Origin: Verrucomicrobiia bacterium
Lineage (GTDB): Bacteria; Verrucomicrobiota; Verrucomicrobiia; Limisphaerales; JAEYXS01
DNA length: 64,000 nt
Assembly (NCBI GenBank): GCA_036405135.1
Contig: DASWYF010000040.1
Coordinates: forward strand, 62,001 to 126,000
Reading direction: 5' to 3'
Shown here: positions 1 to 64,000 of the stretch, piece after piece
How the letters are laid out: each line of letters opens with the position of its first letter
Numbering within the stretch: position 1 is the first letter of the stretch
Program-made: the position numbers and the translations under genes
The notes under the pieces: generated by a model
Database searches by the model: none
Seen by the model: the letters and a program-made list of their open reading frames with translations, nothing else
What the model was told of the DNA's origin: nothing

Positions 1-2012
1 CCCGCTGCCGTCTGCCCGTCACTCACTGCCGCCGTCAGATTGTAAGATGTCGACTGCGTCATCGAATAGCTTCCGCCATCATTCGGACTCGTTATATTCA
101 CTATGGGCGGCGTGTTATTCACAGAGATCAAAACCGTTGTTTGCGACGTCGCGCCATTGTTATCCGTAACCGTCAGCGTCACCACGTAACTCTTTGGTGA
201 ACTATTCGGTGCCGTGAATGTATGGGTCGGATTTGCTGCTGCAGACGTCGGCGTGCCATCACCGAAATTCCAGTGATACGTCAGCGCATGGCCTTCTGGA
301 TCGATAGAATCAACACTGCTAAACACCACCGTTAATGGTCCGGAACCGTAATACTTGTTTGCCGATGCTTCCGCCACCGGCGGCCTGTTTCCTTCGCCTA
401 TGTAGGTCACTTTTGCTATCGTCGAACCATTTACCACATAGTAAAGACTTCCGTCCTTGGGATTTGTCGCCAGGCTGAATATATTCTCTTCGCCTGTGAT
501 GAAATCCTGCACTGCCGTAGGCCGGTCATTCGCATCGAACACTATGCTCTTCACCCAGCCTTCACCGTAGTCTGCCATCATGTAAGTGTTCGCATAAGGT
601 GGTGGAAACTCCGTACCCGTATACCATACCCCGCCGATGGCACAGTTTCCTTTGAACGTGCTGCCCGCCACCGGCGAACCGGCCGCTCCTACCGTGACCA
701 CCGTCGCAGTACCCGCTCCATTATAAGTGCCCGTTCGCGCCGGACCATTTCCATTGCGCCCCCAATCCAGCACCGGCCGCGTGTGCTCGAACTTCGGGAT
801 CGATGGCGGAATCTGCTGCGAAATATTGCACGGATTCGGAAATGAAACCGGCTGCGTCGTATCTTGCTTCAGCAGATCCACGAATTGGAAATACGGGGAA
901 CAACTTCCACCCGATAATGGATTCGGAGCCTTCAGATTCTGTATCCCGGACTCATGATAATCCGTCATCGCCTCCATTCCCTCGTAAAGCGGCCAGCCGA
1001 AATTCACACCGCCGCTCCTCGCCACATCCAGCTCCTCCCAATTGTCCCAACCTACATCACCAATATAGATCACACCCGGATTTGCATCCGCTGGTTCATG
1101 ACTCCCGGTGCCAGGTCTCAACGAGATGCGAAACGGATTTCTCAATCCCAACGCCCATACGCGCGATCTTGCGGAACGCGGCGAGGCCGCATTGAAATAA
1201 GGATTCCCCACCATCCCGTTGCCTGTCACCGGATCGATCCGCAGCACCTTGCCAGCTAGAGAATCCACCATCTGCGAGCGGAACGAATCCACATTCTCCT
1301 CCGGCGTAATGATCCCATCCGCCACCGCTTGGGACACATATGCCGAGGTGTTCAATGCTCCTGGTGCCCCGCCCGTCGTACCGGCCGCATCTCCACAAGA
1401 GACCAGCAAACTCCCATCCACACCGAACGCCAGCGAACCCACCGCGTGTGTCACGTCCAAGATCGGCAATCCCGTTGTGATACTTTCGCCGATCAAGACC
1501 AACCGGCTGTTCGGATCTGCCGTACGATAACCATCGCTGGACCGTGCCGTGTAACGGGTGACTCGTCCGATTGTAGCCCGGAAATATTGGCTCGCTGTCG
1601 GCACATAATTCGCCGTTCCATATTGCGCGACATGATGAAAATCTGCCACGTATAGCAGATAGAAATATCCATTGTTCAGAAAGTTTGGATGCAGCACCAC
1701 ACTCATCAAACCGTGATCCCGCCAGTTCCCCACCTCATCACTAATATCCAACAACGGCGTGGACAGCTTCACTCCATTCTCCACCACCCAGACCTTTCCC
1801 GCCTTCTCCCAGACAAACATGCGCCCATTCGCATCAAACGTTAGCCCGATCGCATCCGTCCACGTACCACCAACGGTCTGTTTCGTGAAACCCGAAGGCA
1901 GATTGGCTCCGGCACATTGGCTCAGATTCGACATCGCACACAACAGTCCCGCCACCAGGACCGTCACACAACCAGCAAAGCGGCAGCCTGACATGTGCGT
2001 AGGATAAGCCAT
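1..2012 (-). CDS. Secreted glucose/sorbosone dehydrogenase-like protein with PKD domain (partial, 3' end outside window)
   Basis: Translating the minus strand from the ATG at 2012 gives about 670 uninterrupted residues that run off the left edge, so the C-terminus is missing. A hydrophobic signal peptide follows an alternative ATG at 1994. The body is a six-bladed propeller of the PQQ-dependent sugar dehydrogenase (GSDH) type, with recognisable stretches WALGLRNPFR and YIGDVGWDNWEELD. After about residue 540 comes a PKD-like module (YHWNFGDGTP, then VTLTVTDNNGA) and then probably another beta-sandwich domain. Proteins of this type are exported and are thought to oxidise sugars, or simply to bind them. 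No heme motif lies in the visible part. A GGAAG sequence some 10 bases upstream could be a weak ribosome site. Family assignment is firm; substrate is unknown. Confidence 0.85.
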   Translation of the reverse strand, partial: MAYPTHMSGCRFAGCVTVLVAGLLCAMSNLSQCAGANLPSGFTKQTVGGTWTDAIGLTFDANGRMFVWEKAGKVWVVENGVKLSTPLLDISDEVGNWRDHGLMSVVLHPNFLNNGYFYLLYVADFHHVAQYGTANYVPTASQYFRATIGRVTRYTARSSDGYRTADPNSRLVLIGESITTGLPILDVTHAVGSLAFGVDGSLLVSCGDAAGTTGGAPGALNTSAYVSQAVADGIITPEENVDSFRSQMVDSLAGKVLRIDPVTGNGMVGNPYFNAASPRSARSRVWALGLRNPFRISLRPGTGSHEPADANPGVIYIGDVGWDNWEELDVARSGGVNFGWPLYEGMEAMTDYHESGIQNLKAPNPLSGGSCSPYFQFVDLLKQDTTQPVSFPNPCNISQQIPPSIPKFEHTRPVLDWGRNGNGPARTGTYNGAGTATVVTVGAAGSPVAGSTFKGNCAIGGVWYTGTEFPPPYANTYMMADYGEGWVKSIVFDANDRPTAVQDFITGEENIFSLATNPKDGSLYYVVNGSTIAKVTYIGEGNRPPVAEASANKYYGSGPLTVVFSSVDSIDPEGHALTYHWNFGDGTPTSAAANPTHTFTAPNSSPKSYVVTLTVTDNNGATSQTTVLISVNNTPPIVNITSPNDGGSYSMTQSTSYNLTAAVSDGQTAA

Positions 2013-2313
2013 CTGGACTTCCACGCTTCCTAGGTAAACCCCTCCTCTCGAGCCCCGCAATCACCCATGCTTTACAATTCAACACCCGACCAAGACCATG
2101 TCAGGATACCGCATTCAAGTCGTTTTTATTTCCACGCCTGCAATAAAAACGAGGGGAACAGGACACTCACCCATGCTCCAAAAAACTTCGCCTTTAGAAG
2201 TCCGATTTTGAACTTTCAACCGTGAACAGGGCAGCTATTCGTTCCGCCGTGGTCTATCTGGATTCACAACTCCGGCTTGAAACTTCCCCGCCATCTCACA
2301 ACACTCCCCACCA
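2013..2313. other. Intergenic region between divergent genes
   Basis: About 300 bases separate the leftward sugar-dehydrogenase gene from the rightward trpA gene, so both promoters should lie here. It contains an A-rich run near 2140 and a TTTGAACTTTCAACCGTGAAC segment (about 2207-2227) that resembles pre-gene sequences at 4432-4534, 38629-38662 and 40409-40443. I see no convincing sigma-70 promoter, attenuator or tryptophan leader peptide. Confidence 0.4.
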
Positions 2314-3108
2314 ATGAATCGGATTGAAGCACGCTTCGCCAGTTTGCGCGAGAGCGGTAAAAAAGGTTTTGTCGCATACATCGGCTCAGGCGATCCTCAT
2401 CTGGAGGCCACCCGCCAGCTCGCCATCGCTTTTGACCAGGCGGGCGTGGATGTCTTGGAACTCGGCGTTCCTTTCAGCGACCCCTTGGCCGATGGCATCG
2501 TGAACCAGATGGCCGCCCAGCGCGGCCTCGAATCCGGCACCACTCCTGCGAAGCTTCTCACGACCATCGCCGCGATCCGCAAAGAATCGCAAATCCCCAT
2601 CGTCCTCTACGTCTATTACAACCTGCTCCACAAACGCGGCTTGAAACAGTTCATCGATGACTGCGCGCAAGCTGGGGTAGACGGCCTGCTCGTTCTCGAT
2701 CTCCCGCCTGAGGAGTCTGACAACTACGAGCAACTCATGTCTGCCGCGGGCTTGAACAACATTTACCTCATCGCACCCACCACGCCTGAGAGCCGTATGG
2801 AGATCATCGCCAAGCGCGCGAAAGGCTTCATCTATTACATCTCACGCGAAGGCGTCACCGGCATGCAAGAGACCGTGGCGGATAACATCGCCAGCATGAC
2901 GGCGAAGATCCGTAAATACACGAAACTCCCTATTGCCGTCGGTTTCGGCATCTCCACCCCCGATCAGGCGCGCCTCGTGGCCAGCAATGCGGAAGCCATC
3001 GTTGTGGGAAGCGCCATCGTGAACCAGATTGCACAAAACGGAAAAGAGGTGAACCTTGCGCCGAAAGTTGCCGGGTTCGTGAAGACCTTGGTAGATGCGA
3101 TCAAATAA
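2314..3108 (+). CDS. trpA: Tryptophan synthase alpha chain
   Basis: This 264-residue protein matches TrpA in length and in all signatures. TrpA cleaves indole-3-glycerol phosphate into indole and glyceraldehyde 3-phosphate, passing indole to TrpB through a tunnel. The catalytic glutamate and aspartate fall at residues 49 and 60, the same numbering as in the enteric enzyme, within LELGVPFSDPLADG. The phosphate-binding C-terminal part has GFGISTPDQ and IVVGSAIV. The ATG at 2314 follows a C-rich stretch without a good Shine-Dalgarno. No other trp gene is adjacent, so trpA stands alone here. A hairpin-forming dispersed repeat begins 20 bases after the stop. Confidence 0.97.
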   Translation: MNRIEARFASLRESGKKGFVAYIGSGDPHLEATRQLAIAFDQAGVDVLELGVPFSDPLADGIVNQMAAQRGLESGTTPAKLLTTIAAIRKESQIPIVLYVYYNLLHKRGLKQFIDDCAQAGVDGLLVLDLPPEESDNYEQLMSAAGLNNIYLIAPTTPESRMEIIAKRAKGFIYYISREGVTGMQETVADNIASMTAKIRKYTKLPIAVGFGISTPDQARLVASNAEAIVVGSAIVNQIAQNGKEVNLAPKVAGFVKTLVDAIK

Positions 3109-3127
3109 CGACATCGACATGGCTTTA

Positions 3128-3174
3128 ATGGTAGGGCTCGCTGTCCTCAGCGGGCCGCCGCCGAAGCATTTCAA
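3128..3174 (+). repeat. GGTAGGGC hairpin repeat, copy 1
   Basis: The sequence GGTAGGG is followed by a 9-pair hairpin (GGCTCGCTG, loop TCCT, CAGCGGGCC) and then GCCGCCGAAGCAT. Copies at 29675, 33524 and 21912 have the same design with different but still complementary arms. It sits 20 bases after the trpA stop and might help end transcription, though no T-tract follows. Confidence 0.75.
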
Positions 3175-3218
3175 TGTTCAATCATCAATAGATTCAGTGA
3201 CGCCCAACATTTCCCATC

Positions 3219-3263
3219 TTCCTCCTCCCCTCGGAGAAGAGAAAGATTGAGGATGAGGGGTGA
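3219..3263 (+). repeat. CTCCCCTCGGAG...GATGAGGGGTG repeat, degenerate copy
   Basis: A diverged member of a family whose best copies (32451, 33613) read CTCCCCTCGGAGGGGAG, then GGGCCGGGGTGAGGGGTG. Here the core palindrome CTCCCCTCGGAGAAGAG is imperfect. It lies just before the ATG of the mannose-1-phosphate guanylyltransferase gene. Confidence 0.6.
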
Positions 3264-3281
3264 TTCCCAATCTTTAACTTT

Positions 3282-4424
3282 ATGGCTACCTCGAAGAAAC
3301 CTGTATCCTCTCAATCCGACCGTTACGTCATCATCATGGCGGGCGGTCGCGGCGAACGTTTCTGGCCGGTCAGCCGTGAAAAGACGCCGAAGCAACTCAT
3401 CACTTTGCTCGGCAAGCGCTCCTTCCTGCAACAAGCCGTCGACCGCGTCCTTCCGCTCGTGCCGCTGAAGAACATCATCATCATCACGAACGAGGTGCAG
3501 GCTCCGGCAGTCCAGAAGCAACTGCCCAAGCTGCCGAAAGAAAACATCGTCGCCGAACCCGTCGGCCGTGATACCTGCGCCGCTGTGACTCTAGGTGCCG
3601 CCATCGTGGGTGCTCGTTCCACCACCGCCACCATGGCAGTGCTGCCTGCGGATCACGTCATCCCGGACGAAAAGAAATTTCAACAAGTGCTCAGCGATTG
3701 CTTTGATCTCGCCTCACGCGGCCAAGCCATCGTCACCATCGGCATCAAGCCCACTGAACCCGCCACCGGCTACGGCTACATCCATGTCGGCGAGCAGCTC
3801 CCGCCACCGCATGGTGTGAAGTCTTACAAGACCGGTTTCGCCCGTGCCGAGAAGTTCGTCGAGAAGCCTTACTACGAGAAGGCGCTGGAATATCTCCAGA
3901 GCGGTCAATATCGCTGGAATGCCGGCATGTTCATCTGGTCCTTTGTGACCATCACGGAAGCGTTGCAAAAGCATCAACCGGAGATGCTCGCTGCCTGCCA
4001 TCGTTGGTTCGATGCCGCCAAGTCTCCTGCCAAACTCAGGAAGGTGCTGGCTAAGGAATATCCTGAGATCAAGAAAATCTCCATCGACTTCGCGCTCATG
4101 GAAAAGGCGCACAACGTCGTCGTGGCGGATGGCGCGTTCGCTTGGGATGACCTCGGTGCCTGGCCCGCTCTGGCCCATCACATCAAGCCGGATGCGGAAG
4201 GCAACTGCGCCGTAGGCGACTTCATCCACGTGGATGCCGCTCGTAACGTTGTCTACGATGCCCGCACGAAAAACCGTACCCCAATCTGCCTCGTGGGCCT
4301 GAAAGATTCTATCGTCGTGCAAACGGATGACGCCACACTCGTCGCCCACAAATCCCAGTCGCAGAAGATCAAAGAACTGGTCAAGAAGCTGAGTGAAGAT
4401 GCCAAGCTCAAGAAGCTGGTGTGA
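3282..4424 (+). CDS. manC: Mannose-1-phosphate guanylyltransferase (GDP-mannose pyrophosphorylase)
   Basis: The 380-residue protein makes GDP-mannose from mannose 1-phosphate and GTP in the cytoplasm, for glycans and polyprenol-phosphate mannose. The nucleotidyltransferase signature IMAGGRGERFWPVSRE lies near residues 18-33, followed by the lysine-containing TPKQL. Further family features are PADH near residue 125, the sugar-binding KFVEKP near 190 and RWNAGMFIW near 210. The C-terminus ends after the beta-helix-like region, so there is no fused mannose-6-phosphate isomerase cupin; this is the short single-function form. The polyprenol-phosphate mannosyltransferase at 17891 is a plausible consumer of its product. 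Start ATG 3282 follows AACTTT with no clear ribosome site. Confidence 0.93.
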   Translation: MATSKKPVSSQSDRYVIIMAGGRGERFWPVSREKTPKQLITLLGKRSFLQQAVDRVLPLVPLKNIIIITNEVQAPAVQKQLPKLPKENIVAEPVGRDTCAAVTLGAAIVGARSTTATMAVLPADHVIPDEKKFQQVLSDCFDLASRGQAIVTIGIKPTEPATGYGYIHVGEQLPPPHGVKSYKTGFARAEKFVEKPYYEKALEYLQSGQYRWNAGMFIWSFVTITEALQKHQPEMLAACHRWFDAAKSPAKLRKVLAKEYPEIKKISIDFALMEKAHNVVVADGAFAWDDLGAWPALAHHIKPDAEGNCAVGDFIHVDAARNVVYDARTKNRTPICLVGLKDSIVVQTDDATLVAHKSQSQKIKELVKKLSEDAKLKKLV

Positions 4425-4569
4425 TCCAAGCCCGAAGTTTCATGTTCAAAGTTTGAGCATTGGAAGCACCTTGAGCGTCCAAGCTTTCGCCGAACCATAA
4501 CTTTGAATGACCTTCGAACTGCAAACTTTGAACTAGAATCCCTCTGGTTCCTCATTATCCTCCCCCCTC

Positions 4570-7500
4570 ATGCTCCGTAAATTCGTTGCCTTAACTGCTG
4601 TTTTGGCGTCGCTAGCTCCCGCCGCGACGTCCGTTCGTGCTGCCGAGAATCAAGCCGCCCGCTCTGGTCCTAAAGTCATGCCCGCCTCCGAGGAAGGTGT
4701 GAACGCCATGAAAGGCTTCCAGCTTCCCACGGGTTACAAGGTGGAGCTCGCCGCTGCTGAACCACTCTTCGCGAACCCCGTCTCTTTCACCATCGACGAA
4801 CAGGGCCGCTTCTACGTAGCCGAGACGTTCCGCTTCAGCGCGGGCGTGTTGGATATCCGCGGCATCATGCACTGGCTGGATGAAGAGCTCGCCTCCAAGT
4901 CCGTCGCCGAACGCATCGCCTACACCCGCCGTCATGCCGGTCAAAAAGGTGAGAAACCGTTGAACTGGTTCACTGATAACGAAGACCGCATCTCCATCGT
5001 CTGGGACAGCAATGGCGATGGCGTCGCCGAAACCTCCTCCGTGCTTTCCACCTTTAGCGAAGAGGCCGATGGCATCGGCTCCGGCGTTCTCACGCGCAAA
5101 GGCAAGGTCTGGTACACGAACATCCCTCACCTCTGGCAGCTCGAAGACAAGAACGGCGACGGCAAGGCCGACGTGAAGAAAAGCCTGAGCTACGGCTACG
5201 GCGTGCGCTTCGGCTTCCTCGGCCATGACAGCCACGGCTTGCGCATCGGACCCGATGGCCGCCTCTACTACTCCATCGGCGATCGTGGCGCACACATTGA
5301 GTTGCCCAATGGCAAAGTCGTGGAAAATCTCGAAGAAGGCGCTATCTACCGCTGCGAACAGGATGGTTCCAATCTGGAGATCTTCTATCGCGGCCTGCGC
5401 AATCCGCAGGAACTCGTGTTCGATGACCTCGGCAATCTCTGGACCTGCGATAACAACTCTGATGCTGGCGATCCCGCCCGTGTGGTGTATGCCGCTCAAG
5501 ATGGTGACAGCGGCTGGCGCATCGGCTGGCAGTTCATCGAGCGCCCCATGCGCCGTGGTTCTTGGCTCGGCGAACGCCTTTGCTACGAATACTTCAAGGA
5601 CCGCGCCGCTTACACCGTCCCTCCCGTGTCCAGCAAGGTCGGTAACGGCCCCAGCGGTCTGACGTACGATCCCGGCATCGCCCTCACGGAAGAATGGCGC
5701 GGACGTTTCTTCCTCGCGAACTTCAGCGGTAACCCGAACAGCGGTATCTACAGCTTCGCCGTGGAACCCCTCGGTTCCGGCTTTGCTCTCAAGGATAACA
5801 AGAAATTCTGGTGGAACTTCCTGCCGACAGACATCGAGTTCGGCTATGACGGCGCCATCTACGCCACCGACTGGGTGAACGGCTGGAGCGGCTTGGGCAA
5901 AGGCCGCATCTACCGCCTCTCGCATCCGGATGAGCGCAGCAAACCAGCCGCCGCCGAAGTGAAACAAATCTTCGCAGAAGGTTTCGATAAACGTTCCACC
6001 ACGGAGCTCGTGAAGCTCATCGCCCACGCCGATCAGCGCGTCCGTCAGGAAGCGCAGTTCGCTCTCGTGGACAAAAAGGCTGAGAAAGAACTCAGCAACG
6101 TGGCCGCCTCTGGCCCGACGCTTCACTCCCGCCTGCACGCCATCTGGGGCCTCGGCCAGCTCGCCCGCCAAGGCCGCTCTGTGGACCTCAACGCCTTGTT
6201 GAAAGACAAAGAAACCGAAGTCCGCGCGCAGACGCTCAAGATCATCGCGGACGCCAAGCTCTCGAAGTATCAGAAGCAAGTGCTCGCCGGTCTTGCGGAT
6301 AATCAAGTCCGCGTGCGCTACTTCGCCGCTCTCGCTGCTGGCAAACTCGGTGATAAATCCAGCGTCCCCGATCTGCTCGCCGTCATCAAAGATAACGACG
6401 ACAAAGACCCGTGGCTGCGCAATGCATGCGTCGTCGGTCTGACCGGTTGCGCCAAGGCCGCTGACCTGGCCAAACTCTCGAACGATGCCTCCGCCGCCGT
6501 GCGCCTCGCAGCCACCGTCGCTTTGCGTCGTCTGGAATCTCCCGAACTCAGCCGCTTCCTCGCGGATAAAGATCCTCGCGTCGTAGCCGAAGCCGCACGC
6601 GCCATCAATGACATCCCGGTCGTCGCCGCCCTGCCCGCCCTCGCCAGCCTCACGGCTCGTGTGAGCGAATTCTCCAGCCTGCCAAGCGGCAGCAATACCG
6701 AACCGACTCCCCGTGATGCGATCCTGCGCCGCGTTATCAACGCGAACTTCCGCCTCGGCACCACGACCAATGCCGACGCCGTCAGCGCCCTCGCCGATGA
6801 TGAACGCGTGCCGGAAAACATCCGTGTGGAAGCCCTCACGCAACTGGGTGAATGGTCTGCTCCGAGCGGTCGCGATCAAGTCAGCGGCCTCTGGCGCCCT
6901 TTGCAAAAGCGCGCTGCCCCGGATGCTACTCATCTCGAACCGATGGCTGTGAAACTCATCACCAGCCAATCCTCAGCCACCACCAAGATCGCCTTGCTGG
7001 AAACCGCTCAGAAGCTTAACTGGAAGACCTTGAGCGATGCCGCCTTCACCTTGGTTAGCGATGAGAAGGCCGATAAAAAGCTTCGCGTAGCCGCTCTGCA
7101 ATACATGGGTGCCAGCAAGTCACCCAAGCTCACTGACGCCGTGCACGTCGCCAGCCAGGACAAGGCTGAAGAACTCCGAACCGCCGCCACCAAGCTCGCT
7201 GCCTCCGTCGGCGGTGGTACCGGTGCCGTAGCTACTCTGGCGAATGTATTGAAGAGCGGTGGCACCCGTGAGAAACAGGCTGCATTCACCACGGTTGCGA
7301 CGGTTGCAGGCAAAGATGCTGCCACCCTGCTCAATCAGTGGCTGGATGAACTCATCGCCGGCAAAGTGGCCAAGGAACTGCAACTGGATCTCATCGAAGC
7401 TGCCAGCAAACGTCCTGAAACGGATGTGAAGGAACGCTTGGCGAAGTTCGACAAAGCCCGTCAAGATGACGGTGGCTTGGGTGCTTACGCTGAATGCTTC

Positions 7501-7935
7501 AGCGGTGGCGACAAGGACGCTGGCCGCAAGATCTTCGTGGAGAAACTCGAAGTCTCCTGCATCCGCTGCCATCGCGTGCAAGGTGCTGAAGGTGGCGATG
7601 CCGGTCCGAACCTCGGCGACATAGGCAAACGCCAAGACCGCCGCTACATCCTTGAATCCGTCATCTTCCCGAACAAGGTTGTGGCTGCCGGTTTCGAGAA
7701 CGTCACTGTCAGTCTGAAAGACGGTCGCAACTTCGTAGGCGTGGTGAAGGAAGACACCAAGGAAACCCTCGGCCTGCTCGTCAATGAAGACGGCGAGATG
7801 AAGGTGATGAAGTTCAAGCAGGCAGACATCGCCTCCCGCGCCAAGGGCCTCTCCGGCATGCCAGACACCATCAAGGACATGCTGACCAAGCGCGAGATCC
7901 GCGATCTGGTCGAATACCTGGTGAACCAGAAGTAA
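4570..7935 (+). CDS. PVC-type membrane-bound dehydrogenase with HEAT repeats and C-terminal heme c domain
   Basis: A 1,121-residue exported protein with three parts. A signal peptide (about 1-25) precedes a beta-propeller resembling glucose/sorbosone dehydrogenase (about 50-470; GLRNPQELVFDDLGNLWTCD is typical). An alpha-helical region of HEAT-like repeats follows (about 480-960). The C-terminus is the PVC-type heme domain with one CIRCH motif near residue 997 and the following GPNLGDIGKR, where a distal methionine could complete the heme iron. Such proteins are abundant in Verrucomicrobia and Planctomycetes and are thought to oxidise sugars in the periplasm, passing electrons to the heme; the substrate is unproven. 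A strong terminator follows at 7953. Compare the related architecture at 26756. Confidence 0.92.
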   Translation: MLRKFVALTAVLASLAPAATSVRAAENQAARSGPKVMPASEEGVNAMKGFQLPTGYKVELAAAEPLFANPVSFTIDEQGRFYVAETFRFSAGVLDIRGIMHWLDEELASKSVAERIAYTRRHAGQKGEKPLNWFTDNEDRISIVWDSNGDGVAETSSVLSTFSEEADGIGSGVLTRKGKVWYTNIPHLWQLEDKNGDGKADVKKSLSYGYGVRFGFLGHDSHGLRIGPDGRLYYSIGDRGAHIELPNGKVVENLEEGAIYRCEQDGSNLEIFYRGLRNPQELVFDDLGNLWTCDNNSDAGDPARVVYAAQDGDSGWRIGWQFIERPMRRGSWLGERLCYEYFKDRAAYTVPPVSSKVGNGPSGLTYDPGIALTEEWRGRFFLANFSGNPNSGIYSFAVEPLGSGFALKDNKKFWWNFLPTDIEFGYDGAIYATDWVNGWSGLGKGRIYRLSHPDERSKPAAAEVKQIFAEGFDKRSTTELVKLIAHADQRVRQEAQFALVDKKAEKELSNVAASGPTLHSRLHAIWGLGQLARQGRSVDLNALLKDKETEVRAQTLKIIADAKLSKYQKQVLAGLADNQVRVRYFAALAAGKLGDKSSVPDLLAVIKDNDDKDPWLRNACVVGLTGCAKAADLAKLSNDASAAVRLAATVALRRLESPELSRFLADKDPRVVAEAARAINDIPVVAALPALASLTARVSEFSSLPSGSNTEPTPRDAILRRVINANFRLGTTTNADAVSALADDERVPENIRVEALTQLGEWSAPSGRDQVSGLWRPLQKRAAPDATHLEPMAVKLITSQSSATTKIALLETAQKLNWKTLSDAAFTLVSDEKADKKLRVAALQYMGASKSPKLTDAVHVASQDKAEELRTAATKLAASVGGGTGAVATLANVLKSGGTREKQAAFTTVATVAGKDAATLLNQWLDELIAGKVAKELQLDLIEAASKRPETDVKERLAKFDKARQDDGGLGAYAECFSGGDKDAGRKIFVEKLEVSCIRCHRVQGAEGGDAGPNLGDIGKRQDRRYILESVIFPNKVVAAGFENVTVSLKDGRNFVGVVKEDTKETLGLLVNEDGEMKVMKFKQADIASRAKGLSGMPDTIKDMLTKREIRDLVEYLVNQK

Positions 7936-7952
7936 GTCCGGCTCAACAATTC

Positions 7953-7987
7953 AAAAGCCCGGTCTGACCTCGTCAGACCGGGCTTTT
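7953..7987 (+). terminator. Rho-independent terminator after the heme c dehydrogenase gene
   Basis: A perfect 15-pair stem (AAAAGCCCGGTCTGA / TCAGACCGGGCTTTT) with a five-base loop starts 18 bases after the stop codon; its 3' arm ends in Ts, giving the U-run expected of an intrinsic terminator. The A-run on the other side would let it act in both directions. Confidence 0.88.
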
Positions 7988-8045
7988 TGCCATCAAAGCA
8001 TCTAAAAAAAGGGACATCAAATAATCAAACCAGATGGAAATGTTA

Positions 8046-8082
8046 CCTCCTTCTCCTCGGGGAGAAGGCCGGAATGAGGGGA
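8046..8082 (+). repeat. TTCTCCTCGGGGAGAAGGCCGG repeat copy
   Basis: Member of the CTCC-GGAG palindrome family: CTTCTCCtcGGGGAGAAGGCCGG followed by AATGAGGGG. It lies between the terminator at 7953 and the convergent end of the cyclase gene at 8134. Confidence 0.65.
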
Positions 8083-8133
8083 AAGGAACCGTGATAAAAT
8101 CAGCCATTCCCAATCACACCACCGTCTGCTGCA

Positions 8134-9732
8134 TTACGACGTCTTGATCGGACGCCCCGTCACAAAGTACGTGGCCACCTTGTCCTTGCCCACCGTAAGC
8201 GTTTTGCCTTCCTTAAAAACGAACTTGTCCGCCAGGCTGTCATGGATCACCTGGTTCACCTGAATGCCTGTGGCCGGAGCCGTATTTTCCAACTCACGTG
8301 CGATATTGACCGTCTGGCCCCAGAGGTAATAGAGGAACTTCTTCCGGCCCACGATACCAGCCATCACCGGCCCAGTGCAGATACCTACACGCACCTTGAA
8401 ATCCACACCATTGCGGCTGTTGAAGCGGTTCGTGATGCGCAGCATCTCCATCGCCACTTCCACCGCCGCTTGCGCATGATCTTCGCGAGGTGAAGGCACA
8501 CCCGCCACCGCCATGTAGGAATCACCCACCGTGCGGATGCGCTCCATCGCATGCATATCCACCAGCCAGTCGAACCCGGAGAAAATATCGTTCAGCAACT
8601 GCACCATGCGCTCCGGCGGATACTGCTTGGACAGATGCTCAAAATCCACGATGTCCGCAAAGAGCACCGTCGCCTCATCAAACGTATCCGCGATGGTCGT
8701 CTCGCCGTTCTTCAAGCGCTCGGCGATCGCTTTCGGCAGGATGCAATGGAGCAAACGATCTGATTTCTCACGTTCTACCCGCAACTCCGCTGTGTAAGCC
8801 TGTTCACGATCCCGCAGACGTTTCTTTTCCAGTGAAGCTGAGATACGCGCTTTGAGCAGAACGGGATTGAACGGCTTCGGCAAATAATCCTCCGCGCCCG
8901 CCTCGATGCAATTCACCGCCGCATCGATCTCATCCATCGCGGAGATCATGATCACCGGCAGATGACGCAGCTCCATGTCTGACTTGAGCTGCTGAAGCGT
9001 CTCAAACCCGTTCATCACCGGCATGAGCACATCAAGCAAGATGAGATCGAATTCGCTGATCTTGAGCATTGTCAAGCCATCCAGACCGTTTTCCGCCTCG
9101 GTGACCTTATACCCCAAACGCTCCAAACGTCTCCCGAGCATGTTGCGGTTCATCTCATTATCATCGATCAGCAGAATACGTCCATCGGCTGCTGCCACAT
9201 CGGCTTTGCGAATGAATGTGGTCCCGCTTCCCAGAGTGGCTGCTGCTGAAGCACCGGGGAGGGATTTCCGGGTGGTGGTATTGATTTGCGCAGGGAAACT
9301 CTGGCTGTTGAACATCGTCAACAGGTTGTGCGCCGCCGCAGTGATCTTTTGCAGATCCGAGGTGATGCGTTGGTTGCCAGAATCTTCCATCATCTCCTGG
9401 CTCAACTCCGCATAGCCGATGATGAGGTTCAACGGCGTGCGCATCTCCAGCCGCATGCTGTCGAGATCCACCCTGCCCGTCTCGATCTTCCACGGGGCCA
9501 ATCCTTCATTGATCAACGCCAGCAACTGTCCGCCCGCCGTATGGATCTTCTGCAAATCCGGCAGCAGATGTTCCTGTCCCAGATCGGAAAGATCCTCCTG
9601 CAACATCTCACAGTAGCCGATGATCTGGTTCAACGGCGTGCGCAAACTATGCCGCACACCAGACAGCTCATCAGTCTCACCCATCTGATGATCAACCTCA
9701 AGCTGACCGGGTATCGATGCTGGATCGGACAT
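8134..9732 (-). CDS. Receiver-class III nucleotide cyclase with two kinase-type DHp modules
   Basis: This 532-residue soluble protein starts with two histidine-kinase dimerisation (HisKA/DHp) units: RHSLRTPLNQIIGY (His28) and RLEMRTPLNLIIGY, in which the phospho-histidine position is Leu95. No ATPase domain follows. A complete receiver domain (about 185-300) has Asp234 as the phosphorylation site and Lys286 in its KPF motif. A class III adenylate/guanylate cyclase domain (about 350-500) ends the protein. The metal-binding aspartates are at 360 and 404, exactly the usual 44 residues apart. By my alignment the purine-selecting positions are Arg400 and Tyr469, and the transition-state arginine position is Glu480, so substrate and activity are uncertain. 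It is the last gene of a leftward operon with the receiver at 9758 and the hybrid kinase at 10141. Confidence 0.88.
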   Translation of the reverse strand: MSDPASIPGQLEVDHQMGETDELSGVRHSLRTPLNQIIGYCEMLQEDLSDLGQEHLLPDLQKIHTAGGQLLALINEGLAPWKIETGRVDLDSMRLEMRTPLNLIIGYAELSQEMMEDSGNQRITSDLQKITAAAHNLLTMFNSQSFPAQINTTTRKSLPGASAAATLGSGTTFIRKADVAAADGRILLIDDNEMNRNMLGRRLERLGYKVTEAENGLDGLTMLKISEFDLILLDVLMPVMNGFETLQQLKSDMELRHLPVIMISAMDEIDAAVNCIEAGAEDYLPKPFNPVLLKARISASLEKKRLRDREQAYTAELRVEREKSDRLLHCILPKAIAERLKNGETTIADTFDEATVLFADIVDFEHLSKQYPPERMVQLLNDIFSGFDWLVDMHAMERIRTVGDSYMAVAGVPSPREDHAQAAVEVAMEMLRITNRFNSRNGVDFKVRVGICTGPVMAGIVGRKKFLYYLWGQTVNIARELENTAPATGIQVNQVIHDSLADKFVFKEGKTLTVGKDKVATYFVTGRPIKTS

Positions 9733-9757
9733 AGCGATTGGGATTTAAAATTCCGGC

Positions 9758-10135
9758 TCAGGCAGCTCCGTGCTTCTTCAGCAGTGCCTCCACCTTTTCC
9801 AGTAGGCGAGGCAGCTCGATCGGCTTCGTATCGTAATCATCGCAACCGGCTTCCAAAGCCTTCTCACGATCACCGGCCATGGCGTGCGCGGTCAATGCGA
9901 TGACAGGTATCTTGCTCGTCACCGGAAACGATTTGATAAGTTTCGTGGCTTCCCAGCCGTCCAGCACGGGCAGGCTCATGTCCATGAGGATCAGGTCGGG
10001 ATTCTCGCTCTGCGCCTTGGCTACGCCTTCGTTGCCATCCACGGCCATCACCACCGCATAGCCGCGACGTTCCAGGCGGCGGGATAACATGTCCCGGTTC
10101 ATCTCGTTGTCTTCCACCAGCAATATCTTCGCCAT
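9758..10135 (-). CDS. Single-domain response regulator (CheY-like receiver)
   Basis: The 125 residues form one receiver domain and nothing else. ILLVEDNEMNRDML supplies the acidic pocket, LILMDMSLP the phosphorylated aspartate (residue 52), ALTAHA the conserved threonine and DTKPIE the lysine. Its first 40 residues closely resemble the receiver inside the neighbouring cyclase (both read DNEMNR.ML.RRLER.GY), which suggests duplication within the operon. It begins 5 bases after the hybrid kinase stop and ends 25 bases before the cyclase start. It is probably a phosphate shuttle between them, or an output acting by protein contact. Confidence 0.93.
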   Translation of the reverse strand: MAKILLVEDNEMNRDMLSRRLERRGYAVVMAVDGNEGVAKAQSENPDLILMDMSLPVLDGWEATKLIKSFPVTSKIPVIALTAHAMAGDREKALEAGCDDYDTKPIELPRLLEKVEALLKKHGAA

Positions 10136-10140
10136 AAAAT

Positions 10141-12555
10141 TTATTCGTTCGCGGTCGCCTTTTTCATATCTTTCTTAGCCCCATTGGCGCTGGATTCCAC
10201 AAAGGAACTCACCAACTGCCGCACATCCGACATCAATTGCTCCTGTTGATAACTGCCTTTGCGCATGATCTTGGTCACGTTGCCATTGAGCCGTTGATAA
10301 TCCTTAGCCGTAAGTTCCATCGCCGTGATCACCACCACCGGGATGTCCTTCCATTCCGTCACTTCACGCAGTTGCGCTACAAACTCAAACCCATCCATCT
10401 CCGGCATCATCAAATCCAACAGGATGAGGGATGGACGCTTTTCATTCACCCGCGCCAAGGCTTGCTGGCCATTCCCCGCTTCCATCACCGTCCATCCGTC
10501 GCGTTCCAGCAGCACGCGCATGAATTGCCGCACGCCTTCCTCGTCCTCCACTATCAACACCAGAGAATCATCCGAGGTTCGCCGGTATTTCCGCAGCAGG
10601 TTCGAAAGTTTGTCCCGGTCGATCGGCTTCGTCAGGTAATCCGCCGCCCCCAAGGCAAAGCCCATGTGCTTGTCCTCGATCATAGAAAGCATCACTACCG
10701 GTATTTCGCTTAGAATCGGGTCATTCTTCAGGGACGAAAGCACATTCCAACCGTCCATCTCCGGCATCATCACATCCAGTATGATGACATCTGGTTTGAT
10801 CTCCCGGGCTTTCTTCAAACCTTCACGTCCTGACTGCACGCCATTTACTTTGAAGCCCTGGCGCTGCAACAGGCGCTTCAACAGATCGTGAATCGTCGGA
10901 TCATCATCGATCACCAGCACACTGCCGACAGAAGGCTCCACACTCGTCAGAGGCGCTGTTTTGGCTGGTTCTATTGTCGACACCTCCGGCGCAGTGGGTG
11001 AAGCCACCTTTGAAGGTATCTTGAAGGTGAACGTAGAGCCTTTCTTGAACACGCTCGCCACCGTCGTATCGCCGCCCATCATCCGTGAAAAATGTCGTGT
11101 GATGGCCAGTCCCAATCCCGTTCCGCCAAACTTCTTCGTCGTCCCCGCATCAGCTTGCACAAATGCCTGGAACAAACGGTCCATTTGTTCCTGCGTCATG
11201 CCGATGCCTGTATCAATGACTTTGAAATGGATCCATTCCCGGCCATCGATCTCCACCACTCTCGCAGCCTCGAGCTTGATCAATCCATTGTTCGTGAATT
11301 TGGAAGCATTGCTCAAGAGATTGAACAATCCTTGCCGGACTTTCGTCATGTCCGCATACATCGTCCCGATGTCATCCGGGAATACCATCTCCAGGCGGTT
11401 GGAATTCTTGGCGACCAACGGCGTGATGGTATTGGAGACCTCGCGGACAAGCTGGCCGATGCCAAACGTCTCCAAATAAAGATCCATTTTGCCGGACTCG
11501 ATCTTGGAGATGTCCAGCACATCATTGATCAATCCCAGCAGATGTTTGCCGGCGGAGTGGACCTTGTTGAGGTCCTCCACAAACGATTGCTCACCCAAAT
11601 CCTCGGCCTCCTCCTTCAGCATTTCACTGTATCCGATGATCGCATTCAACGGCGTGCGAAGCTCATGGCTCATGTTCGCCAGAAACGCGCTCTTGGTCTG
11701 GTTGGCCACCTCGGCTGCTTCCTTCGCGTCCTGAGCTTCACGGGTTGCCTGTCGCAAGGCGGATGTGCGCTCTTCCACGCGCTGCTCCAGCTGCGCATTT
11801 GCATCCTCCGTGCGTTTGTTCGCAGCCTGCAATGCTGCGTCCCGCTGCTGGATATCCGCCAGCATGTGATTGAACGCCTCTATCATCTGGCCGATCTCAT
11901 CTTCGCTGATCTTGCGTGCGCGCACCGAGTAATCATTATTTTCCGAGACAGATTTGGCCGTCCGGGCCAGCTCCAGAATCGGATCAGTGATGATGCGCTG
12001 CAACCGGAAGGAGAACAACAAGGCCATCAGGCATGCGATCAAGGAGGAGATGATGACAATCTGAGCATACTGCACCACACGGTCGGCGAACTTCTCTGCG
12101 AGATCCGCCTTGAGGTAAACCGTGCCCAATTGCTTGCCGTTATGCAGCACCGGCTCAAACAGAGTAAGCGTCCTGTCATCAAACCGGACACGGACCTTGG
12201 ATGGCTCCCGGGGAATGAATTCACCACCTTGCAAAGGCAGATATTTTGCCACCAGATCATTGGTCTCACCATAAAGACAGGCGGCCATCACACTCGGCTC
12301 ATTCTTCAAATAGTCGAATGGATCACGCACCTTCTGGTCGGCACTTTTTTGCAACAGCACGAGCGTGCTGTTCACCTTGGCATGCTCCGCCAGCGATGTA
12401 AGTTTTTGCACCTGGGCCTGACGGAAGGTATATTCCTCATAACCGACGATGGCACCACATGCGATAAGCAAAGTGATGACACTGGTCAGCATGTTGACCG
12501 CCGTCACCTTCCATTGAAATGGCAAACGCCTGAACATACCTATACGGTGCCGCAC
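10141..12555 (-). CDS. Membrane hybrid histidine kinase (sensor-HAMP-HisKA-ATPase-REC-REC)
   Basis: This 804-residue sensor kinase begins with a transmembrane helix (about 16-38), an extracytoplasmic sensor of about 125 residues resembling the CHASE8 type, and a second helix (about 166-187). HAMP (about 188-240), a coiled coil (240-285) and HisKA follow, with the phospho-histidine in [12 protein letters not shown] near 299. The ATPase domain shows [16 protein letters not shown] and GGTGLGLAI. Two receivers complete it, with aspartates in VIILDVMMP and LILLDLMMP. The second receiver's C-terminal switch reads MRKGSY rather than a usual KP motif. The encoded start is GTG 12555; ATG 12537, six codons downstream, is equally possible. 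It is the first gene of the operon reading into the receiver and the cyclase. Confidence 0.92.
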
Positions 12556-12917
12556 AACTCACGCCTTAACCACGTCAGGATCAGAATGGAATGGCCCTAT
12601 AATCGGCCCGTTCTTCCACTCTGTACAACGGCTTCCATCCTGCAAGAGTAAAACGGTGAGCAAGGCTAACCCAGTCAGCCCAGCCAAACACCATAATCGT
12701 TTGCTCTCTGCCTCCACTCCACTTGTGTCTCCTAACGTGCGATATAAGTAACAAACAGGAGTCCACCGTAAAACGCAACACATTTACATCTATAACCCAT
12801 TGAAAACAGGTTAGTTACCATTTATTGCGAAAAATATTGCATAAATTGCCCCAAGGCGACCTTTCTAAGGATAATCACTTGAATTTAATGCGCTTGCAAA
12901 AATTCCGTTGGCCCTGA
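12556..12917. other. Divergent intergenic region, AT-rich
   Basis: This 362-base gap between the kinase (leftward) and the macro-domain gene (rightward) must hold both promoters. The part around 12780-12900 is clearly richer in A and T than the genes. I cannot point to a promoter with good spacing. A 74-codon open frame inside it (12559-12783, minus) is listed under rejected items. Confidence 0.4.
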
Positions 12918-13478
12918 ATGCGATTGGAGGTTAAAGGTTTTACCAGGATGCACCCGCGCATTGAAATAGTTTCCGGTGATTTGACGAAGCTGGCAATTGA
13001 CGCAATCGTCAATGCGGCGAACAGTTCTTTGCTGGGTGGTGGTGGGGTAGATGGAGCCATTCATCGCGGTGCGGGACCGGAACTTTATGAGGAGTGCAAA
13101 AAACTGAAAGGCTGTCCGACAGGGGAAGCCAAAATCACTTTAGGTTACAATCTGCCGGCAAAGCATGTCATCCACACGGTGGGTCCAATCTGGAATGGCG
13201 GCGAACGCAATGAGGATGAAAAACTCGCCCGCTGTTACCGCAACAGCCTGAATGTCGCATTGCAAAACGGACTTAAGACAATCGCCTTCCCCGCGATCAG
13301 TACCGGTGCCTACGGCTTCCCCATGGACCGCGCCACCAAGATCGCCATTCGCGAGGCCATCGCATTTCTCGCCGTCAATCCAGACTTTGAGAAAGTTATC
13401 TTCTGCTGCTTCGGCCCCGCCGCGTTCCGTCTATATCAGGACACTTTGACAGAATTGACCGACATCCCACACCTCTGA
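12918..13478 (+). CDS. Macro domain protein, likely O-acetyl-ADP-ribose deacetylase
   Basis: A single macro domain fills this 186-residue protein. Macro domains of this subgroup (YmdB, MacroD) hydrolyse O-acetyl-ADP-ribose and remove mono-ADP-ribose from proteins. Signatures are [19 protein letters not shown] (residues about 17-35), [14 protein letters not shown] and the phosphate-binding loop ISTGAYGFP near 130. The catalytic aspartate is expected in VDGAIH. Two starts are possible: ATG 12918, used here, and ATG 12948 ten codons later. The later one would begin directly at the domain but has its AGG touching the start codon. It reads away from the kinase operon; no ADP-ribosyltransferase is nearby. 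Confidence 0.9.
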
Positions 13479-13516
13479 TTCCTGTCACGAGATGGCTGGA
13501 ACGATCACTTCATTGC

Positions 13517-14806
13517 CTATGGCAGCTCCCGGATGAATACGTTCTTGAAATGCACCGGCGTCTTGTGTGCCTGCAATTCGATCGGCCCCCATGGATACAG
13601 AGGTTTGTCACGTTCCCAATAATTTTCCACAGCAGTGCCCGTTTTCTTCTTCGCGTCGTAAGTCACCAGTTCATCATTCAGGAACACCATCACCTTGTCC
13701 CCGATCATCACCATGCGCATGCGATTCCACTCACCCACAAAATAATCTGCCCGTTTCAGCGGCTTGTCCGCATTCACCTTGTTGTTAAAAAGTCCGCCCG
13801 AGCCCACCGGCTCATCCCATATCTGGATTTGCGGCGTTCCCCGCACATATACGCCGCTGTCGCCTTTTTCCTGAATCTTCCAATCCAGCACCATTTCGAA
13901 GTTACCATACTCACGCACTGTGCAAAGATTATCGAAGCCATCGCCCACGTAGCTCAACACACCGCGATTCACCACCCAGTTCTTCTCCATCAACTTATCA
14001 GCTTCCACCTGCTTGCGCGCCCATTCATCGATCGGCAACGCCTTGCGCTTCACCGGATCTTCCACCAATCCCTGCCAACCCTTGAGATCGAATCCGCTGA
14101 ACAACCGCTTGAAACCAGCTGGCACACGGTTCGCGATCTCCGGCTTCACAAACTCCTTCACACGGATGTTACGGAACTCCACATAATCCGTGTGACCTAG
14201 CAAGGCGATGTGGCCTTTCTCACGGAAGATGCCTGGATGTTTCTGGATCACCTCCGTGTCCGTCACATCATTCAGGTCGCCATCCACCACCACCTTGCCA
14301 TTCACCTTCACCTGGATCTTGCGTCCGATGCAAGTGATCTCCTGCTCATTCCACTCGCCGAGAGGCTTCAACGTCGTGCGCTTCGCCGGGATCACTCCAT
14401 AAACCGAGCCATGCACCTGCCAAGGCTTCAAATCCTTGTACTTCGGATCCGTGTCATCCAATATCTGTATCTCCATCCCGTCATAAGAAATGTTCTTCTC
14501 CGCGTAAGGGGCACGGATGCCCACACCATTGTTACCCGCCGCTTGCAGTTTGAACTCCAGCCGCAGCGTGAAATCCTCGTATTGCTTGTCCGTGACGAGA
14601 TTGCCCGCCACTCCCTTGGCGGCGAAAATCACGCCATCCTTCACGCCGTAGTCGCTCTCTTTTCCACCCAAGCGCGTCCAGCCCTTGAGCGATTGCCCAT
14701 CGAACAGGCTCACAAAGCCCTTCTCCGATTTCGCCTGCACATTCACCACGCCGCCGAGCATCAATGCCAGCAGCAGAATTCCAGTTTGCTTAAGTACGAC
14801 TCGCAT
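13517..14806 (-). CDS. Secreted protein with two DUF1080 (3-keto-glycoside-hydrolase-like) domains
   Basis: From ATG 14806 the protein has 429 residues with a signal peptide ending near VNVQA. The open frame continues 14 codons upstream to 14848, but that extension would bury the signal. Two concanavalin-like DUF1080 domains follow. The first (about 30-220) opens with FVSLFDGQSLKGWTRLGG and ends at VEFRNIRVKEF; the second (about 235-428) opens with FKRLFSGFDLKGWQ and ends at VHFKNVFIREL. DUF1080 proteins are abundant in the PVC group and Bacteroidetes, and some hydrolyse 3-keto-disaccharides or glycosides. It is the last gene of a leftward operon after the RidA and amidohydrolase genes. The exact substrate is unknown. 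Confidence 0.88.
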   Translation of the reverse strand: MRVVLKQTGILLLALMLGGVVNVQAKSEKGFVSLFDGQSLKGWTRLGGKESDYGVKDGVIFAAKGVAGNLVTDKQYEDFTLRLEFKLQAAGNNGVGIRAPYAEKNISYDGMEIQILDDTDPKYKDLKPWQVHGSVYGVIPAKRTTLKPLGEWNEQEITCIGRKIQVKVNGKVVVDGDLNDVTDTEVIQKHPGIFREKGHIALLGHTDYVEFRNIRVKEFVKPEIANRVPAGFKRLFSGFDLKGWQGLVEDPVKRKALPIDEWARKQVEADKLMEKNWVVNRGVLSYVGDGFDNLCTVREYGNFEMVLDWKIQEKGDSGVYVRGTPQIQIWDEPVGSGGLFNNKVNADKPLKRADYFVGEWNRMRMVMIGDKVMVFLNDELVTYDAKKKTGTAVENYWERDKPLYPWGPIELQAHKTPVHFKNVFIRELP

Positions 14807-14852
14807 AAATAAAAAGATGCCAAAATTTGTCCAGCCCACCAAGGCCAATTTC

Positions 14853-16097
14853 CTACTCTTTCGTTACCGCTAACATGTCCAAAGTCACTGTCCGCCCTGA
14901 CATTCCCGCTCCCCGCACAGCCGCTTTGGAAGCCGCTGGCGGTCGCGCCGGATCGTAGTAATCCGGACGCACTTCGTTCAGGCGACGATTCGTATCATCG
15001 CTGGCCACATAATATGTCGCCTTCACCAAATGACGCAAATCGCTCCCCGCAGATTCACTCAATCGCCGTAATTCACCGAAGACTGCCTTCAACTGCGCAT
15101 CACCCGTGGTCGCCACTTCACCATACAGTCCGCTGATGTAAACGTCCTTGCCTCCATTGACCCGCGCGATACGGCTGTAAACTGGCGATGCTTTCACCTC
15201 CGGCGGCGTCAGATATTCCACCACCGGCAATTGGCTCTCCGCCTTCGGCAACGCCACGATCATCTCGATCTCCACCGGCAGCGTAGAAGTCCACTCCACC
15301 AGACTCACCACGGGCATCTGCCCCTGAGGATAACGCTTTCGCATTTCCTCCATCACCACGCCCTGATCGGTCATCGGATTCAAAAACGCTTTGATCTGCA
15401 CCACTTGCGCCGGTTGCGCTTTCAGAAAATCCAGCACCCCCCACAACTGCTTCATTGTCTCATCCGTAGCGGTCGTCATCGTTCCCTTCCCCGCCATTCC
15501 TGACACATACGCTTTGCTTCCCGCAGGCATGAACGTCACATGACTGCCTCCCGGAACCGCGTGCACATCCGTCAACTGCACCGACTCTACCTTCCCGACA
15601 TTCTTCAATGAAACCACCACCGCATCCAAAGATAACAACGCCCCATCCTTCAATAATTGCCCGCGCACATAGGAAACCGCTGGCAGATTCTTTCCAAACC
15701 TCCGGCGAACCTCCGTCCTCACTTCACCACTCACCTCATCATCCGCCACATACACATTCAACTTCACAACGGATTCGCGCTTCGATTGCGCTGCTGCAAG
15801 CACCTTATCCAACAGATCAAACACCGCTTCCGTCTGCTTATAAGGATCACCCACGTGCAAAACTTTCCCCTGCAAATCCATCGGCAACAACTGCGCCGTA
15901 TGCGCCAATGTCGCACCACTTACCACCACCGCCCCCGCCCTGCCCTTCGCGATATCCTCATCCACCCTTTTGATGTCTGCCCCGTTCAAATTCAGCGCGC
16001 AGATCAAAACCATGAGCACCCATCCCCCTATCGACGTTCGGAGTTCGATGTTATCGCCAGCCGGTGCAACCGGTGTTGGATGTTTCTTCATGTCCAA
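14853..16097 (-). CDS. Exported protein with three tandem RidA (YjgF) domains
   Basis: The 414-residue product has a hydrophobic export or anchor segment (about 25-40; GGWVLMVLICALNLNGA) followed by three repeats of the RidA fold: about 43-155, 160-295 and 300-412. The first has VVSGATL, VVKLNVYV and LDAVVVSL. The second has AYVSGMAG and VVQIKAFL. The third has VYISGLYGE, LVKATYYVAS and DPARPPAASKAAV, which keeps the arginine-containing segment that hydrolyses imines in classical RidA. Classical RidA is a small cytoplasmic trimer, so one chain with three domains could build a complete trimer by itself. It starts 9 bases after the D-aminoacylase-like gene and is co-oriented with it. Confidence 0.85.
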   Translation of the reverse strand: MDMKKHPTPVAPAGDNIELRTSIGGWVLMVLICALNLNGADIKRVDEDIAKGRAGAVVVSGATLAHTAQLLPMDLQGKVLHVGDPYKQTEAVFDLLDKVLAAAQSKRESVVKLNVYVADDEVSGEVRTEVRRRFGKNLPAVSYVRGQLLKDGALLSLDAVVVSLKNVGKVESVQLTDVHAVPGGSHVTFMPAGSKAYVSGMAGKGTMTTATDETMKQLWGVLDFLKAQPAQVVQIKAFLNPMTDQGVVMEEMRKRYPQGQMPVVSLVEWTSTLPVEIEMIVALPKAESQLPVVEYLTPPEVKASPVYSRIARVNGGKDVYISGLYGEVATTGDAQLKAVFGELRRLSESAGSDLRHLVKATYYVASDDTNRRLNEVRPDYYDPARPPAASKAAVRGAGMSGRTVTLDMLAVTKE

Positions 16098-16106
16098 TTT
16101 CCCATT

Positions 16107-17768
16107 CTATTTCTTCCCCTCATGCCGCAGCATTTTTCCTGGTCTCGCCTGCGTGTGATGATCGTTCTCCACCACCGCTTCGCCGTTCACCAACACCAAC
16201 CGATACCCCGTCGCATACTGGTGCGGCTCCGTGAAGGTCGCATTATCTTTCACCTTTGCCAAATCGAACACCGCGATATCTGCCCACATCCCCTCACGGA
16301 TCTGCCCGCGATCTTTCAGTTGAAACGTCGTCGCCGGCAGCGATGTCATCCGCCGCACCGCATCTTCCAGCCGCATCGTCTTCTGCTCCCGCACATACTC
16401 GCTGAGCGCCCGCGCGCTGTTCCCATACCCACGCGGATGCGGCACACCTTCACCGAACACCCGCACACCGCTGTCCGATGCTATCATCGTGTTCGGATGC
16501 GCCATATACTTCTTCATGTCATCCTCGCTGATGCTGTGAAACACGCCCGAAGCACCGCCATTCGCCGTGATCTCCAGCAACAGATCGATCTGCGCATCCA
16601 ATGACGTGTTCCCTTTTTCCTGCTGCGCCGCTTGCGCCATCGTCAGTCCATTCAATTTCCGGTTCTTCCGATACTCCGCGATGAATATGTAGCCCATGTC
16701 CTCATAGCCACTCTTTGCGATCCCTTCTTTGATCTCCGCCACAATCTTCGCCCTCGTTTCCGGCTTTGCTATCCGTTCACGGAATTTGTCATCGCCACCT
16801 TCACGAGCCCATTCCGGCACACGCGTCGAGACACTCGTGCTTGAGGCCGGATACATGTATTGATCCTGCGTGATGTCTAGCCCCTCAGCCCGTGCCGCTT
16901 CAATCGCCGCTAATACTTTGTCCGTTTGTCCCCAAGCCGATTTCCCCGCCAGCTTGATGTGCGACACCTCCGCCCTCACCCCTGCTTCACGAGCGATGCG
17001 AAACAATTCATCCAGCGCTTTCAAAATCCCACCGCTCTCACTCCGCATATGACTCACATAGATGCCATCAAACGGCGCGATCGCCTTCGTCACTTCCACC
17101 AACTCTTCCGTCTCCGAAAAAGTTCCCGGCAAATAAATGAGCCCAGTGGACATACCCACCGCACCATCCTCCATCGCTTTCTTCACCAGCCCCTGCATCT
17201 TCGCAATCTCCGCTGCCGTCGGCGGACGTTTGAAAGAACCACCCATCACCTGCCCACGCACTGTTCCATGCCCGATGAGAGTCGCTACATTCGGCGACAC
17301 CAGCGCATCCTCCAATTCTTTAAAATACTTGCCCACATCCAACCGTGACGAGCCACAATTCCCCAGCACGATCGTCGTCACCCCCATCCGCACGAAGTTC
17401 TCCGCCAACGGCTGCTTCTCCACCCCTTCTGCGTGCGTATGCACATCGATGAACCCCGGAGCTACCACCAATCCCTTCGCATCCAACGTGTGCTTCGCCT
17501 CGCCCTTCAACTCCTTCCCGATCGCCGCAATGCGTCCATCCTTGATCCCCACATCCGCGAAATACGCCGGGTTCCCCGTGCCATCGGCGATACGTCCGCC
17601 CTTGATCAACCAATCGAACTCAGCCGCAGTGACACATTGGATACCCGCCAGAAACACCAGACTGAAGCGAATGAGTTTTCTCACGCCCCCTTTATGCCAA
17701 AACCTTTTCCCCCATACCACCCAGAAACGCACGGCCCTCATGATGTTCCACACCGAGCGGCGTAGCAC
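16107..17768 (-). CDS. N-acyl-D-amino-acid deacylase family amidohydrolase, exported
   Basis: The mature part (about 500 residues) is an amidohydrolase of the D-aminoacylase group, which removes acyl groups from N-acyl-D-amino acids. It shows FDWLIKGGRIADGTG at the N-terminus, the metal-binding GFIDVHTHAEG, NCGSS near the expected bridging cysteine, AEVSHIK and ASDSGVR with the late aspartate. A signal peptide (KLIRFSLVFLAGIQCVTAAE) lies about 30 residues into the open frame. The start is therefore uncertain: ATG 17768, ATG 17741, or GTG 17684 directly before the signal. Export, the RidA protein 9 bases downstream and the DUF1080 gene suggest a periplasmic role on D-amino-acid derivatives; N-acyl amino sugars are an alternative. 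Confidence 0.88.
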   Translation of the reverse strand: MLRRSVWNIMRAVRFWVVWGKRFWHKGGVRKLIRFSLVFLAGIQCVTAAEFDWLIKGGRIADGTGNPAYFADVGIKDGRIAAIGKELKGEAKHTLDAKGLVVAPGFIDVHTHAEGVEKQPLAENFVRMGVTTIVLGNCGSSRLDVGKYFKELEDALVSPNVATLIGHGTVRGQVMGGSFKRPPTAAEIAKMQGLVKKAMEDGAVGMSTGLIYLPGTFSETEELVEVTKAIAPFDGIYVSHMRSESGGILKALDELFRIAREAGVRAEVSHIKLAGKSAWGQTDKVLAAIEAARAEGLDITQDQYMYPASSTSVSTRVPEWAREGGDDKFRERIAKPETRAKIVAEIKEGIAKSGYEDMGYIFIAEYRKNRKLNGLTMAQAAQQEKGNTSLDAQIDLLLEITANGGASGVFHSISEDDMKKYMAHPNTMIASDSGVRVFGEGVPHPRGYGNSARALSEYVREQKTMRLEDAVRRMTSLPATTFQLKDRGQIREGMWADIAVFDLAKVKDNATFTEPHQYATGYRLVLVNGEAVVENDHHTQARPGKMLRHEGKK

Positions 17769-17800
17769 AATGCTACGTGCTGCCGGATTCCAGCCGGCAG
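17761..17800. repeat. Two small intergenic hairpins
   Basis: CGTAGC-ACAAT-GCTACG is followed closely by CTGCCGG-ATTCCAG-CCGGCAG. Both are perfect short stems in the gap between divergent genes. They resemble the other small palindromes scattered through this window's intergenic regions. Confidence 0.55.
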
Positions 17801-17890
17801 TTAGCAGACATGCGACGCAGCATACCGCGCTTTTTGAACCTTGCTCCCTGCCCTCATGTCAGATAGCTAAGAGCCCGTTATTCATTCTGT

Positions 17891-18622
17891 ATGGAAGCAA
17901 AGGCCCTAGTCATCGTGCCGACCTACAACGAACGGGACAACCTCCCGCCACTTGTAGCCAAGCTCCTTTCCCTGCCCATCCAGATTGATCTCCTCGTCGT
18001 CGATGACAATTCCCCCGATGGCACCGGCCAGATCGCCGATGACCTCGCCGCCAAGCACCCGCAAGTGAAGGTTCTCCATCGCGCCGAGAAGAACGGCCTC
18101 GGCCGCGCTTACTGTGCCGGATTCGCCTGGGCCTTGGAACGTGGCTACGAATACATCATGGAGATGGACGGCGATTTCTCGCACAACCCCGATGACATCG
18201 CCAAGTTCCTCGAAGCCGCGAAAGATGCCGACCTCGTCATCGGCTCCCGCTACTGCAACGGCATCCGCGTCATCAACTGGCCCCTCACCCGTCTCATGCT
18301 CAGCATGGGCGCTGGCATGTATGTCCGCATCATCACCGGCATGCCCTTCAGCGATCCGACCGGCGGCTTCAAATGCTTCCGCCGCCACGCGCTGAAATCC
18401 ATCGACCTTGATAACGTCAGATCAAACGGCTACAGCTTCCAAATTGAGCTTACCCACAAACTCTGGCGACAAGGCATGCGCGTCGTCGAAGTCCCCATCA
18501 TCTTCACCGACCGCTTTCAAGGCACCTCCAAGATCTCGCGCAAAATCGTTTACGAAGCCGTCTTCATGGTCTGGCGCCTCCTCTTCCAAAACGGCCTCCG
18601 CCGCTGGCCCAAGAAACCATAA
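17891..18622 (+). CDS. Polyprenol-phosphate mannosyltransferase (dolichol-phosphate mannose synthase type)
   Basis: A 243-residue family 2 glycosyltransferase with no added membrane domain. It transfers mannose from GDP-mannose to a polyprenyl phosphate at the inner face of the membrane. Seen motifs are VIVPTYNERDN (residues 8-18), VVDDNSPDGT, the metal-binding EMDGDFSHNP and GSRYCNG. The C-terminal acceptor part has DPTGGFKCFRR, then VPIIFTDRFQGTSKIS. The lack of C-terminal helices makes it like the short archaeal and bacterial DPM1-type enzymes. GDP-mannose would come from the enzyme encoded at 3282. No mannosyl acceptor transferase is visible nearby. Its promoter must share the 120-base gap with the divergent amidohydrolase gene. 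Confidence 0.93.
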   Translation: MEAKALVIVPTYNERDNLPPLVAKLLSLPIQIDLLVVDDNSPDGTGQIADDLAAKHPQVKVLHRAEKNGLGRAYCAGFAWALERGYEYIMEMDGDFSHNPDDIAKFLEAAKDADLVIGSRYCNGIRVINWPLTRLMLSMGAGMYVRIITGMPFSDPTGGFKCFRRHALKSIDLDNVRSNGYSFQIELTHKLWRQGMRVVEVPIIFTDRFQGTSKISRKIVYEAVFMVWRLLFQNGLRRWPKKP

Positions 18623-19321
18623 ACACCCCGTGACCATCCCAAGTTAGAGATGATAAAGCGGAACTTCCCCCCACTGGTAGCCCGGGCGTCATCACCTGTG
18701 AGTTATAGCGGCGTCTCCCAGTTGCCCATCAGCCTCCTGAGAAACTAGAGGCGTAACTCATTGATATGCAACACAGCGCCCTATTCTTGTTTCTCACGTC
18801 ATTGCTCCCCGCGCAGCGGGGTTGGTTCGCTAACCAGAAACCAAAAGAGCATCCACTCCGATCCTGCCCCCATTTTCATACTGTCAAAAATCACCCTTAG
18901 CGCCTTTTTGCGACCAGCTCCCCGCCCATCTGCTGGTTGAAAAATTATTTAAACATTCTCCGTGACGATTTTGCGACAGCCCTGTCAAAACTCCATAGCC
19001 GCTTAAGGATTGCCAGGGGAGCGCGACGGAGTTGTTCCGACTGCGCGTATAATCGGCTAGGCAGACGCAGGACAGGTGGGGAACCATCGGACGTCGCAGT
19101 CGGGTCATTATCCGAGACGTTCTGGCGGCGAAGGATTGGGGGATCCTTCGCCGCCTTGATTCCCTTCGAAATTCTTCGCGCTCTCGTCATCTTCCATTCC
19201 CCTTAGGCTTATGAGACATATCCTTTCATTTTCTATCTGCAACCTCACGAAACCCTTTCCTTCCCTATGTTTTTCATATATTCTACCTTTAACACCTTGA
19301 CCAAATCACCTGATTTTACCC
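18623..19321. other. Long non-coding gap (about 700 bases), possible small RNA
   Basis: No convincing protein is encoded here; the open frames are short and lack family features. From about 19000 to 19155 the sequence becomes GC-rich and can fold: a stem around 19020-19046 (CGGA...TCCG inside GCGC...GCGC) is followed by the strong hairpin at 19124. Before and after it are AT-rich. This pattern suits an unannotated structured RNA, but I recognise no known RNA family (not tmRNA, SRP RNA, RNase P RNA or a tRNA). Confidence 0.4.
19124..19155 (+). terminator. Perfect 13-pair hairpin, possible terminator of an unknown transcript
   Basis: GGCGGCGAAGGAT and ATCCTTCGCCGCC pair perfectly around a six-base loop TGGGGG. 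The following TTGATTCCCTTC is only modestly T-rich. It is not next to any stop codon: the mannosyltransferase gene ends 500 bases earlier. It could end a small RNA or act within one. Confidence 0.5.
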
Positions 19322-20101
19322 GTGGGCAGATTTGAACATCTCGAATTCGACGGCCTGGGCCGCAAAGCCTCAGCAAGCCCTGCGATCACCCAAGCCTCGG
19401 ACGAAAGCCGCCATCTCCACCGCGCTTGGGAAGCCGCTGGGAAAGGACACTTCGAGCCCGCTCTCCGTGAGTTCTCCAAAGTCCTCGAATTTAACCCTAT
19501 GAATACCGAGGCATGGTCCGGTCAAATCCGTATGCTGATCGAGCTGGGTGAATACCACGAAGCCAATCTCTGGGCAGACAAAGGACTCGAAAAACTCCCC
19601 TCTGCCGCTCATCTTCTCGCCGCCAAGGCCGTCGCCCTCGCCCGGCTCGGCGATACCTCGGGTGCCCTGACCTATTCAGACAACGCCATGGCCGTCCCTG
19701 GTGAATCCGCCTACGTCTGGCTCTCCCGTGGTGATGTTTTCCTCAGCACTAAAGAGCCGCGCTTTACCGATTGCTTCGACCGCGCCTTCCAGCTTTCTCC
19801 CGCAGACTGGATCGTTCCTTGGTTTGCCGCCCGCATCTGTGCATTCTATAAAAAATTCGCCCTCGCCCTGAAACACGCTCAGAAAGCCTTGGAACTGGAC
19901 ACCACCCGCGCCGTGATCTGGGCCCAGCTCGGCCATTGCCAGATGGCCCTGAGCCTCGCCCATCTGGCTGAAAAATCATTTCACCGGGCCCGCGAACTCG
20001 ACCCTCAATGCCCCGCTGCCTTTGAAGGCACCAAACAGCTCGCCCAGATGGGACTATTCGGACGTTTTTGGCTTAATATGCGACGCCTCTTTTCCTCATG
20101 A
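19322..20101 (+). CDS. Tetratricopeptide-repeat protein preceding pilT
   Basis: The GTG at 19322 begins a 259-residue protein made of about five TPR units. Examples are AWEAAGKGHFEPALREFSKV, then AWSGQIRMLIELGEYHEANL and LAAKAVALARLGDTSGAL. A last hydrophobic-aromatic stretch (GLFGRFWLNMRRLF) ends the chain. There is no signal peptide. TPR domains are protein-binding scaffolds. The stop codon overlaps the pilT start as ATGA, so the two are translationally coupled; a role in assembling or regulating the pilus retraction motor is a reasonable inference. Confidence 0.85.
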   Translation: MGRFEHLEFDGLGRKASASPAITQASDESRHLHRAWEAAGKGHFEPALREFSKVLEFNPMNTEAWSGQIRMLIELGEYHEANLWADKGLEKLPSAAHLLAAKAVALARLGDTSGALTYSDNAMAVPGESAYVWLSRGDVFLSTKEPRFTDCFDRAFQLSPADWIVPWFAARICAFYKKFALALKHAQKALELDTTRAVIWAQLGHCQMALSLAHLAEKSFHRARELDPQCPAAFEGTKQLAQMGLFGRFWLNMRRLFSS

Positions 20102-21159
20102 GTAAATCGAAGTTTGATTGGTTGCTGGCCAAGGCCGTTGAGTTGCAAGCCTCCGATCTTCACCTCATCGCCAATGTTTCGCCCGCTTTCCGCATCAATG
20201 GGGAGATCGTCATCACCAACAGCGATGTCTTGACCGAAACCGAACTGGCCGAGATCACCGCCAGCATCCTTACACCCGCACAGGCCAACCGCTTCGACCA
20301 GGAATGGGAGCTATGCGTCGCCCGCCTGCACGATCACGCTGGCCGTATCCGCATCACCTTCTACAAACGCAACGGCAATCCCGAACTAAGCGTGCGCTTC
20401 TGCGGCGACCGCGTCTCCTCCCGCGAAGAACTCGGCCTGCCGGAAAAGATAGATGACTTCGCCCGTCGCCCGCACGGCCTCATTCTTATCACCGGCCCGA
20501 CTGGCGCAGGCAAAACCACCACGCTCAACTACCTGGTGAACCTCATCAACAGCGAACGCCGCTGCAAGATCATCACCATCGAGGACCCCATAGAATTCGT
20601 TCACCAGAACCAGCGCGCCATCATCGTCCAGCAAGAAGTCCAGACGGATACCCGTTCCTACAGTCGCGCCCTGATTCACGCATTGCGCCAAGACCCCGAT
20701 GTGATTGTCGTCGGCGAGATGCGCGATCACGAAGCCATCAGCACCGCACTCACCGCCGCTGAAACCGGCCACCTCGTGCTTGCCACCATGCACTCGCCCG
20801 ATGTCTCCCACGCCATGGAACGCATCATCGGCCTCTACGAAGGCAGCACGCAACGTCAGGTCATCATGCAACTCGCCAATGCGTTGCAGGCCATCATCGC
20901 CCAGGAACTCGTCCCCTCAGCGGACCGTGCCAAACGCGTCCTAGCCTACGAGATGCTCGTCGCCTCCGGGGCTGTCAGAAATCTCATCCGCGAAAACCAC
21001 CTGCACATGCTGGATAACGTGATCCAGACCGGGGCCCGCGATGGCATGGTTCTCATGGACACCTGCCTCCACCAGCTCTACTGCAAGTGCCTCATCACCT
21101 ACGACACCGCCGTGAGCCGAGCCCGCCACCCCGAACGCCTAACCCAACGATTCGCTTGA
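20098..21159 (+). CDS. pilT: PilT-type twitching ATPase
   Basis: This 353-residue protein is a secretion-superfamily hexameric ATPase of the PilT branch, which powers type IV pilus retraction. Motifs in order are ASDLHL near residue 18, Walker A GPTGAGKTT near 134, the Asp box TIEDPIEFVH, Walker B DVIVVGEMRD near 200, the His box ETGHLVLATMHS near 223 and the PilT hallmark AVRNLIRENH near 295 (usual form AIRNLIRE). It lacks the long N-terminal domain of PilB. The upstream TPR gene overlaps it by four bases. No other pilus genes are near except the pseudopilin at 53015. Confidence 0.92.
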   Translation: MSKSKFDWLLAKAVELQASDLHLIANVSPAFRINGEIVITNSDVLTETELAEITASILTPAQANRFDQEWELCVARLHDHAGRIRITFYKRNGNPELSVRFCGDRVSSREELGLPEKIDDFARRPHGLILITGPTGAGKTTTLNYLVNLINSERRCKIITIEDPIEFVHQNQRAIIVQQEVQTDTRSYSRALIHALRQDPDVIVVGEMRDHEAISTALTAAETGHLVLATMHSPDVSHAMERIIGLYEGSTQRQVIMQLANALQAIIAQELVPSADRAKRVLAYEMLVASGAVRNLIRENHLHMLDNVIQTGARDGMVLMDTCLHQLYCKCLITYDTAVSRARHPERLTQRFA

Positions 21160-21170
21160 CGTGTTAGTGG

Positions 21171-21189
21171 GGCAGGCGCCTCGCCTGCC
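21171..21189. repeat. GGCAGGCG hairpin after pilT
   Basis: GGCAGGCG-CCT-CGCCTGCC is a perfect 8-pair stem with a 3-base loop, 12 bases after the pilT stop. The preceding TTAGTGGG resembles the GGTAGGG lead-in of the hairpin repeat at 3128 and elsewhere, so it may be a short relative. No T-run follows. Confidence 0.55.
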
Positions 21190-21384
21190 ATAGTCGAACA
21201 GGCGCCACCGCCCGTCCCGTCTCCTACCCCTTGCGTAAGCCTTGCTCCGAACTACAAAGGAGTTCCATCTATCAGCCCAGGATTGCGAGGAACGAGCTAC
21301 CTTGGGTAAACGTCCAAAGAGAATATTACCCAACCGGGTTGCATCCTTCGGTTTCTCTTACCAAACATTGACCATGTAAACAAA

Positions 21385-21412
21385 AAGGCCGAACCCTCTC
21401 AGGTCCGGCCTT
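21385..21412 (-). terminator. Rho-independent terminator of the lipoprotein gene
   Basis: On the minus strand AAGGCCGGACC pairs with GGTTCGGCCTT (one mismatch), followed by TTTTTG. It lies about 20 bases after the stop of the leftward lipoprotein gene, the right place and direction for an intrinsic terminator. Confidence 0.82.
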
Positions 21413-21433
21413 CTAAAATGCATTACTAAAATC

Positions 21434-21814
21434 TTACTTCAAACGAAGTGCGATTTGTTTGTCGATCTCCGCCGCCAGGTCGATATCCGAGGCACCAGCC
21501 TTCGTGCGCACTTGCACGATCACCTGCGTCACATTCGGATCCACTTCGGAAACCTTCACATAGACCGTGCGCTGATTGACCTTGGCTTCGATCGTCTTGT
21601 TGATCGTGTCTTCACGGTTCAACACACCGTTGGCCGCCAGAACTTCCTTCGAAGCTGCAAAAATCTGCGCCACCGGACGCTCATAGCTGCTGATGATCTT
21701 GTCCTTGATGAAAGGTACACCGGCCTTCTTATGACCATCCACCGTGCTTACGCAGCCCGTAAAAGATATCGCCATCGCGACCGCCGCCAACAAAATCATC
21801 CAGTTCTTTTTCAT
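21434..21814 (-). CDS. Small lipoprotein (DUF3568-like)
   Basis: Starting at ATG 21814 the product has 126 residues: MKKNWMILLAAVAMAISFTGC is a classic lipoprotein signal whose cysteine would be lipidated. The mature part is a compact alpha/beta domain with YERPVAQIFAASKEVLAANG, KTIEAKVNQRTVYVKV and VTQVIVQVRTKAGASDIDLA, which looks like the DUF3568 family of unknown function. The open frame extends 40 codons further upstream without coding character, so I reject the longer start. It is a monocistronic gene with its own terminator, facing pilT convergently. Confidence 0.82.
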   Translation of the reverse strand: MKKNWMILLAAVAMAISFTGCVSTVDGHKKAGVPFIKDKIISSYERPVAQIFAASKEVLAANGVLNREDTINKTIEAKVNQRTVYVKVSEVDPNVTQVIVQVRTKAGASDIDLAAEIDKQIALRLK

Positions 21815-21870
21815 TCTGCCGGTTATGCAAGACGGAACCCCCTCCACCGTCAAGCCTTTATCCACCTTAA

Positions 21871-21907
21871 ATCGTCCTCGTTCTCGTCGTCGTCCTTCGT
21901 CCTCGAT
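21871..21907. repeat. CGTCCTCGTTCTCGTCGTCGTCCT repeat, copy 1
   Basis: Imperfect CGT-CCT/CGT-CGT reiterations that recur nearly identically at 29813-29850 and in short form at 23282-23304, always between genes. Confidence 0.7.
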
Positions 21908-21911
21908 CAGA

Positions 21912-21950
21912 GTGGTAGGGCTGGGTGTCCTCACCCGGCCGCCCTCATCT
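21912..21950 (+). repeat. GGTAGGGC hairpin repeat, copy 4
   Basis: GGTAGG is followed by GGCTGGGTG-TCCT-CACCCGGCC, a 9-pair stem with one G-T pair, and then GCC. Compared with copies 1 to 3, both arms have changed together. It continues directly into the repeat at 21951. Confidence 0.75.
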
Positions 21951-22022
21951 CAGCCGACAGCAGGAGGCTCTAACTCTTCCTGCTCTCGATGTTGGATGTT
22001 GGGCGTTCGATGTTCGATGTTT
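21951..22022 (+). repeat. AGCCGACA...GGCGTTCGATGTTCGATG repeat, copy 1
   Basis: About 70 bases containing AGCCGACA, AGGAGGCTCTAAC, TTCCT, CTCTCGATGTTG and TTGGGCGTTCGATGTTCGATG. A second copy with the same order of blocks is at 39243-39310. It lies just before the rRNA methyltransferase gene and could carry part of its promoter. Confidence 0.75.
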
Positions 22023-22057
22023 CCCAACCTGTCGCCTTCCTTTAATCTCTCCCCGAC

Positions 22058-23272
22058 GTGAGCAACTCAACCGCCCCCGGCAAACTCAAACTGCGTCTGA
22101 CACCCGCCGCTGAAAAAGCGGCCCGTTCCGGCCACCCATGGGTTTACGCCGAGCGCATCAAATCCCAGAACCGCCCCGGCGAACTCGGCGAACTCGCCGT
22201 CGTTTACGATCGCAACAACACCTTCATGGGCGTTGGTCTCTTTGACCCCGATTCCCCCATCCGCCTGCGCATGATTCACGCCGGTTCGCCCACGACCATT
22301 GACGACGCCTGGTGGACCAATCGCCTGCACACCGCTCTCGCCCTCCGCGAAGGCCTCGGCGGCAACCACACCACCGGATATCGTCTCATCTCCGGCGAAA
22401 ACGATGGCTGGCCCGGCCTCGTCGTGGACCGTTACGACAACACCCTCGTCCTTAAACTCTACTCCGGCGTCTGGCTCCCGCGCCTGAACGAGATCACCGA
22501 CCGACTACAGCAAACCATTAAACCACAGCGCATCATCCTGCGCCTGAGTCGAAACATCCAAACACTCGCCCAAGAAAAATTCTCCGTCACCGATGGCCAG
22601 ATCCTTCGCGGCGAACCGCTCGAAGGCATCGTCGTCTTCCAAGAAAACGGCATCCGCTTCGAGTCTGATGTCCTGCGCGGCCAAAAAACCGGCTTCTTCC
22701 TTGATCAGCGCGATAACCGCCAACGCGTCGGTGATCTCGCCCAAGGCAAATCCGTCCTCAACGCCTTCAGCTTTTCCGGTGGCTTCTCCCTCTACGCTGC
22801 CTGTGGCGGAGCCAAAAGCGTCACCGACCTCGACATCAGCTCCCACGCCCTCGATGCCGCCAATCGCAATTTCGCCCTGAACGAACATCTGCCCACCGTA
22901 AAGCAATGCGAACATAAGTGCGTGCAAGCCGATGCCTTCAAATGGGTCGCCAGTACGCGAGAACGCTTCGACCTCGTCATCCTTGACCCACCTTCCCTAG
23001 CCAAACGCGAAACCGAACGCACCGGTGCCATCGCTGCCTATGAGAGCCTCGCAGCCAACGGCATCCGCTTATTGAATCGAGGCGGCATCCTCGTCGCCGC
23101 CTCCTGCTCCGCTCACGTCAGCCCTCAGGAATTCTACAACGCCGTCCTGAAAGCCGCCCAACTGAGCCGCCGCCCCTTCACCGAAATGGACCGCACCGGC
23201 CACGCCCCCGACCACCCCGCCACCTTCCCGGAAGCCATGTACCTAAAGTGCATCTACCTCCGCTTCACATAG
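22058..23272 (+). CDS. SAM-dependent rRNA large-subunit methyltransferase (RlmI-type, PUA domain)
   Basis: The 404-residue protein starts at GTG 22058. It joins an N-terminal PUA domain (about 8-85, with GHPWVYAERI) to a Rossmann methyltransferase of the RlmI/YccW type that makes 5-methylcytosine in 23S rRNA. Motifs are GYRLISGENDGWPGLVVDRY, GQKTGFFLDQRDNR (near 210), the SAM-binding NAFSFSGGFSLYA, DLDIS and the catalytic region VILDPPSLAK near 310. AASCSAHVSP carries the cysteine expected of the family. The exact target base cannot be told from sequence, so I give no symbol. Confidence 0.9.
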   Translation: MSNSTAPGKLKLRLTPAAEKAARSGHPWVYAERIKSQNRPGELGELAVVYDRNNTFMGVGLFDPDSPIRLRMIHAGSPTTIDDAWWTNRLHTALALREGLGGNHTTGYRLISGENDGWPGLVVDRYDNTLVLKLYSGVWLPRLNEITDRLQQTIKPQRIILRLSRNIQTLAQEKFSVTDGQILRGEPLEGIVVFQENGIRFESDVLRGQKTGFFLDQRDNRQRVGDLAQGKSVLNAFSFSGGFSLYAACGGAKSVTDLDISSHALDAANRNFALNEHLPTVKQCEHKCVQADAFKWVASTRERFDLVILDPPSLAKRETERTGAIAAYESLAANGIRLLNRGGILVAASCSAHVSPQEFYNAVLKAAQLSRRPFTEMDRTGHAPDHPATFPEAMYLKCIYLRFT

Positions 23273-23281
23273 CCCGATTGT

Positions 23282-23304
23282 AATCGTCCTCGTCGTCGTC
23301 CTTG
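23282..23304. repeat. CGTCCTCGTCGTCGTCCT repeat, short copy
   Basis: A shortened copy of the repeat at 21871 and 29813, lying 10 bases after the methyltransferase stop. Confidence 0.6.
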
Positions 23305-23476
23305 AATCAAACTTCGTAAGAACCGGCCTGCTCACGGCTATTTATCGGAGTTCCACCCAGTCCCAAACTCTTTCCGCAACCGGTCATTCATCCCTCACCG
23401 CCCCTTAACCCTCGTCAGTTCTCCCATTTTCTCCTTCGACGTTTCCAAATCCGCGTGATCTGTGTTTAATCAGTGG

Positions 23477-23830
23477 CTAAAAAACCTTCCCCCAATCCTC
23501 CTCCTTAAACCCCACCAACCCCGCCTTATCCGTCAACGCAAACGGCCGCTTCACCAGATTCCCATTCTCACTGAGCAACTTCAGCGCCTCCTCCACTGAT
23601 AACGTCGGCAGCTTCTCCTTCATATTCATAGCCTTATAATCCATCCCTGAAGTATTGAAGAGCTTCCGCAAATCCCCACCATAAATCTCCAACATCCGCT
23701 TCAACTCCGCCTTCGTCGGCGGCTGCTCCCGTATCGCCACTTCTTGAAACTCCACCTTCTTGCCTTCAAGAAACTTCATCGCCTTCCGGCAAGTATCACA
23801 CCCACGATAAACATAAACCTTCGGTTTCAT
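23477..23830 (-). CDS. ArsC/Spx/MgsR-family thioredoxin-fold protein
   Basis: A 117-residue protein of the arsenate reductase-like fold. It begins KVYVYRGCDTCRKAMKFLE with a CxxC pair at residues 11 and 14; arsenate reductase proper uses only the first cysteine, whereas Spx-type proteins use both as a redox switch. EVAIREQPPTKAEL, then LRKLFNTSG and VKRPFAL complete the pattern, the arginine of KRP being the usual anion ligand. Bacterial members of this size are often named YffB or Spx-like. No arsenic genes are nearby, so a redox or regulatory role is more likely than arsenate reduction. Confidence 0.88.
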   Translation of the reverse strand: MKPKVYVYRGCDTCRKAMKFLEGKKVEFQEVAIREQPPTKAELKRMLEIYGGDLRKLFNTSGMDYKAMNMKEKLPTLSVEEALKLLSENGNLVKRPFALTDKAGLVGFKEEDWGKVF

Positions 23831-23897
23831 GCTTAAATTCTAATCAGCCTAACCTCGCTCGCCAAGCATGTCATAGCCATCACTCTTTGTATGTTTG

Positions 23898-23965
23898 TAG
23901 ATCCATTTTGACATTTTGTCATTCCTTCGTCATTTGGATTTCGTCATTGGTCATTTCTTCCTTAT
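23898..23965. repeat. Degenerate TTTGTCATT/TTCGTCATT reiterations
   Basis: GACATTTTGTCATTCCTTCGTCATTTGGATTTCGTCATTGGTCATTTCTTCC-type reiterations occur here, four imperfect units of about 10-15 bases. It lies in the gap between divergent genes at 23831-24035, where the aminotransferase promoter should be. Confidence 0.5.
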
Positions 23966-24035
23966 CCGTGGCTAAAACAATTCTCGTGGCACCACGCCCG
24001 CCCTTCATTAGACTCTCCCCACCGTTGAGCCACTG

Positions 24036-25337
24036 ATGCCCACGAAAACACAAATCGTCCTGCGCACGTTGCAGACCTACGAGTCACGCAACATCCTGTT
24101 CACCGAACCGGATGGTAGCTGGCCCATCGTCTGGGAACGCGCCCAAGGCAACTACGTCTGGGATATCGAAGGCCGCAAATACCTCGACCTCACCGCCGCC
24201 TTCGGCGTCGCCGCCGCCGGCCATGCGAATCCCCGAGTCGTCAAAGCTGGCCAAAAGCAAATGGGCAAGCTCCTGCACGCCATGGGCGATGTGCATCCGC
24301 ACCCGCTCAAAGCCGCCCTCGCCCAAAAACTCAGCGATATCACCTTCGGTCGTTGGAAGAAAAGTGCCCAAGGCAAAACCATCTTCTGCAACTCCGGCTT
24401 CGAAGCCGTGGAAACCGCCCTGAAGACCGCTCACCTCGCCACCGGCAAGCCCGGCATCATCGCCTTTCAGGGAGCCTATCACGGCGTCGGCTATGGCGCG
24501 TTGAACGCGACGCATCGAAAACACTTTCACGGCCCCTTCCGCAAACAACTCAAGTCGTTCGGCCATTTTGTCTCCTTCCCCAAGACCTATGACGACCTGA
24601 AATCCATCGAGCAGCAGATTCGCGCACTCTTCAAAAAGCAAAAAATCGGCGCGCTCCTGCTGGAGCCCATGCAAGCCCGTGGCGGCATCAATCTTCCACC
24701 CGAGAGTTTCCTCAAACTCCTGCGCCGCCTCTGCGATGAGCACCAAGCCCTGCTCATCCTCGATGAGATCTACACCGGCTTCGGCCGCACCGGCCAATGG
24801 TTCGCCTGCGAACACAGCGGTGTAATGCCAGACCTCATCTGCCTCGGAAAAGCTCTCACCGGCGGCTTCCCGCTCTCCGCCTGCGTCGGCTCCGCTGCCG
24901 TGATGGATAAGGCTTGGCCGCCCTCGAACGGCGAAGCCATCCATACCTCCACCTTCCTAGGCCATCCCGTTGGCTGCGCCATGGCCCTCGCCCAGATCGA
25001 TGAATTGCAGAAAAAGAAATTACCCGAGCGCAGCCGTAAACTCGGCCTTGTCTTGGAGAAATTGCTGAAGACCCTCAAGCCACCCACCGGTCTGAAATTT
25101 GAAGTTCGCGTCAGTGGTCTCATGGCTGGCCTCGAAATCCGCACGCAAGACAACCAGCCCGCCACTCATACCGTTTTGAAAACTATCAACCGCCTGCTCC
25201 AACGCGGCTTCATCCTGTTGCCCGAAGGCGAATTCGCCGACGTCATTTCTTTGACACCACCGCTCACCATCACCGAAGCCGGATTGCGCCGCACAGTGAA
25301 AGCCCTCGGCGAATGCCTCACGGAGGTGACCAAGTGA
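24036..25337 (+). CDS. Class III pyridoxal-phosphate aminotransferase
   Basis: The 433-residue enzyme belongs to the ornithine/GABA/acetylornithine aminotransferase group (fold type I). Motifs: FCNSGFEAVETALKTA (cofactor phosphate binding, near 115), FQGAYHGVGYGALNAT, LLILDEIYTGFGRTG with the cofactor-binding aspartate near 243, and LGKALTGGFPLSA with the Schiff-base lysine near 272. THTSTFLGHPVGCA-like sequence follows (seen as IHTSTFLGHPVGCAMAL). The amino donor cannot be deduced; GABA- or 2,2-dialkylglycine-type enzymes are closest in feel. Its stop overlaps the rsmA start codon as GTGA, so the two are co-translated. Confidence 0.9.
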   Translation: MPTKTQIVLRTLQTYESRNILFTEPDGSWPIVWERAQGNYVWDIEGRKYLDLTAAFGVAAAGHANPRVVKAGQKQMGKLLHAMGDVHPHPLKAALAQKLSDITFGRWKKSAQGKTIFCNSGFEAVETALKTAHLATGKPGIIAFQGAYHGVGYGALNATHRKHFHGPFRKQLKSFGHFVSFPKTYDDLKSIEQQIRALFKKQKIGALLLEPMQARGGINLPPESFLKLLRRLCDEHQALLILDEIYTGFGRTGQWFACEHSGVMPDLICLGKALTGGFPLSACVGSAAVMDKAWPPSNGEAIHTSTFLGHPVGCAMALAQIDELQKKKLPERSRKLGLVLEKLLKTLKPPTGLKFEVRVSGLMAGLEIRTQDNQPATHTVLKTINRLLQRGFILLPEGEFADVISLTPPLTITEAGLRRTVKALGECLTEVTK

Positions 25338-26155
25338 ACCTCACCGAAATGCGCGCCCTGCTCACCCAGCACGGCATCATGCTCACCAAATCTCTCGGGC
25401 AAAACTTCCTGCACGATGGCAATCAACTCCGTCGCATCGCAGGCGCCGGTGAGATCAAGCCCGGGGACAAACTTCTGGAGATCGGTCCCGGCCTCGGCCC
25501 GCTCACCGAATTGCTTTTGGAGAACGGCAACGAAGTCCTCGCCATCGAAAAAGACCAACGCCTCATCCCGTTACTCCAATCACGCTTCGCCGAGAATAAG
25601 AACTTTACCCTGCTACACGCTGACGCCTTGCGCGTCGTCGAAGATCAGGAGCGCGATTGGCAGGACTGGAAGCTCGTAGCCAATCTCCCTTACTCCGTTG
25701 CCTCACCCATTCTCGTCGAACTCGCGCACAATCCTCGCAAGCCCGAACGCCTCATCGCCACGCTGCAACTCGAAGTCGCCCAGCGCCTAATGGCCGAAAC
25801 TGACAGCGATGACTACGGCATTCTGACTTTGCTCGTGCAATTGCATTACCGCCCGATGGGGCTGTTCAAGATTCCGCCCGGCTGTTTCTTCCCGGCACCC
25901 GATGTCGATTCCGCCTGCATCAGCCTGATCCGTCGCGAACAACCTTTACTGCCCGTCGAACTTGTCCCCAAGTTCGAGCGCATTGTGAAAACCGCCTTCG
26001 GTCAACGTCGCAAAATGGCCATCAAACTCCTCAAACAAAACTGGCCCACCGAACAACTTGAAGCCGCCTTCAACACCGTTGGCCTCCCATTGCAGATTCG
26101 CGCGGAGAAAATCTCTCTGGAACAATTCGCTGCCCTTACCAAAGCCCTCGCTTAA
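25334..26155 (+). CDS. rsmA: 16S rRNA (adenine1518/1519-N6)-dimethyltransferase
   Basis: RsmA (KsgA) dimethylates the two adjacent adenines in helix 45 of 16S rRNA during 30S assembly. I place the start at GTG 25334: it overlaps the preceding stop as GTGA and has GGAGGTG 8 bases upstream, one of the best ribosome sites in the window; an in-frame ATG at 25313 lies before that site. The 273 residues show KSLGQNFLHD near 19, the SAM-binding LEIGPGLGPLTELLL, IEKDQRL, the catalytic NLPYSVASPIL near 122 and QLEVAQRL. The C-terminal helical domain contains AFGQRRKM. Confidence 0.95.
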   Translation: MNLTEMRALLTQHGIMLTKSLGQNFLHDGNQLRRIAGAGEIKPGDKLLEIGPGLGPLTELLLENGNEVLAIEKDQRLIPLLQSRFAENKNFTLLHADALRVVEDQERDWQDWKLVANLPYSVASPILVELAHNPRKPERLIATLQLEVAQRLMAETDSDDYGILTLLVQLHYRPMGLFKIPPGCFFPAPDVDSACISLIRREQPLLPVELVPKFERIVKTAFGQRRKMAIKLLKQNWPTEQLEAAFNTVGLPLQIRAEKISLEQFAALTKALA

Positions 26156-26164
26156 TTAATCTTT

Positions 26165-26668
26165 ATGGCCGAAGAAATTTTTGATGTCGTCAATGACCGC
26201 GACGAAGTGATCGATCAAAAGCCCCGTCGTGAAGTTCATCGCCTCGGCCTGAAACACCGTGCCGTGCACATCATCGTCACGAATGCGAAAGGCGACGTCT
26301 TCATGCAGAAACGCTCCATGAGCAAGGACTCCTCACCCGGCCTCTGGGACACCTCCGCCGCCGGCCATGTGGATAGCGGCGAAGACTACGACACCTGCTC
26401 CATCCGCGAACTCCGCGAAGAGATCGGCATCTCCATCGTAAAAACCCCACGCCGCCTCTGCTACATCACAGCTTGCAAAGAAACCGGCCAGGAATTCGTC
26501 TGGGTCTATCACACCGTCTCCGAAGGTCCCTTCGTCCTGCACCCCGAAGAGATCGAAACTGGCGATTGGTTTACCGCTAAGCACCTCGACGAATGGACCG
26601 CGACGCGCCCCCAAGACTTCGCCATCTCATTCTTGAAAGTCTGGTCCCACGCTAAAAAGTTTCTCTAG
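26165..26668 (+). CDS. Nudix hydrolase (YfcD/isopentenyl-diphosphate isomerase-like)
   Basis: A 167-residue Nudix protein. The full Nudix box runs from about residue 59 (GHVDSGEDYDTCSIRELREE, then IG), giving the metal-binding RELxEE glutamates. The N-terminal EIFDVVNDRDEVIDQKPR and HRAVHIIVTN resemble the group that includes E. coli YfcD and type I isopentenyl-diphosphate isomerase. The isomerase-specific cysteine and glutamate pair is not evident, so hydrolysis of a nucleoside diphosphate derivative is more likely. It starts 9 bases after rsmA and probably shares its transcript. Confidence 0.88.
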   Translation: MAEEIFDVVNDRDEVIDQKPRREVHRLGLKHRAVHIIVTNAKGDVFMQKRSMSKDSSPGLWDTSAAGHVDSGEDYDTCSIRELREEIGISIVKTPRRLCYITACKETGQEFVWVYHTVSEGPFVLHPEEIETGDWFTAKHLDEWTATRPQDFAISFLKVWSHAKKFL

Positions 26669-26755
26669 CGCATCCTCGCATCTACAGATATGCCGCATTT
26701 GGCCCCTCTGCGATTGCCTTATGCGACAGACTCGTTATCGTCTGGGCCATCACAC

Positions 26756-29656
26756 ATGTCCCAAACTGACACCATTCGCCCAAGCCTTGGCAAGCGTGCA
26801 TCCACTTGGCTACTAATTTTTCCCTTACTATTTCTCGCTACACGATTCATTTGCGCCGCTGAACTCCCCGAGAAGCGACAGCCCTGGACCACCTCCCGCA
26901 TCATCGGCACTGCGGAAGCACCACCGCCTTACCGCGCCGAACGCACCTTTCCTAAGCTCCAATTCAAGAACCCCGTGGAAATGGTCGCCCTGCCCGGCAC
27001 CGATCAAATGGTGTTGCTCGAACAACGTGGACCAGTCCATGTCTTCAAGAACGACGGCCAAGCCACGAACACCCAAGTCATCCTCGATCTCAAAAAAGAG
27101 TTGAAGCAACACCACGAAAGCTACGGGATGATTTTCCACCCTGATTTCAAAAAGAACCGCAAAGTTTACATCTGCTACATCACTAAGCCTGACGTCGAGA
27201 ACGGCACACACGTCTCCGAGTTCACCCTGCCCGATACCCAACCGCTCCGCATCGATCCCAAGAGCGAACGCATCATCATCACGTGGCGCTCCGGCGGCCA
27301 CAACGGCGGCTCACTCCAGTTCGGCCCCGATGGCATGCTCTACATCTCCTCCGGCGATGGCGGCCCCGCCAGCCCTCCCGATCTCTACAAGACCGGCCAG
27401 AACCTGAACGACCTCATGTGCTGCGTCCTGCGCATCGACGTCAACAAACCCGTTGGTGATAAACTCTATTCCGTCCCCGCTGATAATCCTTTCGTCAAAA
27501 CACCCGGCGCCTGCCCGGAGATCTGGGCCTACGGTTTCCGCAATCCGTGGAAGATGAGTTTCGACCCCGTCACCGGCGCGCTTTGGGTCGGCGATGTCGG
27601 TTGGGAGATTTGGGAACTCATCTACAAAGTGCAACGCGGCGCGAACTACGGCTGGAGCGTCATGGAAGGCCCGCAACTCGTTCACCCAAATGAACCGCTC
27701 GGCCCTACACCCGTCACACCGCCCACTTACGTTCACTCTCATTCCGTCGCCCGCTCTATCACCGGCGGCTACGTCTATCGCGGGAAGAAATATCCCGACC
27801 TCGTGGGCAAATACATTCACGGCGATTGGGTCACCGGCAAGATCTGGGCCTTGCGCGAAGTGAAAGATGGCAAGCCCGAGGTGCAGGAGATCGCCAGCTC
27901 TCCCATCCCCATCATCTGCTTCGGTGAAGATCATAACCGCGAGCTCTACGTCGTCAGCTACGATGGCGGCATCTTCGAACTGCTTCCGAATAGAACAACC
28001 GCCGTCGCCACCAGTTTCCCCAAGAAACTCAGCGACACCGGCCTCTTCTACTCTACCGCCAAGCATCAAGTCGCCAAAGGCGTCTTGCCTTACGACATCA
28101 ATACCGAAATGTGGTCTGATGGCACCAGCGCCGAACGCTTCATCGCCCTGCCCGGCACCAACGTCATCAGCAAATTCCTGAAAGGTGATTTCAGCAAAGG
28201 TGAAACGAAAGATGCGTGGCGCTTCCCCACGAACACCGTCTTCGCCCGCACCGTTTACGTGGAACTGGAGAAAGGCAACCCCGCCACCCGTCGCCGTCTC
28301 GAAACCCAAATCCTCCACAACACCGGCGATGATTGGAAAGCCTACAGCTACCATTGGACGAAAGATCAAAAAGACGCCGTGCTCTACGATGGCGACGGCA
28401 AAGAGGAAACCTATCAAGTCAAAGACTCTGCGAATGCCAAACCGCACCCGTGGACTTGGCGCTACTCGAATCGCACCGAATGCATGGTTTGCCACCTCAC
28501 CCGCACCGGCACCATCCACAGCTTTGCTGCTTTTCAATTGGACCGCGAAATCACCCACGCTGGCAGCAAACGCAATCAGATGGACGTGCTGAAACAACTC
28601 GGCCTCTTCCAATATCCCGTGCCGAAATATCAGCGCATGGCCTCGCTCAAGGACGAGACCGCCACTGTGAATGAGCGCGCCCGCGCTTATTTGCACGTCA
28701 ATTGCTCGCACTGCCACCGCTTCGGCGGCAGCGGCGCCTCCACCGTGGATTTCCGTTGGGAAATGGCCAATGACAAAATGCTCGCCATCGACGCCGCCCC
28801 CTCGCAAGGCACCTTTGGCCTCGATAATCCGCACGTCATCACCGCCGGTCGCCCGCATGAATCCGTGCTGCTCTACCGCTTCGCCAAGCTTGGTCGCGGC
28901 CACATGCCCTACCTCGGCGCGCAAGAAGTCGATACCACCGCTCTGAAACTTCTCGAACGCTGGGTCCGCGAACTCAAATCCACAAACAACCTCGCTCCCG
29001 TTTCTTTCACTCAACCGGCGAAGCTCGACACCACCTCCCAAACCCTCGCCGCCATCTGCTCTCTCGAAGGCGAGCCAAAGAAATGGAGCACCCAAGAACG
29101 CGACGACCTCATCCAACGCGGCCTCGCCTCCACCCGTCCAGAAATCCGCGAACTCTTCGAACGTTTCCTACCACCCGATAAGCGCAGCCGCACCCTCGGC
29201 ACAAACATCCGCCCCGGCGACATCCTCTCACTCAAAGGCAACATCGAACGCGGTCGTACCCTCTTCATGAACGCCAGCGGCCTGCAATGCACCCAATGCC
29301 ATCAGATGAACGGTACCGGTCGCAACTTCGGCCCTGACCTCAGCACCATCGGACGTAAATACGACCGCGCCAAAATCCTCGAGAACATCCTCGAACCCTC
29401 ACGCAACATCGACCCCGCCTTCAAGAGCTACAACGTCGAAACCAAGGATGACCTCGCCTACACCGGCTTCCTCCTCAGCCGCACCTCGACTGAGATTCAA
29501 CTCAAAGATGCCAACGCCCAAATCATCAAGCTCGCCGCCAAAGACGTGGATAAAGTGCAGGAACAAAAACTCTCCGCCATGCCCGAAATGCTCCTCCAAT
29601 CATTGACCGCCCAAGAAGCCGCCGACCTCGTAGAATTCCTCTATTCATTGAAGTAA
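26756..29656 (+). CDS. Secreted sugar dehydrogenase-like protein with three heme c sites
   Basis: From ATG 26756 the product has 966 residues with a signal peptide (STWLLIFPLLFLATRFICAAE); the frame opens 22 codons earlier at 26690, which would give an overlong leader. Part one is a glucose/sorbosone dehydrogenase propeller (about 40-420; WRSGGHNGGSLQFGPDGMLY, then YGFRNPWKMSFD). Part two (about 435-750) carries two heme motifs, CMVCH and CSHCH. Part three is the PVC-type heme domain with CTQCH and GPDLSTIGRKYDR. A propeller with three hemes could pass electrons from sugar oxidation along a built-in wire. A dispersed hairpin repeat starts 19 bases after the stop. Relatives with one heme: 4570. 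Confidence 0.9.
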   Translation: MSQTDTIRPSLGKRASTWLLIFPLLFLATRFICAAELPEKRQPWTTSRIIGTAEAPPPYRAERTFPKLQFKNPVEMVALPGTDQMVLLEQRGPVHVFKNDGQATNTQVILDLKKELKQHHESYGMIFHPDFKKNRKVYICYITKPDVENGTHVSEFTLPDTQPLRIDPKSERIIITWRSGGHNGGSLQFGPDGMLYISSGDGGPASPPDLYKTGQNLNDLMCCVLRIDVNKPVGDKLYSVPADNPFVKTPGACPEIWAYGFRNPWKMSFDPVTGALWVGDVGWEIWELIYKVQRGANYGWSVMEGPQLVHPNEPLGPTPVTPPTYVHSHSVARSITGGYVYRGKKYPDLVGKYIHGDWVTGKIWALREVKDGKPEVQEIASSPIPIICFGEDHNRELYVVSYDGGIFELLPNRTTAVATSFPKKLSDTGLFYSTAKHQVAKGVLPYDINTEMWSDGTSAERFIALPGTNVISKFLKGDFSKGETKDAWRFPTNTVFARTVYVELEKGNPATRRRLETQILHNTGDDWKAYSYHWTKDQKDAVLYDGDGKEETYQVKDSANAKPHPWTWRYSNRTECMVCHLTRTGTIHSFAAFQLDREITHAGSKRNQMDVLKQLGLFQYPVPKYQRMASLKDETATVNERARAYLHVNCSHCHRFGGSGASTVDFRWEMANDKMLAIDAAPSQGTFGLDNPHVITAGRPHESVLLYRFAKLGRGHMPYLGAQEVDTTALKLLERWVRELKSTNNLAPVSFTQPAKLDTTSQTLAAICSLEGEPKKWSTQERDDLIQRGLASTRPEIRELFERFLPPDKRSRTLGTNIRPGDILSLKGNIERGRTLFMNASGLQCTQCHQMNGTGRNFGPDLSTIGRKYDRAKILENILEPSRNIDPAFKSYNVETKDDLAYTGFLLSRTSTEIQLKDANAQIIKLAAKDVDKVQEQKLSAMPEMLLQSLTAQEAADLVEFLYSLK

Positions 29657-29674
29657 GCGTCGAAGCACCCGACC

Positions 29675-29720
29675 ATGGTAGGGCTGGCTGTCCTCAGCCG
29701 GCCGTCGCCGAAGCATCTGG
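29675..29720 (+). repeat. GGTAGGGC hairpin repeat, copy 2
   Basis: GGTAGG, then a 9-pair stem GGCTGGCTG-TCCT-CAGCCGGCC and the tail GTCGCCGAAGCATCTGG. It starts 19 bases after a stop codon, almost the same distance as copy 1 after trpA. Confidence 0.78.
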
Positions 29721-29763
29721 TCTTTCTTACTCAGCAGCTATCACTGACGACTAAGAACTCCCA

Positions 29764-29810
29764 TCTCCTTCTCCCCTCGGCAGGGGAGAAGGCCGGGATG
29801 AGGGGTGCCC
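29764..29810 (+). repeat. CTCCCCTCGG palindrome repeat, copy
   Basis: TTCTCCCCTCGGCAGGGGAGAAGGCCGGGATGAGGGGTGCC-type sequence: the palindrome TTCTCCCCT/AGGGGAGAA around CGGC followed by the conserved tail. Other copies: 8046, 32451, 33613, 45280. Confidence 0.78.
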
Positions 29811-29812
29811 CC

Positions 29813-29850
29813 TTTCGTCGTCGTCCTCGTTCTCGTCGTCGTCCTCGATT
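29813..29850. repeat. CGTCCTCGTTCTCGTCGTCGTCCT repeat, copy 3
   Basis: The fullest copy of the CGT/CCT reiteration family, near-identical to 21871-21907 and here directly joined to the palindrome repeat at 29764. The two families thus form a composite just before coaX. Confidence 0.72.
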
Positions 29851-29893
29851 TTCACACCACCTTTCTCTCTTCCCTCCGACTCCCTTCTGCCTC

Positions 29894-30667
29894 ATGCTCC
29901 CTTCCCGCATGCTGCTCCTGTTCGACATCGGCAACACTCACACGCACGTGGGCCTCGCGACCAATTCCAAGGTCCTGCGTCAAACGAACATCCCCACCGC
30001 CGAATGGTCGCACCGCACCGTGCAGGTAAAGCTCCAGTCCTTCGTCGGCACTCGCGATATCACCGGCGTATCCGTCTGCAGCGTCGTCCCGCGCGCCACC
30101 GCCAATGTCCTCAGAGCCGCTGCCGGTTACGGCAAAGTCCCCACCATCGTCCTCAACCACAAAAACGTCACCGGCGTCGGCATCAAGTATCCCCGCCCCG
30201 CCACCATCGGTCCCGACCGTCTCGCGAACGCCATCGCTGCGAGCCATTTCTACAAATCACCCGTCGTCGTCGTGGACTTCGGCACCGCCGTGACCTTCGA
30301 CGTTGTTGACCGGAACAAAAACTACATCGGCGGTATCATCGCTCCCGGCCTCTCCGCCATGACCGATTACCTCCACGAAAAAACCGCCCTCCTCCCGCGC
30401 ATCAAGATTCGCGATGTGAAAAGCGTCGTCGGCAAGAACACCGAGGAAGCCATGCTCATCGGTGCCGTGCAAGGCTATCGCGGCCTCGTGCAAAAACTTA
30501 TCCACGAACTCACCCGCGAACTCAAATCTCCGAAACTCCCCGTCATCGCCACCGGTGGCTACGCTCCATTGATGGCTAAAGGCCTGAAAGAGATCACTGA
30601 AGTCCGTCCTACTCTCACACTCGAAGGCCTGCGCCTGAACTGGCTAGGGAATCATAGGGTGGAGTAA
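29894..30667 (+). CDS. coaX: Type III pantothenate kinase
   Basis: CoaX phosphorylates pantothenate in the first step of coenzyme A synthesis and, unlike the type I enzyme, is not inhibited by CoA. The ATP-binding LLFDIGNTHTHVGLA lies at the N-terminus, PATIGPDRLANAIAA in the middle, VVVDFGTAVTFDVV with the second aspartate, GGIIAPGL and VIATGGYAPLMA near the end. ATG 29894 gives 257 residues; ATG 29909 would bring the start even closer to the DIGNT motif, as usual in the family. The open frame reaches back to 29675 through the repeat cluster, which cannot be coding. Confidence 0.93.
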   Translation: MLPSRMLLLFDIGNTHTHVGLATNSKVLRQTNIPTAEWSHRTVQVKLQSFVGTRDITGVSVCSVVPRATANVLRAAAGYGKVPTIVLNHKNVTGVGIKYPRPATIGPDRLANAIAASHFYKSPVVVVDFGTAVTFDVVDRNKNYIGGIIAPGLSAMTDYLHEKTALLPRIKIRDVKSVVGKNTEEAMLIGAVQGYRGLVQKLIHELTRELKSPKLPVIATGGYAPLMAKGLKEITEVRPTLTLEGLRLNWLGNHRVE

Positions 30668-30857
30668 CAACCAGTGACCAAACATTCAATGCATGAAACA
30701 TTTCGACTCTCCTGCACGTTTCGGCACACGATGAAAATGCACCTTACAGAATCGGATGAAGCATTCTCCATGGCTCCACTGGATAAATAATTTCGTTAAA
30801 ATATTACGAAGCGACATCAATTTGCCTGAAACAAATTTTACATCCACCCCTAAAAGT

Positions 30858-31412
30858 ATGATCACCCTCATCTCCGGCACCAACCGCGCTGACAGCAACA
30901 CCCGCAAAGTCACCGCTGAGATCGAAGCCATCTACCGCGACCTCAAAGTCCCCACGCAAACCCTTGATCTCGTTGATCTCCCTGCTGACCTCTTCACCCC
31001 TGCTGCCTACAGCATCAAGCCTGTCGGCTTCACCAAGTTCAGCGATGCCATCCTGAACTCTGATGGCCTCGTCGTCATCACCCCTGAGTACAACGGCGGC
31101 ATGCCCGGCGTCCTGAAATACTTCATCGACATGCTGAAATTCCCGGAAGCCTTCGAGCACCGCCCCGTCTGCTTCGTCGGCGTCGCTGCCGGAATGTTCG
31201 GTGCTCTCCGTCCCGTGGAACACCTGCAACAGATCTTCGGCTATCGGAACGCCCACATCTACCCCGCCCGCGTCTTCGTGCCCGGCGTCATGAACCAGCT
31301 CGATGCCACCGGCAAACTCAAAGACCCCGAACTCCGCGAACGCTTCAAGCAACAAGCCGAAGGCTTCACCACCTTCGTCGAAAAGTTGAAGGGCAAATCC
31401 CTGCGCCCATAG
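30858..31412 (+). CDS. NAD(P)H-dependent FMN reductase family protein
   Basis: Starting at ATG 30858 this is a 184-residue flavodoxin-like protein. LISGTNRADSNTRKV forms the FMN-phosphate loop, DGLVVITPEYNGGMPGVLKYFID is the flavin-binding signature and VGVAAGMFGALRPVEHLQQ follows. Relatives such as ChrR and azoreductase-type enzymes reduce quinones, chromate or azo compounds using NAD(P)H. The frame extends 34 codons upstream through AT-rich DNA, so I reject that start. It seems to be transcribed alone. Confidence 0.9.
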   Translation: MITLISGTNRADSNTRKVTAEIEAIYRDLKVPTQTLDLVDLPADLFTPAAYSIKPVGFTKFSDAILNSDGLVVITPEYNGGMPGVLKYFIDMLKFPEAFEHRPVCFVGVAAGMFGALRPVEHLQQIFGYRNAHIYPARVFVPGVMNQLDATGKLKDPELRERFKQQAEGFTTFVEKLKGKSLRP

Positions 31413-31424
31413 CATAACATAGCC

Positions 31425-31575
31425 GCCCTCGTAGCGTAGCGCCCGCATCCTGTGGATGGGTTAAAGCGGCATCCTGCCGCGTTACCCCAGCGTAGCCGAC
31501 GACATCAGTCGGAGCTGCCTTTTCATTGGACCGCGGCTGTGTTCCGCCTTAGCGGAACCAGCCGCAGCGCGTGAG
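31425..31575. repeat. Cluster of intergenic palindromes
   Basis: Several stems lie in the gap: GCGGCA-TCC-TGCCGC at 31467, GACATCAGTC-type small repeats, and a two-part hairpin 31533-31565 (GCGGCT with AGCCGC outside, GTTCCGC-CTTA-GCGGAAC inside). Repeated words such as GTAGCG and AGCCG occur. It lies between convergent genes and may end transcription from either side. Confidence 0.55.
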
Positions 31576-31605
31576 AATTCCAAACCGATTCCCACCTCGC
31601 ACGTC

Positions 31606-32400
31606 TCAATACCCACCCGCCCCAATCCCACCACTCTTCCCCTCCACCACCTGCCCCGCCTTCTCCGCCGCTTCGCGCTTCCGATAATCATCCATCATCG
31701 CCGCCGTCGCCGTCGCGCCACAACGCGAGCCGCCCAAGTCACGCACCTTAATCAAGCCATCCAGATCGCGCACCCCACCTGCGGCCTTTACTTGCACTGC
31801 CGCCGACACATTCGCCCGCATCAACGCCAGATCATGCTCCGTCGCGCCCTTATAATTGTAGCTCCCATCCGCCTGCTTCACAAAACCATACCCGCTCGAA
31901 GTCTTCACCCATGCCACCCCGGCGCGCTCGCTGAGCTGACACAACTTCTGCTTGAACTCATCGCTGCTCAAGCCCGCGCCACCCTTCGTCAGATAATCAT
32001 TCTCAAAGATCACCTTCACCCTGGCCCCGTGCTTCTTCGCCTCATCACAGACCGCCTTGATGTCCTTCTCCACGTACGCCCAATCACCGCTCAGCGCCTT
32101 GCCGATATTGATCACCATGTCGATCTCCTTCGCGCCATCTTTGCACGCCAGCTCCGTCTCATACCGCTTGGACTCCGTACACGCATTCCCATGCGGAAAC
32201 CCGATCACCGCCCCCACGATCACATCCGAGCCCTTCAACCATTGCACCGCCTGCTTCACCGCGTAAGGTTTGATGCACACCGAAGCCACCCCATACTTCG
32301 CCGCCAGCTTGCACCCGTCTTCCAATTCCTGATCCGTCATCGTCGGATGCAGCAGTGAGTGGTCAATCATCTTCGCCAATTCTTCGTAAGTATATTTCAT
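31606..32400 (-). CDS. deoC: Deoxyribose-phosphate aldolase
   Basis: A 264-residue class I aldolase that splits 2-deoxyribose 5-phosphate into acetaldehyde and glyceraldehyde 3-phosphate. YEELAKMIDHSLLHPTMT opens the barrel; VGAVIGFPHG, AKEIDMVINIG, KVIFENDYL, VKTSSGYG (Schiff-base lysine) and VKAAGGVRD (proton-relay lysine) are all present. About 20 glycine- and glutamate-rich residues extend the C-terminus beyond the usual end. It is the last gene in line with the leftward sugar operon headed by the GntR regulator, but a repeat-containing gap of about 125 bases precedes it, so it may have its own promoter. Confidence 0.93.
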   Translation of the reverse strand: MKYTYEELAKMIDHSLLHPTMTDQELEDGCKLAAKYGVASVCIKPYAVKQAVQWLKGSDVIVGAVIGFPHGNACTESKRYETELACKDGAKEIDMVINIGKALSGDWAYVEKDIKAVCDEAKKHGARVKVIFENDYLTKGGAGLSSDEFKQKLCQLSERAGVAWVKTSSGYGFVKQADGSYNYKGATEHDLALMRANVSAAVQVKAAGGVRDLDGLIKVRDLGGSRCGATATAAMMDDYRKREAAEKAGQVVEGKSGGIGAGGY

Positions 32401-32450
32401 AAAAATTTATATATTCGAACCATCAAAACCGTATTGAAAACGTAAGCGCT

Positions 32451-32497
32451 CTCACCCCTCTCCCCTCGGAGGGGAGAGGGCCGGGGTGAGGGGTGCC
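32451..32497 (-). repeat. CTCTCCCCTCGGAGGGGAGAGGG repeat, best copy
   Basis: A perfect palindrome CCTCTCCCCTC/GAGGGGAGAGG followed by GCCGGGGTGAGGGGTG. It lies between the isomerase and deoC. An almost identical copy is at 33613. Confidence 0.82.
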
Positions 32498-32526
32498 TTC
32501 TTTGTTTTCTGAACGCTCATTGAAAA

Positions 32527-33444
32527 TTAATCTGCAAAATACGGCGCCAACACATTCCTCGCCACCTTCAACGCCTCCTGCCGTCCCTCCAACGTCTTCC
32601 CGAACGTGTCATCCTCCACCTCGATGCACACCGGCCCGCGATACGTCGTCTCCATCACCGCACTCATGAACCTGCCCCAATCGATATCCCCATACCCCGG
32701 GATACGCGGCTGATGCCACTCCAGCGGATGCGCAAAAATCCCCACCTGTTGCAGGCGATCCCGCTTCATCTTCATATCCTTCGCATGCAGATGAAATAGC
32801 TTGTCCTGAAACTCCTTCAACGGCCCCATCGGATCCATCTGCTGCAAAATGAAATGCGACGGATCATAATTCAGCCCGAAATGCTTTGAATCAATGTCGC
32901 TAAAAGCCCGCCGCCAGATCACCGGCGTCGTCAGCAGATTCTTCCCGCCCGGCCACTCATCCTTCGTGAAAAACATCGGACAATTCTCGATGCCGATCTT
33001 GATATCATGATCCTCCGCCAGCTCGATGATCGGCCGCCACACCTTCAAGAAACGCGGCCAATTCTCATCCACACTCTTCGTCCAATCCCGCCCCACAAAG
33101 GTGTTCACATTCTTCAACCCCAACACCGCCGCCGCCTTGATCACCTTCTTGAGATGATTCACCGCCACCCGCGACACCTCCGCATTCGGGTCCAGCGGAT
33201 TCGGATAATACCCCAACGCCGTGATACCCACTCCATGCTTCGCACTCAGCGCCCGCACCTCCTCCGCCTTGGATTTATTGAACCCCTCTACGTCGATATG
33301 CGTGATCCCCGCATATTTCCGCTCCGCCTTCCCCTGCGGCCAGCACATCACCTCCACGCATGAAAACCTCTCTTGCGCCGCAAACGCCAGCACCTGATCT
33401 AAATCCAATTCCGGCAAAATCGCCGACACAAATCCCAGTTTCAT
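32527..33444 (-). CDS. Sugar phosphate isomerase/epimerase family TIM-barrel protein
   Basis: The 305-residue protein belongs to the xylose isomerase-like TIM barrel group. It shows KLGFVSAILPELDLDQVL at the start, FSCVEVMCW, GITALGYYPNP, IGIENCPMFF with a metal-binding glutamate near 157, FGLNYDPSHFILQQMDP, LFHLHAKDMK and IEVEDD with the late glutamate. Members act on inositols, keto-sugars, hydroxypyruvate or tagatose; in PVC bacteria they commonly accompany Gfo/Idh/MocA oxidoreductases, as here at 35250. Substrate is unknown. It is co-oriented with the upstream operon but separated by a 230-base gap that holds two repeats. Confidence 0.9.
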   Translation of the reverse strand: MKLGFVSAILPELDLDQVLAFAAQERFSCVEVMCWPQGKAERKYAGITHIDVEGFNKSKAEEVRALSAKHGVGITALGYYPNPLDPNAEVSRVAVNHLKKVIKAAAVLGLKNVNTFVGRDWTKSVDENWPRFLKVWRPIIELAEDHDIKIGIENCPMFFTKDEWPGGKNLLTTPVIWRRAFSDIDSKHFGLNYDPSHFILQQMDPMGPLKEFQDKLFHLHAKDMKMKRDRLQQVGIFAHPLEWHQPRIPGYGDIDWGRFMSAVMETTYRGPVCIEVEDDTFGKTLEGRQEALKVARNVLAPYFAD

Positions 33445-33523
33445 AAATTTTTAATTTTAAGAATTATTAAGAACTCTTTCACAGGGTGCGTACAATTTGT
33501 ACCCACCCTCAGCGCACTCGGGA

Positions 33524-33569
33524 TGGTAGGGCGCGGTATTCTTACCGCGCCGCCGCCGAAGCATCTGCC
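33524..33569 (+). repeat. GGTAGGGC hairpin repeat, copy 3
   Basis: GGTAGG followed by GGCGCGGTA-TTCT-TACCGCGCC, a fully paired 9-base stem, then GCCGCCGAAGCATCTG. Both the arms and the loop differ from copies 1 and 2 while the flanks are the same. Confidence 0.78.
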
Positions 33570-33612
33570 CTCACAACCTCACCGCACCTGTGAAAAACAC
33601 CCAAACGCTCCA

Positions 33613-33657
33613 CCACCCTCGCCCCTCGGAGGGGAGAGGGCCGGGGTGAGGGGTGCC
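33613..33657 (-). repeat. GCCCCTCGGAGGGGAGAGGGCCGGGGTGAG repeat copy
   Basis: Nearly identical to the copy at 32451 (shared CCCCTCGGAGGGGAGAGGGC and following CGGGGTGAGGGGTGCC). It lies 20 bases beyond the stop of the glycosidase-like gene. Confidence 0.8.
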
Positions 33658-33675
33658 CCGTATCGTTAATTCGCC

Positions 33676-35244
33676 TCACGGCTCCACCACCCTCTGCCTG
33701 AGTTTCTTCCCCCACTCCATCGTCGCCTTGAACTTCGGCGATTGCTTCACCTCATCATCCGCATACTGCAGCAGCCCCCAACTTCCCCACTTGCTCCACT
33801 GGCTCACGCTGGAGAAATGGCACAGCAGATCCCCACCCACCGCCTCCCACGCCGCATAATACTTCTGATAGATACCCTGCATCCTCGGGTGCGCATTCGC
33901 CGCGTGCAACAACTTCGTCAACGCCGCGTCATTCTCGCCCCCGGCCACGCCCACAAAATGTTGCCCCGCCTCATAACACACCAGCTTCAATCCATGCTGT
34001 GCCGCCACCTTCCGATTCTCCTGCATCCACCGGATGCACTCCGGCAACGCATTCGTCTCCACATAATCCAAGAATTTATCCACGGACCACGCCGCTACAT
34101 CCGCCGCCGTCAATCGCTTCCCCTCCTTCGGAATATTCATCGAGATATACGGCGCGATCGCCAGCACATCCGCGTTCTTCCCCGCGTCTTTCCACCCCGT
34201 CACCTCCTTGCTCACGTGACTGTTCGCTGCTTGTGATGGCAATACTCGCACCAATCGTTCTTTTCCGCCGAACACCTCTTCCCAGATACGAAATATCTCC
34301 TGCGACCGGTGCGCCGTGTAACGCCATGCCCCCTCCCACGTCTTCGTGGCAAAACCCAGTTTCACACCCTGCTCACCCGCATACTTGCTCTGCTGGAATT
34401 GCCCGTTCCACACCTCATTGGAATACTCCACATACACCCGCCGCTGCGCATTCAGCCTCTCCTTCACCAGCTTCGCGAACTCCCGCACATACTCATCATC
34501 CGCCTCATGCGGCAGGCAGAACCACGGGTCCGATTCCAACCGGTTCGCCAGATCACACAACAACTCCACCGGAACACCCTCGCGCGTATAAGTCGCATCC
34601 TCCGGCTTGGGCCGGTCCGACCACTTCTTCTGCTTGGAATTGTTCGTCTCCTGAAAATCCATGAACCGCAAACTCGCCATGCCCTGCCAGCGCTTCAGAA
34701 AACTCGGATTCCAAGGATTCTTCGCCGCCTGCTCCGCGCTGAAGCCCGGCATCAACACCTTGATATTGCGGATCGGATTTTCCGCCTTCGTCTCTTTCAA
34801 GCGCAGGAAAAAACCGCCACCCTTCGCGTCGATGTTCACCACCATCTTGCCCGGCGCACTGGAAACCACCTTTCCCTTCGACAGCTCGATCTTTCCTTCA
34901 CCCTCCCATAACACTGTCCACTCACCACTCGGATAATGCCCGCCCTCAATCGTGCACAAAGGCGTCTCCGCAAAACACCCCGCCTCTAATCGCTTGATCC
35001 ACCCACGCTCATCCAGCTCCAGCTTCGGCCCCTTGCCCCAGCCCTCTCCTTGCCTCTGGCTGATCCACTGCCGCGATAACCGGAATACATCCACAAACGG
35101 CAACTCCGTATTCCAATCCGCCGGCCCCGCCAGATTGATTCCCAATGCGGGTTTGGCCTTCACCTCCGACGCGATAGTTTCACTTGGCGCAAGAACGCAA
35201 AGACTCAAGCTCAGCAGCAGTAATCGTAACCAGGTGATTTTCAT
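33676..35244 (-). CDS. Secreted putative glycoside hydrolase (TIM-barrel, clan A-like), uncharacterised
   Basis: From ATG 35244 (5 bases after the preceding stop) the protein has 522 residues with a signal peptide (RLLLLSLSLCVLAPSETIASE). I do not recognise a named family with certainty. A beta-sandwich-like N-terminal part (about 30-170) precedes a likely barrel with VYVEYSNEVWNGQF near 290 and GLKLVCYEAGQHFVG near 435. The glutamates in SNE and in YEAG are in the right context for the acid/base and nucleophile of clan A retaining glycosidases; similar PVC proteins are sometimes labelled cellulose-binding. It is third in the GntR-headed operon. A role in degrading a plant or algal polysaccharide is inferred only. 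Confidence 0.75.
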   Translation of the reverse strand: MKITWLRLLLLSLSLCVLAPSETIASEVKAKPALGINLAGPADWNTELPFVDVFRLSRQWISQRQGEGWGKGPKLELDERGWIKRLEAGCFAETPLCTIEGGHYPSGEWTVLWEGEGKIELSKGKVVSSAPGKMVVNIDAKGGGFFLRLKETKAENPIRNIKVLMPGFSAEQAAKNPWNPSFLKRWQGMASLRFMDFQETNNSKQKKWSDRPKPEDATYTREGVPVELLCDLANRLESDPWFCLPHEADDEYVREFAKLVKERLNAQRRVYVEYSNEVWNGQFQQSKYAGEQGVKLGFATKTWEGAWRYTAHRSQEIFRIWEEVFGGKERLVRVLPSQAANSHVSKEVTGWKDAGKNADVLAIAPYISMNIPKEGKRLTAADVAAWSVDKFLDYVETNALPECIRWMQENRKVAAQHGLKLVCYEAGQHFVGVAGGENDAALTKLLHAANAHPRMQGIYQKYYAAWEAVGGDLLCHFSSVSQWSKWGSWGLLQYADDEVKQSPKFKATMEWGKKLRQRVVEP

Positions 35245-35249
35245 AAAAC

Positions 35250-36428
35250 TCACTTCAATTTGACCCACTTTTTTCCCTCACTGCTCTTGAGAATCGCCTC
35301 GCACAACTGCACCTCATGGTGCCCATCCGCCGCCGTCGCAAACAGCACCGCCGTCTTGCGCCCGCTCGCGATGTGCTCATACACCGCGCGATAATGCATC
35401 TTGTGACTGTCCGGAAACCCTTCCGGATGCCCGCCCGGATAATCCGTGAAACCCGCAACATCTTCACTGAACCCGGCCGTAGCCCGTTGGAGGATCTGGT
35501 TCGGCTCATCGCGGCGTCCCACCAAAATCTCATTCGGCTGCTGCAAATCCCACCGCACACTTCCCTTGGTTCCGTAGATGCCCAGCGCCAGACTGCACTT
35601 CCACCCCGCCGCCACCTGCGAGATGCTCGCATTCGCATGCGTGCCATTCACGAAACCATGCTTCGCCTGGCCGAACTTCAGCAGCACCGTTCCAAAATCT
35701 TCCGTGTCCACAGCGTAAGGCACCATCGTCTTCGGATCAATCTTTGCGAACGTCTGCACCTCACCCTTCGGCCGGTAACGCGTCTTGTGAAACGTCTCCA
35801 GATGCGCGAACACCGCCTCCGCCTTCGTCCCCAACATGAACGACACCGCATCGATCCAGTGCGTGCCTATGTCACCCACCGCGCGCAGCTTGCCACCCTC
35901 ACTCGCCAGCAAACGCCAGTTGTAATCCGTCGCCTGTAACAACCAGTCCTGGAAAAAATGCCCCTGCACATGGATGATCTCGCCCAGATCACCCCGAGCC
36001 ACCATCGCCCGCATCTGCAATACCGCCGGGAAAAACCGGCACATGTAATTCACCGCGAACACTGGCGCATTCGCCTTCTGCACCGCCTTGACCACCTTCA
36101 CCGTCTCCTTCGCTGTCATGCCCAGCGGCTTCTCACACACCACATGCTTGCCCGCTTTCAACGCCGCGAGCGATTGCTCCACATGCACCTTGTTCGGCGA
36201 TGTGATATGGATGACATCCACATTCGGCGAACGATACATCGCCTCGTAATCGTAATCCCCATACACCTCCGGGATGCCCCACTTCTCCGCCGTCGCTTTC
36301 GCGTTCTTCGTGGAACCGCAGATCGCCGTGACCTGCACGCCCAGCCGTTTCAGCGCCTCGATATGCACCGGCCCGATGAATCCCGTGCCGATGACGCCCA
36401 CGCGCAGTTGATGCAATGGTTTGCTCAT
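35250..36428 (-). CDS. Gfo/Idh/MocA family NAD(P)-dependent oxidoreductase
   Basis: A 392-residue sugar oxidoreductase. The Rossmann loop RVGVIGTGFIGPVHIEAL (about 9-26) binds the nucleotide; IHITSPNKVHVEQSLAAL and the catalytic-lysine motif HVVCEKPLGMT near 100 are typical. GDIGTHWIDAV near 190 supplies the active-site histidine and aspartate. The later part (DYPGGHPEGFPDSH) matches members next to sugar isomerases in PVC genomes, which oxidise and reduce sugars or inositols. It starts 6 bases after the GntR gene and ends 5 bases before the glycosidase-like gene, so the three are clearly one transcript. Substrate unknown. Confidence 0.93.
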   Translation of the reverse strand: MSKPLHQLRVGVIGTGFIGPVHIEALKRLGVQVTAICGSTKNAKATAEKWGIPEVYGDYDYEAMYRSPNVDVIHITSPNKVHVEQSLAALKAGKHVVCEKPLGMTAKETVKVVKAVQKANAPVFAVNYMCRFFPAVLQMRAMVARGDLGEIIHVQGHFFQDWLLQATDYNWRLLASEGGKLRAVGDIGTHWIDAVSFMLGTKAEAVFAHLETFHKTRYRPKGEVQTFAKIDPKTMVPYAVDTEDFGTVLLKFGQAKHGFVNGTHANASISQVAAGWKCSLALGIYGTKGSVRWDLQQPNEILVGRRDEPNQILQRATAGFSEDVAGFTDYPGGHPEGFPDSHKMHYRAVYEHIASGRKTAVLFATAADGHHEVQLCEAILKSSEGKKWVKLK

Positions 36429-36434
36429 GTGTTG

Positions 36435-37244
36435 TTACTTCCCAAAAGCGAAAAATTCCGGTTGCGCACCCAGCTTCGGACGCGCTGGCCCGCTCTGCTG
36501 TCGTGCCCCCAAAACGTTCTGAAACTCATACCGATCCGCCCGGTATAGCGTATCTTCTAACCACAGCGGTTCGCCAAGTGCCGTGAAACCAGTGGCCCGC
36601 ACCCATAGTGCAGCCGTTCCAGTGGAGACGCCCAGCAGCTTCGCATCTGCTGCGGGCAAGCTCAAGGCCCGGATGGTCTGTTCCGCGCCACCCAGTCGTA
36701 TACCCAACTCATCCTCCAACAATGCATACAGCGAACCCTTCAACTGCGCCTTCGTCAGCCGTGGACAAAACCGCGCCACCACAAACCGCCGCTCAAGGAT
36801 CACTGGCTCCTCATCCGCCAACCGCAACCGCTCGAAATAATGCAGCGCCTCTTCCGTCTCGATCTTCAGCGCCTCACCCACCTCCGCCCGCACCTCACCC
36901 GCCTTTGTGATCTGATGACTCAACACCTTCGTCGCCGGCTTCAATCCACAAGCCTCCGCCTTCTCCGTGAAACTCACCAACTGCCTCAAATCATTCTGCA
37001 AACCACCGGCCCGCACAAAGGTCCCCACACCCTTGCGAAACTCCAACGCCCCTGAAACCACCAGATGCGATAACGCCTTGTTCGCCGTCACCCGGCTCAC
37101 CCGATACTTCGTGGAGATCTCCCGCTCCGTCAGAAACTTCGCCCCCGGCCCATACTCACCCTTGCTCAACAACACCCGCAACCGGTCATGCAACTGATGA
37201 TAGACCGGGTCCCTTACCAGCTCTGTTTCTCGCGCAACTGTCAT
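36435..37244 (-). CDS. GntR family transcriptional regulator (HutC/UTRA subfamily)
   Basis: This 269-residue repressor-type protein has an N-terminal winged helix (about 10-78: YHQLHDRLRVLLSKGEYGPG, then FLTEREISTKYRVSRVTANKAL) and a UTRA ligand-binding domain (about 95-245) with YFERLRLADEEPVILERR and LWLEDTLYRADRY. HutC-type regulators usually sense a sugar phosphate or small metabolite and control the adjacent operon. A 23-base palindrome abuts its ATG, which suggests autoregulation together with the downstream oxidoreductase, glycosidase-like and perhaps isomerase genes. There is almost no 5' leader and no Shine-Dalgarno site; the region before ATG is filled by the palindrome. Confidence 0.92.
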   Translation of the reverse strand: MTVARETELVRDPVYHQLHDRLRVLLSKGEYGPGAKFLTEREISTKYRVSRVTANKALSHLVVSGALEFRKGVGTFVRAGGLQNDLRQLVSFTEKAEACGLKPATKVLSHQITKAGEVRAEVGEALKIETEEALHYFERLRLADEEPVILERRFVVARFCPRLTKAQLKGSLYALLEDELGIRLGGAEQTIRALSLPAADAKLLGVSTGTAALWVRATGFTALGEPLWLEDTLYRADRYEFQNVLGARQQSGPARPKLGAQPEFFAFGK

Positions 37245-37267
37245 TGTGGACTAGTGGCTAGTCCACA
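37245..37267 (-). promoter_or_regulatory. Palindromic operator for the GntR regulator
   Basis: TGTGGACTAG-TGG-CTAGTCCACA: perfect 10-base arms with a 3-base spacer, ending exactly at the base before the ATG of the regulator. HutC-subfamily sites are typically palindromes such as TGGTCTAGACCA. A TATAGT lies just upstream on the minus strand, so a bound repressor would cover the expected transcription start. The TTGAAA or TTGACT upstream is not ideally spaced as a -35. Confidence 0.78.
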
Positions 37268-37441
37268 CTATAGATAAAGTCAAGTTTTTCAACTGCAGAT
37301 TTATCCACCCATCCTCAGGATATGATTGCCTATAGCCTTTAGCAGGAGAAGCTACACTTCACACCTTTTAGCATTTCCAGGATCAGGTTCATACAAGCCC
37401 TAGCTTGACCATCCGCTGATCAAAATTGAAACTGGCTCATC

Positions 37442-38581
37442 ATGCATCGCTTGTTGAGCCTTTTTCTTTTGGCATTCGCCATCCCCGCCACGGCGCAGGT
37501 GGAGCGCATCTGGTTGACGCACAAATCCGCCACGCCTTCGCATATCGTCATCAGTTGGCAAACTAAACATCCCGGCGACTCCATCGTCGAATTCGGCACC
37601 TCCGACCAACTCGGTGAAACCGTAAAAGTCTCCGGCTCACAAACCCTCCATCACGTCGAGATTCCGCTAAAGCAAACCGACGCCACCTACCACTACCGCG
37701 TCAAAACCGGCACTCAAGTTTCTGAGATCGCCACGTTCAAAGGCTATCCCACCAAAGAACTCCGCGTCGCCCTCGTCGCCGATTGGGGCTTCGCGAAACC
37801 CGACTTCACCGCGCTGAAGAAAGACGATATCCACCTCCTCCTCACCTCTGGCGATAACGTCCCCAGCCTTCATCAATTCTGCGGTGCGGGCGTCACCAAC
37901 TGCACCAAAGCTTTCAGCACTCTAATCGACTCCCAGCTTGACCTTTTCCGCAGCACACCTTTCCTGCCCGCCCTCGGAAATCACGACCGCGAGATCCGTC
38001 CACGCGGTCCCAAACCACCCGCAGAGAATGTTTACGATACCAACGCCCTCGCCTACCGCACCTTCTTCGAATTGCCCGGTGATGAATGGAAATGGACCTT
38101 CGACATCCCCGGCTTCGATGCCCGCTTCATCGCCCTCGATCTGAATCATATCCAAGACATCGGCACCACTTGGCAAACCTGCCACGCCCTCGCCGAAGGC
38201 TCCGAGCAATTGAAGTGGTATGAAGACACGATGAACTCCACCAAAGCGGGCCACGTCATCACCATCTACAACGAAAAGAATTCCTCTATCCGATTCCAAG
38301 CCAAAGGCAAATGGGGCCAGTTCATCCAGAAAGGCTCCCTTGCCATCACCGGCTTCGGTTACTTCGCCGAACGTGCCGAAGTGGATGGCTTCAGCTACTA
38401 CAACACCGCCCTCAAAGGCAACGGCGATAAATACCCCGACCCCAAATCCGCCTTCTTCGCCAGCGAACACAGCTACATCCTCCTCACCTTCAAAAAAGAA
38501 ACCGGCGAGATGACCGTCGCCTTAAAAGCTATGGACGGTCGTGTGCTCGACCAAAAGACATTTCAGAAACGAAAACCTTAA
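37442..38581 (+). CDS. Secreted purple-acid-phosphatase-like metallophosphoesterase
   Basis: The 379-residue exported protein (signal MHRLLSLFLLAFAIPATAQ) has an N-terminal fibronectin-like purple acid phosphatase domain (about 20-105: ATPSHIVISWQT, then YHYRVKTG) and a calcineurin-like domain. The first metal motifs are visible: LVADWG, LTSGDN near 140 and ALGNHDRE near 185. The later histidines expected in a GHxH or HxPxY context are not: the stretch at about 268 reads GHVITIYNEKNSS and near 300 AITGFGYF. So the N-terminal half of the metal site is intact while the C-terminal half seems altered. Activity is therefore doubtful. It diverges from the GntR operon. Confidence 0.82.
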   Translation: MHRLLSLFLLAFAIPATAQVERIWLTHKSATPSHIVISWQTKHPGDSIVEFGTSDQLGETVKVSGSQTLHHVEIPLKQTDATYHYRVKTGTQVSEIATFKGYPTKELRVALVADWGFAKPDFTALKKDDIHLLLTSGDNVPSLHQFCGAGVTNCTKAFSTLIDSQLDLFRSTPFLPALGNHDREIRPRGPKPPAENVYDTNALAYRTFFELPGDEWKWTFDIPGFDARFIALDLNHIQDIGTTWQTCHALAEGSEQLKWYEDTMNSTKAGHVITIYNEKNSSIRFQAKGKWGQFIQKGSLAITGFGYFAERAEVDGFSYYNTALKGNGDKYPDPKSAFFASEHSYILLTFKKETGEMTVALKAMDGRVLDQKTFQKRKP

Positions 38582-38662
38582 ACCTCTTCTTCGTCCGTAT
38601 ATTCTGCGTTTTCTGTGGTTCCTTCCCGGCTGAAAACTGAACACTGAAAACTTGAAACTCTG

Positions 38663-39214
38663 ATGAAATCAGCCCGCATCGGCCTTATCCGCCATTTCGA
38701 AGTCGCCACGCCCATGCCCTCCGGCTGGTTGACTTCCGCGGACCTGTCCCGCTGGCTAGACGATTACAACCGCGCTGAGGTCATCCGCAAACCACTCGAC
38801 CTCGGCGGCATCACTTGGCGCAAATGCCTCTCCAGCGATCTCCCGCGTGCCTACACCACTGCCCAAGCCGCCTTCTCCGGCACCGTCCAGCAGATGCCCG
38901 AACTGCGCGAAGCCGAATTCCTCCCCTTCGCCACTGGCCAACTCCGCATGCCCCTGCTCGCCTGGCGCCTGATGCTCCGCCTCGCCTGGCTTAGCTCCCA
39001 TAAATCCCAGCACACCGCCAAGACCGCTTTCATGAGTCGTCTAAACTTCCTCTCCACCGAAGTCCTCGCCAAGACTCAGGAGGACACCCTCATCGTCAGC
39101 CACGCTGGCATGATGGCCTTCCTCCGCAAAGAACTCCTCAAACACGGCTACACCGGCCCCAAATTCAACATAGCCGAAAACGCCAAACTCTACGTCTTCA
39201 AAAAACACCCGTAG
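38663..39214 (+). CDS. Histidine phosphatase (phosphoglycerate mutase-like) family protein
   Basis: A 183-residue protein of the histidine phosphatase superfamily. The catalytic motif is IGLIRHFEVATP (His10; RHF instead of the common RHG). SSDLPRAYTTAQ, then ELREAEF and IVSHAGMMAFLRKEL with the second histidine near 147 complete the active site. These enzymes remove phosphate from small metabolites or proteins; cobalamin-pathway and SixA-type relatives exist but no context points to them. The start ATG 38663 follows a pre-gene segment (CTGAACACTGAAAACTTGAAAC) seen in similar form elsewhere in the window. Confidence 0.88.
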   Translation: MKSARIGLIRHFEVATPMPSGWLTSADLSRWLDDYNRAEVIRKPLDLGGITWRKCLSSDLPRAYTTAQAAFSGTVQQMPELREAEFLPFATGQLRMPLLAWRLMLRLAWLSSHKSQHTAKTAFMSRLNFLSTEVLAKTQEDTLIVSHAGMMAFLRKELLKHGYTGPKFNIAENAKLYVFKKHP

Positions 39215-39242
39215 CCGCCGAGTTATGGAGGCTGAGCCCACA

Positions 39243-39310
39243 TTAGCCGACAAAGGAGGCTCTAACCTTCCTCCTCTTGATGTTGAAAGTTGGGCGTTCG
39301 ATGTTCGATG
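39243..39310 (+). repeat. AGCCGACA...GGCGTTCGATGTTCGATG repeat, copy 2
   Basis: Second copy of the unit at 21951-22022: AGCCGACAAAGGAGGCTCTAAC, CTTCCTCCTCTTGATGTTG and TTGGGCGTTCGATGTTCGATG in the same order. It lies upstream of the alpha/beta hydrolase gene. Confidence 0.75.
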
Positions 39311-39424
39311 CTTTAGAACGCTCGTCCTTCGCCCTTCTCCCTTCGTATTTCCCCCTGAAACTTCCCCCTAGCGTTTCTCCCCCTTTTCCCTATCCTTCCC
39401 GCCCTAAATTGGTCGGACTTAACG

Positions 39425-39475
39425 GTTCAGCCATTTACCCGGTAAGGACAGGTATTACCCCGTCCCTGACTGAAC
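39425..39475 (+). promoter_or_regulatory. Possible structured leader before the alpha/beta hydrolase start
   Basis: GTTCAG at 39425 pairs with CTGAAC at 39470, three bases before the ATG. Inside, GGAC pairs with GTCC and GGTA with TACC. The only purine-rich ribosome-like sequence (AAGGA) is enclosed and some 30 bases from the start. Folding has not been computed, so this may be chance. Confidence 0.4.
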
Positions 39476-39477
39476 AT

Positions 39478-40395
39478 ATGAAAAACGAACGCACAACGCG
39501 CCTGATCACCGGCCTCAACCGGTCAACGAATCGCTGTTACCTGTCGCTGTGCCTCGCCCTCGCCTTTTTCATCTCGCTCTCAGCTTTCGCCGCTGAACCC
39601 AAAGTCCTCAAATACATCCCCTACAAACCCGGCAGCGACCTCACTGCTTACGAGCAAGAACGCTGCAAGCTGGACCTGTATCTGCCTGCCAAACCCGGCT
39701 TCCCCACCCTCGTTTGGTTCCACGGAGGCGCCTTGAAGACCGGCGATGCTGACATGGAATTCACCCAGAAGATCGCCCGATCGCTCGTGGATGCCGAAAT
39801 CGGCTTCGTGATTGTTCATTACCGTTACAGCCCAAAAGTGACCTATCCCGCGTATTTACAAGATGCCGCTGCATCCTTCGCGTGGACTGTCACGAACATC
39901 GCGAAACACGGCGGTAACCCCGAGAAAGTTTTCCTGGGCGGTCATTCGGCCGGTGGTTACCTCGCCGCCATCGTGGGCTTGGATGCCAAACGACTGAAAG
40001 AGTTCGGCCTCCCGCTGGAGAGCGTCGCCGGTATCATCCCCGTCAGCGGCCAGATGATGACGCACTACACCATCCGTGAGGAGCGCGGTTTGGAAAAATA
40101 TAATGTCATCGCAGATGAAGCCGCGCCCATTTATCACGTGCGTAAAGTAACTCCGCCCATGCTCGTTCTCTATGCGGACAAGGACATGGCCACCCGCGAG
40201 GAAGAGAATGTCTATTTCGTCTCCACCATGAAAGCCGCTGGAAACAAGCGCGTGCAAGGCGTCCTGGTGAAAGACCGCGATCACGGCAGCATCGCCCGTA
40301 ACATTGCGAATGCCGAAGACCCCGCCCGCCTCGCCATCGTAAACTTTATCACCGAAGCCTCCCTTGAACGCGAAAAGTCAAAAGCAGCGAAATGA
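39478..40395 (+). CDS. Secreted alpha/beta hydrolase (esterase/lipase type)
   Basis: From ATG 39478 the product has 305 residues with a signal peptide (SLCLALAFFISLSAFAAE). The body is a hormone-sensitive-lipase-like hydrolase: LVWFHGGALKTGD gives the oxyanion-hole HGG near 80, FLGGHSAGGYLAA the serine nucleophile near 160, LVLYADKDMATR the aspartate and VKDRDHGSI the histidine near 265. Such enzymes hydrolyse esters of sugars or short fatty acids. The open frame runs back to 39277 through the repeat at 39243, so that start is rejected. It has its own leader. Confidence 0.9.
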   Translation: MKNERTTRLITGLNRSTNRCYLSLCLALAFFISLSAFAAEPKVLKYIPYKPGSDLTAYEQERCKLDLYLPAKPGFPTLVWFHGGALKTGDADMEFTQKIARSLVDAEIGFVIVHYRYSPKVTYPAYLQDAAASFAWTVTNIAKHGGNPEKVFLGGHSAGGYLAAIVGLDAKRLKEFGLPLESVAGIIPVSGQMMTHYTIREERGLEKYNVIADEAAPIYHVRKVTPPMLVLYADKDMATREEENVYFVSTMKAAGNKRVQGVLVKDRDHGSIARNIANAEDPARLAIVNFITEASLEREKSKAAK

Positions 40396-40450
40396 TTGCA
40401 GCTTCCGGGAATTCAAAACTTAAAATTTAAAACTTAGAATTATTCAGTCC

Positions 40451-43210
40451 ATGAGCAGCCACTCTCCCAAGACGAGCACCGAGATCCGTCAGTCGTTCCT
40501 CGATTTCTTCAAATCGAAGCAGCACACCATCGTCCCCTCGTCCAGCCTCATGCCGGACAGCCCGAACCTGCTCTTCACGAACGCCGGCATGAACCAGTTC
40601 GTGCCTATCTTCCTCGGTGAACGTAAGGCCGACGTCTCCCAGTGGGCTGGTGCAGTCCCCGGTAGCGACACGCGCGCCGCAGACACGCAGAAATGCATCC
40701 GCGCCGGTGGCAAGCATAACGATCTCGATGACGTCGGTTTGGACACCTATCACCACACGTTCTTCGAGATGCTCGGCAACTGGTCCTTCGGCGATTACTT
40801 CAAGAAAGAAGCCATCGACTGGGCGTGGGAACTTGTGGTGCAAGTCTGGAAATTCCCGCCACAACGCCTCTACGCCACCATCTATCAACCGGACAAATCG
40901 AAGAACGATCCTGCTGATCGCGATGAAGAAGCGTGGGGCTATTGGGCCGAGAAGTTTCAATCCGTGGGCCTCGATCCCGCCATCCACATCGTCAATGGCA
41001 ACAAGAAGGATAACTTCTGGATGATGGGCGAGACTGGTCCCTGCGGTCCCTGCACCGAGATCCACGTGGATCTCCGCCCCGGCCCCATCGCCACGGACCT
41101 CGACGCTCAAATCTCCGGTGCGAAGCTCGTGAATGGCTCCGATGCCCGCTGCATCGAGATCTGGAACAACGTCTTCATCCAATACAATGCGAACCCGGAC
41201 GGCACGTTCTCACCGCTGCCCGCGAAGCATGTGGACACCGGCATGGGCTTCGAACGCGTGACCAGCATCATCCAAGGCACGAAGTTCCTCACGGATTTCC
41301 AGAACGCCAAGATCTCCAACTACGAGACGGACATCTTCCGCCCGATCTTCGACGAGATCGAAAAGTTGAGCGGCAAGAAATATGGCTCCACGCTCCCGAA
41401 AGCTGGCTCCACCGGCGACACCGAGCAGGAGAAGATCGACGTGGCCTTCCGCGTCATCGCCGATCACATCCGCACGCTCAGCTTCGCGATTGCCGACGGT
41501 ATCCAACCGGGCAACAACGACCGCAACTACGTCCTCCGCCGCATCCTACGCCGCGCCGTGCGCTATGGCCGCACCCTCGGCTTCCACGAACCGTTCTTCT
41601 ACAAGCTCGTGGATGTCCTAGCCGTTCACTTCGGCGATGTCTTCCCGGAAATCCGCACCCGCAAAGCACACGTGCAGGAAGTGCTAAAACGTGAAGAGGA
41701 AGCATTCAACAAGACATTGGATCGTGGTATCGCTCTCTTCAACGAGAACACGGCAAAAATCTCAGGCCAAGTGTCAGGCAACTTCGCTTTCACTCTGTAT
41801 GACACTTACGGTTTTCCGCTCGACCTCACTGAGCTTATGGCTCGCGAACGCGGGTTGTCTGTCGATAAGGCTGGCTTCGACAAGTTCATGGAAGAGCAGA
41901 AGGCAATGGCCCGTGCTGCTCAAAAGAAAACCGTCATCGAGCTTTCCCAGATCGAAACGCAAACACCCACGAAGTTCATCGGCTTCGACGCCTTGAACAC
42001 CGAAGCAAAGGTCGTCGAAGTCGTCGAGTTGAAGGACAAGACGGCGGTCGTTTTGGACACCACTTCCTGCTACGCCGAGATGGGTGGTCAGGTCGGTGAC
42101 ACCGGTGAACTCACCGGCTCCGGCCAGCTCTGGCGCGTATCGGATACGAAGAAGACCGGCAACACGTTCTTGCATTTCCTCGAACAAGGTGATGCTCCCG
42201 CCGTCGGTGCGAGCGTGACCTTGTCCGTGGATCCCGCGCGTCGTCACGCTGTCGAGCGTCATCACAGCGTCACACACTTGCTCCACTGGGCCTTGCACGA
42301 AGTCGCCAGCAAAGAAGCCTCGCAGAAAGGTTCCGCCGTGGGACCAGACAAGCTGACCTTCGACTTCAACAGCGCCCCGCTCACTGCGCAGCAAGTCACA
42401 GACATCGAGAAGCTGGTGAATGAACGCATCCTCGAAAACGCCGCCGTCTCTTGGACGGAAGTGCCTTACGCCGAGGTGAAGAAGAACGCGGGCATCATGC
42501 AGTTCTTCGGTGACAAGTATGGCGACATCGTGCGCGTAGTGCAGATCGGCGGCGAAGCGAAAGCTTTGAACGGTTACTCCATGGAACTCTGTGGCGGCAC
42601 CCACGTGCGCGGCACCGGCGAGATCGGTTTGTTCCGCATCAACAGCGAATCCGCCGTCTCCGCTGGCGTACGCCGTATCGAAGCCGTCGCCGGTCTCAGC
42701 GCCTACCAGATCGCCCGAGAACAGGCCGAACTCCTCAAGACTCTTGCTGGCAAAATGAACGCCCCGCTCGGCGAGATCGAGAAGAAGCTCGACGCCCTGC
42801 TCGCGCATCAGAAGGACTTGGAGAAAGCCCTGAAAGCCGCCGCCCAACGCGAAGCCGCACAGACCGCCAAGAGTCTGCTTGCCAAGGTAGAAACCATCAA
42901 CGGCACCCCGCTCATCGCCGCGAACGTCGGCAATGCGGACGGCGACACCGTCCAGACCATCGTGGACTCGCTCAAGAGCGAGTTCAAAGGCGTGATCGTC
43001 CTCGGCGGCGTGAACAACGGCGCCGTGGCCCTCATCGCCGCCGTGACCCCTGACTTCACCGCCAAGGTGCAAGCCGGTAAGATCATCCAGACCATCGCCC
43101 CCATCGTCGGCGGCAAAGGCGGCGGTAAACCCGACAATGCCCGCGGCGGCGGCAAAGACGGCAGCAAGATCAACGAGGCATTGGAGAAGGTGAAGACGCT
43201 GCTGGTCTAA
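40451..43210 (+). CDS. alaS: Alanyl-tRNA synthetase
   Basis: The 919-residue cytoplasmic enzyme charges tRNA-Ala. The class II catalytic domain spans about 1-260 (HHTFFEMLGNWSFGDYFKKE, then ETGPCGPCTEIH and DTGMGFERV). The tRNA-recognition helical domain follows. The editing domain that removes mischarged serine or glycine has the zinc ligands HSVTHLLH near 602 and CGGTHV near 715. The C-Ala domain closes with GGGKPDNARGGGKDGSKI near 895. Length is slightly above the usual 870-880. A GGTAGGGC element and a 15-pair terminator-like hairpin follow the stop at once. Confidence 0.97.
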   Translation: MSSHSPKTSTEIRQSFLDFFKSKQHTIVPSSSLMPDSPNLLFTNAGMNQFVPIFLGERKADVSQWAGAVPGSDTRAADTQKCIRAGGKHNDLDDVGLDTYHHTFFEMLGNWSFGDYFKKEAIDWAWELVVQVWKFPPQRLYATIYQPDKSKNDPADRDEEAWGYWAEKFQSVGLDPAIHIVNGNKKDNFWMMGETGPCGPCTEIHVDLRPGPIATDLDAQISGAKLVNGSDARCIEIWNNVFIQYNANPDGTFSPLPAKHVDTGMGFERVTSIIQGTKFLTDFQNAKISNYETDIFRPIFDEIEKLSGKKYGSTLPKAGSTGDTEQEKIDVAFRVIADHIRTLSFAIADGIQPGNNDRNYVLRRILRRAVRYGRTLGFHEPFFYKLVDVLAVHFGDVFPEIRTRKAHVQEVLKREEEAFNKTLDRGIALFNENTAKISGQVSGNFAFTLYDTYGFPLDLTELMARERGLSVDKAGFDKFMEEQKAMARAAQKKTVIELSQIETQTPTKFIGFDALNTEAKVVEVVELKDKTAVVLDTTSCYAEMGGQVGDTGELTGSGQLWRVSDTKKTGNTFLHFLEQGDAPAVGASVTLSVDPARRHAVERHHSVTHLLHWALHEVASKEASQKGSAVGPDKLTFDFNSAPLTAQQVTDIEKLVNERILENAAVSWTEVPYAEVKKNAGIMQFFGDKYGDIVRVVQIGGEAKALNGYSMELCGGTHVRGTGEIGLFRINSESAVSAGVRRIEAVAGLSAYQIAREQAELLKTLAGKMNAPLGEIEKKLDALLAHQKDLEKALKAAAQREAAQTAKSLLAKVETINGTPLIAANVGNADGDTVQTIVDSLKSEFKGVIVLGGVNNGAVALIAAVTPDFTAKVQAGKIIQTIAPIVGGKGGGKPDNARGGGKDGSKINEALEKVKTLLV

Positions 43211-43211
43211 C

Positions 43212-43240
43212 TTGGTAGGGCGAGACTCTGTCGAGCCCTT
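43212..43240 (+). repeat. GGTAGGGC element, imperfect copy
   Basis: TTGGTAGGGCGAGACTCTGTCGAGCCCTT starts two bases after the alaS stop. AGGGC pairs with GCCCT but the inner part pairs poorly, unlike the copies at 3128, 29675, 33524 and 21912. Confidence 0.55.
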
Positions 43241-43257
43241 GCTAAAATTCCCTCTGC

Positions 43258-43290
43258 ACAGACCGCACGTGACTTTCACGTGCGGTCTGT
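43258..43290 (+). terminator. Perfect 15-pair hairpin after alaS
   Basis: ACAGACCGCACGTGA-CTT-TCACGTGCGGTCTGT, followed by TACTTT. A strong stem with a short T-containing tail; likely terminator for alaS. It ends only 12 bases before the GTG start of the next gene, so it may also affect that gene's expression. Confidence 0.75.
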
Positions 43291-43302
43291 TACTTTAGGG
43301 GT

Positions 43303-43899
43303 GTGCCGCATGAAGGAAGCAAAAAGAAAACAGTTACCGCTACCCGTTCGCGCCGCCCGGATGTTAAAGCGTCTGGAAAACGTTCGCTGGCTGGACGAAG
43401 GACAAAAGTCGCTGCACGCCCTCGGACTCGCGGCAACTCCGCAGGAACGTTGGGACATTTGGGAACAAAACGTCCGCTCGTTCGGTTATTGGAAGCCCTT
43501 GAAGCGGAAAAAATCCGCTACATCCTGATCGGCATGTCTGCCGCCGTTGCCCAAGGGGTGATGGCAAATACCCTCGATATCGATCTGTGGGTTGACCTTC
43601 CCACCCGACAATACATGCGGCTGATCAATCTCGCCCAAAAACTCGGTGCCACACCCGCAGCCAAAACAGTGGTCTATCTCGAAGACGGCGTTCCTGTGAA
43701 CTTTGTCTATGAAGTCACCGGATTGGGCAAATTTTCCAGCGAATGGAAACATACCGTTAAAACTTCTCTGCATGGCCATGCCCTGCCTGTGCTTAAGCTG
43801 GAACGGATATTGAAAAGCAAAGAAACCATCCGGCGCGATAAGGATGAATTGCACATCCTGCATATCCGAGAGTTCTTACGGCTGCGGCGCAAAGCCTAG
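43303..43899 (+). CDS. Nucleotidyltransferase-fold protein with basic N-terminal extension
   Basis: The GTG at 43303 opens a 198-residue frame. Residues from about 65 form a minimal nucleotidyltransferase-like domain: IRYILIGMSAAVAQGVMANTLDIDLWVDLP fits the G-x-A-x(n)-T-x-DID pattern of the AbiEii-like/MNT group. NFVYEVTG and LHGHALPVLKLERILKSKETI, then RRDKDELHI follow. The first 60 residues are rich in lysine and arginine (KKKTVTATRSRRP, GRRTKVAARP) and may be a nucleic-acid-binding tail, or the true start may be further downstream. There is no obvious antitoxin partner. It follows directly on the alaS terminator. Confidence 0.7.
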   Translation: MPHEGSKKKTVTATRSRRPDVKASGKRSLAGRRTKVAARPRTRGNSAGTLGHLGTKRPLVRLLEALEAEKIRYILIGMSAAVAQGVMANTLDIDLWVDLPTRQYMRLINLAQKLGATPAAKTVVYLEDGVPVNFVYEVTGLGKFSSEWKHTVKTSLHGHALPVLKLERILKSKETIRRDKDELHILHIREFLRLRRKA

Positions 43900-43978
43900 C
43901 CCTCCCCGCTCTCGACATTTCCCCTGCCCCTGCCAATATCCCTTTAGCCGTTCGGGAGATAACAAAAAAGGGAATTCT

Positions 43979-44623
43979 ATGATCCGGCTCATCTTGATCG
44001 TTCTATTGCTAGGCTTGGCACTTGTGGGCGGCACCGCCGTTGCACTGCACCATTACTTCGGCTGGAAAGGGCTCGTCGCTTTTCCGTTTCTGCTCATCGC
44101 CTTGCTCTGGATTGGCAAAATCATAGCGGGCAAGCTGTTCAAAAAATTCCTGCTCAGCATGTTTTCTATGAAGTCTCGCGTATTGCGCGAGGCCACCATG
44201 ACCGTTCATTCCGTCACCGCCGTTCCCATGCCAAAAATGGAACCCGCAGACGATCATGAACATGCCGAAGAAGATGACGATCACGACGATGAACCCGAAG
44301 ATCCGCAGCTCTATTACCAAGTGGACATGACCATCACGCCGAAAGGCGAGGACCGCGTGTGGGAACCCGGCGAATTCATCCTCACTTCCGATAAAATCAA
44401 AAGCCTTGAGGAACTCGAAGACGGCAGCAAGGAACTCGGCACCACCCATGAAGTGCAGATCTGGAAAGAAACCGCCTTCGGTCCCGATGACGAAGGCAAG
44501 TATCCGGGCACACAACGCCTCCTGATCACCTTCGCTGTGAAACCCGCCACCACCACTGCCTGGCTGCATTACTACGATGAACCGATCGGCACGTTGAAAT
44601 TGCCGGCGACGATTGATGTTTAA
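43979..44623 (+). CDS. Membrane protein with acidic linker, unknown function
   Basis: ATG 43979 is preceded by AAAAAAGGGA, a fair ribosome site, giving 214 residues; the longer frame from 43844 overlaps the previous gene and is rejected. Two transmembrane helices (about 2-22 and 32-50: RLILIVLLLGLALVGGTAVAL, then LVAFPFLLIALLWIGKII) precede a run of acidic and histidine residues (about 97-113, HEHAEEDDDHDDEPED) that could bind metal. A beta-rich soluble domain follows (LYYQVDMTITPKGEDRVWEPGEF and similar). I recognise no family. It precedes the DUF1801 gene by 11 bases and may share its transcript. Confidence 0.75.
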   Translation: MIRLILIVLLLGLALVGGTAVALHHYFGWKGLVAFPFLLIALLWIGKIIAGKLFKKFLLSMFSMKSRVLREATMTVHSVTAVPMPKMEPADDHEHAEEDDDHDDEPEDPQLYYQVDMTITPKGEDRVWEPGEFILTSDKIKSLEELEDGSKELGTTHEVQIWKETAFGPDDEGKYPGTQRLLITFAVKPATTTAWLHYYDEPIGTLKLPATIDV

Positions 44624-44634
44624 CGCTTAACCCC

Positions 44635-45255
44635 ATGGACTGCAGCCGCGCCCGCACTCACGACCCCGCTGAATGGCTCGAGACATGCCCGGAATTCTCC
44701 TGGCCACTCGCAGAAAAGATTCACGAATGGATCCTCACGTGGGAACCGGACCTCACCGAATCCATCAAGTGGAACATGCTCTGTTTCACCGGACGCAAAC
44801 TCGTCTGCGGCATCAGCGCGTGCAAGAAACATCTCGGCATCACTTTCTTTCGCGGCACCGAATTACCTGACCCCGCCAAGCTCTTCACTCCAGAAGCGAA
44901 CAATACGAACATCCGCAGCATCCGCGTGACCACACTGGAAGGCTTCAATCGCGAGGCCTTCCGTGAACTCGTCCACGCCGCCGTCGCCCTGGATGCTGAT
45001 CCTGAAGCTGTCCCGGTTCCCAAGCTCAAACCCGGCACGCGCGCTCCATGGCCCATACCCGATTACTTCGCCGCCGGTTTAAAGAAAAACAAAAAGGCGA
45101 ACGACCATTTTCAAAAGCTCGCCCCCTCCTGCCAGCGAGAATACATCGTCTGGCTCGCCACTGCCAAGCGTCCTGAAACTCAAGCAAAACGCCTTAAAGA
45201 AACTCTCGGTGCCTTGAGCAAAGGCTACAAATGGATCGACCGTAAAAAGGGATAA
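44635..45255 (+). CDS. DUF1801/YdeI-type protein
   Basis: The 206 residues combine an N-terminal DUF1801 domain (about 15-120; LAEKIHEWILTWEPDLTESIKWNM and KLVCGISACKKHLGITFFRG) with a C-terminal YdeI/OmpD-associated helical part (about 140-205; IPDYFAAGLKKNKKANDHF, then YIVWLATAKRPETQAKRL). YdeI-like proteins have been linked to peptide or acid tolerance but their biochemistry is not known. Cytoplasmic, no signal. It follows the membrane protein at 43979 and is followed by a palindrome repeat. Confidence 0.82.
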   Translation: MDCSRARTHDPAEWLETCPEFSWPLAEKIHEWILTWEPDLTESIKWNMLCFTGRKLVCGISACKKHLGITFFRGTELPDPAKLFTPEANNTNIRSIRVTTLEGFNREAFRELVHAAVALDADPEAVPVPKLKPGTRAPWPIPDYFAAGLKKNKKANDHFQKLAPSCQREYIVWLATAKRPETQAKRLKETLGALSKGYKWIDRKKG

Positions 45256-45279
45256 ACTGCATTAGCAGGCCACAAACGT

Positions 45280-45323
45280 TCTCCCTCTCTTCTCAATGAG
45301 GAGAGGGCCGGGGTGAGGAGTGA
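45280..45323 (+). repeat. CTCTCTTCTCAATGAGGAGAGGGCCGGGGTGAG repeat copy
   Basis: CTCTC/GAGAGG palindrome with an altered centre, followed by GCCGGGGTGAGGAGTG. It sits between convergent genes. Confidence 0.72.
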
Positions 45324-45349
45324 GAGCGCCAACGGCTCTACAATAAAAC

Positions 45350-46372
45350 CTAGCGTTTTTCCACAAACACCCCTAGATGATTTCCTGACGGCCTCTCCCT
45401 TCCCGGTATCCGTGTATGGATCGGGCAATTCAGCAACTCCCACTTCCCCGGACTACGCTCCACCACCAACGCCGTTGAACCACCCCCATCGAGATTGATC
45501 GCCGAATGCGCCCCCTGATCCACCATCACCTGGATCAACTCATCGTAATTCATCCCTTCACTATACCTTGGCTGCCGCCCATCCACTGCCACGAGAATCA
45601 GCTTCGTTCCCTCTTTATCGAAACCAATCGCCGTGCGCGGCTCCAGCGTATTGCTTGTCGGCACCGGCTCCGGCCCCCTCTTTCCCTCACGCACGAGAAA
45701 AATATTTCCAGAGATGGCATTGTAAACCTCGCTCGCTGGAGGACGGATAAGTGACAGCTTGTTATCCCTGCTGATATACAAAGTCGGCGCGTCCCACTTA
45801 CGCTCCCCTTCGGTATAGATTGTCCCCTGCGATGCCGCGATGCCATGCACCGTGACCGGATCGCCCGAGCGGGGGTAATAATCCCACGGCGCATTCGAGA
45901 ACCATGGCGAGAAAAAATCCCCGTTCAGCGCGATCTGCGTCTTGAACTCACGCGCGAACTCACCCGTCGTCCGCGCCGTCAACGGATGCTTCTCACCAGG
46001 CTTTCCCGGCGTCACCAGAAAGCCCACCCCGTTCGCCTTCAAATCTATCGTCACCACATGAATTACCACAGGGCGTGGCCCCCTCCTCGCTTCCCTCACA
46101 TACGTAACACCAGGAAACAGCTCCTGCATCACCGATGCCGGTTGCGGGCGCAGGTAATACCAACCCAGCGTCACCCCTGTCGTGAGCAATCCGCCCACCA
46201 CCAAAGCTATTGTCCCTCGCAAGAAAAGCCTGCGCCATCCTTGAAGTTCGGAGAAGAAACCTCGCGAAAGCCGCCAGCCCAAGAAGACAAAAGCCACCAA
46301 CCCGAAGGCCACCCACCACAGTATCTGCGGCCAACTGTTCACAATGAGATCAGATGGAATACTCCGATCCAC
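45350..46372 (-). CDS. Membrane-anchored phosphodiester glycosidase (NAGPA/DUF2233) family protein
   Basis: The 340-residue product has two N-terminal transmembrane helices (about 14-33 and 48-70) and a large extracytoplasmic NAGPA-like domain (about 75-338). Family hallmarks are TQIALNGDFFSPW near 147, PRTAIGFDKEGTKLILVAVDGRQP near 245, and INLDGGGSTALVV near 293 with GNHLGVFV at the end. The family includes the mammalian enzyme that uncovers mannose 6-phosphate; bacterial members are implicated in cleaving phosphodiester-linked sugars of envelope glycans. It overlaps the Rrf2 gene's end by 23 bases in the same direction, so the pair is one operon. Confidence 0.9.
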   Translation of the reverse strand: MDRSIPSDLIVNSWPQILWWVAFGLVAFVFLGWRLSRGFFSELQGWRRLFLRGTIALVVGGLLTTGVTLGWYYLRPQPASVMQELFPGVTYVREARRGPRPVVIHVVTIDLKANGVGFLVTPGKPGEKHPLTARTTGEFAREFKTQIALNGDFFSPWFSNAPWDYYPRSGDPVTVHGIAASQGTIYTEGERKWDAPTLYISRDNKLSLIRPPASEVYNAISGNIFLVREGKRGPEPVPTSNTLEPRTAIGFDKEGTKLILVAVDGRQPRYSEGMNYDELIQVMVDQGAHSAINLDGGGSTALVVERSPGKWELLNCPIHTRIPGRERPSGNHLGVFVEKR

Positions 46373-46757
46373 TTTCGGTCAGCTTCTGGAAAGTGATCCG
46401 GTTCACCGTATCGTTCATCACCTTGCCCAGTTCCTGCCACACGCCACGCAGCTCCGGGGCGCACTGCGGATCACTCATCGCCGGGGTGTCCAGCAGTGTT
46501 CCATGGATGCAACGCAACACATCGCCCACCGTGATCTCGGAAGGCGCCTTCGCCAGCAAGTAACCGCCCATCTTGCCGCGCACACTTTTCACGATCTGCT
46601 GGGATTTCAGCTCGATGAGAATTTGCGTGAGGAAGTTCGCCGGGATGCCCTGCTCCGCCGCCAGCGATTCCACGCGCTGCGCCTTACCGGACGCATAGTG
46701 CCGCGCCAGGCCGAAGACAGCCCGCATCGCATAATCGCTCTTCACCGAGAATTTCAC
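46350..46757 (-). CDS. Rrf2 family transcriptional regulator
   Basis: A 135-residue Rrf2-type regulator starting at GTG 46757. KFSVKSDYAMRAVFGLARHY and RVESLAAEQGIPANFLTQIL form the winged helix; LKSQQIVKSVRGKMGGYLLA is the wing. Iron-sulfur Rrf2 proteins such as IscR and NsrR carry three cysteines; here I see only two in the region (RCIHG and PQCAPEL), so a cluster of the usual kind is doubtful. An inverted repeat lies just upstream of the start. It is co-transcribed with the glycosidase gene and divergent from the acetate-permease-like pair. Confidence 0.9.
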   Translation of the reverse strand: MKFSVKSDYAMRAVFGLARHYASGKAQRVESLAAEQGIPANFLTQILIELKSQQIVKSVRGKMGGYLLAKAPSEITVGDVLRCIHGTLLDTPAMSDPQCAPELRGVWQELGKVMNDTVNRITFQKLTESGSEYSI

Positions 46758-46766
46758 GCCGCCAAT

Positions 46767-46784
46767 CTAGGCTATGAATCCTAG
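46767..46784. promoter_or_regulatory. Inverted repeat CTAGG-N8-CCTAG upstream of the Rrf2 gene
   Basis: CTAGGCTATGAATCCTAG lies 9 bases before the Rrf2 start, between it and the divergent transporter genes. It is a candidate self-regulatory site, but the arms are only five bases long. Confidence 0.45.
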
Positions 46785-46885
46785 GTGACAATCTCTTTGG
46801 CAGTCTATTTCTCCCGGCAGAAAAACTGGCTGTTTGCGTCATTCCACCGTTGCCCTTAGTCAGCCAAGCGGGTAAAACCCTCGGC

Positions 46886-47203
46886 ATGTCATCCCCGTCT
46901 GGTGAAAAGCCCGGTGAAAAATTTGATATGCATAGCGAGTCATTTTTGCACTCGTTGATGCGCAAGCAGTTGAAGCTGTCCATCGCCTGCGCTGCGACTT
47001 TTATGATCGCGCTTCTGGGCATGCCGCTTTTGAACTATTTCGCACCGGAATTCATGGCCAAGCGCATCTTTGGCTTTACCCTGAGCTGGTTCATCTTGGG
47101 CATCGCCTTCTTCCCCTATGTCTGGGTCATCTCGTTTTATTTCATCAAACGCTCCATGTCCCTAGAAGAAGATGAAGTCAAATCGGTGAAAGGAGAGAAG
47201 TAA
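46886..47203 (+). CDS. Small DUF485-like membrane protein paired with the symporter
   Basis: The frame is open from TTG 46850; I choose ATG 46886 (105 residues), while ATG 46928 would leave a more usual short N-terminus. Two transmembrane helices are clear (about LSIACAATFMIALLGMPLLN and FTLSWFILGIAFFPYVWVIS), ending in a charged tail (KRSMSLEEDEVKSVKGEK). This matches the DUF485/YjcH proteins that precede cation/acetate symporters. Its stop overlaps the symporter start as TAATG, so translation is coupled. Confidence 0.85.
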   Translation: MSSPSGEKPGEKFDMHSESFLHSLMRKQLKLSIACAATFMIALLGMPLLNYFAPEFMAKRIFGFTLSWFILGIAFFPYVWVISFYFIKRSMSLEEDEVKSVKGEK

Positions 47204-49059
47204 TGTTCTACTCTCTTTTCCTCGCGGCGGCCGAAGGTGGAGTCAATCCTTGGATCCTCGCATTCAGCGCCATCACGGTCGCTGTTACCATCTGGATGGG
47301 GTTCCGTTCCGCGAAGACTTCCAAGACGGCCTCTGACTTCTTCGTTGCCGGTCGCTCGGTGAGTGTTGGCTGGAATGCATCTGCCATTTCCGGTGAATAT
47401 CTCAGCGCCGCCAGCTTCATGGGCATCGCGGGCATGGTGATGTCCTCCGGTTACGATGCACTCTGGTATCCGGTCTGTTACGCGTGCGGTTATCTGTTTC
47501 TGCTATTGTTCATCGCTGGACCGTTGCGTCGCTTCGGTGCTTACACGATCCCTGACTTCGCTGAAGGACGTTTTGATTCACCGCTGTTCCGCAAGATCGC
47601 CGTGGTTTTCGTGCTCTTCATAGGTTTCTTCTACACCATGCCGCAGATGAAAGGTGCCGGCGTGACTCTCTCTTACATCTTCCCGGGCCTGCCTTATTGG
47701 GTCGGTGTAGCTGTTGTCGGTGCTGTGATCACCTTGAACGTCGCCTTGGGCGGCATGAAAGGTATCACGCTCGTGCAAGCCTTTCAATATTGGGCCAAGA
47801 TGTTCGCCATCTCTGTGCCGATCTTCGTGCTCATGGCGGTTTACGGACATTATGGTCGTCATGTCGCCAGCAATGATGTCGCTCAAATGCCCCCTGGCGC
47901 GCTCTATCAAAAAGTCGGTGCAGCGACGAATGCTATCGTGCCATTCATCACTGAAGCCGAGCGCAAAACACTTCCCGCCAAAGCTCCCGTGGATAGCGAA
48001 TGGATCGCTCCTTTCGGTCCGCTGACGACCAAGGCTGTAAAAGCCACGGCGGCCAAGATGCCAGAAGAGGAAAAGAAAGCGTATCTCGAGAAGAACCAGA
48101 AACCTTTCTCCCTGCTCTACACCTACTCCCTCATCATCGCCATCGTCTGCGGCACTGCTGGTCTGCCGCACATCTTGGTGCGTTTCTATACGAACCCGGA
48201 CGGCGTTGCTGCCAAGAAGACCACTATGTGGGTCATGATCCTCATCGGCGTCTTCTACGTGTTCCCTCCTGTGTTCGGTGCCATGGGCCGAAATCTATTG
48301 CCTGAACTCTATGAAGGCATCGGTTCCAAGGGCACGGACAAGATCGTCTTGGAACTCCCCATGATCATCTCGGCCAAGTATGGCGTCGTAGGCTCCATCC
48401 TCAGCGGCATCACCTGCGCTGGTGCGTTCGCGGCTTTCATGTCCACCTTCTCCGGACTGCTGGTTTCCATGACTGGTGCGCTCGCTCACGATGTCTATGG
48501 CCGCATCTTGCGCCCGCAATCCACGGCGGATGAGCGCATGAAGATGTTCAAATATTGCGCCGTCCTCATCGGTGGTGTGGCCGTCATCCTTGGTTGCTTC
48601 GTCGAACCCTTGGAGATCAACTTCATGGTCGGCCAGGCCTTCGCTATCGCTGCCGCCAGCTACTTCCCGTTGCTGTTCATGAGCGTCTGGTGGCGTGGCT
48701 TGACAATGAAGGGCGCGGCTGCGGGCATGCTGATCGGTGGCTGCACCGCCATGATCGCCATCTCGCTCACCAGCTTCAGCGCCTTGGCCTTAGCTCCCGG
48801 CAAGACTGGTGAACTGTTCTCTGCCTTTAAAGGCTTGAACGAATTCTGGTTGGCCAATCCGCTCATCCGCATTCTCTGCGAGCAACCGGCCATCTGGGCT
48901 GTGCCGTTGGCCATCATCCTGATGATCATCATCTCCAAGGCCACCGCCAAGGACATCCCGGCGGACATCCGCATGAAGATGCTGGTGCTGCACGCTCCGG
49001 AGAAACTCGGCTTGAAGCAGGAATACATCCAAGAACACCAAGGTCCTCCGGGACATTGA
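47203..49059 (+). CDS. Sodium:solute symporter, cation/acetate permease (ActP) type
   Basis: A 618-residue membrane transporter of the sodium:solute symporter family with about 13 helices. ASDFFVAGRSVSVGWNASAISGEYLSAASFMGIAG-type sequence (residues about 43-78) is the ActP hallmark; GGMKGITLVQAFQYWAKM and GLPHILVRFYTNPDGVAAKKT are also typical. About 75 residues (230-305) insert a soluble segment with a basic-acidic helix between two membrane helices. The substrate may be acetate or another small carboxylate. Since D-glucarate enzymes follow, transport of a sugar acid is possible, but glucarate is more often moved by other families. Confidence 0.9.
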   Translation: MFYSLFLAAAEGGVNPWILAFSAITVAVTIWMGFRSAKTSKTASDFFVAGRSVSVGWNASAISGEYLSAASFMGIAGMVMSSGYDALWYPVCYACGYLFLLLFIAGPLRRFGAYTIPDFAEGRFDSPLFRKIAVVFVLFIGFFYTMPQMKGAGVTLSYIFPGLPYWVGVAVVGAVITLNVALGGMKGITLVQAFQYWAKMFAISVPIFVLMAVYGHYGRHVASNDVAQMPPGALYQKVGAATNAIVPFITEAERKTLPAKAPVDSEWIAPFGPLTTKAVKATAAKMPEEEKKAYLEKNQKPFSLLYTYSLIIAIVCGTAGLPHILVRFYTNPDGVAAKKTTMWVMILIGVFYVFPPVFGAMGRNLLPELYEGIGSKGTDKIVLELPMIISAKYGVVGSILSGITCAGAFAAFMSTFSGLLVSMTGALAHDVYGRILRPQSTADERMKMFKYCAVLIGGVAVILGCFVEPLEINFMVGQAFAIAAASYFPLLFMSVWWRGLTMKGAAAGMLIGGCTAMIAISLTSFSALALAPGKTGELFSAFKGLNEFWLANPLIRILCEQPAIWAVPLAIILMIIISKATAKDIPADIRMKMLVLHAPEKLGLKQEYIQEHQGPPGH

Positions 49060-49174
49060 GCAGTGGCTGCAAAGCCTGTTGACTCAACATCACTCATCTT
49101 TATCCTGAACATCTCAACCTGCTAAGTCTGCGGGAGATGAACATCCCGGTCTAAGCATTGTCTGATTTTTGCCT

Positions 49175-50488
49175 ATGCGTATTGTTGAAATGAAGGTCCA
49201 CTCGATCGCGATCGCCGATCCGCCGATCCGCAGTTCGTATGGTCTCCACGCCCCCTATGCCCTCCGCAACGTTCTGGTATTGAAAAGTGATGATGGCATC
49301 ACGGGCATCGCTGAAACTTACGGTGGCGAAGCCCCGGCCAAAGCGCTCGAAGAAGTTCGCGCCCAGATCATCGGAGCGAATCCTTATCGCCTGCTCGGCT
49401 TCCTCAATCCGATGATCGAGGGCCAACCGAAGAGCGATAGCAGCCTCGAACGCTCACAGACATATTTGGTCCCCGGCGAGAACCCTCTCGACGCTACCGC
49501 CCGCACTTTCGCCGCTATTGAAACTGCGTGCTTGGACCTCATCGGCAAGACCGTAGGGCAACCAGTGTGCGATCTCATCGGTGGCCGTGTTCGCGACGAA
49601 GTCCCCTTCTCTGCCTATCCCTTCTACAAGCACAAGGGTGGTGGTGGTGAAGGTGATGACGCCCGCGAAGACGAATACGGCGAAGCGCTTTCCCCTGAAG
49701 GCATCGTGAAGCAAGTGCGCCAGATGCGCGCCCAATACGGCTTCGGCTCCATCAAGTTCAAAGCCGGCGTGTTGCCACCGGAAGTGGAGATCGAGACCAT
49801 CAAGGCTCTCTACCGCGACCTCGGCCCGACCGTCCCTCTGCGCATAGACCCGAACTGCGCATGGTCTGTGGACACTTCTGTGAAAGTCGGCTTGGCTCTC
49901 GCTGAGGAATTAGGTCGTGGTGGTTATCTCGAAGACCCGACTGCTTCCATCGCAGGCATGGGTGAAGTGCGCAAGCGCTTGCTCGCAGCAGGTGTGGATA
50001 CGCCGCTCGCCAGCAACGTCGCTGTGACGAGTTTCGCCGACATCCCGGAATCCGTGAAGCACGACGCCGTGCAGATCATCCTCTGCGATCACCATTACTG
50101 GGGCGGCATGCGCCAGGTGCAGCATTTGGCGAAGATCTCGAAGACTTTTAACATCGGCCTCTCGATGCACTCGAACAGCCATCTCGGCATTTCCATGCTG
50201 GCGATGACTCATGTGGCCGCCGCCACACCACATCTCACTTATGCTTGCGATACGCATTATCCGTGGTCGCAGTTAAAGGACGAGATCGTCGTGGGTGGAC
50301 GCGTGCCGATCGTGAACGGCTGCGTGAAGATCCCGAACAAACCCGGCCTCGGCGTGGAACTCGATTACGACGCACTCGCCCGTGGTGAAGAACGCTACAA
50401 GAAATGCCCGTATCGCAAACGCGATGACGAAGCCGAAATGCGCAAGCACGTGGATCCGACGTGGACTCGCCAACTGCCGCGCTGGTAA
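49175..50488 (+). CDS. gudD: Glucarate dehydratase (enolase superfamily)
   Basis: The start is ATG 49175 (a TTG two codons earlier is less likely), giving 437 residues. GlucD removes water from D-glucarate or L-idarate to form 5-keto-4-deoxyglucarate. The capping domain spans about 1-135. The barrel carries IKFKAGVLPP (KxK pair near 195), the metal ligands RIDPNCAWS, YLEDPT and ASNVAVT, and the histidine of MHSNSHLGISMLAMTH near 330. The loop GGGGEGDDAREDEYG near 160 is unusually glycine/acid-rich. The adjacent gene performs the next catabolic step. Metal is expected to be magnesium. Confidence 0.93.
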   Translation: MRIVEMKVHSIAIADPPIRSSYGLHAPYALRNVLVLKSDDGITGIAETYGGEAPAKALEEVRAQIIGANPYRLLGFLNPMIEGQPKSDSSLERSQTYLVPGENPLDATARTFAAIETACLDLIGKTVGQPVCDLIGGRVRDEVPFSAYPFYKHKGGGGEGDDAREDEYGEALSPEGIVKQVRQMRAQYGFGSIKFKAGVLPPEVEIETIKALYRDLGPTVPLRIDPNCAWSVDTSVKVGLALAEELGRGGYLEDPTASIAGMGEVRKRLLAAGVDTPLASNVAVTSFADIPESVKHDAVQIILCDHHYWGGMRQVQHLAKISKTFNIGLSMHSNSHLGISMLAMTHVAAATPHLTYACDTHYPWSQLKDEIVVGGRVPIVNGCVKIPNKPGLGVELDYDALARGEERYKKCPYRKRDDEAEMRKHVDPTWTRQLPRW

Positions 50489-50515
50489 TCAATTTTAACC
50501 TTTTTAAGAAATCAT

Positions 50516-51430
50516 ATGTCTCTTAAGCCTGCTGAACTCCGCGAGAAACTTTCTAGCGGCGTCATCTCTTTCCCCGTTACCCCGTTCAAGAAGAACCTTG
50601 GCCTCGATATCGCCGGTCACCGTAAAAATGTGCGCTTCATCATGAAGCACAAGGTGGCCGCCGTGGTGGCACCTGCTGGTACTGGCGAGATGTATTCGCT
50701 CTCGCCGGAAGAACATCTGGAAGTGGTGAAAGCCACGTTGGAGGAAGTGAACGGTCGCGTGCCGGTGCTGACCGGTGTGGGTTTCAATTACCCCATCGCG
50801 CTGCAGCTCACGAAGCAATCTGCCGCTGCCGGTGTGGATGGCATCCTCGCGTTGCCGCCTTATTTCCCGCATGCAGATGAAGCATCGCTCTTGGACTATT
50901 ACAAGGCCATCGGCAAGGCGACGAAGCTCGGTTTCCTCGTTTACAGCCGTGACTGGGTTAACCCCGGCCCGAAGTTTGTCGAGCAACTCGCGAAAGACGT
51001 TCCGAACCTTATCGCTTGGAAAGACGGCACGGCAGACATTCGCAAGTATCAGATGATCCAACAGCGTGTCGGTGATCGCCTGCTGTGGATCGGTGGCGCT
51101 GGTGATGACGCCGTCCCCGCCTACTACTCCATCGGTGTGCGTACCTACACCTCCAGCATCGCGACCATCTCGCCGAAGCTCTCCATCATGCTCCACGAGG
51201 CCGCCGCTGCTGGACGCCGTGAAGAACTGGCCGAGTTGATGAGCAAATACGTCACTCCGCTCTACGCTTTCCGTTCCCGCCGTAAAGGCTACGAAGTCTC
51301 CGCCATGAAGTGCGCCATGGACATCATCGGCTTGAACGGGGGGCCCTGCCGTCCGCCCTTGCCTGACCTCACTCCAGAGGAAGTCAAGGAACTGGGCGTG
51401 CTGCTAAATGCGTGGAAACCGGTTCTGTGA
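50516..51430 (+). CDS. 5-dehydro-4-deoxyglucarate dehydratase
   Basis: A 304-residue member of the dihydrodipicolinate synthase/N-acetylneuraminate lyase family. It decarboxylates and dehydrates 5-dehydro-4-deoxy-D-glucarate to 2,5-dioxopentanoate. SFPVTPFKKNLGLDIAGH opens the barrel; APAGTGEMYSLSPEE, LALPPYFPHAD and LVYSRDWVNP with the catalytic tyrosine are followed by LIAWKDGTAD with the Schiff-base lysine near 187. GLNGGPCRPPLPDL closes it and is typical of this enzyme. It starts 27 bases after gudD. The next enzyme, 2,5-dioxopentanoate dehydrogenase, is not in the window. Confidence 0.93.
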   Translation: MSLKPAELREKLSSGVISFPVTPFKKNLGLDIAGHRKNVRFIMKHKVAAVVAPAGTGEMYSLSPEEHLEVVKATLEEVNGRVPVLTGVGFNYPIALQLTKQSAAAGVDGILALPPYFPHADEASLLDYYKAIGKATKLGFLVYSRDWVNPGPKFVEQLAKDVPNLIAWKDGTADIRKYQMIQQRVGDRLLWIGGAGDDAVPAYYSIGVRTYTSSIATISPKLSIMLHEAAAAGRREELAELMSKYVTPLYAFRSRRKGYEVSAMKCAMDIIGLNGGPCRPPLPDLTPEEVKELGVLLNAWKPVL

Positions 51431-51448
51431 ACGTGCTAGGATGCGGTC

Positions 51449-51655
51449 ATGGCAGATGAATATCAGCGGGGCACCGACAAGCAATGGCTGGAACATTCGA
51501 ATGAAGAACTGGCCAGGCTCGTCAAAAAGCGCGAACGGATCATAGAAGTTTTGAAGGTGTGCCTCATCCTGACGTTGATCGTATTGGGATGGGTGATCTT
51601 CAAGTTCACCCGTCATGCTCCTATCCAGGAGCTATGGTCGTTCCAAATGAAGTAA
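51449..51655 (+). CDS. Small single-pass membrane protein, unknown
   Basis: The 68 residues hold a charged helical N-terminus (EELARLVKKRERIIEVLK) and one transmembrane helix (about 37-53, VCLILTLIVLGWVIF). No family is recognised. It starts 18 bases after the preceding dehydratase gene and ends 4 bases before the zinc-ribbon protein, so it is likely part of the same transcript as its downstream neighbour. Confidence 0.72.
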   Translation: MADEYQRGTDKQWLEHSNEELARLVKKRERIIEVLKVCLILTLIVLGWVIFKFTRHAPIQELWSFQMK

Positions 51656-51659
51656 GCTG

Positions 51660-52247
51660 ATGAGCGGCCAGACGTTCCATAAAATCCTGTGCAGCAAATG
51701 CGCCGGAAAGATTGAGTTCCCGGCAGAATACGCCGGGCAAACCATCCCCTGTCCGCATTGCCAGACATTGGTGGAGTTAAAGGCTCCGCCAGCCGACCCT
51801 ACAGCGAATACTTACGAATACCCTGATCCGTCCACCTTCACCCCGGAAGATGTCGCCAAGGGCCATAAAGCCAGATGGAACATCATCTACGCTGTCGCAA
51901 TCCTGATCGGGATCAATGCAATCATTGGCGTCGCCTATCTTTTCCGTTCGGGAAGCTCATCCGGCAAAGCCTTGGATGGCGTGCAAGTGATGGATTGGAA
52001 ACTGGAGCCAGGCGAATATCGCACCTTCTTTCTTACTGGCGTAGTCTCCAACAGCACTTCCAAAGCGATTGAAAAAGCCCGGATAGAATTCGAGACTTTG
52101 GACAACTCTGGAGCTTCATCGGGCAAGGTTTCCACATCTGTCAGCAACCTCGCTCCCGGCGCCTCCGTTGAGTTCTCCCTCCAGACTTCTGCAACTCAAA
52201 ATGTGTGGGATGCCAAGGTGGTTGGAGTCTATCAGGACAAAAATTGA
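51660..52247 (+). CDS. Zinc-ribbon membrane protein with extracytoplasmic FxLYD-like domain
   Basis: The 195-residue protein begins with a zinc ribbon (CSKC at 11-14 and CPHC at 31-34), as in proteins with MJ0042-type or GYF-adjacent ribbons. One transmembrane helix follows (about 75-97, WNIIYAVAILIGINAIIGVAYLF). The outside part is a small beta-sandwich (LTGVVSNSTSKAIEKARIEFETLD, then VSNLAPGASVEFSLQTS) resembling FxLYD domains. Function unknown; a cytoplasmic sensor linked to an envelope domain is an inference. It begins 4 bases after the small membrane protein. Confidence 0.78.
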   Translation: MSGQTFHKILCSKCAGKIEFPAEYAGQTIPCPHCQTLVELKAPPADPTANTYEYPDPSTFTPEDVAKGHKARWNIIYAVAILIGINAIIGVAYLFRSGSSSGKALDGVQVMDWKLEPGEYRTFFLTGVVSNSTSKAIEKARIEFETLDNSGASSGKVSTSVSNLAPGASVEFSLQTSATQNVWDAKVVGVYQDKN

Positions 52248-52297
52248 GTTATCCTTCCATTTGACCCAGAGCCGTCTGGCGGTTAAATCTGCGGTGA

Positions 52298-53005
52298 ATG
52301 GAGGGCCAACCTTCAGCAAATTCAGGAGCATTGACGGCACGCATACTGCCGGCGATCTACCTTTTCGCCATCACGGTCATCGCCGGGGTCATCATCGGCC
52401 ATGCGGTGGTGACCGCTATCTATTACACACCTGCCTTAAGTTGGGTTGATGCTTTGGCTATCCCTCTTTTGATCGGTGGCGGCATCGCCATACGAGGTCA
52501 TTTCCGCGCCTTGGAAGAACACAACGAGGATGAATATCTCGAGACGTTGCGTAAAGGCTACTCCGCCTATGTCATCATTCTCATCGTTTCAGTCTCGATG
52601 ATCAGCGGCCTCGCGACGGGTGGTATTTTTGCGATCGATAATGCGGATCAGCAGAAGGCGGAAGACGAAGCCAATGAAGCTTTGGCTGAAGGTAAACACG
52701 CCGTGAAAGTGGTTAAAGGGATAGAAAAAACAGCTACTGAACCCGTCAAAGAAATTCCCGCCATCCAGTCATTTGCCGAAATCGCCCACACAAACGCCAC
52801 TACGTCCGGTCTGGTTCTTAAATCCGTAATTGGTGCGAGCAATCGGCGCACTGCGTTGATTAACAACGCCGTCTTGGGTGAAGGCCAAGCCACCTCCATC
52901 AAGGCGGAAGGCATCATTTATCAGGTCAAGTGCCTGAAGATCGAAGACCGCAGCGTGATACTGGAGATCGAAGGACTTACTAACACCGTGGAATTGAGTC
53001 TTTGA
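52298..53005 (+). CDS. Membrane protein with PilP/GspC-like C-terminal segment, unknown
   Basis: 235 residues. Three helices cover about 14-120 (PAIYLFAITVIAGVIIGHAVV, ALSWVDALAIPLLIGGGIAI, YVIILIVSVSMISGLATGGI). An alanine/glutamate-rich helix follows, then a short beta domain: VIGASNRRTALINNAVLGEGQA, IIYQVKCLKIEDRSVILEI, TVEL. That last pattern (an SGxxRxALIN start, then a V-x-x-I-x-x-x-x-V-x-L strand) resembles the C-terminal domain of PilP, GspC and MshK pilus or secretion components. The pseudopilin gene faces it 9 bases downstream, which makes a secretion link thinkable but unproven. Confidence 0.7.
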   Translation: MEGQPSANSGALTARILPAIYLFAITVIAGVIIGHAVVTAIYYTPALSWVDALAIPLLIGGGIAIRGHFRALEEHNEDEYLETLRKGYSAYVIILIVSVSMISGLATGGIFAIDNADQQKAEDEANEALAEGKHAVKVVKGIEKTATEPVKEIPAIQSFAEIAHTNATTSGLVLKSVIGASNRRTALINNAVLGEGQATSIKAEGIIYQVKCLKIEDRSVILEIEGLTNTVELSL

Positions 53006-53014
53006 CCTGTCTCC

Positions 53015-53833
53015 TCACGGAGCCAGATTCGCCGCATTCGTCCGCCAGCTTGCCATCACCGCCCACTGGTTCACGGGAGACAGTGCTTGACCGTATTTCA
53101 TATATTGCACACTGCCATCCACCATCGCGTAGTTTGATCCGCCGTTCCGGTTTTTCACCGTGCCCCCGGTCATATGTCGGCTCTGCTCGGATTCTTCGAT
53201 GTCATTCCCGTTCCCCTCATAGAAATCCATGTAAAAATGCGGAGAATCTGTCTCCTTCTCACCGAATGCGATCGTATCCTGCGGCTGGCGGATGGCTGCC
53301 TCGCGGATGCCGAACTTGTAGGTCGCCGTCATGTAAAGTTGCCAATCATTGCTGCTCAACGTGCTTTGGAAAAAATCATTCCAGCCATTGATCAGATAAC
53401 TGCGTGAGGCGAAATCCGCCGGGAGCTGGTTCGTTGTGAATCCTGGGGTGCCGCCAGAGGCCGCTGTGGGAGCATCTGCCGGGCATTTCAGCAATCGCGT
53501 GTCCACATATCCGCCCACCAAAAGCGTGGTCCAGCGGTTCGTCGCATGACGAGGCGTAAACTGTCCCTTGTTATCATCCGCATACATCTTCAGCGCCATG
53601 TTCACCTGCCGAAGATTGCTCACGCATTTGATGCGCAAAGCTGATTGCTTGGCCGAAGCCAGGGATGGCAAAAGCATCCCCGCCAGGATCGCGATGATCG
53701 CGATCACGACCAGCAGTTCGATCAAGGTGAACGCGTTGGCCTGACTCCGGTGCGTCTTGAACGCCACCGGCAGCATCCACGGTCTCGTCGCCTCGACCTT
53801 GGGTGCAGTCGTGCGGCCAGGCAACATTTTCAT
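53015..53833 (-). CDS. Pseudopilin-like secreted protein with prepilin cleavage/methylation motif
   Basis: This protein carries the N-terminal prepilin signature ANAFTLIELLVVIAIIAILA, then GMLLPSLASAK, followed by a large globular part with CVSNLRQVNMALKMYADDNKGQF and a C-terminal SNYAMVDGSVQYMKYG typical of the PVC prepilin-like H-X9-DG family. The frame is open to 53956. Candidate starts are 53917, 53833 and 53776. I choose 53833 because 53917 would leave only 19 bases to the divergent gene; 53776 gives the most usual 16-residue leader. Residue -1 is alanine instead of the commoner glycine. Such proteins are numerous in these genomes; the role is probably in the envelope. Confidence 0.85.
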   Translation of the reverse strand: MKMLPGRTTAPKVEATRPWMLPVAFKTHRSQANAFTLIELLVVIAIIAILAGMLLPSLASAKQSALRIKCVSNLRQVNMALKMYADDNKGQFTPRHATNRWTTLLVGGYVDTRLLKCPADAPTAASGGTPGFTTNQLPADFASRSYLINGWNDFFQSTLSSNDWQLYMTATYKFGIREAAIRQPQDTIAFGEKETDSPHFYMDFYEGNGNDIEESEQSRHMTGGTVKNRNGGSNYAMVDGSVQYMKYGQALSPVNQWAVMASWRTNAANLAP

Positions 53834-53936
53834 GGACGGTGAAAAATGATTGTTCGCTGAAAAATCCACTGCGATTTTCTTGGCGCCTTTTTTTGTTATC
53901 GAATTTTCTTCGTTCATTGTTCGTCCAGTTTGATGC

Positions 53937-54452
53937 ATGAACCTCAAGAACATCATCCTCGGCGCTGTGACCGTTGCCTTGGCTGCTGTTTATGCCGTGT
54001 ATTTCACCGACTGGTTTCGACCGAAGAATATTCAAATCATCACGCAGATTCGCCCGATGCTCCGTCCTGGTGTGCAGGATGGCATCTACCCAGTGGCCTT
54101 CGGATTGAATGCAAAATACGAACTCACCAGCATCCAAGTATTCCCCGCCAAGGCCTTGGCCACTAATGAGTTAACCCCGCCAGTCTGGGCCCTTGAAGGA
54201 GTTCCGAAATCCAAACCCGTGAAAGCGTTCAGTTATGCAGGTGAAGTTCCTGGAATGAAGCCCGTCATCAACGGAATGGCTGCCACTCCGTTGCAAGTGG
54301 GCGAAGAATATCTTTTGATAATAGAAGCTGACGGGAAAACAGGTAAAACTAATTTCACCGCCAATGGCAAAGCTCCGGCACCCGTTCAGGCCGCCGCAGG
54401 ACCACCCACTGGTTTGGTGCCACCAGTACCACCGCCTTCTCCAGCCAAATGA
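53937..54452 (+). CDS. Single-pass membrane-anchored protein with proline-rich tail, unknown
   Basis: 171 residues. An N-terminal helix (about 3-23, [21 protein letters not shown]) anchors or exports a beta-rich domain ([38 protein letters not shown] in pieces, then [14 protein letters not shown]). The C-terminal 30 residues are alanine/proline-rich ([24 protein letters not shown]) and their coding DNA overlaps the end of the oppositely oriented oppF by 67 bases. No family is recognised. The divergent pseudopilin gene may be functionally linked. Confidence 0.72.
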
Positions 54453-55402
54453 CAAGCAGCCCAATGCCCCGGGGCTATCTCACGCAATGGCGGCACTTCA
54501 GCTTTGCAGCGGTCCACCGCGATCGGACAACGCGGATGGAATGGGCAACCTGATGGTGGATTGATGGGCGAAGGCACATCCCCTGGCAGTAAAATTCGCT
54601 TCCGTTTCTTGTCCGGGTCCACTTCCGGCACCGCCGAGATGAGCGCCTGTGTATACGGGTGCAGCGGCTTCTTGCAGATAATTTTTGAAGGCGCGCTTTC
54701 CACCACATGCCCCAGATACATCACCATCACTCGATGGCTGATGTGCTCCACCACCGCCAGATCATGTGCGATGAAGAGATAGGACAGCTTGTGCTCACGC
54801 TGGATGTCCATCAGCAGATTGATGATCTGCGCCTGCACAGACACATCCAAGGCGCTGACCGGTTCATCACAAACGATCAGTTTTGGCTGCACTGCCAAAG
54901 CACGGGCAATGCCGATACGCTGACGCTGACCGCCGCTGAACTCATGCGGATAACGATCCGCATAACGCGCATCCAAACCCACATCCTTCAACAAACCAGC
55001 AATGCGTTCACGGCGCGCTTCAGGTGTTGGCACCAGTTTGTGGATATCTATCGCCTCACCAATGATCTGCCCCACCGTCATACGCGGATTCAACGATCCA
55101 TACGGATCCTGAAAGATCATCTGGAACTGACGCCGACGGCTTCGCAACTGGCTCTGTGTGAGGTGAGTGATGTCCTCCCCGTTGAAGATGACTTGGCCAG
55201 CGGTCGGATCAATCAGACGGATGATCGCCCGTCCCAATGTCGTCTTGCCGCAACCGCTCTCGCCTACCAGGCCCACCGTCTCACCCGGTCCCACCGTAAG
55301 GCTCACATCATCCACGGCCTTCACATGTGCCTTCACACGGCTGAACATCCCGTGTTTGACCGGGAAATGAACTTTCAGATTTTTGACTTCGAGCAGGCTC
55401 AT
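54386..55402 (-). CDS. oppF: Oligopeptide/dipeptide ABC transporter ATP-binding protein (OppF type)
   Basis: A 338-residue ATPase and the last gene of the operon. Walker [15 protein letters not shown] lies near 52, the Q-loop before [11 protein letters not shown] near 102, the ABC signature [15 protein letters not shown] near 157, and Walker [13 protein letters not shown] near 176. The C-terminal oligopeptide-transporter region has [20 protein letters not shown] with cysteines of the OppD/F cluster-type motif. The last 18 residues are glycine/proline-rich and overlap the convergent gene at 53937. With OppD it forms the ATPase pair of a peptide importer. Confidence 0.92.
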
Positions 55403-55417
55403 GTGATTTCTATCCGG

Positions 55418-56404
55418 TCAAAAGCCAGTTCCTTTCTTCTCCAGCAATTCCTTCCAATACAAAGACCTCACCCAATGCCCCGGCTCCACTTCCACCAGTT
55501 CAGGAACAGTATGCGAACACTCGCTGCGTGCTGTCGGACAGCGCGGATGAAACCGGCACCCAGTGGGCATGAACCCGATGCTCGGCACGTTGCCCGGAAT
55601 CGCATTCAACCGCTCAAGCTCATGGCCCAGCTTGGGGACAGAATTCATCAAGGATTTCGTGTAAGGATGCAGCGGCTGTCGTAACATCTTGTTCGCCGGA
55701 GCCATCTCCACAATCTGGCCTGCATACATCACAGCCAGACGGTCCGCGATGTCACCCACGATACCCAGATTGTGCGTGATGAGCAGGATACTCATGCCAA
55801 GACGCTTTTTCAGGTCCAGCAAAAGTTCCATGATCTGCGCCTGAATCGTCACATCCAACGCTGTCGTCGGCTCATCCGCGATGAGCAACTTCGGCTCAGA
55901 GGCCAGCGCCATTGCGATCATCACACGCTGTTGCATACCGCCGGACATCTGATGCGGGTAATCGCGAATGCGCGATTCCGGTGCCGGAATCCCCACGAGC
56001 TTGAGCAGCCGTATCACTTCCGCATCCGTAGCGAACTTCGGGCGATGCATCTTCAGCGATTCCTTGATCTGGTTGCCCACGCGGAACACCGGATTCAATG
56101 AAGCACTCGGATCTTGGAAAATGTAACTGACCACGCCACCCCGGATGGAGCGTAACTCGCTCTTCCCCATCTTCAACACATCCCGGCCATTCACCAAAAT
56201 CTCACCCTCAGGATAAATCGCCGGGGGGGAAGGCACGAGCCGCGCGATGGAGAGCGCCGTGACACTCTTGCCACAGCCGCTCTCACCCACGAGGCAGACG
56301 GTCTCACCTGCATCCAGGCTGAACGAAACGCCATCCACTGCCCGCAACAGCTTGTCGCCTTGCTTGAAGTCCAGCTTCAGATTTTTGATTTCGAGCAGTG
56401 GCAT
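55418..56404 (-). CDS. oppD: Oligopeptide/dipeptide ABC transporter ATP-binding protein (OppD type)
   Basis: The 328-residue partner ATPase. Walker A is GESGCGKSVTALSI near 42. FQDPSASLNPVFRVG, the ABC signature MSGGMQQRVMIAMAL near 155 and Walker B LLIADEPTTALD near 175 follow. The C-terminal GNVPSIGFMPTGCRFHPRCPTA is the OppD/DppD tail motif. It starts 5 bases after the OppC gene and ends 15 bases before oppF. Confidence 0.92.
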   Translation of the reverse strand: MPLLEIKNLKLDFKQGDKLLRAVDGVSFSLDAGETVCLVGESGCGKSVTALSIARLVPSPPAIYPEGEILVNGRDVLKMGKSELRSIRGGVVSYIFQDPSASLNPVFRVGNQIKESLKMHRPKFATDAEVIRLLKLVGIPAPESRIRDYPHQMSGGMQQRVMIAMALASEPKLLIADEPTTALDVTIQAQIMELLLDLKKRLGMSILLITHNLGIVGDIADRLAVMYAGQIVEMAPANKMLRQPLHPYTKSLMNSVPKLGHELERLNAIPGNVPSIGFMPTGCRFHPRCPTARSECSHTVPELVEVEPGHWVRSLYWKELLEKKGTGF

Positions 56405-56409
56405 GATTA

Positions 56410-57510
56410 TTATGCGCTCTTGGTGTCCACGGCGTCTCTTAAGCCATCGCCAAGGAAGTTAAAAGCCAGAACGGTGATAAATATCGCTCCGCCAGGAGCC
56501 AACAGCCAAGGGTATTCTCTCAAATACTCGGTGTTTTGCGCAGCGCTGAGCATATTTCCCCAGCTCGCCTCGGGTTCCTGGATACCCACCGTGAGGTAGC
56601 TCAACACCACTTCACCTAAAATATAGTAAGGGATGCTCAAGGTGGCACCGACAATCAGATATGAGAAAGTGCCCGGGATGATGTGCTTCATCACGATCTG
56701 CAAATCTGTCTGCCCCAAAGCCCGAGCTGCCAGCACATACTGCCGCTCACGCAAGGACAAGGCCATGCCACGGATGACCCGAGCCGTCCCAGCCCACCCC
56801 ACAAAGCTCAAGATCACCACGATGAGCAGATACATCTGTACGGAACTGAGGCTGGAGGGGAACGTCGCGCGCAATGCCAGAATCAAATACAATCCGGGAA
56901 TAGACATGATAAGCTCGCAAAAGCGCATGATCACAGCGTCCGGCTTGCCGCTGTAATACCCTGATACCGCTCCGATGAACACTCCTATGCCGTAGGAAAG
57001 CAAAATCCCGATCAGACCTATTGATAGTGAAATCTGCGCCCCGTAAAGCATCCGTGAAAAAATATCGCGCCCATACTGGTCCGTACCCAGCAGGTAAACC
57101 GGGTATGCATCATCGCCAGTGCCGAACAGATGGGTGGTGGATGGGATTAATCCGAGAAACTTGTATTTCTCTCCCTGCACAAAGAGCTGTATCGGCTTCC
57201 GGTCTTCACGAATGGCCTCGTATTTGAACGTTCCCGGTTCTGCGAGATGATACTTGGCCATAACCGGTCGGATGCCATCCAAGGAAACCATCGTCGGAGG
57301 ATGGAAGAACCGCTCACGATCCTGCCGTTCATAACCATACGGTGCGATGAAGCCCGCAAAAGCCGCCATCGTATATAGGATGATCAGGATCACCCCGCCC
57401 AGCATCGCAAGTTTCCGTTGCTTCAGCCGACGCCACATGATCTGCCACGGTGACAGATTCACGACATCGTCTGTCACGGCAGATTTGGGATTGATTGCAG
57501 GAGTGGCCAT
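56410..57510 (-). CDS. oppC: Oligopeptide/dipeptide ABC transporter permease (OppC type)
   Basis: From ATG 57510, which follows the oppB stop as TAAAATG, the permease has 366 residues; an upstream ATG at 57561 lies inside oppB and is rejected. One N-terminal helix (VILIILYTMAAFAGFIAPYG) precedes an insertion of about 100 extracytoplasmic residues, larger than in most OppC proteins (EPGTFKYEAIREDRKPIQLF). The ABC-permease core begins at LGTDQYGRDIFSRMLYGAQISLSIG; the EAA loop reads YVLAARALGQTDLQIVMKHIIP. The large insertion is typical of the AppC/DppC-like subgroup in Gram-negative bacteria. Confidence 0.91.
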   Translation of the reverse strand: MATPAINPKSAVTDDVVNLSPWQIMWRRLKQRKLAMLGGVILIILYTMAAFAGFIAPYGYERQDRERFFHPPTMVSLDGIRPVMAKYHLAEPGTFKYEAIREDRKPIQLFVQGEKYKFLGLIPSTTHLFGTGDDAYPVYLLGTDQYGRDIFSRMLYGAQISLSIGLIGILLSYGIGVFIGAVSGYYSGKPDAVIMRFCELIMSIPGLYLILALRATFPSSLSSVQMYLLIVVILSFVGWAGTARVIRGMALSLRERQYVLAARALGQTDLQIVMKHIIPGTFSYLIVGATLSIPYYILGEVVLSYLTVGIQEPEASWGNMLSAAQNTEYLREYPWLLAPGGAIFITVLAFNFLGDGLRDAVDTKSA

Positions 57511-57511
57511 T

Positions 57512-58477
57512 TTATTTGATCCGGATGCGGGGGTCACTCCACGCCAGCAACAGATCGGCAATGAAATTGCCGATCACCAGCAGACCGGTGGCCATGATCA
57601 CCGTGGCGACCACCAGTTCAAAATCTTTGGCCAAGATGGCCTCGACCGTGAGACGCCCCAACCCCGGCCATGACATCACGTTCTCCACGATGAAGGCCCC
57701 GCTCAACAATCCGGCCAGTGAATAGCCGAAGATGGTCAGGAGCGGATTGATGGCGTTCCGTAGTGCATGCTTATACACCACCCAGCCCTCGCTCAACCCC
57801 TTGGCCCTGGCCGTCGTCACAAATTCAGCCCGCAAGGTGTCCAAAAGATTCGAGCGCATCTGCCGCATGATTCCCGCCAGTGAACTCGCTGCCAGCACGA
57901 TGGTAGGCAGGACCAGATGGTGCATGCGGTTCCAAAATTTCTCAGCCGGCGTCATCAGGTCATACAAGGCGCTCTGCGCTCCACCAACCGGGAACCATCC
58001 CGTGCCCGCCGCCAGCATCAGCGCCAGCAAAGCCAACAAAACTTCTGGTACAGACAACCCGACAAACGCCACAAACGATGTAGACCGGTCTGCTATTGAA
58101 TCCTTTTTCACAGCCGCCCAGATCCCCATCGGTATGGCCACGATCCACGCCAATACCAGAGCCAAGAAAGAGAGGATGAAAGTATTCCAAAGCCGTGATC
58201 CGATCAGGTCTTTCGCATCCATCTTGTATGCGAGAGAATAACCCAGATCCCCTTTGAAAGCATTGATGAGCCAATACCCGTACGCTACGTAAAACGGCTT
58301 GTCCAGATGCCGCTTGGCTTCCATCTCCTTGATTTGCTCAGGCGATATTTGGGGGTTTTGCCTAAGTTGATCGTAGAAGTTACCCGGAGCCGCCCACATG
58401 AGCATGAACGTCAAAAAGGAAACGCCTATCAGCAAGGGGATCAGATGCAGGATGCGTTTCGCTATATACTGCCACAT
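57512..58477 (-). CDS. oppB: Oligopeptide/dipeptide ABC transporter permease (OppB type)
   Basis: A 321-residue permease with about six helices: IAKRILHLIPLLIGVSFLTFMLMW at the N-terminus is the OppB/DppB mark, followed by SYGYAIL-like core helices. Recognisable pieces are NTFILSFLALVLAWIVAIPMGIWAA and the EAA loop FVTTARAKGLSEGWVVYKHALRNAINPLLT. It is the first gene of the leftward oppBCDF operon. No oligopeptide-binding protein gene is visible before it: a 198-base gap and then the divergent mqnD gene follow. Confidence 0.92.
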   Translation of the reverse strand: MWQYIAKRILHLIPLLIGVSFLTFMLMWAAPGNFYDQLRQNPQISPEQIKEMEAKRHLDKPFYVAYGYWLINAFKGDLGYSLAYKMDAKDLIGSRLWNTFILSFLALVLAWIVAIPMGIWAAVKKDSIADRSTSFVAFVGLSVPEVLLALLALMLAAGTGWFPVGGAQSALYDLMTPAEKFWNRMHHLVLPTIVLAASSLAGIMRQMRSNLLDTLRAEFVTTARAKGLSEGWVVYKHALRNAINPLLTIFGYSLAGLLSGAFIVENVMSWPGLGRLTVEAILAKDFELVVATVIMATGLLVIGNFIADLLLAWSDPRIRIK

Positions 58478-58675
58478 GGTGTCTATTCGCTTTCGTCAGC
58501 GTGACAAACTTCACCCGCCATTGGCGAGTGAAAATGTCTGATGCCAAGTCCTTTATACCACATTTTCCGCCCCGCTGCATCTTTCATTCTTATCCATTTC
58601 ATTACCCCGAGAATGCACTCTTTGCCGACTTTTGATTCGACAACTGCCCAACCTGTTCAAGAATCTATCCACTTT

Positions 58676-59527
58676 ATGGAAAAACGCAGTTTGACGCTGG
58701 GCCATTCGCCCGACCCGGATGATGCTTTCATGTTCTACGCCTTGGCGAAGGACCTGATCGACAGCCACGGCTTTCAGTTTGAGCATATCTTGCAGGACAT
58801 CCAGACCCTGAACGAACGCGCCACCCGTGGTGAGCTGGACATCTCCGCCATCAGCATCCACGCCTATGCCTATGTGTGTGATCAATATGCCCTGCTGCCC
58901 AGTGGCGCCAGCATGGGTGATGGCTATGGCCCCATGCTCGTGGCCAAGAAGCACTACACGCGTGATGAAATTGCCAAGCTGAAGATCGCCGTCCCCGGCA
59001 CCATGACCAGCGCGTTCCTCGCGTTGCAATTGTGGATGGGCAAACCCGGCAAGGATTTCAATTACATCGTCGTGCCGTTCGACCAGATCTTCCAAACCGT
59101 GCGCTCGGGCCAGGCCGATGTGGGCCTCATCATCCATGAAGGCCAGTTGACCTATGCGAATGAGGGATTGGTCGTGTGCGAAGACCTCGGTGTCTGGTGG
59201 GGCAAGGAAAACGATGGTCTGCCCCTGCCCCTCGGCGGCAATGTGATCCATAAGCGCTTCGCCCCTGAAGTGCGCTCCACAATCTCAAACATTCTGACGC
59301 AGAGCATCCAATACAGCCTCGATCATCGCCCGGAAGCCGTCCAGCACGCGCTCCAATACGCTCGTGATATGGGCACGGACCTGGCCGATAAATTCGTGGG
59401 CATGTACGTGAATCATTGGACGATCGACTACGGTGACAAAGGCCGCGAATCCATCCGCCGCTTCCTCACCCGCGCACACAAGATGGGGCTCATACCGAAA
59501 GCGCCGGAATTGGAATTTGTGAAGTGA
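58676..59527 (+). CDS. mqnD: 1,4-dihydroxy-6-naphthoate synthase, futalosine menaquinone pathway
   Basis: I take ATG 58676, giving 283 residues; ATG 58613 and 58541 would add an unlikely tail. The family is a periplasmic-binding-protein fold used as an enzyme: MqnD converts cyclic dehypoxanthine futalosine into 1,4-dihydroxy-6-naphthoate. LTLGHSPDPDDAFMFYALA near the start corresponds to the SPCPNDT motif; ISIHAYAYVCDQYALLPSGASMGDGYGP follows in the middle; ADVGLIIHEGQLTY near 150 holds the family histidine. MqnA is related, but the start motif and length fit MqnD better. Other menaquinone genes are not here. It ends before a shared terminator. Confidence 0.85.
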   Translation: MEKRSLTLGHSPDPDDAFMFYALAKDLIDSHGFQFEHILQDIQTLNERATRGELDISAISIHAYAYVCDQYALLPSGASMGDGYGPMLVAKKHYTRDEIAKLKIAVPGTMTSAFLALQLWMGKPGKDFNYIVVPFDQIFQTVRSGQADVGLIIHEGQLTYANEGLVVCEDLGVWWGKENDGLPLPLGGNVIHKRFAPEVRSTISNILTQSIQYSLDHRPEAVQHALQYARDMGTDLADKFVGMYVNHWTIDYGDKGRESIRRFLTRAHKMGLIPKAPELEFVK

Positions 59528-59609
59528 CCGCGACAGGAGCGCGGCTTTTAAGCCGCTTCAATTTTCAAACGCCTGACGTGTTTGATTTATTTTAGGGCGT
59601 AAAAATTAA

Positions 59610-59641
59610 AAACCCCGCATTGGTCACCCAATGCGGGGTTT
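59610..59641. terminator. Bidirectional terminator between mqnD and the esterase gene
   Basis: AAACCCCGCATTGG-TCAC-CCAATGCGGGGTTT is a perfect 14-pair stem. Leftward transcripts then read TTAATTTTTAC, a good U-tract for the esterase gene ending at 59658; rightward transcripts read CTCGTTTTC. Confidence 0.88.
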
Positions 59642-59657
59642 CTCGTTTTCAGAAAAC

Positions 59658-60593
59658 TTATTTCGCCGCATCCCGCCACAACCACCGCATGGTGTCCGGG
59701 AAGATGCTCCCACCATGCTTGCCGTTGTGGCCGCCATCGCCGAACTCGAACTTGTAATCCCAGCCCGCATACTTCAATGCCGCTGCCATGTCCTGATTCG
59801 CCAGCGGCCAATTGCCGTGCATGTTGTCGAGATCGTTGGAGCCATCCTGCAAGAACACACGGATCTTGCGACGCCCCTCCAGCAATGCCGCCGTGGATGG
59901 CAGATAATAATTCTTCGCATTCTCCGGCTTAGTCTTGCGGATCAGCGCTGGATACACATATCCGCCACGGATATTCGTGAAGCTGCCGATGTGGCTCACC
60001 ACCTTGCCGAACACATGCGGCTTCTCCCACGCCACGGTGAAAGCACAGATCGCACCTGAACTGTTTCCACAGATGGCGCGATCCGCCGGGTTCTTGCTGA
60101 TGTTATATTTCTTCTCCAATCCCGGCAGCATCTCTTCCACCAAGAACTTCGCATACAAATCAAACACGGAATCATACTCGTAACTGCGATTTGAGCGCGC
60201 CTGCTGTCCTTTTTCCGCTGCCGGATAACTGCCCGGATTGATGAACAGCGCGATCGTCACCGGCATCTCCTTGGCCGCGATCAGATTATCAAACACCACC
60301 GGCACACGGTAAGACCCGTTCGCGCTCACCATGCCGCCGCCATCCTGAAACACCATCAGGCTCGCGGGCTTCGCGGCATCATACTGTGCTGGCACATAGA
60401 TCCAGTAATCGCGCGTCGTTCCGGGGAAAGTCTTGCTCTCGCTGAGCGTGAACTTCTCTATTTTCCCCTGCGGCACACCTTGTTTCACTTGGGAATCCGG
60501 CCCCAACTTATAATCATCCGCAGCTTGAACACTGCTCACGGCCAACGAACACAACAATGCGGCCAAAACACGATTCTTACGGAGAAATTGCAT
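59658..60593 (-). CDS. Secreted esterase (enterochelin-esterase-like alpha/beta hydrolase)
   Basis: A 311-residue hydrolase with a signal peptide ([18 protein letters not shown]). The fold resembles the putative-esterase (Fes/IroE) family: WIYVPAQYD near 63, the serine nucleophile in [11 protein letters not shown] near 175, the aspartate in [12 protein letters not shown] near 248 and the histidine in [11 protein letters not shown] near 288. Paralogous to the N-terminal part of the fusion at 62391 (shared [35 protein letters not shown]). Substrates are likely acylated or phenolic-esterified sugars, by analogy only. Ends at the shared terminator. Confidence 0.9.
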
Positions 60594-60752
60594 ACCCGAG
60601 ATACTGCGCGAGAACTCCCTACTGTCAATGCTCGGCGAAATGAAGGAACCGTCAATGAGCCTCTATAGACCAATAAATATTTTCAAGATACTGTCCTGAA
60701 ACAGCCAGGCCGTTCGTCGTGATAATGAAAGACAACAACATCACAAAAAAAT

Positions 60753-61214
60753 ATGACCGCCAACCAAACCAATACCGTCCGCCTCCACCGAGTCCTCCGC
60801 GCCACGCCCGAGCGGGTTTACCGCGCGTTTCTGGACGCCGATGCGAAAGCCAAGTGGCTGCCCCCTAACGGATTCACAGGCAAAGTTCATCACTCCGAGG
60901 CAAAAGTCGGTGGAACCTACAAGATGTCCTTCACCAATTTCACAACCGGCAGCAGCCATTCCTTCGGCGGGACCTATGTGGAACTGAAACCTCATGAACT
61001 TATCCGTTATACCGACCGTTTCGATGATCCGAATCTACCCGGTGAGATGCATGTGACCGTTACCTTGAAAGAGGTCTTTTGCGGTACAGAACTGAATGTC
61101 ACCCAGGAAGGAATTCCTGCCGTGATTCCCGCCGAGGCGTGCTACATGGGTTGGCAGGAATCACTGATTCTCCTGGCCAAACTGGTGGAGGTCGAAATCC
61201 CCGACCAGCCGTAA
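60753..61214 (+). CDS. SRPBCC/AHSA1 family protein
   Basis: The 153 residues form one START-like (Bet v1/AHSA1) domain with a hydrophobic ligand pocket. LHRVLRATPERVYRAFLDADAKAKWLPP (residues about 11-38), MHVTVTLKEVFCGTELNVTQEG and MGWQESLILLAKLVE at the end are typical. Such domains in bacteria bind lipids, flavonoids or polyketides or act as stress-response co-chaperones. No regulator of the ArsR type, which often accompanies them, is adjacent. It stands alone between two leftward genes. Confidence 0.9.
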   Translation: MTANQTNTVRLHRVLRATPERVYRAFLDADAKAKWLPPNGFTGKVHHSEAKVGGTYKMSFTNFTTGSSHSFGGTYVELKPHELIRYTDRFDDPNLPGEMHVTVTLKEVFCGTELNVTQEGIPAVIPAEACYMGWQESLILLAKLVEVEIPDQP

Positions 61215-61225
61215 ACGCTTCACCC

Positions 61226-62380
61226 TCAGATTTTAATCTTCCTCACCACCTGCTGGTTCGCCTCCCAGTAGGTTTTCTTCAGCTTGATCGTCGGATCATC
61301 CGCTGAAGGCTGCACGCGATCGTCCTCATCCGTCGCGCGTGACACCAGCGTGTGTTCGCCTTCCGCCGCTCCTTTCCAATCATAGCTCCAGAACGTCCAC
61401 GAATACTTGGACTTGTTCGTCTTGTCCAAGGTCACCTTGCGCCACTCGCCATCGTCCAGCTTGAGCTCAACTGATTTGATCGGCGTCCCATCGCTCCATG
61501 CCGCTCCCTGCACACGCAATGTGCCATCCTTCAGCTTCAACACTCGTGCCACGATGCTCTTCACATTCATGAAGCTCACCGACGTCTCTCGATACAGCAC
61601 ATCGCCATCCGGCTGCTCCTCGCCGCGAATGGTCACATACTCGCGCGCCATGTACTTGCTCATGAAGCGCCGGTCCTGCACTTCGATACGCGCCAGCCAC
61701 TTCACCCACGCGATGCCATACCAACCCGGCACGATGAGCCGTAGCGGGAATCCATGCTCCTTCGGCAACGGCTTCCCATTCATCTCCCAGCACAGCATGA
61801 TCTTGTCCTGCATCGCATCGGTCAGCGACAGGCTGCGAGAGAAACGCATATCGAACTCCGCCTCGCGCACCTTCTCCTTCTTCTCATCATGCCCGATAAA
61901 GACGACCTCGATACCGCGCTTCTTGACGCCACACTCCTTGAGGATCGGTGCCAGAGGCGTGCCCTTCCATTTCACATTTGCCACTGCGCCCATGAAATTA
62001 TTACTCGCGCCATTGCCGCCGCACTCCAGCGTGGCCATGATCTCCTTCTGCGGCCGTTTCTTCAGGTCGGCCAACGTGAGAGTCACCGGCTTCTCTACGA
62101 ATCCGCTGATCTCTAACTTCCATTTATCCTCTTCCAGCGCGGGCGTGTTGTAGTGGCTCACCAAATACACGCTCTCATTCGGCGTCGTCCACGTCTTGAG
62201 TTCCTCCCATTGCACCATTGGCCGGTTCGGATTCTTCGGCTGAGGCGTGGTGAATGGCACCAGCACCGCATCTTCCTCAGGTCCTGCAAAGCCAAATACC
62301 GATAACGGCCGCTGTGCAAATGCCAGTGCTGCAAACGCGACACTGCCTTTCAAGACCGATCGACGCGAAATGGTTTTCAT
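61226..62380 (-). CDS. Tat-exported molybdopterin oxidoreductase (sulfite oxidase type)
   Basis: A 384-residue periplasmic oxidoreductase. The N-terminus SRRSVLKGSVAFAALAFA is a twin-arginine signal. The sulfite oxidase molybdenum domain (about 80-255) includes LECGGNGASN near 115, whose cysteine should bind molybdenum, GTPLAPILKECGV and PLRLIVPGWYGIAWVKWL near 212. A Mo-co dimerisation domain (about 265-375; VQGAAWSDGTPIKSVELKLDDGEW) completes the chain. There is no fused heme, so electrons must go to a separate cytochrome. It begins 10 bases after the esterase/SMP-30 fusion gene and is surely in its operon. Sulfite is the default substrate. Confidence 0.92.
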   Translation of the reverse strand: MKTISRRSVLKGSVAFAALAFAQRPLSVFGFAGPEEDAVLVPFTTPQPKNPNRPMVQWEELKTWTTPNESVYLVSHYNTPALEEDKWKLEISGFVEKPVTLTLADLKKRPQKEIMATLECGGNGASNNFMGAVANVKWKGTPLAPILKECGVKKRGIEVVFIGHDEKKEKVREAEFDMRFSRSLSLTDAMQDKIMLCWEMNGKPLPKEHGFPLRLIVPGWYGIAWVKWLARIEVQDRRFMSKYMAREYVTIRGEEQPDGDVLYRETSVSFMNVKSIVARVLKLKDGTLRVQGAAWSDGTPIKSVELKLDDGEWRKVTLDKTNKSKYSWTFWSYDWKGAAEGEHTLVSRATDEDDRVQPSADDPTIKLKKTYWEANQQVVRKIKI

Positions 62381-62390
62381 ATGTGTTAAA

Positions 62391-64000
62391 TCACAACCGT
62401 GGTGCTTTCGGCATGAAAGGCGTCATAAAGTTCGGGGCACCCTTCACATTGATCTTACGCTTATAGATCACCGGTCCGCACGCCGCATAAACCGTATCGA
62501 AATTCTCGCCACCGAAATCCAGATTCGACACGCGGCCATTCGGCGTCGGGATGATGCAATTCACGCGACCCGCCTGATCGCACACTTGCAGGCCCATCGC
62601 CGTGGCCACCCATAGGCGACCATCCTTATCCACCCGCATACCATCGGAGCCCGCGTCCTGGCGGTTATCCGGCTCGTGCAACCAGAAATACTTCTGCTTG
62701 TGCTGCAACGTGCCATCCGCCTTCACCTGATAGCTATAAACCCAGCGCGTCTTCATATCCGAGACATACAGCAACGTCTGATCCGGCGAGAGCGTGATGC
62801 CATTTGCAAAGATCAATCCCGAGTCCACCACACTCTTCGTGCCGTCCGGTTTGATGAGCCACACCTTGCTCGGGCTCACCTTGTCCCAGCTCGATTCCGT
62901 CACGTAGATGTTCCCATTATTGGCCACCGTCAGGTCATTACCGCGAAAACCAGAGGCAACCACTGTCGCCTTCCCATCCGCCGCATACGCCACGATGTTA
63001 CTCGTCGCCATCGCCACCGTGTATAGGCGGCCATCTGGTCCGAAGCGCTGGCCATCTCCCAAGTTATTATCCTCCACGAACGTCACCGCCTTGCCATCCA
63101 CCAGCTTCATCGTCTTCTTCATCCCACCCGTGTTGAAGAACACTTCGCCCTTGGCATTCACCGCCACGCCTTCCGTGCCTTTATAACCTTCCGAAGCGAT
63201 CTGCCACTCCTCGCCTGGAATCAGAATCTCCTTCAACTGCGGTGAGCCCTGGCCCTTCTTCACCGGCTCCGGCCAGCCCTTCCACAAGAAGCGCATGCCA
63301 TCCGGGAAGACTGCTGTGCCGTGCTTTCCGTTGTGACCGCCTTCACCCCAGATGAATGAGTGTTCATAGCCCGCGAACGCGAATGACCGCTGCATCGCCT
63401 GATTCACGATCCACCAATCACCAGCATAGATGTTCAAGTCATTGCTGCCGTCCTGCAAAAACACGCGCAACGGCTTCGGCTCCGATTTACGCACCAGAAT
63501 AGGATACTCATCCGCCCCGCGCAGGCCGACGTAAGTGCCCACTACACTGAACACGCGACTGAACGCATCCGGCCGTTCCCACGCCGCCGTGAAGGCACAC
63601 ACCGCACCGCTGCTCGAACCGCCGATCGCCCGGTCATTGCCGTTCTTCGAGAGCACAATCGCCCGCCCATCCGCCGTCTTCTTCGTCTCCACCTCAGGCA
63701 GCAATTCTTCCAAGATCATCTTCGCGTAATCCCCGCCCAACCCATCATATTCATAACTGCGATTGAACCGGTTCAGTGCGTTCGTGCTCGGCGCTTTTAC
63801 CACACCCGGCGTCGCAAAAACACCGATCGTCACCGGCATCTCCTTCTTGTGAATCAGATTGTCGAACACCGTCGCTGTATTCCATCCCTGCGGACCGTCT
63901 TGGTTCACATAAACACACGCGGGCGTCTTGCCATCATACTGCTTCGGCACATAGATCGTCACCTCTCGCGTCGTGGCCGGAAACACCTTGCTCTTCTCGA
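62391..64000 (-). CDS. Esterase fused to SMP-30/gluconolactonase domain (5' end outside window)
   Basis: The frame is open to the window's right edge: upstream of the apparent GTG at 63986 it continues as EKSKVF into PATTRE, matching its paralog at 59658, so the gene starts beyond 64000. The visible 536 residues have an alpha/beta hydrolase domain (IYVPKQYDG, GGSSSGAVCAF nucleophile, [18 protein letters not shown]) up to about 250 and then an SMP-30/gluconolactonase propeller: EGVAVNAKGEVFFN, NDLTVANNGNIYVTE, ANGITLSPDQTLLYVSD and GSDGMRVDKDGRLWVAT supply the metal-binding Glu, Asn and Asp. The pair would cleave an ester and then a lactone in one chain. Confidence 0.9.
   Translation of the reverse strand, partial: EKSKVFPATTREVTIYVPKQYDGKTPACVYVNQDGPQGWNTATVFDNLIHKKEMPVTIGVFATPGVVKAPSTNALNRFNRSYEYDGLGGDYAKMILEELLPEVETKKTADGRAIVLSKNGNDRAIGGSSSGAVCAFTAAWERPDAFSRVFSVVGTYVGLRGADEYPILVRKSEPKPLRVFLQDGSNDLNIYAGDWWIVNQAMQRSFAFAGYEHSFIWGEGGHNGKHGTAVFPDGMRFLWKGWPEPVKKGQGSPQLKEILIPGEEWQIASEGYKGTEGVAVNAKGEVFFNTGGMKKTMKLVDGKAVTFVEDNNLGDGQRFGPDGRLYTVAMATSNIVAYAADGKATVVASGFRGNDLTVANNGNIYVTESSWDKVSPSKVWLIKPDGTKSVVDSGLIFANGITLSPDQTLLYVSDMKTRWVYSYQVKADGTLQHKQKYFWLHEPDNRQDAGSDGMRVDKDGRLWVATAMGLQVCDQAGRVNCIIPTPNGRVSNLDFGGENFDTVYAACGPVIYKRKINVKGAPNFMTPFMPKAPRL

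Follow-up and report, generated by a model that had tools for sequence, protein, structure and literature searches.

A proposed phosphorelay protein from Verrucomicrobiia with a single-histidine tandem DHp and a rewritten but conserved class III cyclase domain

The cyanobacterial CyaC is a class IIIa adenylate cyclase with a receiver (REC) input. In mammals, adenylyl cyclase C1 and soluble guanylyl cyclase (sGC) alpha keep the metal aspartates and miss the partner-side catalytic residues, and the tongue lysine contacting the γ-phosphate is K1065 in tmAC. Pyrimidine cyclases, including the cytidylate cyclase EaPycC, have been described in the Pycsar systems (PMC11224242). As for phosphotransfer, monomeric HPt proteins are four-helix bundles and Spo0B assembles such a bundle from two subunits; in Spo0B and ChpT, kinase-type hairpins serve as a phosphotransfer four-helix bundle without a working ATPase (PMC3433190). 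In open-access papers we found no account of the module described below or of bacterial pseudocyclases.

We analyzed a stretch of 64,000 nucleotides from a Verrucomicrobiia bacterium, hereafter the window. The DHp-DHp-REC-cyclase protein P0001 (8134..9732, 532 aa) is encoded there by one open reading frame on the minus strand (9732-8134), the plus strand across 8134-9732 being broken by stops; the first-pass annotation had given no strand. Pfam recognizes two HisKA stretches, a Response_reg domain (residues 186-297) and a Guanylate_cyc domain (residues 349-525). All parts lie on the minus strand. The first DHp hairpin (residues 21-86, 9475..9672; Pfam HisKA and blastp) carries the H-box H28-S-L-R-T32, and the second (residues 87-143, 9304..9474; second Pfam HisKA stretch and blastp) has Leu95 in place of the histidine. 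The receiver follows (residues 184-300, 8833..9183; Pfam, residues and AF2 model) and possesses the whole response-regulator set (DD, D, T/S, K) as D190, D191, D234, S264 and K286. A coil and cyclase transducer region (residues 301-348, 8689..8832), assigned from a model helix and a weak HNOBA end match, leads to the class III cyclase domain (residues 349-525, 8158..8688; Pfam Guanylate_cyc 1.6e-48 and alignments). No Pfam match to HATPase was found in P0001, so that the ATPase domain of HisKA kinases is missing. The reading made in the first-pass annotation, two H-boxes with His28 in the first, Leu95 in the second and no ATPase, thus agrees with both the residue check and Pfam.

Upstream of P0001, on the same strand and with gaps of about 25 and 5 bp, lie a lone receiver (125 aa, 9758..10135; Pfam) and a hybrid histidine kinase (804 aa, 10141..12555) with a sensor-HAMP-HisKA-HATPase-REC-REC layout (Pfam, synteny). 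P0001 occupies the third position in a conserved module, ordered hybrid kinase, lone receiver, DHp-DHp-REC-output, that is found across many Verrucomicrobiota, on one Thermoanaerobaculia contig (partial) and on large Sinorhizobium plasmids. Besides a class IIIa cyclase, the output can be a SpoIIE phosphatase (L063, L065) or a different Guanylate_cyc-type domain (L061). The lone receiver is the best-conserved gene of the module, 61-95% identical in relatives. P0001 shares with the REC-input class IIIa adenylate cyclases, represented by the canonical module members, the REC-coil-cyclase order, a homologous fold and the metal aspartates; it differs from this class by the replacement of Lys/Asp, Ser/Arg and the tongue Lys, and by an ATPase-less tandem DHp in front. 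In the congener G001, the kinase orthologue is found as two open reading frames overlapping by a few bases (L041, 5487-7202 and 7199-7888), either an assembly frameshift or a true split. Some contigs bearing the module (L061, L062, L064) are titled Akkermansia muciniphila, a label that looks doubtful given their large signalling repertoire.

The receiver residue set is complete in 33 of 33 family members, and every member keeps at least one DHp histidine: the first only in 21, both in 9 and the second only in 3. The first-pass annotation had singled out Leu95. The residue is indeed as it was read, but we dropped it as a special feature, since 21 of the 33 members have no second histidine. An IMG/VR contig (L119, 1-1581) encodes a full DHp-DHp-REC-cyclase protein in which the histidine of the first box is lost and that of the second kept, with a canonical cyclase; the contig may be bacterial sequence flanking a prophage.

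By blastp, the first hairpin of P0001 shares 53% identity with the DHp of the neighbouring kinase (10141) and 44% with the second hairpin. The AlphaFold model of residues 1-180, computed with nine sequences as input, consists of two hairpins whose helices have a pLDDT of about 90. The modelled tandem DHp superposes on designed single-chain four-helix bundles, with 2.1 A over 115 residues for 1yo7 (Z 14.3, a value within the range for which a warning is given, as helical bundles match easily) and 1.9 A over 112 residues for 8a3k; the model speaks for the packing of the hairpins, not for their function. The tandem DHp is thus predicted to form a single-chain four-helix bundle, like a phosphotransfer domain made from two kinase hairpins. 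The matches listed for the DHp structure alone were generic helical bundles, with neither a histidine kinase DHp nor an HPt chain among them, so that the family identity of the hairpins rests on sequence. In the full-length AlphaFold model, receiver and DHp were good, whereas the cyclase was unreliable (pLDDT mostly under 60) because the input was limited to nine sequences. The AF2 receiver model matches receivers with a Z of about 20, and receivers filled the Foldseek and VIA matches of the full-length model.

In HisKA proteins, the acidic residue that follows the histidine is needed for autokinase but not for phosphatase activity, which requires a threonine (PMC3510030). P0001 has Ser29 at the acidic position, a loss that had escaped the first-pass annotation, and keeps the phosphatase Thr32. 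It is plausible that His28 accepts phosphate, and from Ser29 and Thr32 we infer that this residue more probably serves in phosphotransfer or phosphatase reactions with receivers than as a target of ATP-driven phosphorylation. Compared with Spo0B and ChpT, whose bundle is built from two subunits, P0001 has both hairpins in one chain, with one histidine, fused to a receiver and an output domain.

Homology to the class III fold family extends over the whole cyclase domain (PF00211, 165 bits, residues 349-525). We mapped the catalytic positions with HMMER, aligning the domain to 7yz9, a class III cyclase of known structure from a mycobacterium, and to an HMM built from canonical relatives. We take 7yz9 to be the M. 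intracellulare cyclase; the alignment tool itself names it 'Adenylate cyclase'. Both metal aspartates, D360 and D404, are present by direct residue check and in the alignments. The canonical Lys, Asp and Arg positions fall on residues 400, 469 and 480, in gap-free surroundings. The base-selecting pair is accordingly Arg400/Tyr469, neither Lys/Asp nor Glu/Cys, with Y469 two residues before W471, and the transition-state arginine position is occupied by Glu480, directly preceded by Arg479. The profile alignment therefore bears out the residue assignments proposed from the sequence alone, and it reveals further losses. Altogether the changes are T365E, K400R, D469Y, S479R and R480E plus the tongue Lys, replaced or deleted. 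Glu365 stands for the phosphate-loop Thr, Arg479 for the Ser that touches the ribose in guanylate cyclase structures, and the tongue Lys is the residue contacting the γ-phosphate (Lys612 in CaGC; PMC7384201). D360, D404, the phosphate-binding R448 and, of the transition-state Asn and Arg, N476 are kept. Six canonical catalytic positions are thus altered or lost in P0001, while 19 family members have the full set.

These substitutions are more than chance, because across the seven genomes checked the Arg at position 480 is present in 32 of the 33 remaining class III domains and because R400, Y469 and E480 are identical in both congeners. The cyclase domains of P0001 and its two orthologues are 87-92% identical, with a dN/dS of about 0.04-0.05, a level of purifying selection equal to that on the receiver, although such ratios are rough since dS is saturated. 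In a paralogue pair (G000:C49 and G001:C74), dN reaches 0.29 in the cyclase against 0.06 in the receiver. Among the only three congeners available, the pocket shell is invariant at 37 of 38 positions compared with 113 of 139 elsewhere (p=0.011), in a test with a hand-chosen shell and 27 variable positions; R400, Y469, R479 and E480 are all invariant. Canonical pairs share this bias, whereas dead pairs do not. With a hand-chosen shell and so small a sample, this is suggestive evidence that the altered pocket of this genus is constrained to the degree seen in active cyclases and still does something. The pocket of the C49/C74 paralogue drifts. The same genome encodes another degenerate class III cyclase domain (L038, 1243-3417), in which a metal Asp is changed to Asn, the Asn to His and the Arg to Ser.

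Twenty-eight family members bear a cyclase: 19 have every canonical residue, 8 are altered and 1 is frameshifted. The frameshift, in genome G055 (L049, 3510-5081), lies right after the WG motif and reflects either a sequencing error or an inactivation. All eight altered members are relatives of P0001, and some have also lost a metal aspartate (D360N, D360R, D360E). Judging from these residues, the latter would not be expected to work as homodimers. Two genomes with dead orthologues, G014 and G038, encode no further class IIIa cyclase that could serve as a partner. With metal aspartates gone and no such partner in these two, residues and gene content argue that loss of catalysis is established in the clade. 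The altered genes form a single clade in a tree of all columns (support 76/64). When the cyclase columns are removed, the tree is poorly resolved and two changes are needed; one or two origins are therefore possible. Across the family, judged by its residues, phospho-chemistry is retained and cyclase chemistry is not.

We propose, with somewhat more confidence than doubt, that P0001 is a phosphorelay output regulator whose cyclase domain, non-cyclising yet constrained, is a pseudocyclase that senses a ligand or regulates a partner. The proposal builds on the domains, residue changes, synteny, conservation and clade-wide loss reported above, and on the predicted bundle fold. The kinase would charge its own receivers and the lone receiver. 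The hairpins of P0001 would pack within one chain into a four-helix bundle with a single acceptor histidine, a Spo0B/HPt-type phosphotransfer (or phosphatase) element derived from a duplication of the kinase's own DHp. This bundle would swap phosphate among the receivers of the module and with D234, in a direction that we infer, as we do the absence of catalysis, the pocket ligand and the partner. Phosphorylation of D234 would then be relayed by the coil to the dimer of cyclase folds. For the majority of relatives, canonical residues suggest that the receiver controls cAMP synthesis in this way. In this genus, the dimer by itself would no longer cyclise a nucleotide, and its conserved, metal-capable but rewritten pocket would make it a sensor or a partner regulator. 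The cyclase end of P0001 thus probably senses or regulates instead of making cyclic AMP. The first-pass annotation had offered a sensor or a cyclase making an unusual nucleotide; the sensor is the better half, given the three further pocket losses and the metal aspartates lost in sister proteins, and an unusual product has the lower probability, since Glu stands in place of the transition-state Arg. Against a pseudocyclase, D360, D404, R448 and N476 are kept in a pocket under selection, so that some catalysis may persist, and R479 is only one residue from the lost Arg.

A parallel can be drawn with C1 and sGC alpha. P0001 could be a half of this kind, giving the metal aspartates while a canonical class IIIa partner would give Lys, Asp, Asn and Arg, with one working site per heterodimer. 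This is rather unlikely, in our opinion, although the residues retained are exactly those of the metal side (D360, D404, R448), most of those opposite having gone, the conservation of the pocket fits a half-site, and all three congeners encode a canonical class IIIa cyclase able in principle to complete a site (G000:C35, G001:C4, G002:C111). Indeed, the metal side is itself altered at its phosphate loop (T365E), the partner side still has N476, and G014 and G038 offer their dead orthologues no class IIIa partner. The partner is moreover only a candidate, unlinked to the P0001 operon, and a search for one among the class III domains of the seven genomes yielded complete canonical domains and no metal-less C2-like half. 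We give similarly low credence to an active homodimeric cyclase with a changed substrate or chemistry, in which R479 would stand for the lost Arg and R400/Y469 would select another base. Two points speak for it, the invariance of R400, Y469, R479 and E480 in three congeners under strong selection and the likeness to EaPycC, which has an Arg (R142) at the canonical Lys position, four residues before the second metal Asp, as in P0001 (PMC11224242). However, the passage of PMC7384201 that cites Yan 1997 describes the Asn and Arg as essential in the mammalian cyclase, and P0001 has further lost S479, T365 and the tongue Lys. Weak Pycsar profile scores also speak against it. Membership in Pycsar was rejected: the best PycC model scores 41 bits against 165 for the generic PF00211, and the neighbours of P0001 (kinase, receiver, cytochrome-c/DUF7133 and macro-domain genes) include no adjoining Pycsar effector. 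The lost transition-state Arg is another difference from the Pycsar cyclases.

One would also wonder whether the cyclase domain is merely decaying after redundancy, with the phospho-domains alone of importance. The C49/C74 paralogue, for which we accept this explanation, looks so, and relatives show scattered and differing losses. For P0001 itself we rejected decay as improbable, since its altered residues are fixed across orthologues and dN/dS is about 0.05. Least credible of all, and in our view barely tenable, is an ordinary adenylate cyclase that tolerates the changes: a good overall fold score and the metal aspartates agree with it, but Lys, Asp, Ser, Arg and tongue Lys have all changed, and the Arg is kept almost everywhere else in the seven genomes. 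A bolder reading, less likely than not, is a class III domain re-cut within a phosphorelay into a specific nucleotide-binding or half-site regulator, either as the bacterial counterpart of C1 and sGC alpha, or as a phosphorylation-gated nucleotide sensor, in both cases driven by a bundle arisen through DHp duplication.

The finding is real and well conserved, and its interest is greater as an enzyme-to-pseudoenzyme series than as a lone odd protein. At one and the same place in the operon, members of a single bacterial order have active, half-lost or fully dead cyclases, together with an unaltered phosphorelay part, a natural series for studying how a signalling enzyme becomes a sensor, a scaffold or a half-enzyme. 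The tandem DHp with one histidine also illustrates how a dimeric kinase hairpin could be turned, by simple means, into a phosphotransfer domain that is monomeric.

Two further observations concern the surroundings and distribution of these genes. A macro-domain gene (window 12918-13478, plus strand) adjoins the kinase, and another, 67% identical (L039, 954-1544), adjoins the degenerate cyclase paralogue of this genome, which suggests a duplicated neighbourhood; in G001, a further macro gene lies near the paralogue cyclase as two open reading frames (L055, about 6321-6844). Finally, IMG/VR viral contigs of 13-126 kb (L128-L141) carry a gene for a small protein resembling class III cyclases; the ones translated are about 235 aa long and, on visual inspection, retain the canonical Asp, Lys and Asn/Arg motifs.
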